Shown in pieces: positions 1 through 64,000 of a DNA stretch of 64,000 nt (positions within the stretch are counted from its first letter, which is position 1; each line of letters starts with the position of its first letter). Below the pieces are notes generated by a model, which searched no databases, was not told where the DNA came from, and saw nothing but the letters and a program-made list of their open reading frames with translations. This DNA is from Mesorhizobium sp. (GTDB taxonomy: Bacteria; Pseudomonadota; Alphaproteobacteria; Rhizobiales; Rhizobiaceae): positions 89,176 to 153,175 of the forward strand of contig SAQL01000001.1 of NCBI GenBank assembly GCA_004020645.1. Reading direction: 5' to 3'. Both the position numbers and the translations under genes were made by a program.

Positions 1-3000
1 CAACCAGCCCGTCGATGCTCGACCGGCTTTCCGCCAGTTTGGCGAGGTCGTCTTCAAGCGCCTTAGATAGGATCGAGCGGTCTTGGATGAGCTTCTCGGC
101 GTGGCTGTTTACGAGACCGTTTACGCTGCCGAGATCGGCCTCCAGCGCCCGCGCAAACTCTGCACGATTGTCGGTCAGCTGCTGCGACTGGTCGGCGACG
201 ACACCCTTGATGGTGTTGAGGTCTGCTTCCAGCGCGCGTCTGAGGATGTCGCGGCCTTCGGCCAGCTTCTCGACCTGGCCGGCAACCAGCCCGTCGATGC
301 TCGACCGGCTTTCCGCCAGTTTGGCGAGGTCGTCTTCGAGCGCCTTGGACAAGGTCGAGCGCTCCTGGAGGAGTTTCTCGGCATGGCTGTTTACAAGACC
401 GTTGACGCTGCCGAGATCGGCTTCCAGCGCACGCGCAAATTGTGCGCGATTATCGGTCAACTGCTGCGACTGGTCGGCGACGACATCCTTGATGGTATTG
501 AGGTCTGCTTCCAGCGCGCGTTTGAGAATGTCGCGGCCCTCGGCCAGCTTCTCGACCTGGCCGGTGACCAGACCATCGATGCTCGACCGGCTTTCGGCCA
601 GCTTGGCGAGGTCGTCTTCGAGTGCCTTCGACAGGACTGAACGGTCCTCGGCGAGCCTGTTCATGTGATCAGAGATAAGCCCGTTCACGCTCTGCAGGTC
701 GGTTTCCAACGCCTTCGAGAGCTGGCCACGGTCTTCCGCCAGCTTTTCGGACTGGCCTGCTATGACGTCATTGATCGTATTGAGATCGGATTCCAGCGCG
801 CGCTTGAGGATGTCGCGGCCCTCTGCCAGCTTCTCGACCTGGCCGGTAACCAGACCATCGATGCTCGACCGGCTTTCAGCCAGTTTGGCGAGGTCGTCTT
901 CGAGCGCCTTCGACAGGATTGAACGGTCCTCGGCGAGCCTGTTCATGTGATCGGAGATAAGGCCATTCACGCTCTGCAGGTCGGTTTCCAACGCCTTCGA
1001 GAGCTGACCACGGTCTTCCGCCAGCTTTTCGGACTGGCCTGATATGACGTCCTTGATCGTGTTGAGATCGGATTCCAGCGCGCGCTTGAGGATGTCGCGG
1101 CCTTCGGCCAGCTTCTCTACCTGGCCGGCGACCAGCCCGTCGATGCTCGACCGGCTTTCCGCCAATTTGGCGAGGTCTGCCTCGAGCGTCTGCGAAAGCA
1201 GGCTGCGATCGTCGGCGAGCCTGCCCGAATGGTCCTCGATCAGGCCCCGGATGCCGGACAGGTCGCTTTCAAGCGAGCGCGAAAGCAGGCTGCGGTCTTC
1301 CGCCAGTTTGGCGGAATGGCTCTCGATGAGATCCTTGATGCCGGCAATGTCGGTCTCTAACGCCTTGGCGAGTATGGCGCGACCTTCGGCGATCTTCTCG
1401 ACCTGACCGGCGACCAGTCCGTCGATGCTGGCGCGACTGTCGGCCAGCTTGCCGAGATCGGCCTCGAGGGCGCGTGAAAGAATGCTGCGGCCTTCGGCGA
1501 GCTTGCCAACATGGCCGGCAACCATTTCGTCAATGATCGTACGGGCTTGTACAAGTTTTCCGGAGTCTTCGTTCAAGGCTTGTGAAAGCCTGTTGCGGCC
1601 CTCTTCGAGCCTTTCGAGATGGCTGCCGAGCGAAGCATCGATGGCGGCGCTTGACTCGTTGACCTTGCGCAGATCCTCTTCGAGGGCGCGCGAGATCAGG
1701 TTGCGGCCTTCGGCAAGCTTCTGCACCTGGTCGGTGACGGCCGCGTCGATGCCGGCGCGGCTTTCGGCGAATTTCGCAAGATCGGCCTGCATTGCCGCCG
1801 CCATGCGTTCGCGGCTTTCGGAAAGCTTACGGCTGTGGTTCTCGACGGCTTCCTCGATGCCGGCGCGGGCATCGGAAAGCCGCTGGATGTCGGCGTCGAA
1901 GGAGCGCGACACCACATGACGGGCCGCTTCCATACGCCCGGCGAAATCGCCTGCGCGTGCTTCAAGCATGGACGAAGTCGACGAAACGATGTCGGCCATA
2001 TCGGCGCCGATCTGGGTTTTGCCCTGATCGATCATCGCCGACAGCGTCTCCTTGCTCTCCTGGAAGGTATGGGCGATTTCGCGCGCGCGTTCGACCAGCG
2101 TCTCGTTGATCTGGCGTGCGCGAGCCTCAAGCGCGGCGTTGAGCTTCTGGGTGCCGGTGTCGAGCGCTTCGGCGCGGGTCTGAAATTCACTAATCAGCGC
2201 CTGGCCGCGTTCGGCCAGCGTCCGCTCGATGCCGTCAAGGCTGGCTTCAAATTCGGAGTTGAGCGTACGCGCGGCGCCGCCGAGCAGCGACACCATGCCG
2301 GAGGTCCGATCGTCGAGCAGATCGGTCAGCGACCGGGTGAGGCCATCGGTCGTGTCAGTCAGCTTGGCGATGCGTGTATCGAGAAGGCTGGCGAAGGCTT
2401 CGCCGGAGGTCGACAGCCGGTCCGTGATCGAATCGAGCCGGCCCTCCACCGAATCGAAGATCGACAGCGAGCTTTGGTTGATCCTGTCGATCAGCGTGTC
2501 GCCGGAATTGGTGATGGTCATCGACAGGTTGGTCGAGGCGTTGAGAATGCTGTCGCGAATGATGTCGCTGGCAGCCCCGATTTCGTCCTTCAGCGTCTCA
2601 TGCGCGCCGGTGATCGAGGCGCGCACGCGTTCGGCGTGGGTGACCACCGCTTCGCGCTCGCTGCCCAGCCCGTCGACAAGCGAGCGGATGCGCGATTCAT
2701 TCTCCGAGTAGGAGCGTTCGATCTGGTTCACCTCGCTGTGGACCAGGGTTTCGAGCTCGACGGCACGCGCAAGCGTGCGCTCGATGCCTTCGCCCATGGC
2801 CGCCACCTCGCGGCGGACGGCTTGCCCGATCATCATGACGCGATCCTGGGCAATATTTTCCGGCTCGGTCAGGCGGAAGGCCACTTCCGTCATCGACTGA
2901 GCCGCGATGCGCATCTCCTGCGCGCGGCGAATCATGGCTGCAAACGCCCAGAACAGGAGCACGGGCAGGATCGCAGCGATCGCCAGGCCGATCAGTTCGG

Positions 3001-3568
3001 GACGGGCGAAGAACTGGCCGGGCGTGCGGATTTGCCAGATGCCGGGTCCAAACAGCAGATTGGCCAATGCACCGGCGCCCGCGATCCAGGCAAGCGAAAC
3101 GAGCGCCACGACCCAGTAGATCGTGTTCGAGGCACGCCGATTGAGGGTGTGCAGCAGCGTTTTGTAATCTTTTTGACGAGGGTCATTGGCCGGCGTGAAG
3201 CCGGCCGGCTGCGTGCCATTGCGCGTTTCCACAGGGCGCAGTTCAGCCGGCTTGGCCTTTGCCGCGGGGTTTGCTTTCTGGTCCTGGGCTTTTTCGTCCT
3301 GGTTGGCGGCAGGCTCCGCCTTCTGGCTCTGGCTGGCGACAGACTCGGCAATCTGGCTCTGGTTGGCGACAGGCTCGGCATTCTGGTCGCGGCCTTCGCG
3401 TGCCAACTCGTCGGCAGCCTGCGATATCTGCGCTTCCAGATCTTCCATCGACGATGCGATGTCGAGGTCGCCGCCGGCATCGCCGCTCAGATCGATTTCA
3501 AGTGCTTTTTCGAGTTCCCTGGCTACGTCGTTGTCGAGCGCTCTTGTCGTCGTTGTTTTCTTCGCCAT
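1..3568 (-). CDS. giant membrane-anchored coiled-coil protein, growth pole ring (GPR/RgsE)-like, C-terminus cut by window edge
   Basis: The 5' 1189 codons read on the minus strand without a stop and run off the window. The start is MAKKTTTTRALD. An acidic and then Gln/Ala-rich N-terminal region (about residues 1-145) is followed by two hydrophobic segments (about 149-171 and 189-212) and then a very long, almost uninterrupted heptad-rich helical region. This matches the layout of the rhizobial GPR/RgsE proteins (apolipoprotein A1/A4/E-like, about 2000 aa), which form a ring at the growing pole in Agrobacterium and Sinorhizobium. From about residue 620 the sequence consists of 94-residue units that each hold three subrepeats of the KLAEDR/LSKALE type. 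The identification rests on architecture and composition, so the GPR name is inference. Plus-strand reading frames across this stretch are shadows. Confidence 0.8.
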   Translation of the reverse strand, partial: MAKKTTTTRALDNDVARELEKALEIDLSGDAGGDLDIASSMEDLEAQISQAADELAREGRDQNAEPVANQSQIAESVASQSQKAEPAANQDEKAQDQKANPAAKAKPAELRPVETRNGTQPAGFTPANDPRQKDYKTLLHTLNRRASNTIYWVVALVSLAWIAGAGALANLLFGPGIWQIRTPGQFFARPELIGLAIAAILPVLLFWAFAAMIRRAQEMRIAAQSMTEVAFRLTEPENIAQDRVMMIGQAVRREVAAMGEGIERTLARAVELETLVHSEVNQIERSYSENESRIRSLVDGLGSEREAVVTHAERVRASITGAHETLKDEIGAASDIIRDSILNASTNLSMTITNSGDTLIDRINQSSLSIFDSVEGRLDSITDRLSTSGEAFASLLDTRIAKLTDTTDGLTRSLTDLLDDRTSGMVSLLGGAARTLNSEFEASLDGIERTLAERGQALISEFQTRAEALDTGTQKLNAALEARARQINETLVERAREIAHTFQESKETLSAMIDQGKTQIGADMADIVSSTSSMLEARAGDFAGRMEAARHVVSRSFDADIQRLSDARAGIEEAVENHSRKLSESRERMAAAMQADLAKFAESRAGIDAAVTDQVQKLAEGRNLISRALEEDLRKVNESSAAIDASLGSHLERLEEGRNRLSQALNEDSGKLVQARTIIDEMVAGHVGKLAEGRSILSRALEADLGKLADSRASIDGLVAGQVEKIAEGRAILAKALETDIAGIKDLIESHSAKLAEDRSLLSRSLESDLSGIRGLIEDHSGRLADDRSLLSQTLEADLAKLAESRSSIDGLVAGQVEKLAEGRDILKRALESDLNTIKDVISGQSEKLAEDRGQLSKALETDLQSVNGLISDHMNRLAEDRSILSKALEDDLAKLAESRSSIDGLVTGQVEKLAEGRDILKRALESDLNTINDVIAGQSEKLAEDRGQLSKALETDLQSVNGLISDHMNRLAEDRSVLSKALEDDLAKLAESRSSIDGLVTGQVEKLAEGRDILKRALEADLNTIKDVVADQSQQLTDNRAQFARALEADLGSVNGLVNSHAEKLLQERSTLSKALEDDLAKLAESRSSIDGLVAGQVEKLAEGRDILRRALEADLNTIKGVVADQSQQLTDNRAEFARALEADLGSVNGLVNSHAEKLIQDRSILSKALEDDLAKLAESRSSIDGLV
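15..1706 (-). repeat. 282-bp tandem repeat inside the GPR-like gene
   Basis: The same phrase (ATGCTCGACCGGCTTTC on the plus strand) starts at 15, 297, 579, 861 and 1143, exactly 282 bp apart, and a diverged copy starts at 1425. The period is 94 codons, so frame is kept. Units 1 and 2 share one internal variant (the NSHAEKL type) and units 3 and 4 share another (the SDHMNRL type), an AABB pattern that suggests recent duplication of unit pairs. Units 5 and 6 are clearly diverged. The array probably continues past the window edge. Confidence 0.9.
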
Positions 3569-3839
3569 GCCTTCGCTACCCTGTACAAGCTGCCGCGGGA
3601 CTTATTGATTCTGCTTGTCGTGTCCCACGCAAGAGGCTGAAAATGGACCTGTCGTATCGTAATGACACACCGGGGTAAAGAAAACATGCATTCGGCGCGA
3701 TACGTAAAACTTTAAATATAAGGTTAACAAACCTGTGATTCCGGTGCCGTTATCGCAACATTTTTTCCGGGCCAATTATTAACCCGTCGTCCACAGGATG
3801 GGCCCATTTTTGCGGCTGGAAGAACGGAGTTGCAGAGTC
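3569..3839. other. divergent intergenic region
   Basis: About 270 bp separate the GPR-like gene from the divergent Hpt gene. It is AT-richer than its surroundings around 3700-3785 and must hold both promoters. GATTC (GANTC, the CcrM methylation target) occurs twice, near 3605 and 3737. No perfect CtrA box is present; the closest match has an 8-bp instead of a 7-bp spacer. Confidence 0.4.
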
Positions 3840-4208
3840 ATGCGTGGCGAAAACGGCATTGCCTTCTCGATGCCCGGCGGCGACGTGTCGGGAACGGCCG
3901 GGTCGCGGCCGGTGGACCTGGCGCATCTGGCGCGCCAGACGATGGGCGACCGCAGCCTCGAGCAGGAGGTGCTGGCGCTGTTCGTACAGCAGGCGCTGTC
4001 GGTTCGCGACAGGATCGTCGACGCCGATGTGAGGCAAAGACTGCTTCTGGCGCACGGGCTGAAAGGTTCGGCGCGCGGCGTCGGAGCCTTCGCTATTGCC
4101 GATTGCGCCAGCGCGATCGAGCTTCAGCCTGAAGATACCAATACCCTCAAGCGGCTTGGCGCCCTGATCGAAGAAGTCCGCGATTTCGTCGCCGCCATCA
4201 GCCGTTAA
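3840..4208 (+). CDS. Hpt-domain phosphotransfer protein
   Basis: This 122-residue protein carries the histidine phosphotransfer signature HGLKGSARGVGA, with His72 as the likely phosphorylated residue, inside a single helical Hpt domain (about 25-120). Such proteins relay phosphate between a histidine kinase receiver domain and a response regulator in the cytoplasm. The start at 3840 has GGAG upstream. A longer frame from 3798 would add 14 residues not typical of an Hpt domain. No kinase or regulator is adjacent, so the partner is unknown; CckA lies 14 kb away but normally works with ChpT. The gene is divergent from the GPR-like gene. Confidence 0.75.
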   Translation: MRGENGIAFSMPGGDVSGTAGSRPVDLAHLARQTMGDRSLEQEVLALFVQQALSVRDRIVDADVRQRLLLAHGLKGSARGVGAFAIADCASAIELQPEDTNTLKRLGALIEEVRDFVAAISR

Positions 4209-4255
4209 ACCGATTTCCGAAAAAAACGGCATAGAGCGCCGCTTTCGCGCGGCAG

Positions 4256-4283
4256 TTGACTTGTCTGCGGGAGTGATTATGTC
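4256..4283 (+). promoter_or_regulatory. possible sigma-70-type promoter for ferredoxin gene
   Basis: TTGACT at 4256-4261 and TATGTC at 4278-4283 are separated by 16 bp, 26 bp ahead of the ferredoxin start. The -35 match is good and the -10 match moderate. Confidence 0.35.
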
Positions 4284-4308
4284 GGCTGGGACTCCCTTCA
4301 GGTGACAA

Positions 4309-4629
4309 ATGACCAAGCTGACCTTCATCGCCCATGACGGCACACATTTTGACGTGGATGCCGAAAACGGCTCGACCGTCATGGAGAACGCGATCCGCAA
4401 CGCGGTGCCGGGGATTGAGGCCGAATGTGGTGGCGCCTGCGCCTGCGCGACCTGCCACGTCTATGTCGACGAGGCATGGACCGCGGAAGTCGGCGAGCCG
4501 GAAGCGATGGAAGAGGACATGCTGGACTTCGCCTACGACGTCCAGCCGAACTCACGGCTCTCCTGTCAGATCAAGGTGCGCGACGCTCTCGACGGCCTGG
4601 TTGTGCGCGTGCCCGCCCGCCAAGGCTGA
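4309..4629 (+). CDS. [2Fe-2S] ferredoxin, adrenodoxin type
   Basis: This 106-residue plant/adrenodoxin-type ferredoxin has the cluster ligands Cys40, Cys46, Cys49 and Cys86 (C-X5-C-X2-C-X36-C) in the [12 protein letters not shown] context. The length is normal for the bacterial FdxB/adrenodoxin group, which donates electrons to cytochrome P450s or Fe-S assembly. The next gene on the same strand encodes a thioredoxin-reductase-like ferredoxin-NADP reductase, so the two may form an electron-transfer pair, although a 220-bp repeat-bearing spacer separates them. The direct repeat GTGAAGGCTGAAGC follows the stop codon. Confidence 0.9.
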
Positions 4630-4721
4630 AGCGTGAAGGCTGAAGCGTGAAGGCTGAAGCGCTAGATATAGCCGATTTTTCCGGCTCCGGCTTGGCAGTG
4701 GGCCAATGGTCATGCAGTGTC

Positions 4722-5879
<1,158 letters not shown>

Positions 5880-5925
5880 CGCCCACTCCTACTCCACGAG
5901 AATCGACCTTACCATCTGGCCTGAG

Positions 5926-6543
5926 CTAACCTGGCAGCCTACCGTTCTCGACGCGCTCCATGCGATAGCGCAGCAGCCGCAGGATGCGGCTTTCGAAATT
6001 GATTGTTTCGACGCGATCGAATTGCATCTGGGCCCGGTCGTGCTTGGCAAGAATAGCGGCGGCGACTTCCGCGGCCTTGGCCTTGGCCTCCTGGCAAGTC
6101 TTCTGCGGATAGGTCGCCTTCAGCGCATCCTCGAGGTCGCGGGCATGGTTCTTGGCGATCTCGACATGGCGGTCCTCGTGGCGCTTGATGTCGGCGGACA
6201 ATGTATCCCAAAACAGCCTTACGCCCGCATCAGCCTTGCGCGAGCGGCGCCACTCGGGAAGGATCACCTTGACCTTGAGAGTGACGTCGGCGTCAGCAAT
6301 CGCGCAGGAATTCGATTTTTGCGCATAGCTGACGCGGGTGGTGAACGCCATCTGCGTGGCGCCTGGATGCCGCATCCCGGTGCTTTTCACCTGGGGCCCA
6401 AGTTTCGTAAGCTGGGATCCGATATCATCGAGCGTCCTGCCGCCGATGCTGAAGTAGCTATATGTCTTTACCAAACTCGCCGTGCCGGCCGGCAAGGCAG
6501 AAAAAGCGAGCATTAGGGCGCAAAGCAGTGATCGTTTCATCAT
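5926..6543 (-). CDS. exported DUF922 family zinc-protease-like protein
   Basis: A 205-residue protein with an N-terminal signal peptide (MMKRSLLCALMLAFSALPAG). The body carries HEDRH, an HExxH motif followed by a helix, as in the DUF922 family of predicted zinc-dependent peptidases. Two cysteines (in SCAIAD and KTCQEA) could form a disulfide in the periplasm. The start is set by AGAGGCAAC directly before ATG at 6543; a longer frame back to 6666 overlaps the divergent folP start and is rejected. Its substrate is unknown. Confidence 0.75.
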   Translation of the reverse strand: MMKRSLLCALMLAFSALPAGTASLVKTYSYFSIGGRTLDDIGSQLTKLGPQVKSTGMRHPGATQMAFTTRVSYAQKSNSCAIADADVTLKVKVILPEWRRSRKADAGVRLFWDTLSADIKRHEDRHVEIAKNHARDLEDALKATYPQKTCQEAKAKAAEVAAAILAKHDRAQMQFDRVETINFESRILRLLRYRMERVENGRLPG

Positions 6544-6627
6544 GTTGCCTCTTTGCCTACCATGCGCTACGGCCGCTGCCGGCGCAACGGAATTGATCTT
6601 TGGCGGATCACACATGGTTGATGGACA

Positions 6628-7476
6628 ATGAGGACACGGCGATGGCAACTGGCGCATGGGCGTCATCTCGACCTTGGCGGCAAGGCGGTGATCGTCGGTA
6701 TCCTCAATGTCACGCCGGACAGTTTTTCTGACGGGGGACTGTTCTTAGCGCCCGAACAGGCGACGGCCCAGGCCCGCCGGATGGTGCAAGAGGGTGCCTC
6801 CGTCATTGACGTCGGTGGGGAGTCGACACGTCCCGTCGCATCTCCGGTAGCCGTCGAGGAAGAGCAGGCCCGCGTGCTGCCTGTCATCGAGGCGCTCGCC
6901 AGGCTTGGCAAGACGCTGATTTCGGTCGACACCTATCGCGAGGACACCGCCCGCCTTGCCGTCGCTGCCGGCGCCCATATCGTCAACGATGTCTGGGGCC
7001 TGCAGCGCGAACCGGGCGTCGCGCGGGTCGCTGCCGAGACCGGCGCCGGGCTGGTCATCATGCACACCGGACGTGACAGGCAAAAACTGCCCGATGTGAT
7101 CGAGGATCAATTTTCCTTCCTCAGGAAGTCACTGGAAATCGCCCGGCGAAGCGGCGTTGCCGACGACCAAATCGTGCTCGATCCGGGCTTTGGCTTCGCC
7201 AAGGAAACAGCGGAGGAAAATCTCGACCTGATGGCACGGTTTTCCGAACTCGATGCCTTGGGCTTTCCACTGATGGCCGGTACATCGCGAAAGCGCTTCA
7301 TCGGCGCCGTCACCGGCCGCGACGCCTCGGCCAGGGGCGCCGGAACGGCGGCGACGAGCGTCATACTGAGGCTCAAGGGCGCGCAGCTTTTTCGCGTCCA
7401 CGATGTCGCAATCAATGTGGATGCGCTGGCACTTGCCGATGCTATGCTGGCGCGTGAAACCACCGCACAGGCTTGA
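6628..7476 (+). CDS. folP: dihydropteroate synthase
   Basis: A 282-residue enzyme joining para-aminobenzoate to 6-hydroxymethyl-dihydropterin diphosphate in folate synthesis. The DHPS signatures are clear: GILNVTPDSFSDGG near residue 25, DVGGESTRP, SVDTYR, IVNDVWG, LDPGFGF and MAGTSRKRFIG. The TIM-barrel length is normal. folB and folK follow on the same strand after a 110-bp repeat-bearing gap, so it heads a folate cluster. Confidence 0.96.
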   Translation: MRTRRWQLAHGRHLDLGGKAVIVGILNVTPDSFSDGGLFLAPEQATAQARRMVQEGASVIDVGGESTRPVASPVAVEEEQARVLPVIEALARLGKTLISVDTYREDTARLAVAAGAHIVNDVWGLQREPGVARVAAETGAGLVIMHTGRDRQKLPDVIEDQFSFLRKSLEIARRSGVADDQIVLDPGFGFAKETAEENLDLMARFSELDALGFPLMAGTSRKRFIGAVTGRDASARGAGTAATSVILRLKGAQLFRVHDVAINVDALALADAMLARETTAQA

Positions 7477-7586
7477 AAATCGGAATCGATTTTCGGAAAG
7501 CCCGATGCGTAGGTTTAAAGCGTTAGAGTGTGCGTTGTGCGTCCAGGTGGACGCAACATTGCTCTAATCGAGCGGGACGCTGAGCG
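7477..7586. repeat. palindromic intergenic repeat between folP and folB
   Basis: The gap holds AAAATCGGAATCGATTTT, a short palindrome, then a TTTAAAGCG/TTAGAG module and a GTGCGTCC/GGACGCAAC inverted repeat. These motifs belong to the same kind of dispersed rhizobial palindromes as those at 4722 and 21414. Confidence 0.5.
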
Positions 7587-7946
7587 ATGTATGTCATCCG
7601 CATGAAGAACTGCGCCTTCTTCGCCCGGCACGGCGTGCTGGATGAGGAGGAGACGCTCGGCCAGCGTTTCTATGTCGACGCTGCGCTCACCGTCGAACCC
7701 GGCCGCGCGCTGGTCGACGATTCCATCGAGGATACCGTCCACTATGGTGTCGCCTTCGGGGTGATCGAAAAGATCATAACCGGGGAGAGGCGTTTTCTGA
7801 TAGAAGCGCTGGCGCTGGAGGTGGCCCGGGCGCTGACGGCCCGGTTTCCCCAGATCAAAAAGGCCGAGATTACCGTGCGCAAGCCGAACGCTCCGGTGCC
7901 CGGTGTGCTCGATCATGTCGAGGTGACCGTTGTCTGGCCCGAATAA
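7587..7946 (+). CDS. folB: dihydroneopterin aldolase
   Basis: A 119-residue protein of the FolB fold that cleaves 7,8-dihydroneopterin to 6-hydroxymethyl-dihydropterin and glycolaldehyde. Visible family features are the N-terminal FFARHGVLDEEETLGQRF block, with the Glu that contacts the pterin, and the C-terminal VRKPNAPVPG block. Its end overlaps the start of folK by 17 bp, indicating co-translation. Confidence 0.94.
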   Translation: MYVIRMKNCAFFARHGVLDEEETLGQRFYVDAALTVEPGRALVDDSIEDTVHYGVAFGVIEKIITGERRFLIEALALEVARALTARFPQIKKAEITVRKPNAPVPGVLDHVEVTVVWPE

Positions 7947-8442
7947 CACAGTCTACCTCAGCCTTGGCGGCAATCTCGGCGACCCGGCAAGGTCGATGGG
8001 CGCGGCGCTGCGCATGCTGGACGCCGACGAGAACACGCGCGTGGTTGTGGTCTCCTCGCTTTACCGTACACCACCCTGGGGCAAGCTCGACCAGCCGGAT
8101 TTTCTCAATGCGGCTGCCGAAATTTCGACTGTGCTCGCACCACATGCTTTGCTCGATCTCTGCCTCGATGTAGAGCGCAGGCTGAAGCGGGTGCGCGAGG
8201 AGCGCTGGGGTCCACGCCTGATCGACATCGACATTCTGGTGTTCGGCGATCGGATCATCCACGAAACCGGGCTGGAAGTGCCACATCCGCGCATGCTGGA
8301 GCGCGCTTTCGTTCTGGCGCCGCTGGCCGAGATCGCGCCGGACCTGACCGTCGAAGGGAGAAGCGTGGCGGAGCGACTTGCCGCTCTCGACAGCGCCGGC
8401 ATCGAGCAATTGCCGTCCGGCCGGGATTGGTGGCTGACCTAA
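7930..8442 (+). CDS. folK: 2-amino-4-hydroxy-6-hydroxymethyldihydropteridine pyrophosphokinase
   Basis: A 170-residue HPPK that transfers pyrophosphate from ATP to 6-hydroxymethyl-dihydropterin, giving the substrate for FolP. Motifs: YLSLGGNLGDP at the N-terminus, SSLYRTPPWG, DFLNAA and RWGPRLIDIDIL with the magnesium-binding Asp pair. The start is a TTG at 7930 inside the end of folB; no ATG exists near the conserved N-terminus. Confidence 0.94.
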   Translation: MSGPNNTVYLSLGGNLGDPARSMGAALRMLDADENTRVVVVSSLYRTPPWGKLDQPDFLNAAAEISTVLAPHALLDLCLDVERRLKRVREERWGPRLIDIDILVFGDRIIHETGLEVPHPRMLERAFVLAPLAEIAPDLTVEGRSVAERLAALDSAGIEQLPSGRDWWLT

Positions 8443-8545
8443 ACGGCGTGTTTTCAAACGGAGCCGCTACGCTGCTCTGTCTCTTTATTTACGCATTGGA
8501 TTTAACCGAAAGCCGCTTCGCACGTTTGGCTCCGATGCACTGAAC

Positions 8546-9094
8546 TCAGCCGGAAAATCCGCCGCCGTCGAGGAACACCTGTTCCTCCGGCGTCGTCTCG
8601 CGGCCAAGCATCCTGTTTCGATGCGGAAAGCGGCCGAAGCGCTGAATGATCTCCAGGTGCTCGACCGCATATTTCAGATAGGATTGGGCTTTGGCGGTAG
8701 TGAGGTCCACGGATTTGAGCTGGTCGGCGATATGCTCCGAATGCTCATAAGGCAAATAGAGGAAGACGCGCAGCTCTTCGTCGAGCGCCAAATCTTGGCC
8801 GAAGGCGATCGCCTTCTCGGCAAAATGCCTTGCCAGCGGGTCGGTGGCATACATATGGCCAGTGCCGCGAAAGCAGTTTCGCGGGAACTGGTCGAGCAGG
8901 ATCATCAGCGCCAGTGAGCCCTCGGCATGCTCCGACCAGTGGTCGCACTCACGCCGCGCGGCAGCGTAGTGCAGGTCGAGAAACCGGTTGCGGAACTCCG
9001 CATCGAAGGCGTCATTCTTCTCGAACCATGAATGCTCTCCAGCGTCACGCCAGAATTTGGTGACGGAGAGCGCGAGATCGTCCAGTTCGATCAT
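8546..9094 (-). CDS. DUF924 family protein
   Basis: A 182-residue DUF924 (COG3803) protein, recognised by FWRDAGEHSWFEKNDAFD, ALMILLDQFPRNCFRGT and FGRFPHRNRMLGRE. It is predicted to be an all-helical tetratricopeptide-like fold; no biochemical function is established. Its ATG overlaps the stop of the upstream antiporter gene by 4 bp (ATGA), so the two are translationally coupled. Confidence 0.88.
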   Translation of the reverse strand: MIELDDLALSVTKFWRDAGEHSWFEKNDAFDAEFRNRFLDLHYAAARRECDHWSEHAEGSLALMILLDQFPRNCFRGTGHMYATDPLARHFAEKAIAFGQDLALDEELRVFLYLPYEHSEHIADQLKSVDLTTAKAQSYLKYAVEHLEIIQRFGRFPHRNRMLGRETTPEEQVFLDGGGFSG

Positions 9095-10947
9095 CTGTTT
9101 GCTCCAGGTGTTAAATCCGCATGCTCGGATTTATGCAGAACGCCGGCGGTTTCTTCATTGAGCGCCTGACCGGTGCGGCGCGGCTGGCTGAGCGGCGTCG
9201 GAATCGGCGTGCCGATATTGCCCTTGAGGAAGCGCGCTCCGGCGCGAACGCCTTCGACAAGCTGCAACTCGAAACGGGCGGCATCGCGGTGGCGGACATC
9301 CTCGATCACCTCGGCGACTTCCTCCGGGTCGACGCCCAGCGCTTCCAGTGTGGAGCCGCCGAAGACAAGCGCCGATTCGAAGGTTTCGCGAATCTGGAAA
9401 TCGACGTCGGCACGTATCAACTGCAGTGCGGTTCCGCGGTCGAAAGCGCGTGCCAGCACGGTCAGCAGGGGAAACTCCGCCTTGATGAGCTTTGCGATGC
9501 GGACCGCGACATCGGGCTTGTCGACGCAGATCAACACGGCGCGTGCGCGGCCGGCGCCTGCGGCACGCAGAATGTCCAGCCGCGTGCCGTCGCCATAGTA
9601 AACCTTGAAGCCGAAATCGGCCGCCGCCTGGATCATCTCGACCTCATTGTCGATGATCGATACATCGATCCCGCGCAACAGCAGCGGTTGGCTGGCGATC
9701 TGGCCGAAACGGCCGAAGCCGATGATCAGCACGCTGCCGGTTAGGCCATCGGCGACGTCGACGCCTTCGAGCGACTGCTCGTCGCGTGGCGTCAGATACC
9801 GCAATGCCAAAATGGCCAGCGGTGTCAGCACCATAGAGATGATGACGATCGCCGTCAGGGTCGCATTAGCCTGGCTGTCGATGATGCCGACCGCCGCGGC
9901 GGCGGAATAGAGAACGAAGGCGAATTCGCCGCCTTGTGCCATGAAGACGGCACGCTCGAGCGCTTCCCGGTGACCGGTCTTGAGAATGCGGGCGACGAGA
10001 TAGATGCCGATCGCCTTTATCACCATGTAGGCGACGACGTAGATGACGACAATCCGCCAGTTCTCGATGACCACATGCAGGTCGAGCGACATGCCGACCG
10101 CGAGGAAGAACAACCCGAGCAGCACACCGCGGAATGGTTCGACATCGGCCTCGAGCTGATGACGGAAGGTGGATTCCGACAACAGCACGCCGGCCAGGAA
10201 AGCGCCCATCGCCATCGACAGGCCGCTGAGCTGCATGGCAAGCGCCGATCCCAGAACGACCAGAAGGGCGGCGGCGGTCATCACTTCGCGGGCGCGGGCA
10301 TCCGCCAGGATGCGGAAGAACGGATTGAGCAGGTAACGCCCGGCCAGCACCAGGCCGACGATGGCGGCAAGTCCGATGCCCACTTCCGTCAGCCGCTGCG
10401 TCAAGCTCATATCGGCGCCGCCCGGTGCCAGGAAAGCGATCAGCGCCAGCAGCGGAACGATCGCCAGGTCTTCGAGCAGCAGGATGGAGACGATACGCTG
10501 GCCTTTGGGCGCGGCGATCTCACCGCGTTCCTCCAAAAGCTGCATGACGATCGCCGTTGAGGTCAGCACGAAACCGGCGCCGGCGACGAAGGATTGCGAG
10601 ACCGGAAAACCTCCCGCCAGTCCCACGCCGGTCAGCAACAGCGCGCACACGCCGACCTGCAATGCCCCAAGGCCAAAGATCTCTCGCCTGAGGCCCCACA
10701 GCCGTGACGGCTGCATCTCCAGCCCGATGATGAACAGGAACATGACGACGCCGAGCTCGGCGACGTGAAGAATGGCTTCCGATTCGGAAAAGATGCCGAT
10801 GCCGAACGGGCCGATGACCACGCCGGCCGCCAGATAGCCGAGGATGGAGCCAAGCCCTATGCGCTTGAAGATCGGCACGGCGACAACACCGGCGGCGAGC
10901 AGCGCCACGACGTGGATCAGATCGCTGCCCGCTGCTTCTGCCGCCAT
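9091..10947 (-). CDS. CPA2 monovalent cation:proton antiporter with RCK domain (KefB/KefC/YbaL-like)
   Basis: A 618-residue inner-membrane protein. Residues about 1-385 form 12-13 hydrophobic helices of the Na+/H+ exchanger fold, with IVMQLLEERGE and MGAFLAGVLLSESTFRHQLE. Near residue 407 an RCK/TrkA-N Rossmann motif (IIGFGRFGQ) begins and is followed by an NAD-binding domain with YYGDGTR. It probably exchanges K+ or Na+ for H+ under nucleotide or glutathione control. The length fits the KefB/KefC/YbaL group; I cannot choose among them. It forms an operon with the DUF924 gene. Confidence 0.9.
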   Translation of the reverse strand: MAAEAAGSDLIHVVALLAAGVVAVPIFKRIGLGSILGYLAAGVVIGPFGIGIFSESEAILHVAELGVVMFLFIIGLEMQPSRLWGLRREIFGLGALQVGVCALLLTGVGLAGGFPVSQSFVAGAGFVLTSTAIVMQLLEERGEIAAPKGQRIVSILLLEDLAIVPLLALIAFLAPGGADMSLTQRLTEVGIGLAAIVGLVLAGRYLLNPFFRILADARAREVMTAAALLVVLGSALAMQLSGLSMAMGAFLAGVLLSESTFRHQLEADVEPFRGVLLGLFFLAVGMSLDLHVVIENWRIVVIYVVAYMVIKAIGIYLVARILKTGHREALERAVFMAQGGEFAFVLYSAAAAVGIIDSQANATLTAIVIISMVLTPLAILALRYLTPRDEQSLEGVDVADGLTGSVLIIGFGRFGQIASQPLLLRGIDVSIIDNEVEMIQAAADFGFKVYYGDGTRLDILRAAGAGRARAVLICVDKPDVAVRIAKLIKAEFPLLTVLARAFDRGTALQLIRADVDFQIRETFESALVFGGSTLEALGVDPEEVAEVIEDVRHRDAARFELQLVEGVRAGARFLKGNIGTPIPTPLSQPRRTGQALNEETAGVLHKSEHADLTPGANR

Positions 10948-11197
10948 GCCTGCCGTTCCGTTCTCTCTAGGGACCGCTGCACGTGCTGCGGCATCAAGCG
11001 GCCAAGATAGGGGCTTCGGCTGAGATCGAACAGTCCGAATCCGGAAACTGGTGCGGCAGTGTTGCAGGCGCGCTCCACAACATTATGCACCGGCTGCGTT
11101 GCGAATTGCAGCAATCGGGCGCTAAGGACGCCGCGGCTTTGGCCGTGAAGGGCGGACGACGATCAAGTCAGCCGCCTTTTTTGAGGGAGACGACTAC

Positions 11198-11464
11198 ATG
11201 AAGACATTTTTGCTCGTTGCCGTTGGCATCGCGGCGCTTGCCGGATCGGCCTGCTCGAAGGCGCCGGACTGCACCACCGAAATGCTGACCAAGAAGGCCC
11301 AAGACATGACCGCAGCCCTTCAGGAGGCGATTACAAAGGATCCGGCCAAGGCAGCCGACCTCACCGCCAAGGTCCAGGCGGTCACAACTAAGTATCAGGG
11401 CACGACGACGGCGGACGAGGCCTGCAAGGCCTATGACGAGTTGATCACCGCCATCAAGGCCTGA
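11198..11464 (+). CDS. small exported protein of unknown function
   Basis: An 88-residue protein with a hydrophobic N-terminal signal (MKTFLLVAVGIAALAGSAC). The Cys after GSA could be lipidated but the lipobox is imperfect (Gly at -3). The mature part is a short Lys/Ala/Thr-rich helical segment with two further cysteines (PDCTTE, EACKAY). Monocistronic, closed by a strong terminator 20 bp after the stop. No function can be assigned. Confidence 0.75.
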   Translation: MKTFLLVAVGIAALAGSACSKAPDCTTEMLTKKAQDMTAALQEAITKDPAKAADLTAKVQAVTTKYQGTTTADEACKAYDELITAIKA

Positions 11465-11483
11465 GCATCGATCAGAGTTTTGG

Positions 11484-11513
11484 AAAAAGCGGTGGCCGTG
11501 GCTGCCGCTTTTT
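11484..11513 (+). terminator. rho-independent terminator
   Basis: A 13-bp stem with two G-U pairs: AAAAAGCGGTGGC and GCTGCCGCTTTTT around the loop CGTG, ending in a T run. It may also work for the convergent gene at 11559 because the left arm begins with A's. Confidence 0.85.
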
Positions 11514-11558
11514 TGCAACTAGAGTAGAGCGCCGCCTATCGGACGTGCAAAAGGTTCC

Positions 11559-12113
11559 TCAGTTCGGCGCGATGGAGCCGACTTCGACCGTATCGACGCG
11601 CTTCAGCTTCATGCCGATGACCGGCACCAATTGCTGGTCGACGCGCACCGCAACCGTCACCGTCATCGAATTGTCGTTGGGGACAAGAGCCTGCATGACG
11701 CCGCGCAACTGGTTGCGGTTGATGGTGAAGACGACCTTGTTGGCGCTGACCACGTTGCCGCCGATAATGTCGAGGCCGGAACCGGCAGCACCGCCCATGA
11801 AGCTGCCCTTGTAGCCCTCGCGGCCCTTGTGCTGGATCGTCGCCGACATCTGCTGGGTGAACATGCCGACCCGGCAGCCGCCGTCGAGCGACATGCCGAT
11901 CTTGCCGTCTGGTGTCGAACCGGTGAAATTGCAGGTGAATTTCGTGCCCTTGTATTTGCCGGCGACGATTTCCCCGGGGCCGACCCATTCGCCTTCCACC
12001 GATTGAAAGAACTTCCTGTCCCGTTCTGCTGCAAAGGTCTTTTCGGCCATGCCGGCAGTTGTTGAAACCACGACCGCCATCGGCAGGACGCTAGACAAGA
12101 TCACGCTTTTCAT
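11559..12113 (-). CDS. exported protein of unknown function
   Basis: A 184-residue protein with signal peptide MKSVILSSVLPMAVVVSTT and likely cleavage after KTFA. The mature part is beta-rich and glycine-rich (EGEWVGPGEIV, CNFTGSTPDGKIGMSLDGGC) and contains a Cys pair that could form a disulfide. It is probably a periplasmic beta-barrel or lipocalin-like fold, but this is only an impression. The start at 12113 is chosen because the signal peptide begins there. Confidence 0.72.
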   Translation of the reverse strand: MKSVILSSVLPMAVVVSTTAGMAEKTFAAERDRKFFQSVEGEWVGPGEIVAGKYKGTKFTCNFTGSTPDGKIGMSLDGGCRVGMFTQQMSATIQHKGREGYKGSFMGGAAGSGLDIIGGNVVSANKVVFTINRNQLRGVMQALVPNDNSMTVTVAVRVDQQLVPVIGMKLKRVDTVEVGSIAPN

Positions 12114-12179
12114 CGACGACACCCGGCAACAAAGAGACTGGTTTGGAACCCGTCCGACCATGAACAAGATTGGTTAATG

Positions 12180-12302
12180 CTTCGTCACCGCTAGCGCATG
12201 GCTCCGAAAATCGGAAGCGATTTGCGCTGGGATCATGCGCGAAATCAAAGTGCTTCAGCGTCCTTTGCGCGCCACCAGGACGTGCGGTGCTGGAGACGGT
12301 TG
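12180..12302. repeat. palindromic intergenic repeat, CTACAGCG family, copy 2
   Basis: The stretch carries GATCATGCGCGAAATC, CAGCGTCCTTTGCGCG and a partly decayed inverted partner (GACGTGCGGTGCTGGAG). It matches the modules at 4722-4812 and 15046-15138 and abuts the 3' end of ycjF. Confidence 0.6.
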
Positions 12303-13391
12303 TCACGTGTCGGAAGCGGATGTCTCCTTCAGCTTTTTCGTTGCAAACGATGTCAGCGCGGAGAGGAAATCACCCATGCCGGGCCGTCTCGTGGCGCTGA
12401 AGGGCAGGGGCCTTGCGGTCTCCATCGCAGCAATGCCGATGCGCGCCGTCATCATGCCGTTGACGACACCTTCGCCAAGCTTGGCCGAGAGTCGAGCAGC
12501 GAGGCCATGGCCGACGATCTGCTGGACGAAACTGTCGCCCACGGCAATCGAGCCGGTCACCGCCAGATGGGCGAGAACGCTGCGCGCCAGCCGGAAGAAC
12601 CCCAGCGTGCCCGGCCGGCCGCCATAAAGTTCCGATAGCCGGCGAATCAGCCGGCCGGCTTCGAACACGACATAGGCGACGTCGACCAGAGCGCGAGGGC
12701 TGACCGCCGTCACCAGCGACACACGCTTTGCTGCTTCGAGGATCATCACCTTGGCGCGAGCATCGAGGGGGCCGAGGATTTCGGTCTCGGCCAGGCGCAC
12801 CAGATTGCCACCGTCGATGATCTCGTCGCGCAAGTCGGCCAGCGCGCGTCTGCCGGCCGCGGTTTCGGGTTTGGCCGCGACAAAGGCCGAGAGTTCGTCG
12901 ACCACGGCGCGAGCGGCCTTCGGATCGTCGCGGGCAATGGCGTCGAGTGCCCGCTTCTGTAGCTTTTCGACCTCGGCGAGGCGGGCGATCGCCAGGAATT
13001 CGCGAACGAGGATGACCAGAAGCGCCAGCACCGCGATCACGGCCATCCCGGCGGCAAGCCAGCCCAGCCATTCGGCACGCGCGAACAGATCGCGAATCAG
13101 CTGATCGATCCAAAGGCCGAGGGCCAGCGAAACCAGAACGCCCAATGCGCCGAACAACAAGCCACCTGATATCGAACGCTTACGCGGCGCGGTGGCAGGC
13201 GGCGGTTCGGCGGCGATAATATCCGGCTCGTCGAAAACGTCGATTTCCGCCGGAGTGACGACGGCAAGATCAGCCTTCGCGGCGCGTGGCTTTCTGGCCG
13301 ATGGAGCGTCGGGCTGCCGCAAGGCTGCCCGTTCTTTTGGCGGGGCTTCGGGCTCGATGCGAAAAGCCGCCGGCTTGCGGGGCGCGGTCAT
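12303..13391 (-). CDS. ycjF: YcjF family (TIGR01620/DUF697) inner-membrane protein
   Basis: A 362-residue protein. A Pro/Ala/Lys-rich N-terminal cytoplasmic region (1-75) precedes two membrane helices (about 78-98 and 108-130) and a helical domain with the DUF697 block (RLIRRLSELYGGRPGTLGFF). The C-terminal part includes MTARIGIAAMETARPLPF. Homologues are stress-associated proteins encoded next to YcjX with unknown biochemistry. The start overlaps the ycjX stop by 4 bp (ATGA). Confidence 0.9.
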   Translation of the reverse strand: MTAPRKPAAFRIEPEAPPKERAALRQPDAPSARKPRAAKADLAVVTPAEIDVFDEPDIIAAEPPPATAPRKRSISGGLLFGALGVLVSLALGLWIDQLIRDLFARAEWLGWLAAGMAVIAVLALLVILVREFLAIARLAEVEKLQKRALDAIARDDPKAARAVVDELSAFVAAKPETAAGRRALADLRDEIIDGGNLVRLAETEILGPLDARAKVMILEAAKRVSLVTAVSPRALVDVAYVVFEAGRLIRRLSELYGGRPGTLGFFRLARSVLAHLAVTGSIAVGDSFVQQIVGHGLAARLSAKLGEGVVNGMMTARIGIAAMETARPLPFSATRRPGMGDFLSALTSFATKKLKETSASDT

Positions 13392-14902
13392 GCCAGACGA
13401 TCTCCGATCAGGAACTGCAGGGCGCGGTCGAGCCTGATATGCGGCAGCGACAGCGTGACGCCTTCAGCCGTGCGTTCGAGCTTTGGCGGGCGAAAGCGCA
13501 CGAAGCGGATTGCCGGGTCATCATTACTTTGTCGATGGTCTGGGCTTTGCCGATGGTCTGGGCTCTGCCGATGGTCTGGCCCAGAGATATCGAAAACTGC
13601 ATCGATTTTCTCCGGTAAATCACCGGGAAATATGGCTGTTTCGGTTTTTCCATCAAAAGTTTCGCCGTTGATCTTTTCACCTTTCAACGGTGTGCCAATG
13701 ATGACCGGCAGCGTCTCACGGCCTTGCTTGACCGTGCCTTCCCGGGTCGCGCGCACCGCCGCCAGGGCAACCACGTCGACATCGGCGCCGGTGAAATTCG
13801 CCCGCGCCACGGCACGGTCGGCGAGCCGCCGTACGATCGCCTGCAGCCGGTCGTGGCTTTCGTGGTGCAGATGGTCCGCCTTCGTCGCCGCCACCAATAT
13901 GCGGTCGATGCGTCTTGAAAAAAAGTCGGTCAGGAAATTGCCGCGGCCGGGGCGGAAACAGGCGAGGATTTCGGTCACAGCACGTTCGAGATCGGCCATG
14001 GCGCCGGGGCCTGCGTTCAAGGCCTGCAGGGCGTCTATCACCACGATCTGACGGTCGAGGCGCGTGATGTGCTCCCGGAAGAACGGCTTTACGACATATG
14101 TCTTGTAGGCCTCGTAGCGCCGCTCCATCATCGCCTGAAGCGACCCGGAACGCGCCCGCCGCTCACTCAGGCTCGGCAAGGGCGCGAAGGTCAGCGCCGG
14201 CGAGCCCTCAAGATCGCCGGGCATCAGGAAACGGCCGGGTGGCAGGGTTGAAAGCGCCCGCTCGTCGAGCTTGCATGCCTTGAGATAAGCGGCGAAGCTC
14301 TCGGCGAGGCGGCGCGCCGTCATCTCGTCGGCGTCCGCATTCGGGTCGACCGCTGCCGAGAGCGCGCGCCATTCCTGTGAAAGCTCGACGCGCACCGGCA
14401 GCACGGCCATCTCGAAGGCTTCGCGTGAGAAATCAGCGTAGGATTTGCCGAGCAGCGGCAGGTCGAGCAGCCATTCGCCGGGATAGTCGACGATATCGAC
14501 CGACAATTTGCCTGATGAAAACATGCGGCTCCAGCCGGAGGCCGATTCATATTCGATGGTGAGCCTCAGCTCGGAAATGGCCCGTGTCGAATCCGGCCAG
14601 AGGCGGTCGTTGACCAGGGCCGCTACGTGATCCTCGTACTGGAATCGCGGTACGGCGTCATCCGGTTGCTCTTCGAGGAAGGCACGGGCGATGCGTCCCG
14701 ATTTCTGCGCCGCGAACAGCGGCAAGCGCCCGCCATGGATCAGATTGTGGACAAAGGCTGAGATGAACACTGTCTTGCCCGCGCGCGAAAGGCCAGTGAC
14801 ACCCAGCCGCAGCGATGGCGAAAAAAGCCCGGTAGCGCGCCCCGACAGCGTATCCAGGGCAATCTTCGCCTCGTCGGTGAAAGTGGTCAGCGATGATACC
14901 AA
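13388..14902 (-). CDS. ycjX: YcjX family P-loop NTPase
   Basis: A 504-residue nucleotide-binding protein with Walker A GLSRAGKT and a DIVDYPGEWLLDLPLL Walker B-like block, diagnostic of the YcjX/DUF463 family. The TTG at 14902 is preferred: GAGAGA lies 6 bp upstream, while extending to ATG 15046 would translate a dispersed palindromic repeat (14951-15024). A 6-residue microrepeat (DHRQSP three times, encoded by 18-bp units at about 13545-13598) sits in a C-terminal loop and is probably a lineage-specific expansion. Coupled to ycjF. Confidence 0.9.
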   Translation of the reverse strand: MVSSLTTFTDEAKIALDTLSGRATGLFSPSLRLGVTGLSRAGKTVFISAFVHNLIHGGRLPLFAAQKSGRIARAFLEEQPDDAVPRFQYEDHVAALVNDRLWPDSTRAISELRLTIEYESASGWSRMFSSGKLSVDIVDYPGEWLLDLPLLGKSYADFSREAFEMAVLPVRVELSQEWRALSAAVDPNADADEMTARRLAESFAAYLKACKLDERALSTLPPGRFLMPGDLEGSPALTFAPLPSLSERRARSGSLQAMMERRYEAYKTYVVKPFFREHITRLDRQIVVIDALQALNAGPGAMADLERAVTEILACFRPGRGNFLTDFFSRRIDRILVAATKADHLHHESHDRLQAIVRRLADRAVARANFTGADVDVVALAAVRATREGTVKQGRETLPVIIGTPLKGEKINGETFDGKTETAIFPGDLPEKIDAVFDISGPDHRQSPDHRQSPDHRQSNDDPAIRFVRFRPPKLERTAEGVTLSLPHIRLDRALQFLIGDRLA

Positions 14903-14950
14903 AATGCGTCTCTCGGGGCTTCGGTACGACCCGATATAGACGCTGCTGCC

Positions 14951-15024
14951 TAGTGTGGCGAATCCGAAATTCGCAGTACCTTGGAGCAGCGCAGTGAGCG
15001 AATTTCGGATTCTAAGCCACACTA
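14951..15024. repeat. inverted-repeat element, TGTGG-ended, type A copy
   Basis: Left arm TAGTGTGGCGAATCCGAAAT (continuing TTCGC) at 14951-14974 and right arm GCGAATTTCGGATTC plus AAGCCACACTA at 14998-15024 pair over about 24 bp. The same arms occur at 17418-17490 and as a half copy at 37271. Confidence 0.75.
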
Positions 15025-15045
15025 GCAAATCATTGAATTCGCGCA

Positions 15046-15138
15046 TGAACCCGAACCATAGGCTCGGAAAAGATCATGCGCAAAATTGAGTTCCACAGCG
15101 TCCTTTGCGCGTCCAAGAGGACGCGCTGCGCTGTAGTG
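15046..15138. repeat. palindromic intergenic repeat, CTACAGCG family, copy 3
   Basis: Contains AAGATCATGCGCAAAAT, CACAGCGTCCTTTGCGCGTC and the inverted GACGCGCTGCGCTGTAG. It is the reverse-oriented counterpart of the element at 4722-4812. Confidence 0.7.
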
Positions 15139-15208
15139 TGCTTTTGGATTTGAAGTTCCTGAACGCTGATGCCATTGAAGTGGCAGGACTTTCAAATCCG
15201 CCACGCTA
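15134..15208. repeat. inverted-repeat element, TGTGG-ended, type B copy
   Basis: The arms are TAGTGTG...GGATTTGAAGTTCCTG and CAGGACTTTCAAATCCGCCACGCTA, similar to the better-preserved copy at 17337-17399. Together with the preceding elements it fills the 318-bp gap upstream of ycjX. Confidence 0.65.
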
Positions 15209-15221
15209 GGTTGAAATGGCG

Positions 15222-15725
15222 TCAGAGATCGGCCGGCGTCACGAAGGCTTCGAGATAGCCGGTGCCTTGCGCGGCGTTGGCAAGACTGCCCGGAAAACGG
15301 ACGACCGCAAGGCCGGAGGCCGGGAAGCCGTGGTTCAGAATTCCCCTCGCAGTCTCGTCGCCATCGCCCGAAAGCGCGATAGTGAGATCTTCCGTCATCG
15401 GGTTGTGGCCGATGACGAGCAGCGAGCCTGGCCCGCCATTGCCGCGAATGATCGAGAGATAACCGGCGGCGTCCTCGCTATAGAGCGTGTCCAGGAACAG
15501 GACCCGGCCTGTATCGGTGTGGCCGGCCAGGCCTTCCAGCGTCTGGCGCGCTCGCTTTGCGTTGGAGCAAAGGGTGAGGTCCGGAATGTAGCTGCGGGCC
15601 CGCATGGCCGCACCCATCGTTGCGGCGTCGGCGAGGCCGGATGCGTCGAGCGGACGATCGAAATCGCGCATGCCGGGTAGGGCCCATCCGGCCTTGGCAT
15701 GCCTCAACAGATAAAGCTTGCTCAC
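15222..15725 (-). CDS. SixA-type histidine phosphatase family protein
   Basis: A 167-residue protein starting MSKLYLLRHAKAGW with the RHx phosphoacceptor (His9) of the histidine phosphatase superfamily, and a second catalytic-type block VIGHNPMTEDL. Length and motifs fit the SixA/COG2062 group, which removes phosphate from phosphohistidine in Hpt or PTS proteins. The GTG at 15725 is preceded by GAGGGG; an upstream ATG at 15749 adds eight residues. No phosphorelay partner is adjacent. Confidence 0.85.
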   Translation of the reverse strand: MSKLYLLRHAKAGWALPGMRDFDRPLDASGLADAATMGAAMRARSYIPDLTLCSNAKRARQTLEGLAGHTDTGRVLFLDTLYSEDAAGYLSIIRGNGGPGSLLVIGHNPMTEDLTIALSGDGDETARGILNHGFPASGLAVVRFPGSLANAAQGTGYLEAFVTPADL

Positions 15726-15989
15726 CGGCCCCTCGCTTGTGCCAAACACCGAAACTCGTCAAAAAGTGCTGCAGGATTAGCCATGAGAATGGCCTTATGC
15801 ACAATGGCCGGCACCTTTCAAACCCAACAAATCATACGCAAATTCGGTCGTGCCCTTCATGCGAATGATGCGGCCAATACCGTTTTGCCCGACATTAACA
15901 ATTGCGTGAAACTGTCGTCGATTACGCTTGTGCAGCATTCGGTCCGCGAATATATAGGCGCCAAAATTGGGGCTGTTTGGGTGAGTCGA

Positions 15990-16406
15990 ATGAACGACAT
16001 CGTTACTGCCGATTACGTACCCTCCGAAGACGAGCCGTTCATGAACGAACGGCAGAAATCCTACTTTCGCCTGAAGCTCGTCACCTGGAAGAACGACATA
16101 CTGCGCGAAGCGCGCGAAACTCTCGAAATCCTGCAGCAGGAAAACGCCAACCACCCCGATCTCGCTGATCGCGCCTCTTCGGAAACTGACCGCGCCATCG
16201 AACTTCGCGCCCGCGATCGCCAGCGAAAACTCATTTCAAAAATTGATTCCGCGCTTCAGCGCATTGATGAAGGCACTTACGGCTATTGTGAGGAAACCGG
16301 CGAGCCCATCGCGCTGAAGCGGCTCGATGCGCGTCCGATCGCGACCTTGTCGATCGAGGCGCAGGAGCGCCACGAGCGCCGCGAGAAGGTCTACCGCGAC
16401 GACTGA
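15990..16406 (+). CDS. dksA: RNA polymerase-binding transcription factor DksA, zinc-ligand-poor form
   Basis: A 138-residue DksA: N-terminal YVPSEDEPFMNERQ, a long coiled coil (about 30-95) that reaches the RNA polymerase secondary channel, and a C-terminal globular domain. The zinc site is reduced: Cys100 is kept but the other three ligand positions are Thr103, Ser121 and Ala124 (CEET, then LSIEA), so it should fold without zinc. It mediates the stringent response with ppGpp. The start at ATG 15990 gives the usual N-terminus; GTG 15981 is an alternative. A strong terminator follows. Confidence 0.94.
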   Translation: MNDIVTADYVPSEDEPFMNERQKSYFRLKLVTWKNDILREARETLEILQQENANHPDLADRASSETDRAIELRARDRQRKLISKIDSALQRIDEGTYGYCEETGEPIALKRLDARPIATLSIEAQERHERREKVYRDD

Positions 16407-16441
16407 CGAAGCGCCTAAAAGCAGCAATAGCGAATTTTGTC

Positions 16442-16466
16442 ATGGCCGGTCTCCGGCCATTTTTTG
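16442..16466 (+). terminator. rho-independent terminator after dksA
   Basis: Perfect 8-bp stem ATGGCCGG/CCGGCCAT with loop TCT, followed by six T residues. Confidence 0.9.
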
Positions 16467-16497
16467 TTAGCTGTTCGCTGCCCCGGTTTCTGGCCGG

Positions 16498-17235
16498 TTA
16501 TCTTTTCTGGCTGGAAAGCTCGCCGAGAAGCTTCGTCATCTCGTCATCGAGGGACGACGGCGCCTTAGCCGCCGGCTTGCTCTCCGACTTGGCGGGGTGC
16601 GGGTCATCAAACGAGACCTCGAGCTCCCTCATCAGCGTATCGTCAATAGAATCCTGCTTTGGCGGCGAATCCTGTCTTGCCGGCGATGGCGCCTGTCGAA
16701 ACGCACTGGCGTTCGCCGATCCGTAAGCGGGCAGCGGCGTGATGGTCGCCGATTGATGGCTTTGCGCTGGCTTCGGCGCTGGCGCCGGTGCGGTCTGATG
16801 GGGCCGGACAGGCGTCGGGGCCGCGCTTACCGGCTGCGGAGGCGGTGCTTGCATCATTGGCGCAGGAGCCGGTTGAGGCGCTCGCGGCCGCGGTGCCGGT
16901 TGATGGCCGCCGCTATCTCCGGTCAGTGCAGGACGGCGCAGCGCCGACAGCCGGATGTCGCGTTCGACGACGACATCGGTTGGGCCTCCGATCAACAGCA
17001 GGTGCTCGATGTCGTCGCGGCGCACCAGCACCAACCGGCGGTGACTGTCGACAGCGGTGGCGTCCATGACGGCCAGGCGCGTCTTGCGGTTCCTGCCACC
17101 GGCAACGAATGTTCCGAAGGTCAGATTGCGGACCAGCTTGATGATTAGGAGAATAATGGCCAGAAGGACAAGCGCGACCAGCGTCCACAGGATTTCCGCG
17201 GCATAAGGACCCAAAACGCTATCCAGCCCTTGCAT
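16498..17235 (-). CDS. FliO-like membrane protein, orphan
   Basis: A 245-residue protein with one N-terminal membrane helix (about 14-35), then a short basic/beta domain (RKTRLAVMDATAVDSHRRLVL, VERDIRL) matching the FliO family core, and a long Pro/Ala/Gln-rich disordered tail (about 105-245). FliO normally assists the flagellar export gate, but no flagellar gene is nearby, so the flagellar role is unproven. It is convergent with dksA and divergent from cckA. Confidence 0.65.
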   Translation of the reverse strand: MQGLDSVLGPYAAEILWTLVALVLLAIILLIIKLVRNLTFGTFVAGGRNRKTRLAVMDATAVDSHRRLVLVRRDDIEHLLLIGGPTDVVVERDIRLSALRRPALTGDSGGHQPAPRPRAPQPAPAPMMQAPPPQPVSAAPTPVRPHQTAPAPAPKPAQSHQSATITPLPAYGSANASAFRQAPSPARQDSPPKQDSIDDTLMRELEVSFDDPHPAKSESKPAAKAPSSLDDEMTKLLGELSSQKR

Positions 17236-17336
17236 TAGTGCCCCCGTATCGGCTTTCGAAGAAAAGTGACACTAGACTGTTGCGGCACGCCCCTGCAAGT
17301 TGCCTTTCGCGCTTCTTGAACAGGTTGAAACGCCGA

Positions 17337-17399
17337 TGTGGTGGATTTGAAGTTCCTGCGAATTGAGTGCGTCAGCGTTCCCACTTCAAATCCACCACA
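17337..17399. repeat. inverted-repeat element, TGTGG-ended, type B copy
   Basis: A perfect 17-bp inverted repeat: TGTGGTGGATTTGAAGT at 17337-17353 and its complement at 17383-17399, with a 29-bp loop. It lies upstream of cckA beside a type A element. Confidence 0.85.
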
Positions 17400-17417
17400 C
17401 TGGATTTTCAGTAAGTT

Positions 17418-17490
17418 GCTGGTGTGATCAGTCCGAAATTCGCTCCGCGTTGCACCAAGGTGATGCGAATTTCGGTTTCACCACACCAGG
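17418..17490. repeat. inverted-repeat element, TGTGG-ended, type A copy
   Basis: The left arm CTGGTGTGATCAGTCCGAAA(TTCGC) pairs with the right arm GCGAATTTCGGTTTCACCAC(ACCAG). It is related to the element at 14951-15024. With 17337-17399 it fills most of the region between the FliO-like gene and cckA. Confidence 0.8.
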
Positions 17491-17603
17491 CGCAGAATGG
17501 GCGTCATTTTTAGCGGACATTTGCCGCCAAGGCCTTTTCCGGATCCTGAGAATGTGATTCAACCGGGCAGGGGCAAGTACCGGATTTCACGAGCAGGGGG
17601 CAT

Positions 17604-20174
17604 ATGGCCAAGGAAGCGCGCGGCGATTTCTATCCGGTACCGATCGTCGACCAGAACACGCGACCGGGTGCGGTCACCCGGCTCATCGTCTTCATCGTCG
17701 TCCTGACCGGCGCCGCGATCGTCTTCGGCCTTTTCCGCGAACGTCTTGGCGATCCATTCCTGCTCGGAATGCTTGGTGTGCTGGCGATGATCGGCGTCGG
17801 CTTCCTGTTCGCCACCGCCATCGGCTTCGTGCAGATCACACCGCGCTCGACAAGTGACGAGCTGTCGAAAGCGTTTGTCGATTCGATGTCGCAAGGTCTT
17901 CTGGTCACGGACACCAAGGGTCGTGTCGTCTACGCCAATCGGGCCTATGCCGACATGACGGGCGCCGCGTCCGCGGCGGATCTCAAGACGGTCGAAGGTT
18001 TGCTGTCCGACGTTCCCGAGGCCTCGGTGACCATATACCGGCTCGCCTCCGGCCTGCGCGACGGCCAGCCCGGCGACGGAGAGTTTCGGCTTGCGCAATC
18101 CATTCGACCCGGCGCCGAGCCGGGCGCGCGCTGGTATCGTGCCCGTGCCCGGGCCTTCAGCGTCCCAGGCCAGCGGCTGCCCTTGCTCGCCTGGCAACTC
18201 GCCGACATCTCGGAAGAACGGGCCGAGCAGGAGCGGTTCTTCCTCGATCTGCAGGAGGCCATCGACCATCTCGACCATGCGCCGGCCGGATTCTTTTCGG
18301 CCGACCAGGAAGGCCGCGTCACCTATATCAACGCCACGCTGGCGGAGTGGCTGGGCATCGACCTGACGAGCTTCACGCCTGGTGCCGTTACGCTTCCGGA
18401 GATCGTCGCCGGCGACGGCATGGCGCTGGTCCGCTCAGTCAAGGCCGATCCCGGCACCACGCGCAATGCGGTCATCGATCTCGATCTGACGACGGTGAAG
18501 GGCGAGGCGCTGCCCGTGCGTTTCATGCATAGGGTCTCGGCCAGCCGCGAGGGTGTCAACGGTCCGACGCGCACCATCGTGCTCAACCGGACGCAAGGTG
18601 AGGACGCTTCCGCCGATCTTCGCGCCTCAGAGATCCGCTTCACCCGCTTCTTCAATTCGACGCCGATGGCAATAGCGGCGGTCGACAACAGCGGGCGCAT
18701 CTTGCGCACCAACGCGCCTTTCCTGTCGCTGTTTTCCTCCGTCGTCGACGGGGACGCGGTGGATCGGCGCGTGCGGCTGGACACGGTGATCCATGAGCGC
18801 GACCGGCCCGCCTTTGCCGCGGCGTTCGAAAAAGCGCGACAAAGGCAGGCCGACATCGAACCGATCGATACGCTGCTGCCCGGCAATGAAGAACGGCACA
18901 TGCGCTTCTATGTGAACGCGGTTGCCGACGGCACCGGCGAGGGCGCCGAAGAATCGGCTATCGTCTATGCCGTCGAGACCACCGAGCAGAAGGCGCTCGA
19001 GGGCCAGATGGCGCAAAGCCAGAAGATGCAGGCGGTCGGCCAGCTTGCCGGCGGCATCGCACACGACTTCAACAACGTACTGACTGCCATCATCATGGCG
19101 TCGGACCTTTTGTTGACCAACCATCGCCCGTCGGACCCGTCCTTCCCCGACATCATGAACATCAAGCAGAACGCCAACCGGGCGGCCTCGCTGGTGAGGC
19201 AGCTTCTGGCCTTCTCGCGCAAGCAGACGCTGCGCCCGGAGGTGCTCAACCTGACCGACGTGCTTGCCGATCTGCGGATGCTGCTGGCCCGCCTGGTCGG
19301 AAGCGACATCAAGCTGAAGGTCGATCATGGCCGCGATCTGTGGCCGGTGAAGGTCGACATCGGACAGTTCGAGCAGGTGGTGGTCAATCTGGCGGTCAAT
19401 GCGCGCGATGCGATGCCGACCGGCGGCGATCTCACCGTGCGCACCCGGAACGTGACGACAGAGGAGAGCAAAAGCCTTCCCTACCGCGAACTTGCGCCGG
19501 CCGATTATGTGGTGGTCGAAGTCGAAGACACCGGCAGCGGCATCGCCCCCGAAGTCCTCAAGAAGATTTTCGAACCCTTCTTCACCACCAAGGAGGTCGG
19601 CAAGGGCACCGGCCTCGGCCTGTCCATGGTCTATGGCATCATCAAGCAGACAGGCGGCTTCATCTTCTGCGATTCCGAGGTCGGCAAGGGATCTGTGTTC
19701 CGCATTTTCCTGCCGCGCTACATTGCAGAGGCGAGAAAGGCAGGCGAGCCCGGGGAGGCGCCGGCTGCACCGGCAAAGATCGCCGACGCTGCCAAGGATC
19801 TGTCGGGTTCGGCCACGGTGCTGCTCGTCGAGGACGAGGATGCCGTGCGCATGGGCGGCATGCGGGCGCTGACGTCGCGCGGTTACACCGTCCACGAAGC
19901 GTCCTCGGGTGTCGAGGCGCTGGAAGTCTTCGAGGCGCTCGGCGGCAAGGTCGACATTGTCGTTTCCGACGTGGTGATGCCTGAGATGGATGGGCCGACG
20001 CTGCTTGGCGAACTGCGCAAGCGGCAACCCGACATCAAATTCGTCTTCGTTTCCGGTTACGCCGAGGATGCGTTCGCCAAAAACCTGCCGGCAGACGCGC
20101 ATTTCGGTTTCCTGCCGAAGCCGTTTTCGCTCAAGCAACTGGCCACAATCGTCAAGGATGTGCTGGAATCTTAG
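17604..20174 (+). CDS. cckA: cell-cycle hybrid histidine kinase CckA
   Basis: An 856-residue CckA. Two membrane helices (about 23-43 and 51-76), three PAS-like segments (from about 88, 219 and 345), an H-box [11 protein letters not shown] with phospho-acceptor His487, an HATPase domain ([14 protein letters not shown]) and a C-terminal receiver with acceptor Asp789 in [12 protein letters not shown]. In alphaproteobacteria CckA phosphorylates CtrA and CpdR through ChpT to control division and DNA replication. The start is supported by AGGGGG 5 bp before ATG. Length and domain order are complete. Confidence 0.96.
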
Positions 20175-20259
20175 GGCATACTAATTCTCGCACTTGCGAA
20201 ATGGCGTGAGACTGCCATGATTATGGCGAAACGGGCGGCGGGTTTTGGGGGAGCATGCC

Positions 20260-20970
20260 GTGACGCCGCACAACGAGGCAGGCAAGGGTGATTATGCCGC
20301 AACAGTGCTGTTGCCGGGCGATCCGCAGCGTGCCGAATGGATGGCCGAAACCTTTCTGGAGGCGCCGCGCTGCGTCAACCGTCGAAGGGAGGCCCTCGGT
20401 TTTACCGGCCTGTTTCGCGGCAAGCCCGTCAGCATCCAGTCCACCGGCATCGGCGTCTCGTCATTCCTGATCTACGCGCATGAATTGCTGGACTTCCATG
20501 GCGTGAGGACACTGATCCGCACCGGCACCTGTGGCGCCCTGACGGCGGCGGTTAAACTGCGCAGCCTGGTGATCTCGCAGTCGGTGCGCGGTGAAAGTGC
20601 AGCGAGCGGTCAGGTCTTTGGGCTCTACGGTGCTGATGCCGGCCCCGATCCGGCGCTTTATGCCCAGGCATTGACGCGGGCTGCCGAAATCGGCATCGAA
20701 CATCAGGCCGGGCTGACCATCTGCAGCGATATATTCTATCATCCCCAGGGCCGCGATCGCTTCACCGAAGCACAGGCACAGGGCGCGCTGGCCGTGGATA
20801 TGGAGACCAGTGCGCTCTATCGCATCGCCGCGCATTTCGGCGCCCGGGCCCTGTCGATGCTGACTGTCGTCGACAATGTGGTGACCGGCGAGCAAACCGA
20901 CTATTCCGAACGCCAGGCGCTTTTCACCGATATGACCCGCCTGGCACTCGATGTTGCGATCGAAAGTTAA
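20260..20970 (+). CDS. deoD: purine-nucleoside phosphorylase
   Basis: A 236-residue trimeric/hexameric PNP (PNP_UDP_1 family) that phosphorolyses purine (deoxy)nucleosides for salvage. Motifs: LLPGDPQRAEWMA, the phosphate loop RTGTCGAL and the substrate block AVDMETSALYRIA. The GTG at 20260 gives the conserved start MTPHN and has GGGGGAG upstream; the TTG at 20245 would place that Shine-Dalgarno inside the gene. It ends 4 bp into the convergent ribbon-helix-helix gene. Confidence 0.93.
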   Translation: MTPHNEAGKGDYAATVLLPGDPQRAEWMAETFLEAPRCVNRRREALGFTGLFRGKPVSIQSTGIGVSSFLIYAHELLDFHGVRTLIRTGTCGALTAAVKLRSLVISQSVRGESAASGQVFGLYGADAGPDPALYAQALTRAAEIGIEHQAGLTICSDIFYHPQGRDRFTEAQAQGALAVDMETSALYRIAAHFGARALSMLTVVDNVVTGEQTDYSERQALFTDMTRLALDVAIES

Positions 20971-21272
20971 GCTGCTTCCCGTTTCGGGGCCGAGGGTTCT
21001 TCGATGCCCTGCCGATGGCCACGCAGATAGAGAGCACAGGTCGTGCGCAGCATCGAGGCGAAGTTCGGAATCTGGCCATTGATCTCGATAGCCTCGTCAT
21101 AGAGCTTCGAGATGAATTTCGGGGTCGTCAGACCCTGGCTGTCGGCGATCTCGTCGAGCAATGCCCAGAACGTCGCCTCGAGCTGGATGCTCGTCGAGTG
21201 CCCGTCGATGCGGATCGATCGATTGATCTGCCGGTAGCCCTCCGGATCCTGCCCGGCAAAAACCCTGCACAT
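20967..21272 (-). CDS. ribbon-helix-helix domain protein
   Basis: A 101-residue protein with a ribbon-helix-helix-like segment: a strand (NRSIRIDGHSTSIQLE) followed by helices (WALLDEIADSQGLTTPKFISKLYDEA), as in the RHH_4 family common in rhizobia. The predicted role is DNA binding, with unknown targets. No toxin gene is adjacent, so it is not an obvious antitoxin. It is convergent with deoD with a 4-bp overlap of ends. Confidence 0.75.
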   Translation of the reverse strand: MCRVFAGQDPEGYRQINRSIRIDGHSTSIQLEATFWALLDEIADSQGLTTPKFISKLYDEAIEINGQIPNFASMLRTTCALYLRGHRQGIEEPSAPKREAA

Positions 21273-21638
21273 CGTTACCTCCCGTTCTTATTGGTCTTGG
21301 CCATTCTTGTTGATTTTAGGCGCAATCCGCAGCGATTCGCGCCTTTGAGCAGTGCCTATCGTGGCCAATTATCTTCAGCTGGAAAGCGGAAAACAGCAAT
21401 CGGACTTTCGTCCCTAAAAGCGCGTCGCGTTTGAATGGATTCATGCGACGCGCTTTTAGGCCTTGTTGTTATGCATGTCGTTATCGCAAAACCGCTGCGC
21501 ACTTTTGCGCGACATGCATTAGCGGTTTCCCACTCCGTCGTTAGATTAGCGCGTGGTAATCGGCTGCCACCACCTTTGCCGCAACCCGCGCATAATCACG
21601 CTGACGCGCACATCGCGCTTACCGCAACGGAGTGTCAT
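21273..21638. other. intergenic region with dispersed palindrome
   Basis: About 365 bp between the RHH gene and the VOC gene. It holds the double palindrome at 21414-21519; the rest shows no convincing gene. The long open frame from 21435 runs through the palindrome and is not accepted as an N-terminal extension. Confidence 0.6.
21414..21519. repeat. double-palindrome rhizobial intergenic element, copy 1
   Basis: First hairpin: a perfect 15-bp inverted repeat CTAAAAGCGCGTCGC (21414-21428) with its complement at 21445-21459. Second hairpin: ATGCATGTCG (21471-21480) with CGACATGCAT (21510-21519), enclosing CGCAAAACCGCTGCGCAC. A related copy lies at 47733-47835. Confidence 0.85.
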
Positions 21639-22034
21639 TTGGCGAAGGCGATCCACACCATGATCCGGGTTTTGGACGAGACCCGGTCCGTCGACTTCTA
21701 CCGGAAAGCCTTTGGACTGAATGTCGCTGAACGGCTCGATTTCGAAACCTTCACGCTCGTCTATCTGAGCAATGCCGAGGCGGAGTTCGAGGTCGAGCTC
21801 ACCGTCAACAAGGGGCGCCAGGAGTCTTATGCGCTCGGCGACGGCTACGGCCATCTCGCGGTTTCGGTCGCCGATCTGGACAGCGAACATGACCGGCTCG
21901 GCGCGCTTGGCCTCGCCCCGAAGAAGATCGTCGAGTTCAACCGCGACGGAGCGCTGCTCGCGCGCTTCTTCTTCATCGAGGATCCCGACGGCTACAAGAT
22001 TGAGGTCCTGCAGCGTCAGGGCCGGTTCAAATAG
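21639..22034 (+). CDS. VOC-family protein, glyoxalase I (lactoylglutathione lyase)-like
   Basis: A 131-residue protein made of two beta-alpha-beta-beta-beta halves. His6, Glu53, His72 and Glu122 match the metal ligands of E. coli GloA (5, 56, 74, 122) in order and spacing, so it probably isomerises the methylglyoxal-glutathione hemithioacetal. The start is TTG at 21639 with GGAG upstream, giving MAKAIHTMIRV; no ATG fits. Confidence 0.85.
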   Translation: MAKAIHTMIRVLDETRSVDFYRKAFGLNVAERLDFETFTLVYLSNAEAEFEVELTVNKGRQESYALGDGYGHLAVSVADLDSEHDRLGALGLAPKKIVEFNRDGALLARFFFIEDPDGYKIEVLQRQGRFK

Positions 22035-22113
22035 GAGACATTACGGCCGCGCCGGCCAGCGCGGCGCCAGCCAGGGCACCTTCGGGTGCAAATAGCAAGC
22101 AAGGGAGGAACAA

Positions 22114-22662
22114 ATGGTCACGATTTATGAGAGAAAGCCCGCCAATGAAAGGAAGCCCGGGCTATCGCGCCGCGAGCTTCTGAAACGCGGCGGTGTCGGC
22201 GCGTTGCTGGTCATTTCGGGCAGTGCCGTCATTAGCCCGGAACATGCCTGGGGTCTCGAAACATCCGCGCTCAAGCCCGAAACCATGGCGACCCTGATCC
22301 AGATGGCGCGTGACATCTACCCGCACGATCAAGTGCCTGACAAATATTACGCAATCGCCGTCAAGGCGCACGATGAGCAGGCCGGGAAAGACTCCACCCA
22401 CAAAGATCTTATCGAAAACGGCATTGCCGAGCTCGACTTGAAGTCGGGCAAGAACGGCTACACCGGTCTTGGCTGGGAGGAGCAGCGCGTTGCGGTGCTG
22501 AGAGAGATCGAGGACACGCCGTTCTTTCAGGCAGTCCGCGGCGGGCTTGTCGTCGGCCTCTACAACCAGAAGGAGGTCTGGCCGATCTTCGGCTACGAGG
22601 GCGAGTCCTACTCCAAGGGCGGGTACATGGCGCGCGGGTTCGACGACATCGAGTGGCTCTGA
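22114..22662 (+). CDS. Tat-exported small subunit, gluconate 2-dehydrogenase subunit 3-like
   Basis: A 182-residue protein with a twin-arginine signal (SRRELLKRGGVGALLVISG). The mature part is helical and ends KGGYMARGFDDIEWL, matching the gluconate 2-dehydrogenase subunit 3 family that accompanies membrane dehydrogenases. The following gene, 47 bp downstream, encodes a GMC oxidoreductase. The two subunits are probably exported together, since the large subunit has no signal of its own. Confidence 0.85.
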   Translation: MVTIYERKPANERKPGLSRRELLKRGGVGALLVISGSAVISPEHAWGLETSALKPETMATLIQMARDIYPHDQVPDKYYAIAVKAHDEQAGKDSTHKDLIENGIAELDLKSGKNGYTGLGWEEQRVAVLREIEDTPFFQAVRGGLVVGLYNQKEVWPIFGYEGESYSKGGYMARGFDDIEWL

Positions 22663-22709
22663 GCCCCATCGTCCCAAACCGTACACAACAGACATCATGG
22701 GAGGAAACC

Positions 22710-24281
22710 ATGGCAGCACCATTTGATCTCAAGAACGATGGCGTGGTCGTCATCATCGGCTCGGGCGCCGGCGGTGGCACGCTCGGCAACGAACTCGCCC
22801 AGAAGGGCATCGACGTCGTCATCCTGGAGGCGGGCGCCCGCCACGATTACGAGGATTTCATCAATGACGAGTGGGATTCATTCGCCCAACTCGCCTGGAC
22901 GGACAAGCGCACGACCTCGGGCGACTGGCGGGTGGCGAAGGATTTTCCCAATCTGCCGGCATGGATCGTCAAGGCGGTCGGCGGCTCGACCACGCACTGG
23001 GCGGGCGCCTCGCTGCGCTTTCAGGAGCATGAATTCAGAACGCTTTCGACCTACGGAAAACTGGAAGGCGCGAACCTGCTCGATTGGCCGATCACGCTTG
23101 CCGAGCTGGAGCCCTACTACGCAAAGGCCGAAGACAGACTGGGCGTGACGCTCACCAACAACATCCCAGGCCTTCCTGGCAACAACAACTTCAAGGTGAT
23201 GAAGGCCGGCGCCGACAAGCTCGGCTACAAGGAGTGCCACACCGGCCGGATGGCAATCAATTCCGAGCCGCGCGACGACCGCAATGCCTGCCAGCAGACC
23301 GGCTTCTGCTTCCAGGGCTGCAAATGGGGCGCCAAATGGTCGACGCTCTACAGCGAAATTCCCAAGGGCGAGGCGACCGGCCATCTCGAGGTCAGGCCAA
23401 ACGCCATGGCGATCAAGATCAACCACGATGCGTCAGGCAAAGTGACCGGCGTCGTTTATGCCGACAAGGACGGCAAACTGAGGGAACAGAAGGCCCGCAT
23501 CGTCGCCGTCGCGGGAAATTCGATCGAGAGCCCGCGGCTGCTGCTCAATTCGGCATCGAGCCAGTTTCCCGACGGCCTTGCCAATTCGTCGGGGCAGGTC
23601 GGCAAGAACTACATGCGCCACACCACGGGCTCGGTCTACGGCATCTTCGACAAGCCGGTGCATATGTATCGCGGCACCACCATGGCCGGTATCATCCGCG
23701 ACGAAGCCCGCAATGATCCCTCGCGCGGCTTCGTTGGCGGCTATGAGTTAGAGACGCTGTCGCTCGGCCTGCCGTTCATGGCCGCCTTCCTCAATCCCGG
23801 CGGCTGGGGGCGTTCCTTCACCACGGCGCTCGACCACTACGACCATATGGCCGGCATGTGGATCGTCGGCGAGGACATGCCGCGCGAGGAAAACCGCATC
23901 ACGCTGCATGCCGATATCAAGGACGAGCACGGCATGCCGGTGGCGGACGTCCATTTCGACGACCATGCCAACGACACGGCGATGCGCAACCACGCCTACA
24001 AGCAGGGCTCGGCGCTCTACGCGGCGGTAGGTGCGACCCGGACCTTCCCGACGCCACCCTATCCGTCGACCCATAATCTCGGCACCAACCGGATGAGCGA
24101 GAAGGCGGCCGACGGGGTCGTCAACAAGCATGGCCAGGCGCACGACATCAAGAACCTGTTCGTATCGGATGGCAGCCAGTTCACCACTGGTGGCGCTGAA
24201 AATCCGACATTGACGATCGTGTCGCTGGCGATCCGTCAGGCTGACTATATTGCCGAACAGATGTTGGCCAAGAGCATTTAG
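22710..24281 (+). CDS. GMC-family FAD oxidoreductase, dehydrogenase large subunit
   Basis: A 523-residue flavoprotein with the FAD motif VVVIIGSGAGGG, the GMC N-terminal block (GGSTTHWAGASLRFQEHEF), a Cys-containing segment (CQQTGFCFQGCKWG) and the C-terminal THNLGTNRMS...GGAENPTLT block. It oxidises a sugar or alcohol, substrate unknown. Start 22710 has GGGAGGAAACC upstream. With the preceding Tat small subunit it forms two thirds of the usual three-subunit enzyme; no cytochrome c subunit follows, so electrons may go to another carrier. Confidence 0.88.
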   Translation: MAAPFDLKNDGVVVIIGSGAGGGTLGNELAQKGIDVVILEAGARHDYEDFINDEWDSFAQLAWTDKRTTSGDWRVAKDFPNLPAWIVKAVGGSTTHWAGASLRFQEHEFRTLSTYGKLEGANLLDWPITLAELEPYYAKAEDRLGVTLTNNIPGLPGNNNFKVMKAGADKLGYKECHTGRMAINSEPRDDRNACQQTGFCFQGCKWGAKWSTLYSEIPKGEATGHLEVRPNAMAIKINHDASGKVTGVVYADKDGKLREQKARIVAVAGNSIESPRLLLNSASSQFPDGLANSSGQVGKNYMRHTTGSVYGIFDKPVHMYRGTTMAGIIRDEARNDPSRGFVGGYELETLSLGLPFMAAFLNPGGWGRSFTTALDHYDHMAGMWIVGEDMPREENRITLHADIKDEHGMPVADVHFDDHANDTAMRNHAYKQGSALYAAVGATRTFPTPPYPSTHNLGTNRMSEKAADGVVNKHGQAHDIKNLFVSDGSQFTTGGAENPTLTIVSLAIRQADYIAEQMLAKSI

Positions 24282-24305
24282 CCATACCCTCCCGACTGCC
24301 TGCTG

Positions 24306-24338
24306 GCGCGGAACCTCGCTAGGTTTCGCGCCTCTTTT
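24306..24338 (+). terminator. rho-independent terminator after GMC oxidoreductase gene
   Basis: An 11-bp stem GCGCGGAACCT/AGGTTTCGCGC with loop CGCT, followed by CTCTTTTTG. Confidence 0.8.
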
Positions 24339-24347
24339 TGTCGGCTT

Positions 24348-24743
24348 TCAACGCTTTGTGCAAGTCGAGGCGGTGAAGGCGCCGTCAGGTTGCTTCATGA
24401 TGATGTCGAAGGACGGGCTGGTTTGACCGTCCAGGGTGGCTTGCGTGAGCGAGATCGAGTTGCCGCCGGTCGTATAGCCGCCCAACGGGCCCAACCAGGT
24501 GATCTCGCCGCTTGCATCCATCTGATAGTTGTAGCCCTGCCGGGCGGTTCCGAAGGTCACCGGGCCGCTATAGACATTCCCCTTGATGGTGATGTCGCCA
24601 AGGCTGAGGAACATGCCAAGCAGATAGACTTCGCAGTGATAGGTGCCGTCCGGCAATTTGCCGTCTGTGAAGTCGGCGCGTGCACTGCCGCTCGCTGCAG
24701 CCAGAAGCATGGTGCTGAAAATACAAGAAATCCTGGAGGCCAT
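24348..24743 (-). CDS. small secreted protein of unknown function
   Basis: A 131-residue protein with signal peptide MASRISCIFSTMLLAAASG and cleavage near SARA. The mature part (DGKLPDGTYHCEVYLLGMFL, then many beta-prone segments) has two cysteines, one near each end, likely disulfide-bonded. The start at 24743 is placed at the signal peptide. The gene is divergent from urtA and shares a 300-bp regulatory region with it. I do not recognise the family. Confidence 0.7.
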   Translation of the reverse strand: MASRISCIFSTMLLAAASGSARADFTDGKLPDGTYHCEVYLLGMFLSLGDITIKGNVYSGPVTFGTARQGYNYQMDASGEITWLGPLGGYTTGGNSISLTQATLDGQTSPSFDIIMKQPDGAFTASTCTKR

Positions 24744-24820
24744 GACGTCGCTCGTTTGAAGATCGAACTTGCCCCATTTTCCTGCTGCGCTGCAACGGTT
24801 CGCCGACTTTGCTCTGGTTC

Positions 24821-24837
24821 TGCTCAAAATTGGTGCA
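24821..24837 (+). promoter_or_regulatory. NtrC-like enhancer site upstream of urtA
   Basis: TGCTCAAAATTGGTGCA is a close match to the NtrC dyad TGCACY-N5-GGTGCA (right half perfect). It lies about 175-190 bp ahead of the predicted sigma-54 start site, a normal distance for NtrC. A second, weaker dyad TGCTCAAGCAGAGCA lies at 24882-24896. Confidence 0.55.
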
Positions 24838-24984
24838 TTAATTCGCGAGTGATCAAGAATTAGGCGAGAGCGGAGAATTTTTGCTCAAGCAGAGCACCGG
24901 CGGCGGCGCTTATCTTTGGCGGCTAATATATTAACCGGCTGATAGGGCTGGGAAATCCAAGCCCACTTAATTTTGCTCCCGCGG

Positions 24985-25003
24985 TTGGCACAGCCGTTGC
25001 ATG
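24985..25003 (+). promoter_or_regulatory. sigma-54 (RpoN) promoter of urtA
   Basis: TTGGCACAGCCGTTGCATGG matches the -24/-12 consensus TGGCAC-N5-TTGCA with exactly 10 bp between the GG and GC pairs. The start site should fall near 25011, leaving a leader of about 33 nt before urtA. Confidence 0.8.
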
Positions 25004-25043
25004 GTCTGTTTGCGATGCGATTAACCAGCTAGGGAGTTTGAAT

Positions 25044-26354
25044 ATGAGGGGCAGTTTCTCGACAATAACAAAAATGCTTTCGGCAGGCGCGGTCACGGCC
25101 GGCCTGCTGATGAGCGTCCCGGCCAGGGCGGCTGACGACACGATCAAGGTGGGTATTCTCCACTCGCTGTCGGGCACCATGGCGATTTCGGAGACGACGC
25201 TGAAGGACGCCATGCTGATGCTCATCGAAGAGCAGAATGCAAAGGGCGGCCTGCTCGGCAAGAAACTCGAAGCGGTCGTCGTCGACCCGGCTTCGAACTG
25301 GCCGCTGTTCGCCGAAAAGGCGCGCGAGCTGATCTCCAAGGACAAGGTCGCGGCGGTGTTCGGTTGCTGGACCTCGGTGTCGCGCAAGTCGGTGCTGCCG
25401 GTGTTCAGCGAGCTCAACAACATCCTGTTCTACCCCGTCCAGTATGAGGGCGAGGAGAGCGAGCGCAACGTGTTCTACACCGGTGCGGCGCCGAACCAGC
25501 AGGCAATTCCGGCCGTCGACTATCTGATGAGCGAGGACGGCGGTTCGGTGAAACGCTGGGTGCTTGAAGGCACCGACTACGTTTATCCGCGCACCACCAA
25601 CAAGATCCTCGAAGCCTATCTGAAAGCCAAGGGCGTCGCCGCCGAAGACATAATGGTTAACTACACGCCGTTTGGCTTCTCCGATTGGCAGACCGAGGTC
25701 TCGGCGATCAAGAAGTTCGGCTCGGCCGGCAAGAAGACCGCCGTCGTCTCGACGGTCAATGGCGACGCCAACGTGCCGTTCTACAAGGAGCTCGGCAACC
25801 AGGGCATCAAGGCCGAGGATATCCCGGTCATGGCCTTCTCGGTCGGCGAGGAAGAGCTTGCCGGTCTCGACACAGCGCCGCTCGTCGGTCATCTAGCCGC
25901 CTGGAACTATTTCCAGAGCATCGATACGCCCGAGAACGCGAAGTTCATTGCCGACTGGCACAAGTTCATCAAGAACGACAAGCGCACCACCAACGACCCG
26001 ATGGAAGCCCACTATGTCGGCTTCAACATGTGGGTGAAGGCGGTTGAGAAGGCCGGCACCACTGATCCTGACAAGGTCATCGACGCCGTGATCGGCGTCT
26101 CGGTGCCGAACCTGACCGGTGGCTATTCGACCATGATGCCGAACCACCACATCACCAAGCCGGTGCTGATCGGCGAAATCCAGGCCGATGGCCAGTTCGA
26201 GACCGTCTCGCAGACGCCTGGCCTGGTGATGGGTGACGAGTGGTCTGACTATCTGTCTGATTCAAAGGACCTGATCTCCGATTGGCGCGCGCCTCTGTCC
26301 TGCGGCAACTTCAATGTTGCCACCGGCAAGTGCGGCGGCAAGGGAACCAACTGA
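25044..26354 (+). CDS. urtA: urea ABC transporter substrate-binding protein
   Basis: A 436-residue periplasmic protein with a 29-residue signal peptide ending PARA. The mature part starts ADDTIKVGILHSLSGTMAISE, the UrtA signature, and continues with WTSVSRKSVLPVFSELNNILFYPVQYEGEE, which separates urea binders from LivJ-type amino acid binders. It is the first gene of a complete urtABCDE operon. ATG 25044 follows AGGGAG by 7 bp. A sigma-54 promoter lies upstream, so expression should rise under nitrogen limitation. Confidence 0.95.
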   Translation: MRGSFSTITKMLSAGAVTAGLLMSVPARAADDTIKVGILHSLSGTMAISETTLKDAMLMLIEEQNAKGGLLGKKLEAVVVDPASNWPLFAEKARELISKDKVAAVFGCWTSVSRKSVLPVFSELNNILFYPVQYEGEESERNVFYTGAAPNQQAIPAVDYLMSEDGGSVKRWVLEGTDYVYPRTTNKILEAYLKAKGVAAEDIMVNYTPFGFSDWQTEVSAIKKFGSAGKKTAVVSTVNGDANVPFYKELGNQGIKAEDIPVMAFSVGEEELAGLDTAPLVGHLAAWNYFQSIDTPENAKFIADWHKFIKNDKRTTNDPMEAHYVGFNMWVKAVEKAGTTDPDKVIDAVIGVSVPNLTGGYSTMMPNHHITKPVLIGEIQADGQFETVSQTPGLVMGDEWSDYLSDSKDLISDWRAPLSCGNFNVATGKCGGKGTN

Positions 26355-26402
26355 TCCTCCCGGGTCTGACGCTCGTGGATTTCTCCACGACCTAGACCGC
26401 GA

Positions 26403-26447
26403 CGCGTCCGGGCGAGCTCCTCCTCTCCTCCAGCTCGCCCGGACGCG
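26403..26447 (+). promoter_or_regulatory. large stem-loop between urtA and urtB
   Basis: A perfect 16-bp GC-rich stem (CGCGTCCGGGCGAGCT with its complement) and a 13-nt C/T-rich loop. No T tract follows, so it is more likely a partial terminator or 3'-end stabiliser that raises urtA over urtBCDE than a full terminator. Confidence 0.7.
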
Positions 26448-26480
26448 AAGTTTCAACCCTTCAAGAGTCGCCAGAAATCG

Positions 26481-28097
26481 ATGATCTTCACCCGCACGAT
26501 CGGCCTGACGCTGCTGCTCCTCCTGGGGATGCTGTCGCCGTCGAACGCTGCCGAAGCGGATCTGCGCGCCATCATTGCCAAATTTGCCACTGCCTCGAAT
26601 TTTTCGGCCACCGAAGCTGTCGTGCGCGAGCTCGCGGCCACCGGTGACACTGCCGTCGAACGTCCGCTTGGCGCGCTTGCGGAGGGCGATCTCTACGTTC
26701 GCAAGGCCGATTCGCTGGTTTTCATTGGTAAGGAAGGTGGCGGCAGCGTTGCGCTGCTCGACCCGCTGAGCGGTGAAAAATCCGGCGATGCGGCCAAAAG
26801 CGAGATCACCAAGATCAAGGTCAACAATACGCTGCGCCGCGCCATCCGCGATGCGCTGGGCACGCTGACGCTCGGCGCGAAAGATCCGGCCGCGCGCATT
26901 GCTGCCGCCGACACGATGTTCAAGACGCCCGATGCCACAAACATCGATCCGCTCGATGCCGCAATCGCCAGCGAGAGCGTGGCAAGCGTCAAAGCGCTGC
27001 TCGAACAGGCCCGCGCGGCGTCGGTTCTGGTTTCTGACCGGCCGGAGGCCGACAAACTGGCGGCGATCGCCCTGATCGGCGCGCGCGGCGACCGCAACGC
27101 GCTGTCCCTGCTCACCGCCGTCGAGGCCAATTCCGAGGGCGCGGTCAAGGACGCGGCGACGGCGGCGATCGCAAGCATCAATTCGACGCTGGCGCTGTGG
27201 GATGCGGGCCAGAACATCTGGTACGGCATCTCGCTAGGGTCGGTGTTGCTGCTGGCGGCGATCGGCCTCGCCATCACCTTCGGCGTCATGGGCGTCATCA
27301 ACATGGCGCATGGCGAAATGGTCATGCTCGGCGCCTACACGACCTTTGTCGTGCAGGAGGTGATCCGAAACTCCTTTCCCGGCCTGTTCGACTGGTCGCT
27401 GGTCATCGCACTGCCGCTCGCCTTCTCGGTCGCGGCGCTCGTCGGACTTGTCATTGAGCGGGGCGTGATCCGTTTCCTTTACGGCCGGCCGCTGGAGACG
27501 TTGCTGGCGACATGGGGCGTCTCGCTGATCCTGCAGCAGGCCGTGCGCACCATCTTCGGGCCGACGAACCAGGAGGTCGGCAACCCATCATGGATGTCGG
27601 GTTCGTTCGATATCGGCCAGCTCGCGGTGACCTGGAACCGGCTCTGGATACTGGTATTCGCGCTCGGCGTGTTCGCGGTGCTGCTTTATGTGATGAAGCG
27701 CACGCCCTGGGGCCTGCAGATGCGCGCCGTCACCGCCAACCGCCGCATGGCCGCTTCGATGGGCATCAGGACACCATGGGTCGACGCGCTGACCTTTGCA
27801 TTGGGGTCCGGCATTGCAGGCATCGCGGGTGTCGCGCTCAGCCAGATCGACAATGTCTCGCCCAATCTCGGCCGCGGCTACATCATCGACAGCTTCATGG
27901 TCGTCGTCTTCGGCGGCGTCGGCAATCTCTGGGGCACGCTGGTCGGCGCCTTCTCGCTCGGCATCGTCAACAAATTCCTTGAACCCTATGCCGGGGCAGT
28001 CCTCGGCAAGATTGTCGTGCTGGTCCTCATCATCCTGTTCATCCAGAAACGCCCGCGCGGCCTTTTCGCGCTGAAGGGCAGGTCGGTGGAAGCATGA
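26481..28097 (+). CDS. urtB: urea ABC transporter permease UrtB
   Basis: A 538-residue inner-membrane permease. A signal-like N-terminus (MIFTRTIGLTLLLLLGML) leads into an Ala-rich extracytoplasmic domain of about 220 residues, special to UrtB, before the LivH-like permease begins near residue 247 (ITFGVMGVINMAHGEMVMLG). The coupling region and about eight membrane helices follow. It pairs with UrtC; the urtC start overlaps its stop by 4 bp. Confidence 0.94.
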   Translation: MIFTRTIGLTLLLLLGMLSPSNAAEADLRAIIAKFATASNFSATEAVVRELAATGDTAVERPLGALAEGDLYVRKADSLVFIGKEGGGSVALLDPLSGEKSGDAAKSEITKIKVNNTLRRAIRDALGTLTLGAKDPAARIAAADTMFKTPDATNIDPLDAAIASESVASVKALLEQARAASVLVSDRPEADKLAAIALIGARGDRNALSLLTAVEANSEGAVKDAATAAIASINSTLALWDAGQNIWYGISLGSVLLLAAIGLAITFGVMGVINMAHGEMVMLGAYTTFVVQEVIRNSFPGLFDWSLVIALPLAFSVAALVGLVIERGVIRFLYGRPLETLLATWGVSLILQQAVRTIFGPTNQEVGNPSWMSGSFDIGQLAVTWNRLWILVFALGVFAVLLYVMKRTPWGLQMRAVTANRRMAASMGIRTPWVDALTFALGSGIAGIAGVALSQIDNVSPNLGRGYIIDSFMVVVFGGVGNLWGTLVGAFSLGIVNKFLEPYAGAVLGKIVVLVLIILFIQKRPRGLFALKGRSVEA

Positions 28098-29326
28098 TCA
28101 CGGGACGCTTCTTCGCCGCCGGCGCCGACCGCCGCATCGCCATCACGATCTTCATCCTTTTGGCGGTTGCCTTCATCGTGCCGCTGCTCAATCTTGCGGT
28201 CTCGCCGACGAGTGCGTTCTACGTGCCGTCCTATGTCGTCGCGCTCACCGGCAAGTATCTCTGCTACGCGCTGCTCGCCTTGGCGCTCGATCTCGTCTGG
28301 GGCTATTGCGGCATCCTTTCGCTCGGCCACGGCGCCTTCTTTGCGCTCGGCGGCTATGCGATGGGCATGTATCTGATGCGCCAGATCGGCTCGCGCGGCG
28401 TCTACGGCAATCCGCTGCTGCCGGACTTCATGGTGTTCCTGAACTACAGGGAATTGCCGTGGTTCTGGTACGGCTTCGATCATTTCTGGTTTGCCGCGAT
28501 CATGGTGCTTGCGGTGCCCGGCTTGCTCGCCTTCATCTTCGGCTGGTTCGCCTTCCGCAGCCGCGTCACCGGCGTCTATTTGTCGATCATCACCCAGGCG
28601 ATGACCTATGCGCTGCTGCTTGCGTTTTTCCGCAACGACATGGGTTTCGGCGGCAACAACGGCCTGACCGATTTCAAGGATATTCTGGGCTTTAACGTGC
28701 AGGCCGATGCGACACGCTCGGCATTGTTCGCGGCCAGCGCCGTCACGCTGGCGCTCGCCGTCTTCGTCACCTGGGCAATCGTCGGTTCCAAATACGGCAA
28801 GCTGCTGATGGCGGTGCGCGACGCCGAGAGTCGCACGCGCTTTCTCGGCTGGCGGGCGGAGAACGTCAAACTGTTCGCCTTCACCGTGTCGGCTGTCATG
28901 GCCGGCATTGCCGGCGCGCTCTACGTGCCGCAGGTCGGCATCATCAATCCAGGCGAGTTCGAGCCGTCCAATTCGATCGAGGTCGTGGTATGGGCGGCAG
29001 TCGGCGGGCGCGGCACCATCGTCGGGCCGATCATCGGCGCGCTTGTGGTCAATGCCGGCAAATCCTGGTTCACCGGCGTGCTGCCCGAGTTCTGGCTGTT
29101 TGCGCTGGGCGGACTGTTCGTCGCCGTCACGCTGTTCCTGCCCAAGGGCATTGTCGGCATGTGGGATTCCTGGCGCGGCAATGCCAAGGCGCTGCGTGCG
29201 GCCTCGATCGCCGAGGAAACCGGCATTGATCCTGACGTCCCGGCGCCGCCGAAGATCGTTCGCAGTGCTGCGAGAACGCCTGGCGACTGGTCGGCATCCA
29301 GCCCCGAACCGCAACCGGCGGAGTGA
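28094..29326 (+). CDS. urtC: urea ABC transporter permease UrtC
   Basis: A 410-residue LivM-like permease with about nine membrane helices. It contains DLVWGYCGILSLGHGAFFALGG near residue 68, AVRDAESRTRFLGW and a Pro/Ala-rich C-terminal tail of about 40 residues that is longer than usual. It overlaps urtB by 4 bp (ATGA) and is followed after 3 bp by urtD. Confidence 0.95.
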   Translation: MITGRFFAAGADRRIAITIFILLAVAFIVPLLNLAVSPTSAFYVPSYVVALTGKYLCYALLALALDLVWGYCGILSLGHGAFFALGGYAMGMYLMRQIGSRGVYGNPLLPDFMVFLNYRELPWFWYGFDHFWFAAIMVLAVPGLLAFIFGWFAFRSRVTGVYLSIITQAMTYALLLAFFRNDMGFGGNNGLTDFKDILGFNVQADATRSALFAASAVTLALAVFVTWAIVGSKYGKLLMAVRDAESRTRFLGWRAENVKLFAFTVSAVMAGIAGALYVPQVGIINPGEFEPSNSIEVVVWAAVGGRGTIVGPIIGALVVNAGKSWFTGVLPEFWLFALGGLFVAVTLFLPKGIVGMWDSWRGNAKALRAASIAEETGIDPDVPAPPKIVRSAARTPGDWSASSPEPQPAE

Positions 29327-29329
29327 GCG

Positions 29330-30076
<747 letters not shown>

Positions 30077-30146
30077 TCATGGTCTGGCGCGTTCCGTTCC
30101 ATCATTTCGGCCTTTCGTTCTTCAGGCGTTGGAGAAGGCGCTGACC

Positions 30147-30842
30147 ATGCTCGAAGTCTCCAACGCCACGCTGCACTACGGCGCCGCCCAGGCGCTGCGT
30201 GGCGTCTCGCTGAAGGCCGATGCGGGCAAGATCACCTGCGTGCTCGGCCGCAACGGCGTCGGCAAAACCAGTTTGATGAGATCGATCGTCGGCCATCATC
30301 GGCTGACGAGCGGAAGCGTTGCCTTCGAGGGGAAGGCGCTCGACCGGAGCGCGGCGTATGATCGCGTCCGGTCGGGCATCGCATTCGTGCCGCAGGGCAG
30401 GGAGATCTTCCCGCTCCTCACTGTGCGGGAAAACCTCGAATCGGGCTTTGCGCCATTGAAGCGCGCCGACCGCAACATTCCCGGCCACGTCTTCGAATTG
30501 TTTCCGGTGCTGAAGCAGATGCTCGGCCGCCGGGGCGGGGACCTTTCCGGCGGCCAGCAGCAGCAGCTTGCCATCGGCAGGGCACTGGTGATGCGGCCGA
30601 AACTGCTGGTCCTCGATGAGCCGACCGAAGGCATCCAGCCGTCGATCATCAAGGATATCGGCCGCGCCATCCGCTATCTGCGCGACCAGGCCGGCATAGC
30701 CGTGCTGCTGGTCGAACAGTATCTCGATTTCTGCCGGGAACTGGCAGACGAGGTCAACATCATGGATCGCGGCCAGATCGTCCACACCGGCCCGGCCAAG
30801 GATCTCGATCGGACGGATGTTCGGAAATTCCTGACCGTTTAA
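30147..30842 (+). CDS. urtE: urea ABC transporter ATP-binding protein UrtE
   Basis: A 231-residue LivF-like ATPase: Walker A GRNGVGKTS, signature LSGGQQQQ, Walker B LLVLDEPTEGIQPS and VLLVEQ at the switch position, as is usual for LivF proteins. The ATG at 30147 has GGAGAAGG upstream. It is the last gene of the operon; no urease genes follow directly. Confidence 0.95.
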   Translation: MLEVSNATLHYGAAQALRGVSLKADAGKITCVLGRNGVGKTSLMRSIVGHHRLTSGSVAFEGKALDRSAAYDRVRSGIAFVPQGREIFPLLTVRENLESGFAPLKRADRNIPGHVFELFPVLKQMLGRRGGDLSGGQQQQLAIGRALVMRPKLLVLDEPTEGIQPSIIKDIGRAIRYLRDQAGIAVLLVEQYLDFCRELADEVNIMDRGQIVHTGPAKDLDRTDVRKFLTV

Positions 30843-30880
30843 TCGCAGACCCTCGAGACTAGCCGAACCATCTCTCCCGT

Positions 30881-31094
30881 CGTCATCCTGTGGCGAAGCA
30901 AGGAGCGAAGCGACGCTGCGCAGACCCCAGGATCCATGCCGTGACATCCGCCGAAGAGTGCAATGGCGAAGAGAAAAAGCCGTTCTCCAGCGCGTCCTTC
31001 GATCCTCAGTTCTGCACCGTTGCGATGCTTTGAAGTCACGGCATGGATCCTTGGGTCTTTGCTCCGCTTCGCGTCGCAGTGCCCAACGATGACG
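30881..31094. repeat. long imperfect inverted repeat (about 214 bp)
   Basis: The outer arms CGTCATCC and GATGACG and the inner arms GGATCCATGCCGTGAC (30930-30945) and GTCACGGCATGGATCC (31035-31050) give arms of about 60 bp around a 90-bp centre. It fills most of the 486-bp gap downstream of urtE and has no coding potential. It looks like a MITE-like or hairpin repeat of rhizobia. Confidence 0.8.
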
Positions 31095-31328
31095 AAATCA
31101 CGAAGATCTACGAGATTTTCTTCAACGACACTGTTTGCAACTCTGGCGCGCTGAGAATTGCATGCTAGGCTTTACTTGGCCTTGTTGAGTCGGCCGCTTT
31201 CCGTATCAGTCTCGTTGACGGATCAAGGTGAGGCGTGGGCTCAGCCGGCACGTTCCGTGCAAGCAGCCCCCTTCCTGCGATCCGATTTTTGTTCGACGCA
31301 TTTTGGGGCACTTGGGCCAGGGACGCCA

Positions 31329-31505
31329 ATGGAACGTTACGTCGAGGACTACCAGAAACGACGGCTCACCGAGCGCGTCGAGATCATGACCGCCATCAAC
31401 ATTCTGAAATCGCAAGGATACGACCACGACGAGTTGATCGCAGAGATCACCAAGGTCTTCTATGTCGATCTCGACACCTACAACGAGGTCGTGATGGCGG
31501 CATGA
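31329..31505 (+). CDS. small conserved-looking protein (58 aa), function unknown
   Basis: MERYVEDYQKRRLTERVEIM begins a 58-residue, charged, mostly helical protein with a possible helix-turn-helix-like middle (ILKSQGYDHDELIAEITKVF). AGGGA lies about 8 bp before ATG. The codon usage and clean end fit a real gene. It is convergent with the diguanylate cyclase gene. No function can be assigned. Confidence 0.6.
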   Translation: MERYVEDYQKRRLTERVEIMTAINILKSQGYDHDELIAEITKVFYVDLDTYNEVVMAA

Positions 31506-31545
31506 GGGCTGACGGAAGGGGCGGATGCGCTATACCGCCACGCGG

Positions 31546-32697
31546 CTAGCCTGCGCGTCGGAAGGTCGAGGCCGCGACGCGGTTGCGACCGCCACGCTTG
31601 GCGGCATAGAGCGCCTTGTCGGCGGCGCTGAGCACCTTGTCGAAGCTCATGCCGTCCTTGCTGCCGAAAGCGTATCCGGCGCTGACCGTACATGTCAGGG
31701 GACGGGTTTCGGTCTCGATGACACGCGCAGCAAAGGCGGTGCGTATACGCTCGGCGGTGAACTCCACCGCTTCGGGCAGGGTGCGCTTCAGAACCAGCGC
31801 GAATTCCTCTCCGCCCATGCGCGCGGCGACATCGGTCGGGCGAAGGTTCTCGACCAGTTCCTCGGCGAACACTCTCAGCACCTGATCGCCCGTGGCGTGC
31901 CCGAACTCGTCGTTGATGGCCTTGAAGCCGTCGAGGTCGAACACGACCACCGCCGTGAAAGCCCCGATCGGCGCGCCGCCATTGAGATCGAACAGCGCGC
32001 GGCGATTGAGCAGGCCGGTCAGCGGATCGGTCAGCGCATCCAGACGGTGGTATCGGGCCAGACGGCCCTGGTTGAGTGCCAGCGAAAGGGCGCCGATGCC
32101 GGTCATGCTGGCGATGACGACGACGAGGCTCAGATCCTCGGCCCAGTTGCTCGGCGCATGTCCGAGGACAAGCTTCCCATCCCATGCAAGAGCCATGGCG
32201 CACAGCACAAAGGAAATGCCGGTGGTCGAGTAGAGCACGGTAAGGCCCATGATCGGGACAGGAGCTTCAGCGCGCCCGACCCAGTACTGATAGGCCGTTG
32301 CAAACAGAAGCAGGGCGGCAAGGAAATTTTCGAACATGAAGCCGAGCCCGTCATATCCGAGCGCCATCGGCGGCAGCGCCACGGCAAGCGAGATGCAGCT
32401 GCCGAGCACCGTCAGCGGGATCGGCGACTGGCCTGACCTGAACTGGTAGGCGGCGCCCAGCATGGTCGAGAACCCAACCAGGAGCAAGGCGAAGGTCGCG
32501 ATGCCGAGGATGCGTCCGGGCGACTCGATATAGTCCGCGTATATGAATACGTCGCCGACGACCAATAACGCGCTGATCGACCATGTCAGCAGAAACTTTT
32601 CAGTTCGCGCGGTCAGCCAGATGCCGAACAACGTCAGGCTCAGGCAGGCGGCGGAAAAACCGACAGCCAGCAGAAGTGAGTGGTAGTCGAGCGACAT
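31546..32697 (-). CDS. membrane diguanylate cyclase (GGDEF)
   Basis: A 383-residue protein: seven or eight N-terminal membrane helices (about 1-205), then a GGDEF domain with active-site GGEEF at about 294-298 and the inhibitory I-site RPTD five residues ahead. The active and feedback sites are both intact, so it should make cyclic di-GMP. No EAL domain is present. The membrane part probably senses a signal, identity unknown. Confidence 0.93.
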   Translation of the reverse strand: MSLDYHSLLLAVGFSAACLSLTLFGIWLTARTEKFLLTWSISALLVVGDVFIYADYIESPGRILGIATFALLLVGFSTMLGAAYQFRSGQSPIPLTVLGSCISLAVALPPMALGYDGLGFMFENFLAALLLFATAYQYWVGRAEAPVPIMGLTVLYSTTGISFVLCAMALAWDGKLVLGHAPSNWAEDLSLVVVIASMTGIGALSLALNQGRLARYHRLDALTDPLTGLLNRRALFDLNGGAPIGAFTAVVVFDLDGFKAINDEFGHATGDQVLRVFAEELVENLRPTDVAARMGGEEFALVLKRTLPEAVEFTAERIRTAFAARVIETETRPLTCTVSAGYAFGSKDGMSFDKVLSAADKALYAAKRGGRNRVAASTFRRAG

Positions 32698-32793
32698 GCC
32701 CTAACCCGCGGCTGCCCCAGCTCCGCGGATTCATGCAGCAAGGAGGTATCGATAAGGTTACGACGGCTGTGAAGATGCCATGATTCGACGTTG

Positions 32794-33600
32794 TCAGCCG
32801 GTGACGCGCTTCATCAGCGCCATGGCGCCGAACGGCGCGCGGACTTTGCCCTCGGTGATGAAGTAGACGAACACATCGCGCGGTTTGACCGGTGCGTCGG
32901 TTGACGGATCGGTGCGCGGCAGGTCGGCCGGCGCCTTGCCTTCCGCCCAGGTTTTTGCCCGTGCCGCCCATTCGTCAAGCGCCTTTGGCGTGTAGCAGTC
33001 GGGATTATCATCGCTGCCGGTCTGCAACCGGGCATAGATGAAATCGCCGGTGATGTCGGCGATCCCAGGATATTTGGCGTGGTCGGCGTAGACGATCGCC
33101 ACCTTGTATTTGCGCGCCAGGGCAGCGAATTCCGGCACGACGAAGCTGTCGTTGCGCACCTCCACCGCATGGCGCAGCGCGACGCCGTCCTGCTTTTCAG
33201 GCAAAAGCTTGAGGAAGGCCTCGAAATCGTCCGGATCGAACTTTTTGGTCGGTGCGAATTGCCACAGGATCGGCCCGAGCTTGTCGCCCAGTGCGGCGAC
33301 GCCAGATCCCAGGAAGCGCGTCATCGACTCGCCGGCCTCGCCGAGCACGCGGCGGTTGGTGACGAAGCGGTTGCCTTTCAGCGAATAGACAAAACCGTCC
33401 TGCGCCTCGTTAGCCCATTTGACGAAGGTCGGCTCCTTGAAACTCGAATAATAGGTGCCGTTGACCTCGATGCTCGGCACGTGCCGGGTAGCGTAGTGCA
33501 GCTGTTTCGCCTTGGACAGCTTGTCCGGATAGAAGGACGCGTCCCATGGCTCGAAGGTCCAGCCGCCCATGCCGGCGCGAATTGTTCCTGATTGAGTCAC
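32794..33600 (-). CDS. DUF72 family protein
   Basis: A 268-residue TIM-barrel-like DUF72 protein (COG1801) recognised by AGMGGWTFEPWDASFYPD, VNGTYYSSFKEPTFVKWA and FVYFITEGKVRAPFGAMAL. The family has no assigned reaction. It is followed 27 bp away, on the same strand of expression, by a GNAT gene lying upstream in transcription terms. Confidence 0.88.
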   Translation of the reverse strand: MTQSGTIRAGMGGWTFEPWDASFYPDKLSKAKQLHYATRHVPSIEVNGTYYSSFKEPTFVKWANEAQDGFVYSLKGNRFVTNRRVLGEAGESMTRFLGSGVAALGDKLGPILWQFAPTKKFDPDDFEAFLKLLPEKQDGVALRHAVEVRNDSFVVPEFAALARKYKVAIVYADHAKYPGIADITGDFIYARLQTGSDDNPDCYTPKALDEWAARAKTWAEGKAPADLPRTDPSTDAPVKPRDVFVYFITEGKVRAPFGAMALMKRVTG

Positions 33601-33627
33601 TGTCGTCCTCCCGGTCTGTAAAAAAAA

Positions 33628-34098
33628 TCAGGCGATTGCTATCGTCTCAACCGTCTTTGCCATGTCGACGACCGTCCATCCTGGCCGATATGGATTGGGC
33701 CGGCGACCCGTTTCGTGAAAGCCATAGGCTTTGTAGAGCGCGATGTTCCGCTTCATCCTGGCGTTGGTATAGAGCTGCACCTCGGGCAAGCCCCAAAGCC
33801 GCGTCTGTTCGTCCGCCCACTTGAGCAGTGCGATGCCGAAACCGTTGCCCTGGAAAGCAGGGCCGACGGCGACGGAGAAGATCATCGTGTGGTCTGGGTG
33901 CCGCTCGAGGACAATCAGTCCGGCCGGCTCGCCGCTGCTTTCCAGCAGCCAGACCTCGCCGCGTCCGATCCGCGGCGCATAGTCCTCGGTGACCGGGATC
34001 GGCGGCGCGCCAAGCACGGCGGTGTAGGGCGCATAGGCGGCCTCGGTCAGCCGGACGATTGTGGGGAGATCCTCAGCAAGCGCTCTTCTGATCTTCAT
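33628..34098 (-). CDS. GNAT family N-acetyltransferase
   Basis: A 156-residue GNAT protein: N-terminal MKIRRALAEDLPTIVRLTEAA, the acetyl-CoA motif VGPAFQGNGFGIALL (Q/RxxGxG/A form) and a C-terminal block LYTNARMKRNIALYKAYGFHE. The substrate is unknown. It lies between uvrA and the DUF72 gene, all on the minus strand. Confidence 0.88.
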   Translation of the reverse strand: MKIRRALAEDLPTIVRLTEAAYAPYTAVLGAPPIPVTEDYAPRIGRGEVWLLESSGEPAGLIVLERHPDHTMIFSVAVGPAFQGNGFGIALLKWADEQTRLWGLPEVQLYTNARMKRNIALYKAYGFHETGRRPNPYRPGWTVVDMAKTVETIAIA

Positions 34099-34132
34099 TT
34101 GAAGGTTCTTCCAAACGCCAGCCAGTCCTCAC

Positions 34133-37054
<2,922 letters not shown>

Positions 37055-37204
37055 CGCCGGTCGCCGCCTCAGATCTGGAATCTCATGGGATGGCGGGTTG
37101 TCCCGACCATCCCCTATGTAGGAAATTTCGCCACCTTTTCGAGAGACGCCACAACTCTCGACCAAAGCCTTTAACCGTCTTTCGCGCGGGCGAGCAAGCG
37201 GAAA

Positions 37205-37219
37205 GAACAAAGACCGAAC
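37205..37219 (-). promoter_or_regulatory. LexA (SOS) box upstream of uvrA
   Basis: GAAC-AAAGACC-GAAC on the plus strand (GTTC-N7-GTTC toward uvrA) matches the alphaproteobacterial LexA consensus with the exact 7-bp spacer, 151 bp before the uvrA start codon. Confidence 0.8.
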
Positions 37220-37705
37220 ACGCTCCTGACAAAAGCGCCCATGTAATCCACGGCCGACGCCGCGCTGCTCAAAACGGATGCAAATTTCGGATTCGCCACA
37301 CAAGCGATCACATTTTTAGTAATCGGCTATCCAACGGTTGACGTCTCAGCCTCTGAGAGTCAGACTTCAAGCGTCAACCGAAGCCGGCCGTCTTTCGATG
37401 GCCTCGCCGCCCAAGGTGGCCTGCGAGACGCCGCAGGCTTTTGCGATATGCGCTTCGGACGACACCGGTCGCAATGGACAGAAAAGGAGAGCAGAGGAAT
37501 GACTCCACCGGACAGTCCCTTGAGGCTCCACGTGTCGCTGGAGCCGCGGCAGGCATAAGTGCCAGGGCCAGGCGTCTGCGCCGCCCGACAAACCGTGACC
37601 TGCCGATCCCCATTAAAATCAGAGACTACTAGTCGGATCGTCGGCTGAACGCCGCGAAGCATCCGAAATCAAAAGCCGGCAGTGTACTCCCGGCAAGTTT
37701 GGATT
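37220..37705. other. long non-coding stretch between uvrA and a small secreted-protein gene
   Basis: Apart from a half copy of the type A inverted-repeat element (CAAATTTCGGATTCGCCACA, 37271-37290), no gene is convincing here. Minus-strand frames of up to 100 codons exist (37360-37662) with Cys/Arg/Pro-rich translations and no signal or family resemblance. Confidence 0.5.
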
Positions 37706-38116
37706 TTAGATCCAAAAAAAGCCCCGACCGTTTGCGGAAGCAGCGGCGGGGCTGTTCGTTATAGGGCCGCAAGCGCACGAGTGCCTTGAGATTTGTGGCA
37801 ACGATGAAGGCCGGTACATATGCCCTATCGCCGGGGGGGCCTTGACCGCGCCGGCGCCGACATCGAAAGTTATGCTGCCGGAAATCCTGACGTCGGTATC
37901 GCCGATCTTGAACTGGCCGTCACCGGTGCCGGGCACGGCATCGTCGGGTTCGGGAGCCGGCTTGGCGACGCGATAGTCGCCCGCGACGCCGGGCAGCGTG
38001 CCGTTCTGCGAAGGCGTTGAACTGTCTTCGGCGAACGCAGTGCCGGAGGTCATGGCCGCGACGGCAACACCGATAACTGGCCGGTTCAAACGGCTGCGTA
38101 AAATCCTGTCGAGCAT
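37706..38116 (-). CDS. small secreted protein, probable frameshift at a C7 run near the 3' end
   Basis: The frame begins MLDRILRSRLNRPVIGVAVA with a signal peptide cleaved near TAFA; an alternative start is 38140. The mature part (GDYRVAKPAPEPDD, then KIGDTDVRISGSITFDVGAG) is compact and acidic. After VKAPP the translation turns into composition unlike a protein and runs through a terminator hairpin. If the C7 run (G7 at 37833-37839 on the plus strand) had six bases, the protein would end VKAPRR at a TAG at 37825-37827. The short form, about 97 aa, is probably ancestral. Function unknown. Confidence 0.55.
   Translation of the reverse strand: MLDRILRSRLNRPVIGVAVAAMTSGTAFAEDSSTPSQNGTLPGVAGDYRVAKPAPEPDDAVPGTGDGQFKIGDTDVRISGSITFDVGAGAVKAPPAIGHMYRPSSLPQISRHSCACGPITNSPAAASANGRGFFWI
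37714..37753 (-). terminator. rho-independent terminator, minus strand
   Basis: Read on the minus strand, AGCCCCGCCG pairs with CGGTCGGGGCT (one bulge) and is followed by seven T residues. It lies inside the nominal 3' end of the small secreted-protein frame, which suggests that the true gene ends earlier. Confidence 0.8.
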
Positions 38117-38213
38117 CGGCGGACCATATCGCCGCGCCATGGTCGAAGCCAGACCGGTGGCGATCAAACTTGCCGAACGACTTGGCCGACGTTGCTCATG
38201 AGCCGGCTACCCT

Positions 38214-38819
38214 TCACGCCGCCCTTTTACGCGTGTCAAAAACATGGTCGACAAGCCCCCAGGCCTTTGCCTCCTCGGCGGTCATGAAATGGTCGCGGTC
38301 GAGCGTGCGTTCGACCTCTTCGAACGTGCGACCGCAGTGGTGCGCGTAAAGCTCGGTCATGCGCCGCTTGGTCCTGAGGATGCCTTCGGCGTGGCGCTGG
38401 ATGTCGGAGGCCTGGCCCTGGAAACCGCCTGACGGCTGGTGCAGCAGAATGCTGGTGTTGGGCAGCGCGATGCGCCGGCCCGGGGTGCCCGCCATCAGCA
38501 GGAACGAGGCCATCGAGGCGGCAAAGCCCATGCAGACGGTCGATACCGGACTGCGTATATACTGCATCGTGTCGTAAATGGCGAAGCCGCTGGTCACCAC
38601 GCCGCCCGGCGAGTTGATGTAGAGCGATATCTCCTTGTCGGGATTGTCGGATTCCAGCGACAGAAGCTGGGCACAGACCAGCGCCGACACATTGTCGTCG
38701 ATCGGACCGTTGATGAAGACGATGCGCTCGCGCATCAGCCGCGAAAAAATGTCGAAGGCGCGTTCGCCGCGGCTCGACTGCTCGATCACCATCGGCACCA
38801 GGTTGGCAAAACCGCTCAT
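38214..38819 (-). CDS. clpP: ATP-dependent Clp protease proteolytic subunit paralogue
   Basis: A 201-residue ClpP with the triad Ser102 (GFAASMASF), His127 (LLHQPSGG) and Asp176 (LDRDHF). The nucleophile context GFAASMAS differs from the usual GQAASMGA, and the partner clpX is not adjacent, so this is likely an accessory paralogue rather than the main ClpP. It would form a barrel with an AAA+ unfoldase. Neighbours are an SRPBCC/ArsR pair upstream and a small secreted protein downstream. Confidence 0.9.
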
Positions 38820-38840
38820 CGCTTTTCTCCGTTGTGCCGC

Positions 38841-39347
38841 TCAGGCCGCGCGCAGGGAGAGGCGAGGCGTGTTTGCGGTTATGATCTGTCTGGGGCTGTG
38901 TACATTGAGCGAAAGCCGGCAACCGGCGCCTGCAACCGCAGGCGTAGCTACCCGCGCAAATCCATCGTGGACGATGCGCAGATGCGTGCCGCCCAACACG
39001 GTGCGGTCGAGCGTGAAGGTGACAATGCTATCCATTGGGCTATCCATTGGGCTGTTCAGCGGGCTGGCAAGCGGATCCGCTGCGTTGCCAGGCGCCGGCC
39101 GCTCCCGCCAGGAATAACGCAGCAGGCGTTCGGGCTCGGCGTCGAGGATTTCGCACTCGATCTGACCATCAGCCTTAGCAAAGGCAAATCGGCCGCCGAT
39201 CTCCGGCTTGATGTCGTTCGGCATCATCCAGGCCGCGAGCAGGTCCGGCACCGTCAGCGCCCGCCATACTTTTTCCGGCGGCTCTGGAAGCTCGCACTCG
39301 AACTCGATCGAATCTGCCGCCATGTCCAAATGCTGTTTTGCCGTCAT
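38841..39347 (-). CDS. SRPBCC (AHSA1-like) domain protein
   Basis: A 168-residue protein: SIEFECELPEPPEKVWRALT opens the START/AHSA1 fold and IVTFTLDRTVLGGTHLRIVH is its conserved C-terminal strand-helix region. A short duplicated SPMD stretch (12-bp direct repeats near 39032-39058) lies in a loop. The start overlaps the stop of the arsR-type gene by 4 bp. Such ArsR-SRPBCC pairs are common; the ligand is unknown. Confidence 0.85.
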   Translation of the reverse strand: MTAKQHLDMAADSIEFECELPEPPEKVWRALTVPDLLAAWMMPNDIKPEIGGRFAFAKADGQIECEILDAEPERLLRYSWRERPAPGNAADPLASPLNSPMDSPMDSIVTFTLDRTVLGGTHLRIVHDGFARVATPAVAGAGCRLSLNVHSPRQIITANTPRLSLRAA

Positions 39348-39658
39348 TGGTCCATATCCTTCAAAACCGCCTTGAGCCTTTCGATACGCTCGGGCCAGAA
39401 CGCACGGTAGCGCTCGATCCAGCCGAGCAGTGGGTCGAGCCCTTGCGGATCGGCGCGATAATAAGCGTTGCGGCCGGCTCGCCGCTCGGCCACCAAGCCG
39501 GCGCCGCGCAGCACTGCGAGATGCTGCGAGACGGCCGGTTGCGACACGCTCATGCCGCTGCGCAGTTCCGATACGGTCATCTCGCCGGCGGCGAGCCGTT
39601 CGTAGACGGCGCGGCGCGTCGGGTCGGAAAGCGCTCGAAAAATCTCTGCTTCGATCAT
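39344..39658 (-). CDS. ArsR family transcriptional regulator
   Basis: A 104-residue winged-helix regulator: IFRALSDPTRRAVYERLAAG, recognition helix region SVSQPAVSQHLAVLRGAGLV and wing ERRAGRNAYYR. The usual metal-binding Cys pair (CVC) is absent, so it is the metal-independent subgroup that is paired with SRPBCC proteins. It is coupled to the downstream gene by a 4-bp overlap. Confidence 0.9.
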   Translation of the reverse strand: MIEAEIFRALSDPTRRAVYERLAAGEMTVSELRSGMSVSQPAVSQHLAVLRGAGLVAERRAGRNAYYRADPQGLDPLLGWIERYRAFWPERIERLKAVLKDMDQ

Positions 39659-39702
39659 GATGGAAGCATAAGTGGATACTTATTGGTTTGGCAAGTGCTG
39701 TT

Positions 39703-40092
39703 TTATGGCGCCGCCGGAAGCCAGCGTCTCACCGGCTCGGCAGATCCCTCAAAAATTGCCTCGAAGATTGGTGACGCCAGCACGGCGTGGATGTGAAGCG
39801 TCTCAGTGCCAACGTTTCGAAAACCGTGCTTCCTCTCTGCAGGCACAAGAAGCGACTGTCCGGCACCCAGCGTCATGCAGTCGTCGTCGATCCACATTTC
39901 GGCGGTTCCGACGATGACGGTAAGCACTTCCTCTGCCGAGTGCCAATGTGTCGGAGCCCCGACTCCGGGCTGGACCCATTGTTCAAATATGCAGAGTTGA
40001 CTGGCACCGTTGCCGGCTGAAACCTGCATCCGGGTTTCCACGCCTGCCCGCCACTGCTCTTGCGGCTGGTCCATGTGTGCGATGACTCCCAT
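39703..40092 (-). CDS. cupin-domain protein
   Basis: A 129-residue single-domain cupin with PTHWHSAEEVLTVI (metal His pair and Glu) and a second motif GQSLLVPAERKHGFRN. The start at 40092 gives MGVIAHMDQPQEQW, a natural N-terminus for this family; longer frames reach 40122 or 40179, and the last sits 12 bp from the LexA box that I assign to ssb. The ligand is unknown. Confidence 0.78.
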   Translation of the reverse strand: MGVIAHMDQPQEQWRAGVETRMQVSAGNGASQLCIFEQWVQPGVGAPTHWHSAEEVLTVIVGTAEMWIDDDCMTLGAGQSLLVPAERKHGFRNVGTETLHIHAVLASPIFEAIFEGSAEPVRRWLPAAP

Positions 40093-40190
40093 TCGCAGCC
40101 GCCCAACTTTCGTCCCCGACATATTCGCAATTTCAGACAGACACCCTACCTCTTGCTGACATTCCTTGACAGCCGGCATTGACAAGAATA

Positions 40191-40205
40191 GAACAAAAAA
40201 AGAAC
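40191..40205 (+). promoter_or_regulatory. LexA (SOS) box upstream of ssb
   Basis: GAAC-AAAAAAA-GAAC has the exact 7-bp spacer of the alphaproteobacterial LexA consensus, 102 bp before the ssb start codon. Confidence 0.8.
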
Positions 40206-40306
40206 AAAAACCTTGTGGGAAAAGGCAGCCACGGCAGGCGGGGATTGTCCACAGTCTATAAGGTGAGCGACAGAAATTTTGTTTCGGATAAGCGCGGAGA
40301 AGTATC

Positions 40307-40825
40307 ATGGCGGGTAGCGTCAACAAGGTCATTCTGGTGGGCAATCTCGGGGCGGATCCGGAAATCCGCCGTTTGAATTCGGGTGAGCCGGTCGTCAATA
40401 TCCGCGTCGCCACCTCGGAAAGCTGGCGCGACAAGACTTCCGGCGAGCGCAAGGAAAAGACCGAGTGGCACAATGTCGTCATCTTCAACGAGCAGCTCGC
40501 CAAGGTCGCCGAGCAGTATCTGAAGAAAGGTGCGAAGGTTTATGTCGAGGGCCAGTTGCAGACGCGCAAATGGCAGGACCAGACCGGCAATGACCGCTAC
40601 ACGACCGAGATCGTGGTGCAGAGATTCCGTGGCGACCTGCAGATGCTCGACGCACGCGGGCAGGGCGAGGGCGGTCAGGTCGGCAGCTATACCGGTGGCG
40701 GCAGCAGCCGCGGTACCGATTTCGGCCAGTCCGGCCCGGGCGAGAGTTTCAATCGCGGCGGCAGTGGCGGCAGCAAGGGTGGCGGCGGTTCGTCGCGCGA
40801 ACTGGACGACGAAATTCCGTTCTGA
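40307..40825 (+). CDS. ssb: single-stranded DNA-binding protein
   Basis: A 172-residue SSB: an OB-fold (about 5-110) starting [20 protein letters not shown], a Gly/Ser-rich flexible linker (about 120-163) and the acidic tip DDEIPF that recruits repair and replication proteins. A LexA box upstream indicates SOS induction. In many bacteria ssb is divergent from uvrA; here about 3.1 kb of other genes lie between them. Confidence 0.97.
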
Positions 40826-40887
40826 TCGCTCGGAGGAACGGCTCTGCGCGAGCTGACAACGCCAGCTATTTGAGGCCACTCATTGGC

Positions 40888-40914
40888 GTCCCGAAAATGG
40901 ATTTTCGGGGACGT
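40888..40914. repeat. small hairpin between ssb and osmC-like gene
   Basis: CGTCCCGAAAAT and ATTTTCGGGGACG form a 12-bp stem with one bulge. No T tract follows, so termination is doubtful; it resembles the dispersed CGAAAAT/ATTTTCGG rhizobial palindromes. Confidence 0.55.
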
Positions 40915-40952
40915 TGTGCGTTTGAGTAGTGCGCGGTGAAAGGACGTATCAG

Positions 40953-41378
40953 ATGAAAGCACGGGTCAAATGGGTCGAGGAGCGCACTTTCGTCGGCGAG
41001 TCCGGCAGCGGTCACAATGTGGTGCTGGGGACCGCGTTCGGGCCGGACGGCAAGACGCCGGGGCCGAGCCCGATGGAACTGGTGCTGCTCGGCACTGGCG
41101 GCTGCTCGGCCTATGATGTGGTCCACATCCTCGAAAAGGGGCGCGAGGCGGTCGAAGACTGCGTGGTCGAACTCGACGCCGACCGGGCGGAGAAGGAACC
41201 CAGGGTGTTCACCCGCATCCATATGCGTTTCATCGTCAAGGGCCGCGCGCTCTCGCGCGACAAGGTGAAACGGGCGATCGATCTTTCGATCGAAAAATAC
41301 TGCTCGGCCACGGCAATGTTGGCCAAGACGGCGACCATCACGCATGATTTCGAGGTTGTCGATACAGCGGCGAAGTAA
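40953..41378 (+). CDS. OsmC family protein
   Basis: A 141-residue OsmC/Ohr-fold protein, YhfA-like subgroup. Cys51 (GTGGCSAYD) and Cys117 (EKYCSAT) keep the 66-residue spacing of the redox cysteines in the family, so a thiol peroxidase-type activity is likely. The start MKARVKWVEE at 40953 has AAAGGA upstream; a longer frame from 40929 adds eight residues. Confidence 0.88.
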   Translation: MKARVKWVEERTFVGESGSGHNVVLGTAFGPDGKTPGPSPMELVLLGTGGCSAYDVVHILEKGREAVEDCVVELDADRAEKEPRVFTRIHMRFIVKGRALSRDKVKRAIDLSIEKYCSATAMLAKTATITHDFEVVDTAAK

Positions 41379-41448
41379 CCGATTAATAAGGGCTGAATAT
41401 TTAGACTTCACGTGGCATCGTCATTTTGCAGCTTGGAGTTTATGTTTA

Positions 41449-42174
41449 ATGTCGATGACCAGTCTGGTGAAGTTTGTATTCGGACCTTCAGCGGAGAGAA
41501 AAAGTAAAAAATCGCTCTATCGACTGTTGGTCGCCGAAACAATTTTGCGGACGATATGGCACGGCCCGCAAGATGAAAAAGGGAATTGCGTCGAAGCTAA
41601 GAGTACGGAAGTGAAGGAACTGTACCGCGCGGGACGTGTTTTCAGTCACAGCTTCATATCGGTTTACGAGCAAGCATCCGGATTGCTCTGGACGCTGGGA
41701 GTCGCCGAACCGGTGAGGCTGGTGAAGGGGCAATGGCACTCCGGAAGCATTCTTCAGGCTTCGTCATGATATTCGGCACAGCACCAACATCGCCGCAACC
41801 TATTCGGAATATTCGTTTCCGTCATTGAACTATGTCTTGCGAACCTATCTCGACCTCGTGTGGGAAAGCGAACATTGGCGTTCTCAGATAGAACCTATCA
41901 TTGATGCCTTGGAGGCCAGAGTCGACCTTGAGCAGATACAGGCACTAGCTAATTCACCAGCACCGCCCGGTCACTGCCTGTCGTCCTTGTGAAACAAGCA
42001 CCAGCCATTGCACAGCTACTCGAGCGATTGGGGTATCTCGAACGCAAGCAAGGTTTTCCACGTTGGACCGAAACCGCACGGCCGGCTCTTGGCGGCAATT
42101 GGTTTGACCTGCGGGGCGGGCCGGTTGAATCCGAGAATGGCCGACTTATGCCCCGGCTTGGGAGTCTAAACTAA
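41449..42174 (+). pseudogene. frameshifted remnant of an unrecognised gene
   Basis: A frame opening MSMTSLVKFVFGPSAERKSK at 41449 (GGAG upstream) reads to a TGA at 41767-41769. The +1 frame then continues with protein-like sequence (FFRLRHDIRHSTNIAATYSE, then YVLRTYLDLVWESEHW) to about 41990, and the first frame resumes near 41950 (VKQAPAIAQLLERLGYLERK) to 42174. Three pieces in alternating frames with plausible protein composition suggest at least two indels. Base composition is AT-richer and codon use less biased than in neighbours. I do not recognise the family. Confidence 0.6.
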
Positions 42175-42194
42175 ACGTATTGTCGTTCGTCGGT

Positions 42195-42827
42195 TCAGGG
42201 AGCCGCCATCAGCGCCTTGACGCCGTCGGCGACGAACTGCACGGCGAGTGCCGCCAGGATGACACCGAGCAGCCGGGTCAGGATCGAGCGGCCGGTCTGG
42301 CCGAGGATGCGGTCGATGCGCTCGGCCAGCACGAACACCAGGTAGGTGATGACAAGACAGATCGCGATGATGCCAACCAAAGCAGCCTGCGCGCCAAAAC
42401 CTGGAAAAGAGCCGGCGAGCAGGACGGTCGCTGAAATCGCTCCCGGACCGGCGATCAGCGGGATCGCCAGCGGAAAGGCGGCGATGTTGTGGATCATGTC
42501 CTTGGTGACGGCGACGTCGCCGATCTTCTCCTTGCGGTCCTGCCGGCGCTCGAACACCATTTCGAAGGCGATGAAGAACAGCAGGAACCCGCCGGCGACG
42601 CGGAAGGCCGGCAGCGTGATGCCGAACACCGACAGGATCGACGCGCCGGCGATTGCGAACACCGCCATCACCAGGAACGCGATGATCGAGGCGCGCACGG
42701 AAACCTGGTTGCGCTCCTCGCGGTTCATGCCGCGCGTTACGGCGAGGAAGAGCGGCGCCAGGCCAGGCGGGTCGATGGTCACGAGAATGGTGACGAAGGC
42801 GTTGAACAGGCTGTCGAAGCTCGGCAT
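42195..42827 (-). CDS. MarC family integral membrane protein
   Basis: A 210-residue protein with six membrane helices. Family marks: FVTILVTIDPPGLAPLFLAV near the start, MNREERNQVSVRAS and IPLIAGPGAISATVLL. MarC/UPF0056 proteins have no established transport substrate. The start at 42827 matches the family N-terminus; frames reaching further upstream are artefacts. Confidence 0.92.
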   Translation of the reverse strand: MPSFDSLFNAFVTILVTIDPPGLAPLFLAVTRGMNREERNQVSVRASIIAFLVMAVFAIAGASILSVFGITLPAFRVAGGFLLFFIAFEMVFERRQDRKEKIGDVAVTKDMIHNIAAFPLAIPLIAGPGAISATVLLAGSFPGFGAQAALVGIIAICLVITYLVFVLAERIDRILGQTGRSILTRLLGVILAALAVQFVADGVKALMAAP

Positions 42828-42905
42828 CTCTGACCCTCCCCGCCGGGCGGTGCCCGAGACGCCTGCATTGGTAGAGCAAAGCGGCGTCAGGGGAAACCGT
42901 GCAGG

Positions 42906-43439
42906 TCAGGTGCTGGCGCGCCGCGCCAGGAACTCGACTTCGAGCCGCCAGGTCGCGCCGTCGTCCTGCGAGCGTTCGCCCAGCCAGCGGAACGAATTTT
43001 CGGTGATGCGGGAAAAACTCCAGCGCACCGAAGCGCCGGTGCCGTCAGCGCCTTGCTGGACGATGGTGTCGCCCTCGGCACGGCCGAGCTGGCGGCTGTA
43101 ATACTGGGTGCGCGGATCGCTCCAGAAGATATGCCAGCCGTCGACGCCGGGGTCATAGACGCGCAGTGTCGTGCCATAGAAGGTCCATTTGCCGAGGGAA
43201 CTCTGTGCGCCAGTGTTCCGCGCGGGCAGGATCCATACGTCCTGGATCGCGCGGCCTTCGAGCACCCAGCCGAAATGCACCTCGCCGCGCCCGGTCAGCA
43301 CCTGGCCGTCTTCGAGATGGCGCGTGGCGTCGAACGTCCAAGGGCCGACGAAGCGGCCGTAAAGATCCAGTTTCTCGGCAAGGTTCGCGGCTGGCCCGTC
43401 GCTGTGCAGGGCTTCGGCAAAGGAGGATGAATTGAACAT
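42906..43439 (-). CDS. hypothetical protein paired with AraC regulator
   Basis: A 177-residue, soluble, beta-rich protein with many Trp/Gly turns (GRFVGPWTFDATRHLEDGQV, GEVHFGWVLEGRAIQDVW, WHIFWSDPRTQYYSRQ), similar in feel to small lipocalin-like DUF1579-type proteins. It is divergent from an AraC-type regulator gene with 86 bp between starts, which suggests that the regulator controls it. Function not known. Confidence 0.75.
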   Translation of the reverse strand: MFNSSSFAEALHSDGPAANLAEKLDLYGRFVGPWTFDATRHLEDGQVLTGRGEVHFGWVLEGRAIQDVWILPARNTGAQSSLGKWTFYGTTLRVYDPGVDGWHIFWSDPRTQYYSRQLGRAEGDTIVQQGADGTGASVRWSFSRITENSFRWLGERSQDDGATWRLEVEFLARRAST

Positions 43440-43525
43440 GGTTGTGGTCTCTTTTTGTCAGCAGACCGGGATGGATACGCCGCGCCAGGCTTCTTGCGCT
43501 TGGGAAAAATTGCTATGTTTCGGCC

Positions 43526-44380
43526 ATGACGACGAGCGCGCATACACTGGCGTCCGGAAAAGGCTGGCAGGTGTCGGACGTGGTCTGCACTGCCGGCGCC
43601 GCTGATCGCCCGTTCGAGGAAGAGCATCGCAACTTCTGCGTCGCCGTGGTCACCAACGGCACCTTCCGCTACCGCGCACGCCAGGGCACGGCGATGTTGA
43701 CGCCGGGCGCGCTTCTGCTCGGCAACCCTGGCACCTGCTATGAGTGTGGGCACGAGCATGGCGCCGGCGACCGCTGCATCTCCTTCCATTTCGGGCCGGC
43801 CTATATGGAACAGATCGCCGCCGACACGCCGGGCGCGAAGAGGCTGGCCTTCGAGACGCCGCGGCTGCCGCCCTTGCCGGCGTTGGCACCGCTGCTGGCC
43901 GAGGCGGAGGCTGCGCGCGAGACGGCCGACATTGAGGCGTTCGAGGAACTCGGACTGCGGATTGCCGGCGCAGCAGTCGCCTCCGGCGTCACGCCCGCTG
44001 CCCGGGTGCCGAGCCGCCGCGACCAGAAACGAGTCGCGGAGGCGGTGCGGCGCATTGAGCTGGATGCCGACCGGCCGGTCTCGCTGGCCGAGCTTGCAAG
44101 CGAGACGGCGACCAGCCCCTACCATTTCCTGCGCAGCTTCCGACACGTCGCGGGCATGACGCCGTACCAGTTCCTGCTGAAAACCCGGCTGCACAGGGCG
44201 GCGGTGCGGCTGCGCATGTCGGACGAGGCGATCTCGACGATCGCCTTCGAGGCAGGGTTCAACGATTTATCGACCTTCAACCGCCGTTTCCGGCGCGTGA
44301 TGGGGGAGGCGCCCGGCGCCTATCGGATCCGGCGGCGAGGCGATAAATTGCTGAACGCATCTGCCGTTCCGGCTTTGTGA
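43526..44380 (+). CDS. AraC family transcriptional regulator
   Basis: A 284-residue regulator: N-terminal cupin-like sensor (about 1-120) and C-terminal AraC double helix-turn-helix (about 180-275) with SLAELASETATSPYHFLRSF and AISTIAFEAGFNDLSTFNRR. The start at 43526 follows the natural N-terminus; the longer frame crosses the divergent promoter. Its likely target is the divergent gene at 42906. Confidence 0.9.
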   Translation: MTTSAHTLASGKGWQVSDVVCTAGAADRPFEEEHRNFCVAVVTNGTFRYRARQGTAMLTPGALLLGNPGTCYECGHEHGAGDRCISFHFGPAYMEQIAADTPGAKRLAFETPRLPPLPALAPLLAEAEAARETADIEAFEELGLRIAGAAVASGVTPAARVPSRRDQKRVAEAVRRIELDADRPVSLAELASETATSPYHFLRSFRHVAGMTPYQFLLKTRLHRAAVRLRMSDEAISTIAFEAGFNDLSTFNRRFRRVMGEAPGAYRIRRRGDKLLNASAVPAL

Positions 44381-44571
44381 AGCAAAGTTGGCCTGACAAT
44401 GAGCTTTGCCCCGGCGGCCATGAAAAGCGCCTCGGCCATATCGTCGCAATCAGTGATATCCTTTTGAAATCACCACAAAAATCGACACTGGAAAACTACC
44501 GCGGACGTTGGAGTTTCGACCCGGCTTCCTATATAAGCACCGAGTGATTCCCGATTAGATTGTGACCTGAT

Positions 44572-47382
<2,811 letters not shown>

Positions 47383-47441
47383 GCCTTGATTGGGGAGTGC
47401 CGGCCCGATGGGTCCGGCGCCGTCAACAAATAGCGGCTGGT

Positions 47442-47594
47442 TCAGAAGTGGCGATAAGGCTTGCGGATACCGAAGCCTTCGAACCGTTTGGTGTTGGCCT
47501 TGGCGCGGACACGCCCTGCTTCCTGATGCAGCCCGAATACGGTGGCTATCAGCGTGGCGACGGTCATTGCGGCGGCGAGCATGTAGATCAGCAT
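47442..47594 (-). CDS. small membrane protein (50 aa)
   Basis: A 50-codon frame opening MLIYMLAAAMTVATLIATVF, i.e. one N-terminal membrane helix, followed by a basic cytoplasmic tail ending GIRKPYRHF. GGAG lies 9 bp before ATG. It is convergent with gyrA, 59 bp after the gyrA stop. The composition, ribosome-binding site and clean stop make it a likely real gene, function unknown. Confidence 0.6.
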   Translation of the reverse strand: MLIYMLAAAMTVATLIATVFGLHQEAGRVRAKANTKRFEGFGIRKPYRHF

Positions 47595-47732
47595 GTGCGT
47601 GTTCTCCTGCACCTAGCAACGATTACATGGGGTTTTGGTTTCATCTTCTGAAGCTGCAACCTAGTGAACGCTGCGTGAAGCCTTCGTGATCGGCCCATTC
47701 ATTGGTCGTTCATCTCGGTCAAAAGGTTCACT

Positions 47733-47835
47733 CAAAGCGCATCGCGATTAACGTGGCTCAGCCGATGCGCTGTGAGTCCCCGTTCTGGGTGCATGTCGTT
47801 GTCCCAAAGCCGCTGCGCACTTTTGGGCCACATGC
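47733..47835. repeat. double-palindrome rhizobial intergenic element, copy 2
   Basis: First hairpin CAAAGCGCATCG/CGATGCGCTGTG, second hairpin GCATGTCGTTGTCCCAAAGC with ...TTTTGGGCCACATGC, enclosing CCGCTGCGCAC. It is the same module order as at 21414-21519, more diverged. Confidence 0.75.
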
Positions 47836-47887
47836 GGCTCGCTGATCGGATTGCCTTTGCGAGAGAGGCTCGCTAGAAGCACCTGCC

Positions 47888-48388
47888 ATGACCGAACGCA
47901 TCGCCCTTTATGCCGGCTCCTTCGACCCGCTGACCAACGGCCATCTCGATGTGCTGAAGGCGTCGCTGGCCGTGGCGGACACCGTCTATGCGGCGATCGG
48001 CACTCATCCCGGCAAAAAGCCGCTGTTTTCCTTCGAAGAACGGGTCGGCCTCATCGAAGCAGCGACGAAGGCCGAATTCGGCCGCGACGGCGCCCGCATC
48101 AAGGTTGTCGCCTTCGATGGGTTGGTCATCGACGCGGCCAGGAAGCAGGGCGCCTCGATCATGATCCGCGGCCTGCGCGACGGCACCGATCTCGACTACG
48201 AGATGCAGATGGCCGGCATGAACGAGACCATGGCGCCGGAATTGCAGACGGTTTTTCTGCCCGCCAGCCCTTCGGTGCGAACCATTACCGCCACACTTGT
48301 CCGTCAGATAGCCTCGATGGGAGGCGACATCCGCCCCTTCGTGCCGGCGGCTGTGGCCGGCGCACTTACCGCCAAATTTGCGAAATAA
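47888..48388 (+). CDS. coaD: phosphopantetheine adenylyltransferase
   Basis: A 166-residue nucleotidyltransferase that adenylates 4'-phosphopantetheine in coenzyme A synthesis. Motifs: [15 protein letters not shown] (HxGH-like motif TNGH), the [12 protein letters not shown] block, and the ISSTxxR-equivalent [16 protein letters not shown]. Normal length. Confidence 0.95.
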
Positions 48389-48463
48389 TGCATGTCGCCC
48401 AAACGTGGAACCCGGCTTTGGGACAACGACATGTACGAAACAAAGGTTTTCGGAGAAATATCC

Positions 48464-49054
48464 ATGCCGCTCAAAAGGCTCGCCACCAGCTTTGTCGTTG
48501 TTTTCGGTCTTGTGGCTGCATCTGTTTCGGCGTTCGCCGCCGATCCGGAAAACACCATGATCATCACTCTGAAGGGCGGCGACGTGACCATCGCGCTCAG
48601 GCCCGATCTCGCGCCGAAGCATGTCGAGCAGATCAAGAAGCTGGTGCGTCAGGGCGCTTACGACAACGTCGCTTTCCACCGCGTCATCGACGGCTTCATG
48701 GCGCAGACCGGCGACGTGAAGTTCGGCAACATGAAGAGCGGCTTCAACGCCGATGCTGTCGGTACTGGTGGTTCCGATCTTCCCGACCTGCCGGCCGAAT
48801 TCTCGACGTCCGAGCGCTACGAGCGCGGCGTGGTCGGCATGGCCCGCTCGCAGGACCCGGATTCCGCCAATTCGCAGTTCTTCATCATGTTCGCGCCGGC
48901 GCCGCCGCTCGATGGCCAGTACACCATCGTCGGTAATGTCGAGAAAGGCATGGAGTTGGTGGACCAGATAAAGAAAGGCGACGAGGCGCAGAACGGGGTC
49001 GTCACCGGTCCCGATCGCATGATCAAGGTGCGCATCGCCGCCGACGGCAAGTAA
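48464..49054 (+). CDS. periplasmic cyclophilin-type peptidyl-prolyl isomerase
   Basis: A 196-residue PPIase with signal peptide MPLKRLATSFVVVFGLVAAS cleaved near SAFA. The cyclophilin core shows FHRVIDGFMAQTGDV, SANSQFFIMFAPAPPLDGQY and YTIVGNVEKGMELVD. The start at 48464 has GGAGAAA upstream; frames from 48392 or 48431 add non-family sequence. It is followed 28 bp later by a cytoplasmic paralogue, a tandem duplicate pair. Confidence 0.9.
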   Translation: MPLKRLATSFVVVFGLVAASVSAFAADPENTMIITLKGGDVTIALRPDLAPKHVEQIKKLVRQGAYDNVAFHRVIDGFMAQTGDVKFGNMKSGFNADAVGTGGSDLPDLPAEFSTSERYERGVVGMARSQDPDSANSQFFIMFAPAPPLDGQYTIVGNVEKGMELVDQIKKGDEAQNGVVTGPDRMIKVRIAADGK

Positions 49055-49082
49055 ACCCATTTGTTTCAAAGGATATTCTGAC

Positions 49083-49595
49083 ATGGCCGAGATCAAGGAC
49101 CGCGAGAACGCGCTCATCATGGAAACGACCAAGGGCAAGGTCGTCATCGAACTGTTTCCCGATCTGGCACCCGGCCATGTCGGCCGTATCAAGGAACTGG
49201 CGCGCGAAGGCGCTTATGACGGCGTGGTGTTCCACCGCGTCATCGACGGCTTCATGGCGCAGACCGGGGACGTGAAATTCGGCAATTCCAGCAAGCCCTC
49301 TTTCGCACCGTCGCGCGCCGGCACGGGCGGCTCCGACAAGCCCGATCTGAAGGCGGAGTTCTCCAACGCCAATCACGGACGCGGCACCTGCTCGATGGCG
49401 CGCTCGCAGAACCCGAACTCGGCCAACTCGCAGTTCTTCATCTGCTTCGACGATGCCGCCTTCCTCAACCGCCAATACACGGTCTGGGGCCAGGTCATCG
49501 AAGGCATGGACAATGTCGATAAGATCAAGCGCGGCGAGCCGGTGCCGGATCCTGACAAGATCGTGTCGCTGAAGGTGGCGGCCGACGTAAGATGA
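49083..49595 (+). CDS. ppiB: cytoplasmic cyclophilin-type peptidyl-prolyl isomerase
   Basis: A 170-residue cyclophilin without a signal peptide: FHRVIDGFMAQTGDVKFGNS, SMARSQNPNSANSQFFICF and YTVWGQVIEGMDNVDKIKRG. It is a close paralogue of the preceding periplasmic enzyme. Its stop overlaps the next start by 4 bp. Confidence 0.93.
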   Translation: MAEIKDRENALIMETTKGKVVIELFPDLAPGHVGRIKELAREGAYDGVVFHRVIDGFMAQTGDVKFGNSSKPSFAPSRAGTGGSDKPDLKAEFSNANHGRGTCSMARSQNPNSANSQFFICFDDAAFLNRQYTVWGQVIEGMDNVDKIKRGEPVPDPDKIVSLKVAADVR

Positions 49596-49990
49596 CCTAC
49601 CGAGCTGTCGCGGCGATCACTCTGATGCTTGTCGCGGCGGCTACTCCGGCGCTGGCGACAGAATCGATTGTTTGCAGCGCTGAAGGCGACGCTGCATCGA
49701 TCGACGTCCTGATGGGGCACACTGCCGTCATCGCGGTTTCGCGCGTATGGCTTGATGCCGGCGGCAGGAACTGGACCACCGACGGTCAGCCGGGTTCGAC
49801 GAAAGTCATCGTCGGACAGGCATTCGAGGACGACCAGCACATGGCGATCGATCTCACCGATGAGGGCATCAGCTCGATCGTAGCCAAATTGCGACTGGTC
49901 AAGGCCAGCGAACAGTCCAATTTCGCAATGGGCGGCACGCTGAGCATCGACGGTGTTGGCGCCTGGGCGGTGACCTGCCCGGAATTTTGA
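49592..49990 (+). CDS. small exported protein of unknown function
   Basis: A 132-residue protein with signal peptide MTYRAVAAITLMLVAAATPA cleaved near ALA. Two cysteines (IVCSAEG, AVTCPEF) at the ends of the mature chain probably pair. It is predicted to be a beta-sandwich-like periplasmic protein. Its start overlaps ppiB by 4 bp and it ends 12 bp before queA, so it sits in a ppiB-queA-tgt operon. Confidence 0.78.
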   Translation: MTYRAVAAITLMLVAAATPALATESIVCSAEGDAASIDVLMGHTAVIAVSRVWLDAGGRNWTTDGQPGSTKVIVGQAFEDDQHMAIDLTDEGISSIVAKLRLVKASEQSNFAMGGTLSIDGVGAWAVTCPEF

Positions 49991-50002
49991 GGCGGGGTTT
50001 TC

Positions 50003-51115
50003 TTGCGCGTCGATCTATTCGACTTTGATCTGCCGGAGGAGCGCATCGCGCTTCGACCGGCGGAACCGCGCGACAGCGCCAAAATGCTGGTTGTCAGGCC
50101 GGGTGAGGGACTTGAGGACCGGACGGTGCGCGAGCTGCCGTCCCTGCTCGAGACCGGTGACGTGCTGGTCTTCAACGATACCAAGGTCATCCCGGCGCAG
50201 CTGAAAGGCATCAGGCGGCGCGGCGAAGCAGCGGCGCAGGTCGAAGCCACGCTGCATATGCGGGTGGCTCCCGACCGGTGGCTGGCTTTCATGCGGCCGG
50301 GCAAGCGCATCGCCGTCGGCGACCGCATCCATTTCGGCCATGACGCCAATTCCTGTTTTCTCGGCCAGCTCGATGCCACGGTGATCGAGAAGGGCGAGGC
50401 CGGCGAGGCTTTGCTCGGTTTTGACCTCTCAGGTCCGTTTCTCGACGAGGCGCTGCACGCTGTCGGCCACATTCCGCTGCCGCCTTATATCGCTTCGAAG
50501 CGCGACGATGACGAACGCGACCGCAAAGACTACCAGACGATCTACGCCAGGGAGGAGGGGGCTGTGGCGGCACCCACTGCCGGCCTGCATTTCACGCCCG
50601 AGCTTTTCGCGGCACTCGATGCCAAGGGGGTCGAACGGCGCTTCGTCACCTTGCATGTCGGCGCCGGTACGTTTCTGCCGGTGAAAGTCGACGACACCGC
50701 CGATCACAAGATGCATGCCGAGATCGGATCGGTCAGCCCGGAAACCGCCGAGGCGCTGAACACAGCAAAGGCGCGTGGCGGGCGCATCATCGCCGTCGGT
50801 ACGACGTCGCTGCGCCTGCTGGAGAGCGCCACGCGGGAGGACGGCACATTGGCCGGATGGTCGGGTCCGACCGACATCTTCATCACGCCCGGCTATCGTT
50901 TCAAGGCCGCTGACATGCTGATGACCAATTTCCATCTGCCGCGTTCGACGCTGTTCATGCTGGTTTCGGCGTTTTGCGGTCTGGAAACGATGCGTGCGGC
51001 CTATGCGCATGCCATCGAGACCCGCTACAGGTTCTACTCCTACGGAGATGCAAGCCTTCTGTTCAAAGAGGAGAACGATGGACGCGCGCCCGGTATAGAA
51101 CAAGGAATTCAATGA
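50003..51115 (+). CDS. queA: S-adenosylmethionine:tRNA ribosyltransferase-isomerase
   Basis: A 370-residue QueA, which converts 7-aminomethyl-deazaguanine in tRNA to epoxyqueuosine. Marks: [20 protein letters not shown] at the start, [36 protein letters not shown]-type block ([11 protein letters not shown]) and [15 protein letters not shown]. The start is TTG at 50003, at the conserved N-terminus. The stop overlaps the tgt start by 4 bp, so the queuosine genes are coupled. Confidence 0.95.
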
Positions 51116-52242
51116 CTAAGGCGTTCACCTTCGAGGTTCTGGCGACCGACGGCAAAGCGCGGCGCGGCTCCATCACCATGCCGCGCGGAGAAATCCGCAC
51201 GCCGGCCTTCATGCCGGTCGGCACCGGCGGCACGGTCAAGACCATGTATATGGATCAGGTGCGCGGCGTCGGCTCGGACATTATCCTTGGCAATACCTAT
51301 CACCTGATGCTGCGGCCTGGCGCCGAACGTGTGGCGCGGCTTGGCGGTCTGCATGAATTCGCCCGCTGGCCGCACCCGATCCTGACCGACAGCGGCGGCT
51401 TCCAGGTAATGTCGCTGTCGAAACTAAGGAAACTGACCGAAAACGGCGTCACCTTTCGCTCACATATCGACGGCGCCGCCTATGAGATGTCGCCCGAGCG
51501 CTCGATCGAAATCCAGGGACTGCTCGATTCCGACATCCAGATGCAGCTCGACGAATGCACCGCGCTGCCGGCCATGGAGACGGAGATCGAGCGGGCCATG
51601 GAGCTGTCGCTGCGCTGGGCCGAGCGTTGCAAGACGGCGTTCGGCGACCAGCCGGGCAAGGCGATGTTCGGCATCGTCCAGGGCGGCGACATACCGGCCT
51701 TGCGGCTGCGTTCGGCGCAGGCGCTGAAAGCGATGGGCCTCAAGGGCTATGCGATCGGCGGGCTGGCGGTCGGCGAGCCGCAAGCGGTGATGCTCGAAAT
51801 GCTCGACATCACCTGCCCGGAGCTGCCGGCGGACAGGCCGCGCTATCTGATGGGCGTCGGCACGCCCGACGACATATTGAAATCGGTGGCGCGCGGCATC
51901 GACATGTTCGATTGCGTGATGCCGACACGCGCCGGCCGCCATGGCCTCGCCTATACAAGGCGCGGCAAGGTCAATCTGCGCAACGCCCGCCATGCCGACG
52001 ATCCGCGTCCACTCGACGAGGAAAGCGACTGCCCGGCCGCCAGAGATTATTCACGCGCCTATCTGCACCATCTGGTCCGCTCGCAAGAGGCGCTGGGGGC
52101 GATGCTACTGACCTGGAACAATCTTTCCTACTACCAGAGGCTGATGCAGGACATTCGCGCCGCCATCGAAGCTGGCACCTTCGAGGCGCGTGCGGCAGAG
52201 ATTTCCGAGGGCTGGGCTAGGGGCGATATCCCGGCGATGTGA
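51112..52242 (+). CDS. tgt: tRNA-guanine transglycosylase, zinc-ligand-poor form
   Basis: A 376-residue TGT that exchanges guanine 34 for preQ1 in GUN-anticodon tRNAs. The catalytic aspartates are Asp93 ([12 protein letters not shown]) and Asp267 ([14 protein letters not shown]). The usual zinc site (C-x-C-x2-C and a later His) is reduced: positions read Ser305, Cys307, Ala310 and Asn336 ([18 protein letters not shown]). Fold and length are otherwise normal. Translation is coupled to queA. Confidence 0.94.
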
Positions 52243-52462
52243 TCGAGCCCTCAGGTGCTCAGCGAAGTGGATGCGCGCAGGCACAGCATTCGCTTGGCAG
52301 CGCTTCACGGTTTCAGCACCTCGCGAACATTCGCCGGTTGGCTGCAGTTAAGCTTCTTCCTCCAAGGCGGGTTCCGCCTGAGCGCCGTCCTGATGCTTGA
52401 AAGCCTGGCGGCAGTCTGCCACAAGGGCGGCCTATGCGTGCAAGCTTGAGCAGGACCGGGCA

Positions 52463-52699
52463 ATGAAGGCATTTTTCGTGCAGATAAAGTGCGATCTGGG
52501 CAAGTCCTATGATGTTGCCGGCGCGTTGGCCGATGCCGAGATCGCCTCGGAAATCTACTCGACAGCCGGCGACTACGATCTGCTCGCCAAATTCTATGTC
52601 GACGACGAGGAAGACATCGGCCATTTCGTCAACGAGAAGGTGCAGATTCTTCCAGGCATCAAGGACACGTTTACGGTCGTCACCTTCCGCGCGTTCTGA
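52463..52699 (+). CDS. orphan RAM-domain (Lrp/AsnC ligand-binding) protein
   Basis: A 78-residue protein made only of the AsnC/Lrp ligand-binding domain (MKAFFVQIKCDLGKSYDVAG, then IYSTAGDYDLLAKFYVDDEE and the C-terminal VQILPGIKDTFTVVTF). The helix-turn-helix half is absent, and no frame for it exists upstream. Such stand-alone RAM proteins assemble into rings that bind small effectors. It stands alone, 220 bp after tgt and 166 bp before the Anbu cluster. Confidence 0.88.
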   Translation: MKAFFVQIKCDLGKSYDVAGALADAEIASEIYSTAGDYDLLAKFYVDDEEDIGHFVNEKVQILPGIKDTFTVVTFRAF

Positions 52700-52865
52700 G
52701 CGGCGCCTGCCACCTGCCCGGGCACGAGGCAAAGCCTGACCCAGCCATATCGGCGCTGCCCTAATTTTAGGCAGGTCGCGACATACTGATCGCCGGCATC
52801 CTCCAAATCACCGATTGCGCTTGATTTTCTCCCGTGACGCCAGTGAAATGGCCTCACAGGGGAGT

Positions 52866-54284
52866 ATGCGATTGGCAGCGTTCGACGAAATGCTTCCGGA
52901 AGTCTCCGGATTGAGAAAACCGTATTCGGCTTACGATCGCTGGCTGAAGGAGCAGGATCCGGCCAGGCTTACCGAGAAGATGCAGGACGCCGAACGCGTC
53001 TTTCGCAAGACCGGCATCACCTTTGCCGTCTATGGCGAGCAGGAAGCCTCCGAACGCCTTATTCCCTTCGATATCGTTCCGCGCATCATTTCCGGCAATG
53101 AGTGGCGACGGCTGACGCAAGGCATCGAGCAGCGCGTCCAGGCGCTGAACGCGTTTCTCGACGATATCTACCACCGCCAGGAGATCTTGCGCGCCGGGCG
53201 CGTCCCCAAGGAATTGATCGCCAAGAACGAGGCGTTCCTGCCGGAGATGATCGGAGTGCGGCCGCCAGCCGGCGTCTACACCCATATCATCGGCGTCGAT
53301 ATCGTGCGCATCAGCGAGAACGAGTTCTATGTGCTGGAGGACAATGCGCGCACGCCATCCGGCGTCTCCTACATGCTGGAGAACCGCGAGACGATGATGC
53401 AGCTCTTTCCCGAGCTGTTCCAGCAGATCAAGGTGCGGCCGGTGGAAAACTATCCGCAGCTCTTGCGCCAGTCGCTGGCGGCGGTGCGACCACTGAGCAC
53501 CAAGGGTGCGCCGACCATTGCCGTGCTGACGCCGGGCAGCTTCAACTCCGCCTATTTCGAACATGCCTTCCTTGCCGACCAGATGGGCGTGCAGCTTGTC
53601 GAGGGGCAGGATCTGCGCGTCGTCGATGGCCACGTCGCGATGCGTACGACCGAAGGCTACAAGCAGATCGACGTGCTTTATCGAAGGGTGGACGATTCTT
53701 TCCTCGATCCGCTGACCTTCCGTCCGGACTCGGCACTTGGAGTGCCTGGCATCATGGATGTCTACCGCGCCGGCAACATCACCATCGCCAATGCGCCGGG
53801 AACCGGCATCGCCGATGACAAGGCGATCTATTCCTACATGCCCGAGATCGTCGAATTCTACACTGGCCGCAAGGCAATCCTCGGCAACATCCCGACCTGG
53901 CGCTGCTCGGAGCCGGACAGCCTGAAATACGTGCTCGAACATATCGACGAGCTGGTGGTGAAGGAGGTGCACGGCTCCGGCGGCTACGGCATGCTGGTCG
54001 GGCCGGCGGCGACCAAGAAGGAATGTGAGGACTTTTCCAAAAAACTCGCGGCAAAACCGTCGAACTACATCGCCCAGCCGACGCTGGCGCTGTCGACCTG
54101 TCCGATCCTGACCGACAAGGGGCTGGCGCCGCGCCATGTCGATCTCAGGCCCTATGTGCTGGTGTCCGACCGCATTCAGATCGTGCCGGGCGGGCTGACG
54201 CGCGTGGCGCTGAAGGAAGGCTCGCTGGTGGTCAACTCATCGCAGGGCGGCGGGACGAAGGATACGTGGGTGCTGGATGATTAG
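52866..54284 (+). CDS. circularly permuted ATP-grasp protein (CP_ATPgrasp_2)
   Basis: A 472-residue predicted peptide ligase of the circularly permuted ATP-grasp type (former DUF404/DUF407). Marks: RKPYSAYDRWLKEQ, AVYGEQEASERLIPFDIVPR, YVLEDNARTPSGVSYMLENR, VVKEVHGSGGYGMLVGP and SSQGGGTKDTWVLDD. ATG 52866 lies very close to GGGGAG, so TTG 52872 (MAAFDEML) with better spacing may be the real start. First gene of an Anbu cluster, now separated from the alpha-E gene by a small insertion. Confidence 0.9.
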   Translation: MRLAAFDEMLPEVSGLRKPYSAYDRWLKEQDPARLTEKMQDAERVFRKTGITFAVYGEQEASERLIPFDIVPRIISGNEWRRLTQGIEQRVQALNAFLDDIYHRQEILRAGRVPKELIAKNEAFLPEMIGVRPPAGVYTHIIGVDIVRISENEFYVLEDNARTPSGVSYMLENRETMMQLFPELFQQIKVRPVENYPQLLRQSLAAVRPLSTKGAPTIAVLTPGSFNSAYFEHAFLADQMGVQLVEGQDLRVVDGHVAMRTTEGYKQIDVLYRRVDDSFLDPLTFRPDSALGVPGIMDVYRAGNITIANAPGTGIADDKAIYSYMPEIVEFYTGRKAILGNIPTWRCSEPDSLKYVLEHIDELVVKEVHGSGGYGMLVGPAATKKECEDFSKKLAAKPSNYIAQPTLALSTCPILTDKGLAPRHVDLRPYVLVSDRIQIVPGGLTRVALKEGSLVVNSSQGGGTKDTWVLDD

Positions 54285-54287
54285 AGT

Positions 54288-54742
54288 GGGAAGTAGCGAG
54301 TAGGGAATAGCGAGTAGCGAATAGGGGGTGTGCGACGGCGATCAATTCTTACAGGGACCTGATTGTTTGGAAGGCAGCCATCGAATTGGCGGTAGATTGC
54401 TATTCCGTGACGACAGCGTTCCCGAGCAAGGAAGCATACGGAATGACCTCTCAGATAAGGCGCTCGGCGGCGTCAATCGCAGCAAACATCGCGGAGGGTC
54501 ACGGACGAGAAAATACGGGAGCCTTCATTCAATTTCTGCGCATTGCTCAAGGTTCTCTTAAAGAATTGGAAACGCACCTGATCTTGTCCGGGAGAGTGGG
54601 CTTGATGGTTGAGAAAGAGGGCGGTCGGTTGCTTAATCAAACCGAGGAGATCGGGAAAATGTTGCGTTTGATGATCAGGAGTCTGCAACAAAAGTCATGA
54701 AGTATTTTTTCCCCTATTCGCTATTCGCAATTCGCTATTCGC
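54288..54742 (+). mobile_element. small repeat-bounded insertion carrying a four-helix-bundle gene
   Basis: Left end: repeats of the type TAGCGAGTAGCGAATAGGGG (54288-54328). Right end: CCCCTATTCGCTATTCGCAA and more copies (54711-54742), inverse to the left end. About 455 bp lie between the ATP-grasp and alpha-E genes, which are normally adjacent. The only gene inside encodes a 23S-rRNA-intervening-sequence type protein. There is no transposase, so mobility is inferred from the ends and the site. Confidence 0.6.
54335..54700 (+). CDS. four-helix-bundle protein (23S rRNA intervening-sequence type), ACG at the expected start
   Basis: The family signature is complete: INSYRDLIVWKAAIELAV, then SQIRRSAASIAANIAEGHGR and FLRIAQGSLKELETHL. 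The expected N-terminus has ACG at 54335, 6 bp after AGGGGG, where family members have ATG. The only other start in frame is TTG at 54386, which would drop the first helix. Either ACG is used weakly, or a point mutation disabled the gene. About 121 aa if ACG is the start. Function of the family is unknown. Confidence 0.75.
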   Translation, partial: TAINSYRDLIVWKAAIELAVDCYSVTTAFPSKEAYGMTSQIRRSAASIAANIAEGHGRENTGAFIQFLRIAQGSLKELETHLILSGRVGLMVEKEGGRLLNQTEEIGKMLRLMIRSLQQKS

Positions 54743-54763
54743 TCGACATCGAGGCAGATTGAG

Positions 54764-55705
54764 ATGCTTCTCGGCCGCACCGCCAACGGGCTCTACTGGA
54801 TGAACCGCTACATCGAGCGGGCGGAAAACATGGCGCGGCTGGTCGATGCCGGGCTGCGCATGGCGCTGACTCGTACCCAGAACGCCTCCGAAGAGTGGAA
54901 TTCGGTGCTGCTCAGCGCCGGTTCGGACGCCGCCTTTACGCAGAAGTATTCCGACTATACCGCCGCCAATGTCGCGGATTTCCTGCTGCGCGACACATCG
55001 AACCCGTCGAGCACGATGGCATCGATCGAGACGGCCCGCAACAACGCCCGCATGGTGCGCACCGCCCTGACGCGCGAGACCTGGGAAAGCATCAACGAGG
55101 CCTGGATGTCACTGAAGCGCATGCTGGCCAAGCCGATCGACGAACGCGACCTGCCCAGCGTGCTCGACGCGATCAAGCGCGAAACGGCGCTGATCCGCGG
55201 TTCGTTCTACGGCACCATGCTGCGCAACGAGATCTTCGATTTCTCGCAGCTCGGCACCTATGTCGAACGCGCCGATAACACGGCACGCATCCTGGACGTG
55301 AAATACTACGTGCTGTTGCCGTCGATTTCGTGGGTCGGCTCGACGCTCGACAACTACCAGTGGGAATCGATCCTGCGTTCGGTGTCGGCGCACCGCTCCT
55401 ATCGCTGGGTCTACGAGGCAGACTACAAGCCGAGCAACATCGCCGACTATCTGATCCTCAACGTTCGCATGCCGCGCTCGCTGACATTCTGCTACCGTTT
55501 CCTGACGGAGCACCTCAGATTCCTGGGCGACGATTATGGCGAGCGCCATGCCTGTCATGTGACAGCGGGCAAGACCCAGGCCATGCTGACGGCCGGCTCG
55601 ATCAAGGACATATTCGACGCCGGCCTGCATGAATTCCTGGCCAATTTCATCCGCGATAACACCAGGCTCGGCGACGAGATCGCGCAGGACTACAGGTTCT
55701 ATTGA
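54764..55705 (+). CDS. alpha-E domain protein (DUF403)
   Basis: A 313-residue all-helical protein starting MLLGRTANGLYWMNRYIERA, the DUF403/alpha-E signature, with NARMVRTALTRETWESINEA and FRIADNTARILD-like segments (YVERADNTARILDVKYY). It is known as the partner of circularly permuted ATP-grasp enzymes in Anbu and amidoligase operons. Role: likely scaffold or substrate adaptor; not demonstrated. Confidence 0.92.
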   Translation: MLLGRTANGLYWMNRYIERAENMARLVDAGLRMALTRTQNASEEWNSVLLSAGSDAAFTQKYSDYTAANVADFLLRDTSNPSSTMASIETARNNARMVRTALTRETWESINEAWMSLKRMLAKPIDERDLPSVLDAIKRETALIRGSFYGTMLRNEIFDFSQLGTYVERADNTARILDVKYYVLLPSISWVGSTLDNYQWESILRSVSAHRSYRWVYEADYKPSNIADYLILNVRMPRSLTFCYRFLTEHLRFLGDDYGERHACHVTAGKTQAMLTAGSIKDIFDAGLHEFLANFIRDNTRLGDEIAQDYRFY

Positions 55706-55752
55706 GCATGATCCCGGAAAGTGAAAGCCTGTTTCCGGAAAAGATCATGCTC
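55704..55752. repeat. short palindrome GAGCATGATC...GATCATGCTC
   Basis: GAGCATGATC and CCGGAAA on the left pair with TTTCCGG and GATCATGCTC on the right. This is a widespread rhizobial hairpin repeat; it lies between the alpha-E stop codon and the transglutaminase start. Confidence 0.8.
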
Positions 55753-55766
55753 AGGGGACGAGAGCA

Positions 55767-56561
55767 ATGCGGCTGAGGATCACCCACCGGACCGAATACC
55801 GCTACGATGCGCCGGTGCACTATCTGTTGCAGCGGTTGCGGCTGCTTCCGGTCAGCGGGCCGACGCAGACCGTTTTGTCCTGGGCGCTGACGATCGACGG
55901 GGCGCGCGAGGAAGTTCGCTTCACCGACCATTTCGGCAACGACACGCGGCTGTTGAGCGTCGAAGGCGAGCGCGATTTCATCACCGTCGAGGCATCGGGC
56001 GAGGTGGTGACACGCGACACCGCTGGCGTCTCGGGGCCCCATCAGGGTTTCGCGCCGCTCTGGCTGTTTGGTCATGAAACCCCGTTGACCACGGTCGGCA
56101 GCGGCATTCGCGAACTCGCGGCCTCGGTCGGCGAGGGGACCGATATCGAAAGATTGCACCGGCTGATGGCGGTGATCGTCGAGCGCGTCGCTTATACGCC
56201 GGGCACCACCAATGCGGCGACGCCGGCCGAGGACGCGCTGGCGCTCAAGACCGGCGTCTGCCAGGACCACAGCCACATCTTTGCCGCCGCCGCACGCGCC
56301 ATGGGCTTTCCGGCCCGCTACGTCAGCGGTTATTTGATGATGGATGCGGCGGTCGAGCAGGCGGCTAGCCATGCCTGGGCCGAGGCGCATGTTGCGGGCC
56401 TTGGCTGGGTCGCGTTCGACGTCGCCAACGGCATTTCGCCCGACGAACGCTATGTAAAGGTGGCGACCGGCCGTGATTACCGCGACGCCACGCCCGTATC
56501 AGGGATTCGGCTGGGACAAGCGGAAGAACAGCTTGCGGTCATCGTCACCGTGGAGCAGTAA
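55767..56561 (+). CDS. transglutaminase-like protein of the Anbu cluster
   Basis: A 264-residue protein: N-terminal beta domain opening MRLRITHRTEYRYDAPVHYL and a transglutaminase-like domain with the triad Cys165 (KTGVCQDHSH), His202 (SHAWAE) and Asp218 (WVAFDVANG). Family members cleave or transfer peptide or isopeptide bonds. It is the third member of the ATP-grasp, alpha-E, transglutaminase, Anbu set. Confidence 0.92.
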   Translation: MRLRITHRTEYRYDAPVHYLLQRLRLLPVSGPTQTVLSWALTIDGAREEVRFTDHFGNDTRLLSVEGERDFITVEASGEVVTRDTAGVSGPHQGFAPLWLFGHETPLTTVGSGIRELAASVGEGTDIERLHRLMAVIVERVAYTPGTTNAATPAEDALALKTGVCQDHSHIFAAAARAMGFPARYVSGYLMMDAAVEQAASHAWAEAHVAGLGWVAFDVANGISPDERYVKVATGRDYRDATPVSGIRLGQAEEQLAVIVTVEQ

Positions 56562-56592
56562 TCCACGGCAAGATTGCTGCCAAAGAGATTCG

Positions 56593-57324
56593 ATGACCTA
56601 TTGCGTCGGCCTGAAGATCGATCGTGGGCTCGTGTTCATGTCTGACACGCGTACCAATGCCGGCATGGATTCGATCTCGACCTTCAAGAAGATGCATGTC
56701 TGGGAGGAGCCGGGCGAGCGCGTCATCGTGCTGATGTCGGCCGGCAATCTGGCGACGACGCAGGCCGTCGTCAGTTTGCTCGACGAACGCACCAAGGCGG
56801 TGGCCGATCGCCACGCCACGCTGCTCGAAACGCCTTCTATGTACCAGACGGTACGGATGGTCGGCGACACCGTCAAGGAAGTCATCGCCAGTTCTTCGCC
56901 GGCGGGCGAGAAGGCCGATTCCTATTTCAATGCCTCCTTCATACTCGGCGGCCAGATCAAGGGCAGCGCGCCGCGGCTGTTCATGATCTATCCGGAAGGC
57001 AATTTCATCGAATCGACCGACGACACGCCGTTCTTTCAAATCGGCGAGACCAAATACGGCAAGCCGATCATCATCCGCGCCTATGAAAAGACGATGAGTT
57101 TCGCCGAGACGGTGAAACTGCTGCTGGTATCGTTCGACTCGACGCTGAAATCGAACCTGTCGGTGGGTCTGCCGCTCGACCTGCTGTTCTATGAAAAGGA
57201 CGCCTTCAAGGTCAGCCTGAAGAAGCGGATAGCCCAGGACGATCAATACTACCGCACCATCTCGGACGGCTGGTCGAATGCACTGAAGGCTGCTTTTGCG
57301 AGCCTGCCCGATTTTCCCGAATGA
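56593..57324 (+). CDS. anbu: proteasome-like peptidase Anbu
   Basis: A 243-residue Ntn-hydrolase of the Anbu (ancestral beta subunit) family. MTYCVGLK at the start would expose Thr1 after Met removal; Asp17 (SDTRTN) is in the proteasome position, and Lys residues at 31-32 stand near position 33. The family forms open helical or ring assemblies rather than a closed 20S barrel; its substrates are not settled. The start at 56593 is fixed by the need for Thr2; an upstream frame from 56473 is not used. Confidence 0.93.
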   Translation: MTYCVGLKIDRGLVFMSDTRTNAGMDSISTFKKMHVWEEPGERVIVLMSAGNLATTQAVVSLLDERTKAVADRHATLLETPSMYQTVRMVGDTVKEVIASSSPAGEKADSYFNASFILGGQIKGSAPRLFMIYPEGNFIESTDDTPFFQIGETKYGKPIIIRAYEKTMSFAETVKLLLVSFDSTLKSNLSVGLPLDLLFYEKDAFKVSLKKRIAQDDQYYRTISDGWSNALKAAFASLPDFPE

Positions 57325-57379
57325 AAGCCTCCGTTTTTCGTGCTCTTTGATTGCTGGGCTCGACGCGACGGAGAGGAAA

Positions 57380-58792
57380 ATGAATAGCAACGAATTCCGG
57401 GAATGGTCGCTATACGCGGCCGAATGGGGTGCCGACTACAGGAGCACACTTCGCGAAAGGCCGGTGCGGCCGCTTGTCGAACCGGGCGAAATCTCTAGAA
57501 GCATCGATGTCACGCCGCCGGAAGAAGGCGAAACGATGCAGGCGATCTTCGCCGATTTCGAGCAAAAAATCCTGCCGGGCATGACGCACTGGCAGCATCC
57601 GCGCTTCTTCGCCTATTTCCCGGCCAACGCCGCACCGGTCTCGGTGGTGGCCGAATATCTGGTCTCGGTGATGGCCGCGCAATGCATGCTCTGGCAGACC
57701 TCGCCGGCTGCGACCGAACTCGAGACGCGCGTCGTCGACTGGATGCGTCAGGCGCTTGGCCTGCCGGAAGGGTTTTCCGGCGTCATGCAGGATTCGGCAT
57801 CGTCGGCGACGCTTGCCGCCGTGCTGACCATGCGCGAGCGCGCGCTCGACTGGCAGGGCAACAAGAAGGGCCTGCAAGGCCAGCCGATATTGCGCGTCTA
57901 TTCTTCCCACCAGGTCCATACTTCCATCGACCGGGCAATCTGGGTATCGGGCATCGGCGAGGACAATCTCGTGCGCATTCCGGTTGCCGGCCGCCTGCGC
58001 GCCATGGATGTCACAGCCCTCGAAGCGGCGATCGTCGCCGACCGGGATGCCGGCATGCTGCCGGCCGGCATCATCGCTTGTGTCGGCGGCACCAGCACCG
58101 GCGGCACCGATGACATCGCCGGCGTCGCCGCAGTGGCAAAGCGGTACGGGCTCTATCTGCATGTCGATGCCGCCTGGGCCGGATCGGCGATGATATGTCC
58201 GGAATACCGGCATTTCTGGGCAGGCGTGGAGCACGCGGATTCCATCGTGTTCAACCCGCACAAATGGCTTGGCGCGCAGTTCGACTGCTCGATGCAGTTC
58301 ATCCGCCGACCGGAAGACCTGGTGCGGACGCTCGCCGTCAAGCCGGATTACCTGAAGACGCATGGACGCGACGGCATCATCAACTATTCCGAATGGTCGG
58401 TGCCGCTCGGGCGGCGCTTTCGCGCACTGAAACTGTGGTTCCTGCTGCGCGCACACGGGTTGGAAAATCTGCGGACCATGATCCGCAATCATGTCGCCTG
58501 GAGCGAAGGTCTTGCCGCCCGGCTGGCCAGGGAACCGGATTTCGAGATCGCCACCGAACCGATGCTGTCGCTGTTTTCGTTCCGGCATCTGGCGGCGGCC
58601 GGCATCGATTCGGACGAACACAATCTGCAACTGGTCAATGCGATCAACGACGATGGCCGCATCTACCTGACGCAGACACGGGTGGACGGGCAGATCGCGA
58701 TCCGCTTTCAGGTCGGTCAGTTCGAGACGACGGCGGCGGATGTCGATACCGCTTTCGAGGTCATCACCGAAATCGCCCGCCGGCTGGCCTGA
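57380..58792 (+). CDS. PLP-dependent group II amino-acid decarboxylase
   Basis: A 470-residue aromatic-L-amino-acid/group II decarboxylase. PLP Lys295 lies in FNPHKWLG, with His180 and Asp263 (YLHVDAAWAGSA) contacting the cofactor. The start has GGAGAGGAA directly before ATG 57380. It decarboxylates an aromatic amino acid such as tyrosine, DOPA or tryptophan, which I cannot tell from the sequence. It stands alone between the Anbu cluster and the glycerol genes. Confidence 0.9.
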   Translation: MNSNEFREWSLYAAEWGADYRSTLRERPVRPLVEPGEISRSIDVTPPEEGETMQAIFADFEQKILPGMTHWQHPRFFAYFPANAAPVSVVAEYLVSVMAAQCMLWQTSPAATELETRVVDWMRQALGLPEGFSGVMQDSASSATLAAVLTMRERALDWQGNKKGLQGQPILRVYSSHQVHTSIDRAIWVSGIGEDNLVRIPVAGRLRAMDVTALEAAIVADRDAGMLPAGIIACVGGTSTGGTDDIAGVAAVAKRYGLYLHVDAAWAGSAMICPEYRHFWAGVEHADSIVFNPHKWLGAQFDCSMQFIRRPEDLVRTLAVKPDYLKTHGRDGIINYSEWSVPLGRRFRALKLWFLLRAHGLENLRTMIRNHVAWSEGLAARLAREPDFEIATEPMLSLFSFRHLAAAGIDSDEHNLQLVNAINDDGRIYLTQTRVDGQIAIRFQVGQFETTAADVDTAFEVITEIARRLA

Positions 58793-58870
58793 AATCGGTC
58801 GGCAAAGTTGCGTCGAGGTTTGTCTTTGGACGCATGTAATTTCATTAGCCGGCTCATGCCTTTTCATCAC

Positions 58871-58903
58871 TTTCGTTTTCCGCTATAGACAAGAAAAACG
58901 AAA
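58871..58903 (+). promoter_or_regulatory. inverted repeat ahead of the DeoR-type regulator gene (probable autoregulatory operator)
   Basis: TTTCGTTTT at 58871-58879 and its perfect complement AAAACGAAA at 58895-58903. The same TTTCGTTT core appears ahead of glpD, so it is probably the site of the regulator itself. It lies 15-47 bp before the start codon. Confidence 0.5.
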
Positions 58904-58917
58904 ACGGGAGGTCCCCA

Positions 58918-59685
58918 ATGTATCTGTCGCCGCGTCATTCCGAAATCATCCAGATGGCCAAGGACAATGGCCGCGTGCTGGTCGACGATCTGGCAACGCA
59001 TTTCAACGTGACGCCGCAGACCATCCGCAAGGACCTTAACGATTTGTGCGACCAGCGGCTGCTTTCCCGTATCCATGGCGGGGCGCTGTTTCCATCCGGC
59101 ATTGAGAACATGGAGTATGAAGCGAGGCGCAAGATCGCCGCCGAGGAGAAGGAGGCGATTGGCCGCGCAGCAGCCAGGCTGATCCCGGACAATGCTTCGC
59201 TGTTCATCAATATCGGCACCACGACGGAATCGGTCAGCAAGGCGCTCCTTGATCATACCGGCTTGATGGTCATCACCAATAATATTAATGTTGCCAACAG
59301 GATGCGCATATATCCTTCGATCGAAGTGGTGATCGCCGGCGGCGTCGTGCGCGGCTCCGATGGCGGCGTGGTCGGCGAGGCGGCGGTCGATTTCATCAGG
59401 CAGTTCAAGGTCGATTACGCGGTGATCGGCGCCTCGGCGATCGACCATGATGGCGCGTTGCTCGATTTCGATTTTCGTGAAGTGAAGGTGGCGCAGGCGA
59501 TCATCGCCAATGCCCGGCACGTCATCCTCGTTTCCGACCAGACCAAATTCGAGCGGACGGCTCCGGTCCGCATCGGCCACCTGTCGCAGGTCAACACCTT
59601 CATCACCGACCGTTGCGACATTCCGTCGGTGCGCAAGATCTGCCAGGAGGCAGAGGTTCAACTGATCGAAACGTCGCTCTCCTAG
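58918..59685 (+). CDS. DeoR/GlpR family transcriptional regulator of the glycerol genes
   Basis: A 255-residue repressor: N-terminal winged helix (MYLSPRHSEIIQMAKDNGRV; recognition segment FNVTPQTIRKDLNDLCDQRL) and a C-terminal sugar-phosphate sensor domain with SLFINIGTTTESVSKALL and EVKVAQAIIANA. It lies next to glpD and should respond to glycerol-3-phosphate, like E. coli GlpR. GGGAGG sits before ATG 58918. Confidence 0.88.
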   Translation: MYLSPRHSEIIQMAKDNGRVLVDDLATHFNVTPQTIRKDLNDLCDQRLLSRIHGGALFPSGIENMEYEARRKIAAEEKEAIGRAAARLIPDNASLFINIGTTTESVSKALLDHTGLMVITNNINVANRMRIYPSIEVVIAGGVVRGSDGGVVGEAAVDFIRQFKVDYAVIGASAIDHDGALLDFDFREVKVAQAIIANARHVILVSDQTKFERTAPVRIGHLSQVNTFITDRCDIPSVRKICQEAEVQLIETSLS

Positions 59686-59719
59686 TGGGTGCCGTTGCGG
59701 CAATTGTCGCCGCTTATAT

Positions 59720-59767
59720 TTCGTTTGACATTCGTTCTCATTTCGAAATAATCCAATCGCGGTTTCG
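59720..59767 (+). promoter_or_regulatory. phased TTCG repeats ahead of glpD (probable GlpR operator)
   Basis: TTCG cores occur at 59720, 59731, 59742 and 59764, i.e. on an 11-bp register with one missing step. The first three sit in TTTCGTTT, CATTCGTT and TTTCGAAA. Such helically phased repeats are typical for a DeoR-type repressor binding along one face of the DNA. Confidence 0.45.
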
Positions 59768-59811
59768 TAAAAACCTAAAAATGCTGCAATGCGAAATCCG
59801 GGAGGACTATT

Positions 59812-61338
59812 GTGAGCGCACCCCCGATCCATGACATCTTCGTCATCGGTGGCGGTATCAACGGCTGCGGCATCGCCCGCGATGCGGTTGGGCGCGGCTT
59901 CTCGGTCTTCCTTGCCGAAATGAACGATCTGGCCAGCGGAACCTCCTCCGGCTCGACCAAGCTGATCCATGGCGGCTTGCGCTATCTCGAGTTCTACGAG
60001 TTCCGCCTGGTGCGCGAGGCGCTGATGGAGCGCGAGGTTCTCTGGAAGAACGCGCCGCACATCATCTGGCCGATGCGCTTCGTGCTGCCCTACGCCAGGG
60101 GCCTGCGCCCGGCCTGGCTGATCAGGCTCGGCCTTTTCCTTTACGACCACATCGGCGGGCGCAAATTGCTGCCGGCGACCAAGACGCTGGACATGGCAAA
60201 GGACCCAGCCGGCAAGCCGCTGAAGCCGTTGTTTCGAAAGGCCTTCGAATATTCCGACGGCTGGGTCAACGATGCGCGGCTGGTGGCGCTGAACGCCCGC
60301 GACGCCGCCGATCGCGGCGCAACGATCCGAACCCGCACGAAAGTCATCGGCGCACGCCGTGAAGGCGAGCTTTGGACGGTCAGGCTGGAAAACACGCAGA
60401 CCGGGGACACCGAGGAGGTCAAGGCGCGGCTTTTGGTCAACGCCGCCGGTCCATGGGTCGACCACGTGCTGTCCGCTACGGTCGGCTTGAACGATGTGCA
60501 CAATGTCCGGCTGGTACAGGGTAGCCATATCGTCATCGGCAAGAAGTTCGACGATCCGCGCGCCTATTTCTTCCAGAACAAGGATGGCCGCATCATCTTT
60601 GCTATCCCCTACGAGGAAGAGTTCACGCTGATCGGCACCACCGACCAGGACTATTCCGGCGACCCGCACGACGTGAAGATCAGCGACGCCGAGATCGATT
60701 ATCTCTGTGCTGCGGCGAGCGAATATTTCGCGCAACCGGTCAAGCGTTCGGACATCGTCTGGACCTATTCCGCCGTGCGCCCGCTTTATGACGACGGCGC
60801 CTCGAAGGCGCAGGAAGCGACCCGCGATTATGTGCTGAAGACCGACGGCGGCGATGGCACGGCGCCGATCATCAACACCTTCGGCGGCAAGATCACCACC
60901 TATCGTCGGCTATCGGAATCGATGCTCGAGAAAATCGAGGGTTTTCTCGGCAAGCGCGGCAAACCGTGGACGGCAAACGCGTCGCTGCCGGGCGGCGATT
61001 TCCCGGCCAGCGGCTTCGACGCCGAAGTGGCGAAACTGAAAACGGCCTATCCATTCCTCGACGCGCGTCTGGCGCGCCGCCTGACCCGGCTTTACGGGAC
61101 TCGCGCAAGGATGCTGCTGGGCCTCGGCAGGTCGAATGCCGACCTTGGCCGCAACTTTGGCGCCGATCTCTACGAGGCCGAGGTGCGCTACCTCGTTCAA
61201 AATGAATGGGCGATGACGGCCGAAGATGTATTGTGGCGCAGGACCAAGCGCGGCCTGCATCTGAGCCGCGAGCAGGCGGCAGCGCTCGACGAATTCATGC
61301 GCGGGATAAGCCGGCGCCATGTCGCGGCTGCCGAATAG
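59812..61338 (+). CDS. glpD: glycerol-3-phosphate dehydrogenase
   Basis: A 508-residue FAD enzyme that oxidises glycerol-3-phosphate to dihydroxyacetone phosphate at the inner membrane. FAD motif VIGGGINGCGIARDAVG, then NDLASGTSSGSTKLIHGG, substrate-pocket block FGGKITTYRRL and a C-terminal DAO-type domain. The GTG at 59812 follows GGGAGGACTATT. It heads a glycerol operon with the ABC transporter genes. Confidence 0.95.
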   Translation: MSAPPIHDIFVIGGGINGCGIARDAVGRGFSVFLAEMNDLASGTSSGSTKLIHGGLRYLEFYEFRLVREALMEREVLWKNAPHIIWPMRFVLPYARGLRPAWLIRLGLFLYDHIGGRKLLPATKTLDMAKDPAGKPLKPLFRKAFEYSDGWVNDARLVALNARDAADRGATIRTRTKVIGARREGELWTVRLENTQTGDTEEVKARLLVNAAGPWVDHVLSATVGLNDVHNVRLVQGSHIVIGKKFDDPRAYFFQNKDGRIIFAIPYEEEFTLIGTTDQDYSGDPHDVKISDAEIDYLCAAASEYFAQPVKRSDIVWTYSAVRPLYDDGASKAQEATRDYVLKTDGGDGTAPIINTFGGKITTYRRLSESMLEKIEGFLGKRGKPWTANASLPGGDFPASGFDAEVAKLKTAYPFLDARLARRLTRLYGTRARMLLGLGRSNADLGRNFGADLYEAEVRYLVQNEWAMTAEDVLWRRTKRGLHLSREQAAALDEFMRGISRRHVAAAE

Positions 61339-61366
61339 TGATGCAGAAAGCCTGGGAGGAGGCATC

Positions 61367-62449
61367 ATGCTGGAACTGAGAAACGTGACGAAGACTATCG
61401 GCGCGACGGAGCATATACGCGACGTGTCGCTGACGCTTCAGCACGGCTCGCTCAACGTCCTTCTCGGACCGACGCTTTCCGGCAAGACCAGCCTGATGCG
61501 GCTGATGGCCGGCCTTGATGTGCCGACATCCGGTTCGGTCTGGTTCGATGGCAAGGATGTCACCGGCATCCCGGTGCAGAAGCGCAACGTCGCCATGGTC
61601 TACCAGCAGTTCATCAACTATCCGGCGATGACCGTTTACGAGAACATCGCCTCGCCGCTGAGGGTGGCCGGGACCGAGCGGGCAAAAATCGACAAGGAGG
61701 TGCGCAATGCCGCAGCCCTTCTCAAGCTGACGCCCTTTCTCGACCGCACACCGCTCAGTCTCTCCGGCGGCCAGCAGCAGCGCACCGCGCTGGCGCGCGC
61801 CATTGTCAAGAACGCCAGCCTCGTGCTGCTCGACGAGCCGCTCGCCAACCTCGACTACAAGCTGCGCGAGGAGTTGCGCGCGGAATTGCCGAAGATATTC
61901 GCGGCGACCGGCACCATCTTCGTCTATGCCACGACGGAGCCGCACGAAGCCTTGCTGCTCGGCGGCAACACGGCGACGCTTTCCGAAGGCCGCATCACCC
62001 AGTTCGGCCCGACGATCGACGTCTTCCGCAGGCCGAACGACCTCGTCACGGCCAAGACATTCGCCGATCCGCCGCTCAACACGATCGTGCTGAAGAAGAG
62101 CGGTTCGAGCTTCCTTCTTGATGGTGGGGTGAACCTCCCGGTGCCGGCTGAGCTCGCTGGTATTGCCGATACGAGTTATACGATCGGCTTCCAGCCCCAC
62201 CATCTCTCTCTTGCCCGGCCGAGCCCGTCTGCGGTTCCGGTGAGAGCCAAGGTTTCGGTCACCGAGATAACCGGTTCGGAAAGCTTTGTGCATCTCGACT
62301 TCGCCGATGTCCGCTGGGTGATGCTGGAGCACGGCATCCTGGTGTTCGAGCCGGACCAGACGATCGAGGTGTTCATCGATCCGCGGCACATCATGGTTTT
62401 CGACGCGAACGGCCGCTCGGCCGCGCCGCCACAGATGCTGGCGGCTTGA
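61367..62449 (+). CDS. glpS: glycerol ABC transporter ATP-binding protein GlpS
   Basis: A 360-residue MalK/UgpC-like ATPase with OB-type C-terminal domain. Walker A GPTLSGKT (Lys40), intact signature LSGGQ (132-136) and Walker B LLLDEP (Asp156, Glu157), but the switch histidine is missing: the region reads VYATTEP with Thr190 in place of His. It pairs with GlpT, which shows the opposite pattern. RBS GGGAGGAGG upstream of ATG 61367. Assigned to the rhizobial glpSTPQV system by the glpD context. Confidence 0.9.
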   Translation: MLELRNVTKTIGATEHIRDVSLTLQHGSLNVLLGPTLSGKTSLMRLMAGLDVPTSGSVWFDGKDVTGIPVQKRNVAMVYQQFINYPAMTVYENIASPLRVAGTERAKIDKEVRNAAALLKLTPFLDRTPLSLSGGQQQRTALARAIVKNASLVLLDEPLANLDYKLREELRAELPKIFAATGTIFVYATTEPHEALLLGGNTATLSEGRITQFGPTIDVFRRPNDLVTAKTFADPPLNTIVLKKSGSSFLLDGGVNLPVPAELAGIADTSYTIGFQPHHLSLARPSPSAVPVRAKVSVTEITGSESFVHLDFADVRWVMLEHGILVFEPDQTIEVFIDPRHIMVFDANGRSAAPPQMLAA

Positions 62450-62462
62450 GGGAGGAGGGCGC

Positions 62463-63533
62463 ATGGCGCGCATCGACTGCAACCATATCCGCCACGCCTA
62501 CGGGCCGCATCCGAAGTCGGACAAGGACTATGCGCTGAAGGAGGTGCATCACGCCTTCGAGGATGGCGGCGCCTATGCGCTGCTGGGGCCGTCGGGCTGC
62601 GGCAAGACCACGCTGCTCAACATTATTTCCGGCCTGTTGTATCCGTCGCATGGCGAGCTTCTGTTCGACGGCAAGGACGTGACCAATCTGTCGACGCAGG
62701 AGCGCAATATCGCGCAGGTGTTCCAGTTCCCGGTCATCTACGACACCATGACCGTCTACGACAATCTGGCCTTCCCGCTGCGCAACCGTGGCGTTCCGGA
62801 ACCCGACGTCGACCGCAAGGTGCGCGAAACGCTGGATATGACGGGGTTGGCCGATATGGCTAAGAGAAAGGCGAGGGGGTTGACCGCCGACCAGAAGCAG
62901 AAGATCTCGCTCGGGCGCGGGCTGGTGCGCTCCGATGTCAACGCGATCCTGTTCGACGAGCCGCTGACCGTCATCGATCCGCATATGAAGTGGGTGCTGC
63001 GCTCGCAACTGAAACAGCTGCACAGGCGCTTCGGTTTCACCATGGTCTATGTCACGCACGACCAAACCGAGGCGCTCACCTTCGCCGAAAACGTCGTCGT
63101 CATGTATGAGGGCGAGATCGTGCAGATCGGCTCTCCAGCCGAGCTGTTCGAGCGTCCCAAGCACACATTCGTCGGCTATTTCATCGGCTCGCCGGGCATG
63201 AACGTGATGCCGGTCGCGGTCGAAGGCAGGAGTGCGCGGCTCGGCAGCCAGACGATCGAATTGCCGGGCGCGCCCAAGCCTGGAATCACAGGCGCGATCG
63301 AACTCGGCATCCGCCCCGAATATGTCAGGCTTGGCGCCAGCGGCATGCCGGTTTCAATCCGCAAGGTCGAGGATATCGGCCGCCACAAGGTGGTGCGCGC
63401 CAGTTTCGAAGGCCGCGACATCGCGGCGATCGTCGGCGAGGACGAGGACATTCCCGCCGATCCGAAGATCGCTTTCGACCCGGCCGGTATCAACCTCTAC
63501 GCCGATTCCTGGCGCGTCGAGATGGGGGGCTGA
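62463..63533 (+). CDS. glpT: glycerol ABC transporter ATP-binding protein GlpT
   Basis: A 356-residue MalK-like ATPase. Walker A GPSGCGKT (Lys48), Walker B ILFDEP (Asp165, Glu166) and switch His199 (VYVTHDQ) are intact, but the signature is LTADQ (140-144) instead of LSGGQ. With GlpS it is expected to form a heterodimer that has one consensus and one degenerate ATP site. It begins 13 bp after glpS and is followed after 5 bp by the permease gene. The name follows rhizobial usage, not the E. coli antiporter GlpT. Confidence 0.9.
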   Translation: MARIDCNHIRHAYGPHPKSDKDYALKEVHHAFEDGGAYALLGPSGCGKTTLLNIISGLLYPSHGELLFDGKDVTNLSTQERNIAQVFQFPVIYDTMTVYDNLAFPLRNRGVPEPDVDRKVRETLDMTGLADMAKRKARGLTADQKQKISLGRGLVRSDVNAILFDEPLTVIDPHMKWVLRSQLKQLHRRFGFTMVYVTHDQTEALTFAENVVVMYEGEIVQIGSPAELFERPKHTFVGYFIGSPGMNVMPVAVEGRSARLGSQTIELPGAPKPGITGAIELGIRPEYVRLGASGMPVSIRKVEDIGRHKVVRASFEGRDIAAIVGEDEDIPADPKIAFDPAGINLYADSWRVEMGG

Positions 63534-63538
63534 ACTCC

Positions 63539-64000
63539 ATGGACAAGACCTGGAACAACAAGGCGTGGTTCATGGTGCTGCCGGTGCTGGTGCTGGTGGC
63601 GTTCAACGCAATCATCCCGCTGATGACGGTGGTCAACTATTCAGTTCAGGAGACGTTCGGAAACAACCTGTTCTTCTTTGAAGGCGTTAAGTGGTTCCAG
63701 GAAGTGCTTAATTCGCCGCGCTTCCACTCATCGCTCCTGCGCCAGTTTGCCTTCACCGGGTTAATCCTGCTGATCGAGGTGCCGCTAGGCGTGGCGGTGG
63801 CGCTTGCCATGCCGCGTTCCGGCCCATGGGTCGCGGTCTGCCTGGTGTTGATGTCGCTGCCGTTGCTGATCCCATGGAACGTCGTCGGCGCTATGTGGAA
63901 CATCTTTGCGCTGCCGGACATCGGGCTGCTCGGCTATGTTATCAACGCGATGGGCATCAGCTACAATTTCACCAGCCAGCCGCTGTCGGCGTGGTTCACC
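63539..64000 (+). CDS. glpP: glycerol ABC transporter permease GlpP, cut by the window end
   Basis: The first 154 codons of a MalF-type permease: N-terminal helix (WFMVLPVLVLVAFNAIIPLM), a periplasmic loop and helices 2 and 3 (VPLGVAVALAMPRSGPWVAV, LVLMSLPLLIPWNVVGAMW). It follows glpT after 5 bp; the C-terminus with the EAA loop lies beyond the window. Confidence 0.88.
   Translation, partial: MDKTWNNKAWFMVLPVLVLVAFNAIIPLMTVVNYSVQETFGNNLFFFEGVKWFQEVLNSPRFHSSLLRQFAFTGLILLIEVPLGVAVALAMPRSGPWVAVCLVLMSLPLLIPWNVVGAMWNIFALPDIGLLGYVINAMGISYNFTSQPLSAWFT

Follow-up and report, generated by a model that had tools for sequence, protein, structure and literature searches.

The DNA analysed here is a stretch of 64,000 nucleotides from Mesorhizobium sp. 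(the window), and at 54288-54742 it carries a 455-bp insert between a CP-ATPgrasp gene and an Alpha-E gene (Table 1). Repeats in inverse orientation at both ends, an enclosed family protein and an ACG at its conserved start position after AGGGGG had been pointed out in the preliminary description, and all three were found. The inverted arms (54295-54327 and 54711-54743) are 33 nt long and 88% complementary; they pair with each other in the minimum-energy structure of the folded element, which has a z of -3.9. As for the lack of a transposase stated there, the PF05635 gene is the only family-matched gene inside. Neither a recombinase nor a target-site duplication was identified for the element, and the 21-bp spacer of empty sites, compared by eye, is out of register with the occupied flanks. 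No match to a sigma-70-type promoter or terminator was seen in 54200-54800, and no Rfam match at gathering score within the window.

Table 1. Features of the element and its neighbours (window coordinates).
Feature	Position	Strand	Evidence
CP-ATPgrasp (circularly permuted ATP-grasp) gene, upstream neighbour	52815..54284	+	PF14403, E 1.8e-167 for 52839-54281
Left heptad arm, units TAGCGAA/TAGCGAG/TAGGGAA	54286..54328	+	inverted copy at right, 88% over 33 nt
Shine-Dalgarno-like AGGGGG	54323..54328	+	six bases 5' of ACG
ACG, putative start codon	54335..54337	+	invariant in 23/23 intact same-site orthologs
Four-helix-bundle gene PF05635/NF008911, 121 codons + TGA	54335..54700	+	profile matches; pN/pS 0.137
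Internal TTG, codon 18, not start	54386..54388	+	codons 2-17 pN/pS 0.123
Right heptad arm, TATTCGC units, inverse of left arm	54711..54743	+	
Alpha-E domain gene, downstream neighbour	54764..55705	+	PF04168, E 2.4e-92

PF05635 is a protein family named after the intervening sequences (IVSs) of 23S rRNA (S23p). The frame of the element matches this profile with an E of 3.7e-37 (127.2 bits, cut-off 33.8), and the protein also matches TIGR02436 (122.4, cut-off 24) and NF008911 (170, cut-off 137), with 2gsc and 2rld as relatives in the PDB. It scores below the cut-off for bAvd (PF22296; 20.3 bits, cut-off 40). A structure predicted from the single sequence, with no alignment, contains helices only, at a mediocre pLDDT of 67, and was given no weight. 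A search of the genome for PF05635 genes yielded one, which is that of the window. To our knowledge, the IVS protein has no known function so far.

The frame is open from ACG 54335 up to TGA 54698-54700, and there is no in-frame ATG, GTG or TTG from TAG 54308 to codon 18 (TTG 54386). Since this TAG stands in frame, we rejected for the window's element that its gene is fused to the upstream gene or reached from it by read-through. A search of 146 genomes of the genus found the same flanks with a gene-sized insert in at least 31, a lower bound because 59 of the remaining 115 genomes were read. Across 30 of these the insert could be read, L050 being broken by a contig end, and the frame-anchored codon is ACG in 28 of the 30. 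In L044 the ACG is kept and followed by a small deletion; L070 belongs to another subfamily and is also broken. Seven of the 30 copies are not intact and were excluded. Among the remaining 23 the ACG is invariant, while the next codon is GCG in 12, GCA in seven and different in each of the other four, and complete invariance is found in none of 27 fourfold columns and in 4 of 120 other codons. Thus, the ACG behaves as a fixed codon and not as a threonine codon.

In the intact copies pN/pS is 0.137 for codons 2-121 and 0.123 for codons 2-17, compared with 1.6 and 2.1 in the other two frames. These low values, also over codons 2-17, indicate that the frame encodes a protein which begins before TTG 54386. 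The neighbouring gene at this site, taken over its first 330 nt in the same genomes, has a pN of 0.054 and a pS of 0.391, a ratio of 0.138. The suggestion that the gene is possibly silenced is not supported by this agreement, nor is a start at TTG 54386, as the 16 preceding codons are under the same purifying selection. Among 253 pairs, 77 have a pS that is higher in the ORF than in the flank by >0.25, and 4 have one that is lower by this margin. Judged from these alignments, ACG 54335 is no fresh start mutation. We also considered a GTG start in another frame (54328, 77-aa ORF) and rejected it, as a GTG up to 9 bases before the start position is present in 9 of the 30 same-site copies. With an unusual initiator tRNA in mind as a reason for the ACG, we ran two pattern searches of the genome, neither of which found this tRNA. 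The ACG might also be edited to AUG by a C-to-U change, known from chloroplasts, but a passage of PMC9845219 describes such editing as unobserved in bacteria.

The ACG is also found outside the genus and the site of the window. We collected 234 PF05635 locus entries (some from the same place), of which 195 are unique, forming 131 clusters at <85% identity; the collection is biased towards proteins related to that of the window, and frames of fewer than 90 codons were dropped. Each frame was followed to its upstream stop, and a canonical start was sought before a conserved tyrosine. In 20 of the 131 clusters there is no ATG, GTG or TTG before this residue, and 18 of these have an ACG 4-6 codons before it; as background, ACG occurs at codon -5 in 3 of 90 clusters with a canonical start farther upstream. 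The other two (L145, L190) have no ACG there. Counted by unique elements, ACG is present in 42 of the 45 without a canonical start. A Shine-Dalgarno sequence lies 4-9 nt 5' of the ACG in 17 of the 18 ACG clusters, and the mean Shine-Dalgarno energy is -8.7 kcal/mol, versus -4.1 kcal/mol at internal ACG codons (n=251). Owing to ties at -7.8, only 7 of the 18 are strictly below the 5th percentile of this control, which we counted against our interpretation. In L148 a TAA stands immediately 5' of the ACG, and in L168 an in-frame TGA five codons 5' of it.

The 42 unique ACG elements occupy two junctions, CP-ATPgrasp/Alpha-E and nuoC/nuoD. They span at least 10 genera: 24 are from the window's own genus, and the others are from nine additional genus codes within its family and from named records (Rhizobium, Shinella, Devosia, Cucumibacter and others), which may overlap with these codes. 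Placed on a tree, the ACG label requires 8 changes compared with 19.0 when shuffled (20 clusters under a looser rule, on a poorly resolved tree), which therefore points to few origins of the ACG. Among the matches listed in our literature search, titles and abstract openings contained no report of ACG starts in the PF05635 family, subscription journals being mostly outside its coverage, and the word ACG is absent from PMC11497404 and PMC13245402. Sequestration of the Shine-Dalgarno sequence by the right arm was rejected as a general rule, the mean pairing probability over the 18 ACG elements being 0.17; in four of them the probability of pairing with the right-arm region is 0.38-0.55. Three Rhizobium-type ACG elements (L181, L182, L194) carry an out-of-frame ATG just 5' of the ACG, and in R. 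lentis (L244) a one-base difference brings this ATG into frame, unlike in the other three.

Heptad arms accompany the PF05635 gene across the family as sampled here. The match of the left arm to the inverse right arm lies above the 99th percentile of shuffles in 123 of 130 clusters (mean score 23.5; shuffled mean 8.0, 99th percentile 12). By phylum, the test is passed by 8/9 clusters of Cyanobacteriota, 2/3 of Planctomycetota, 2/3 of Acidobacteriota, 2/2 of Bacteroidota, 1/1 of Chloroflexota, 1/1 of Candidatus Altimarinota and 32/34 of Pseudomonadota, and by 75 of the remaining 77 clusters. A separate, wider phylum sample, picked by PF05635 score and availability, gave 22 of 37 loci, a result that we counted against our interpretation. 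Among 94 left arms with strong periodicity (at least 17 of 21 bases), the period is 7 in 74, 14 in 8, 8 in 11 and 15 in one. The most frequent units are TAGCGAA (18 clusters), TCGGCAG (10), TGGTGAA (8) and TAGTGAG (7), besides others; units vary between elements, and both arms within one element are of one class. The own partner arm is best or tied in 36 of 130 clusters and within the top 5% in 91, which again counts against us. At the window's site (72 loci) arm agreement is 21.6 with the own partner, 21.8 with others of the same state and 14.6 with other states. The likeness of the arms is thus one of heptad class and not of the individual pair. Four elements (L121, L127, L137, L140) have 8-base, TAGGGCAG-like units, and the gene preceding them presumably encodes a protein whose C-terminus resembles glutamine synthetase. 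No report of heptad arms tied to PF05635 was found in titles and abstract openings among the matches listed, again with subscription journals mostly outside coverage.

Two loci of one genome (L403 and L404) carry the PF05635 gene within LSU rRNA (RF02541). Their arms score 25, compared with at most 10-11 in 20 shuffles, and the period is 14 at the left and 7 at the right, at 16 of 21 bases and hence just below our threshold. These two are in the classical IVS position and have the same build as the window's element.

A search for further copies of the end repeats elsewhere in the genome had also been proposed; such copies are expected of insertion sequences and MITEs, and they exist. In the 7.66-Mb genome a GCGAATA-type pattern (up to 2 mismatches) has 19 matches, versus 2 for the reversed pattern, and a wider heptad pattern has 93 versus 0. 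There are 14 further armed loci, all without PF05635; in two of them (L357, L358) just one left unit is marked. Outside the arrays, the 14 loci have no blastn match to one another at E 0.01. Genus genomes with PF05635 have a median of 20.5 heptad-pattern matches (n=118) and those without 4.5 (n=28; p 2.6e-7, genome size and kinship being ignored). At least 5 matches are present in 14 of the 28 genomes without PF05635, which is another point against our interpretation.

The mobile-like character ascribed to the element predicts presence and absence among relatives, and such polymorphism was observed in a same-site set of 89 loci (29 from the genus search and 60 fetched afterwards, of the 146 genomes). 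The ORF is present in 30, a short core with ATGCCATATTCC-like sequence in 26, the empty 21-bp spacer in 17, another core in 6, an internally deleted ORF in 4 and something else in 6; L053 and L055 resemble the coreM type but were counted in the last group by the regular expression. On a flank tree of 330 bases of one gene, with 7 starred branches, the six states require 42 changes, compared with 49.0 when shuffled, and 2 of 200 shuffles were as low. On this short tree, the state of the site appears weakly, though non-randomly, tied to its flank. Simple vertical descent at one site was rejected on the same numbers, together with the difference in pS between ORF and flank given above. The turnover could also result from homologous recombination between species. 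In L051 (G034) the outer left arm of the window's element is kept and encloses a different core with other heptads farther in, as if cores had been exchanged within the array. Short armed elements of the same site, such as L065, L067 and L104, have a common core that contains a Shine-Dalgarno-like stretch and ATGCCATATTCCATTGARATTCAA.

A second site was found directly before nuoD, where 63 of the 131 PF05635 clusters are located (e.g. L115, L130, L142, L181), a proportion affected by the biased sampling. These elements belong to several subfamilies with different heptads, and the nuoC/nuoD junction is a recurrent insertion site. According to a crude gene caller both neighbours lie on the strand of the element in 114 of the 131 clusters; for the clusters that are not at the two main sites the count is 35 of 43. 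At the two main sites it gave 79 of 88, though homology had already placed the neighbours in sense there, so the caller misses some sense neighbours. The sense orientation fits elements that rely on a host transcript.

How does the element compare with known systems? Passages of PMC4990558 describe a 428-nt IVS in the 23S rRNA of Coxiella burnetii, with an S23p ORF, heptameric direct repeats just 5' of this ORF and excision by RNase III. The window's element shares with IVSs as described there the S23p-family ORF, complementary termini that can form a long stem and the sporadic distribution among relatives, and the heptad-type arms of L403/L404 in 23S rRNA add to the likeness. Unlike the IVS in these passages, it lies between protein genes in an operon and combines multi-unit heptad arrays, a putative ACG start and an ORF under purifying selection. 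Its flanks being protein genes and not rRNA, its location places it outside the rRNA IVS class.

Heptad arrays have also been described on their own. The heptanucleotide STRRs of cyanobacteria are intergenic heptad arrays. MITEs and REP elements are transposase-less, intergenic and multi-copy, with short inverted-repeat units; the ends here, unlike theirs, are tandem heptads that differ between elements, and the cores are dissimilar. The GGGAATC repeats of Xanthomonas and the GGGGA(T/C)T repeats of Nostoc, according to passages of PMC4692102, form mostly intergenic arrays, as here but of other heptamers, and two Xanthomonas genomes have 70 and 75 convergent neighbouring pairs that may form stem-loops. 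The terms 'S23', 'four helix' and '23S' are absent from the main text of PMC4692102, which thus makes no link to PF05635. The intergenic TAACTGA arrays of Beggiatoaceae, for which the authors consider mobility, are direct repeats with one inverted case, unlike the inverted arms described here, and the passages of PMC4679880 on these repeats make no link to PF05635. A figure-legend passage of PMC10910872 lists 23S rRNA IVP proteins among new associations of CRISPR adaptation modules; here the same family name stands beside repeat arrays, in a CRISPR context, and the passage contains nothing on heptad arms.

Taken together, we consider it rather probable that the insert is an IVS-like, transcript-resident selfish element, in one lineage of which the gene starts at ACG. 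It would have the build of a 23S rRNA IVS and reside in a protein operon, and it is probably transcribed within the operon mRNA, given that no sigma-70-type promoter was seen in it and that it is inserted between two genes in the sense orientation. Sequence and folding show that its two heptad arms can pair as a long stem, presumably of the type cut by RNase III in rRNA IVSs. The S23p-family four-helix-bundle protein would be translated from the Shine-Dalgarno sequence and the ACG, a start for which conservation argues strongly, probably at a low level. The protein is under selection and may act on heptad-armed nucleic acid to maintain or spread such elements, which is speculative. What keeps the arms alike may be selection on their pairing or else template switching from one arm to the other.

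Could the gene instead be a decaying insertion, a pseudogene in which ATG mutated to ACG and which is conserved by shared ancestry only? Six same-site copies of the window's subfamily have frameshifts or stops (L041, L042, L044, L047, L048, L049), which we counted against our reading, and PMC4990558 reports that the S23p encoded by the Coxiella IVS is probably not produced in vivo. However, among intact copies the pairs with dS >0.1 (234 of 253) have a median dS of 1.19 and a dN/dS of 0.068, pN/pS is close to that of the adjacent gene, and the ACG recurs in 42 of 45 elements across at least 10 genera; we regard decay as very improbable. Only slightly better placed is a start at the isoleucine of codon 3 (near-cognate AUC/AUU/AUA) or at TTG 54386, with the ACG conserved otherwise, for example as RNA structure. 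Codon 3 is ATC in 20 and ATT in 3 of the 23 intact copies, and the TTG is present in 22. Against such a start stand the Shine-Dalgarno spacing, which suits the ACG (4-9 nt in 17/18), the constraint on codons 2-17 as protein, and the variation of the isoleucine codon beside an invariant ACG; moreover, the bases of the ACG pair with the right-arm region, the only one tabulated, with a probability of at most 0.19 in 18 folds.

The alternative that deserves most attention, although we still judge it unlikely, is that slippage-prone heptad arrays passively capture and exchange unrelated cores by recombination, with PF05635 as one cargo that has no part in their spread. The 14 armed loci free of PF05635, with array-masked stretches that do not match one another, the several dissimilar cores at the window's site, the outer left arm retained around a different core in G034 and the pattern matches in half of the genus genomes without PF05635 would all agree with this. 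It does not readily explain why 123 of 130 PF05635 clusters carry arms, among them members of six named phyla other than Pseudomonadota, and why PF05635-positive genomes are richer in pattern matches, with the reservation on size and kinship given above.

Returning to the selfish, transcript-resident element, a wider reading is tempting but somewhat doubtful: rRNA IVSs would be the rRNA-resident members of a bacteria-wide group of such elements, defined by inverted heptad arms and an arm-acting PF05635 protein, and one lineage of Hyphomicrobiales would have kept ACG as sole start across many genera, where the codon would serve as an inherent brake on expression. The tie of PF05635 to heptad arms in an rRNA gene and in operons offers a testable common definition of IVS elements, and it makes the PF05635 protein a candidate partner of heptameric repeats that have been reported independently from several phyla. 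If true, a long-conserved bacterial ACG start would contradict the working rule of annotation that genes begin with ATG, GTG or TTG, and genes with such a start would probably be mis-annotated. In five TCGGCAG-type elements of the window's site (L159, L165, L169, L170, L199) the left array has no stop and the nearest in-frame ATG is 25-30 codons upstream, so the repeat array itself may be translated there.
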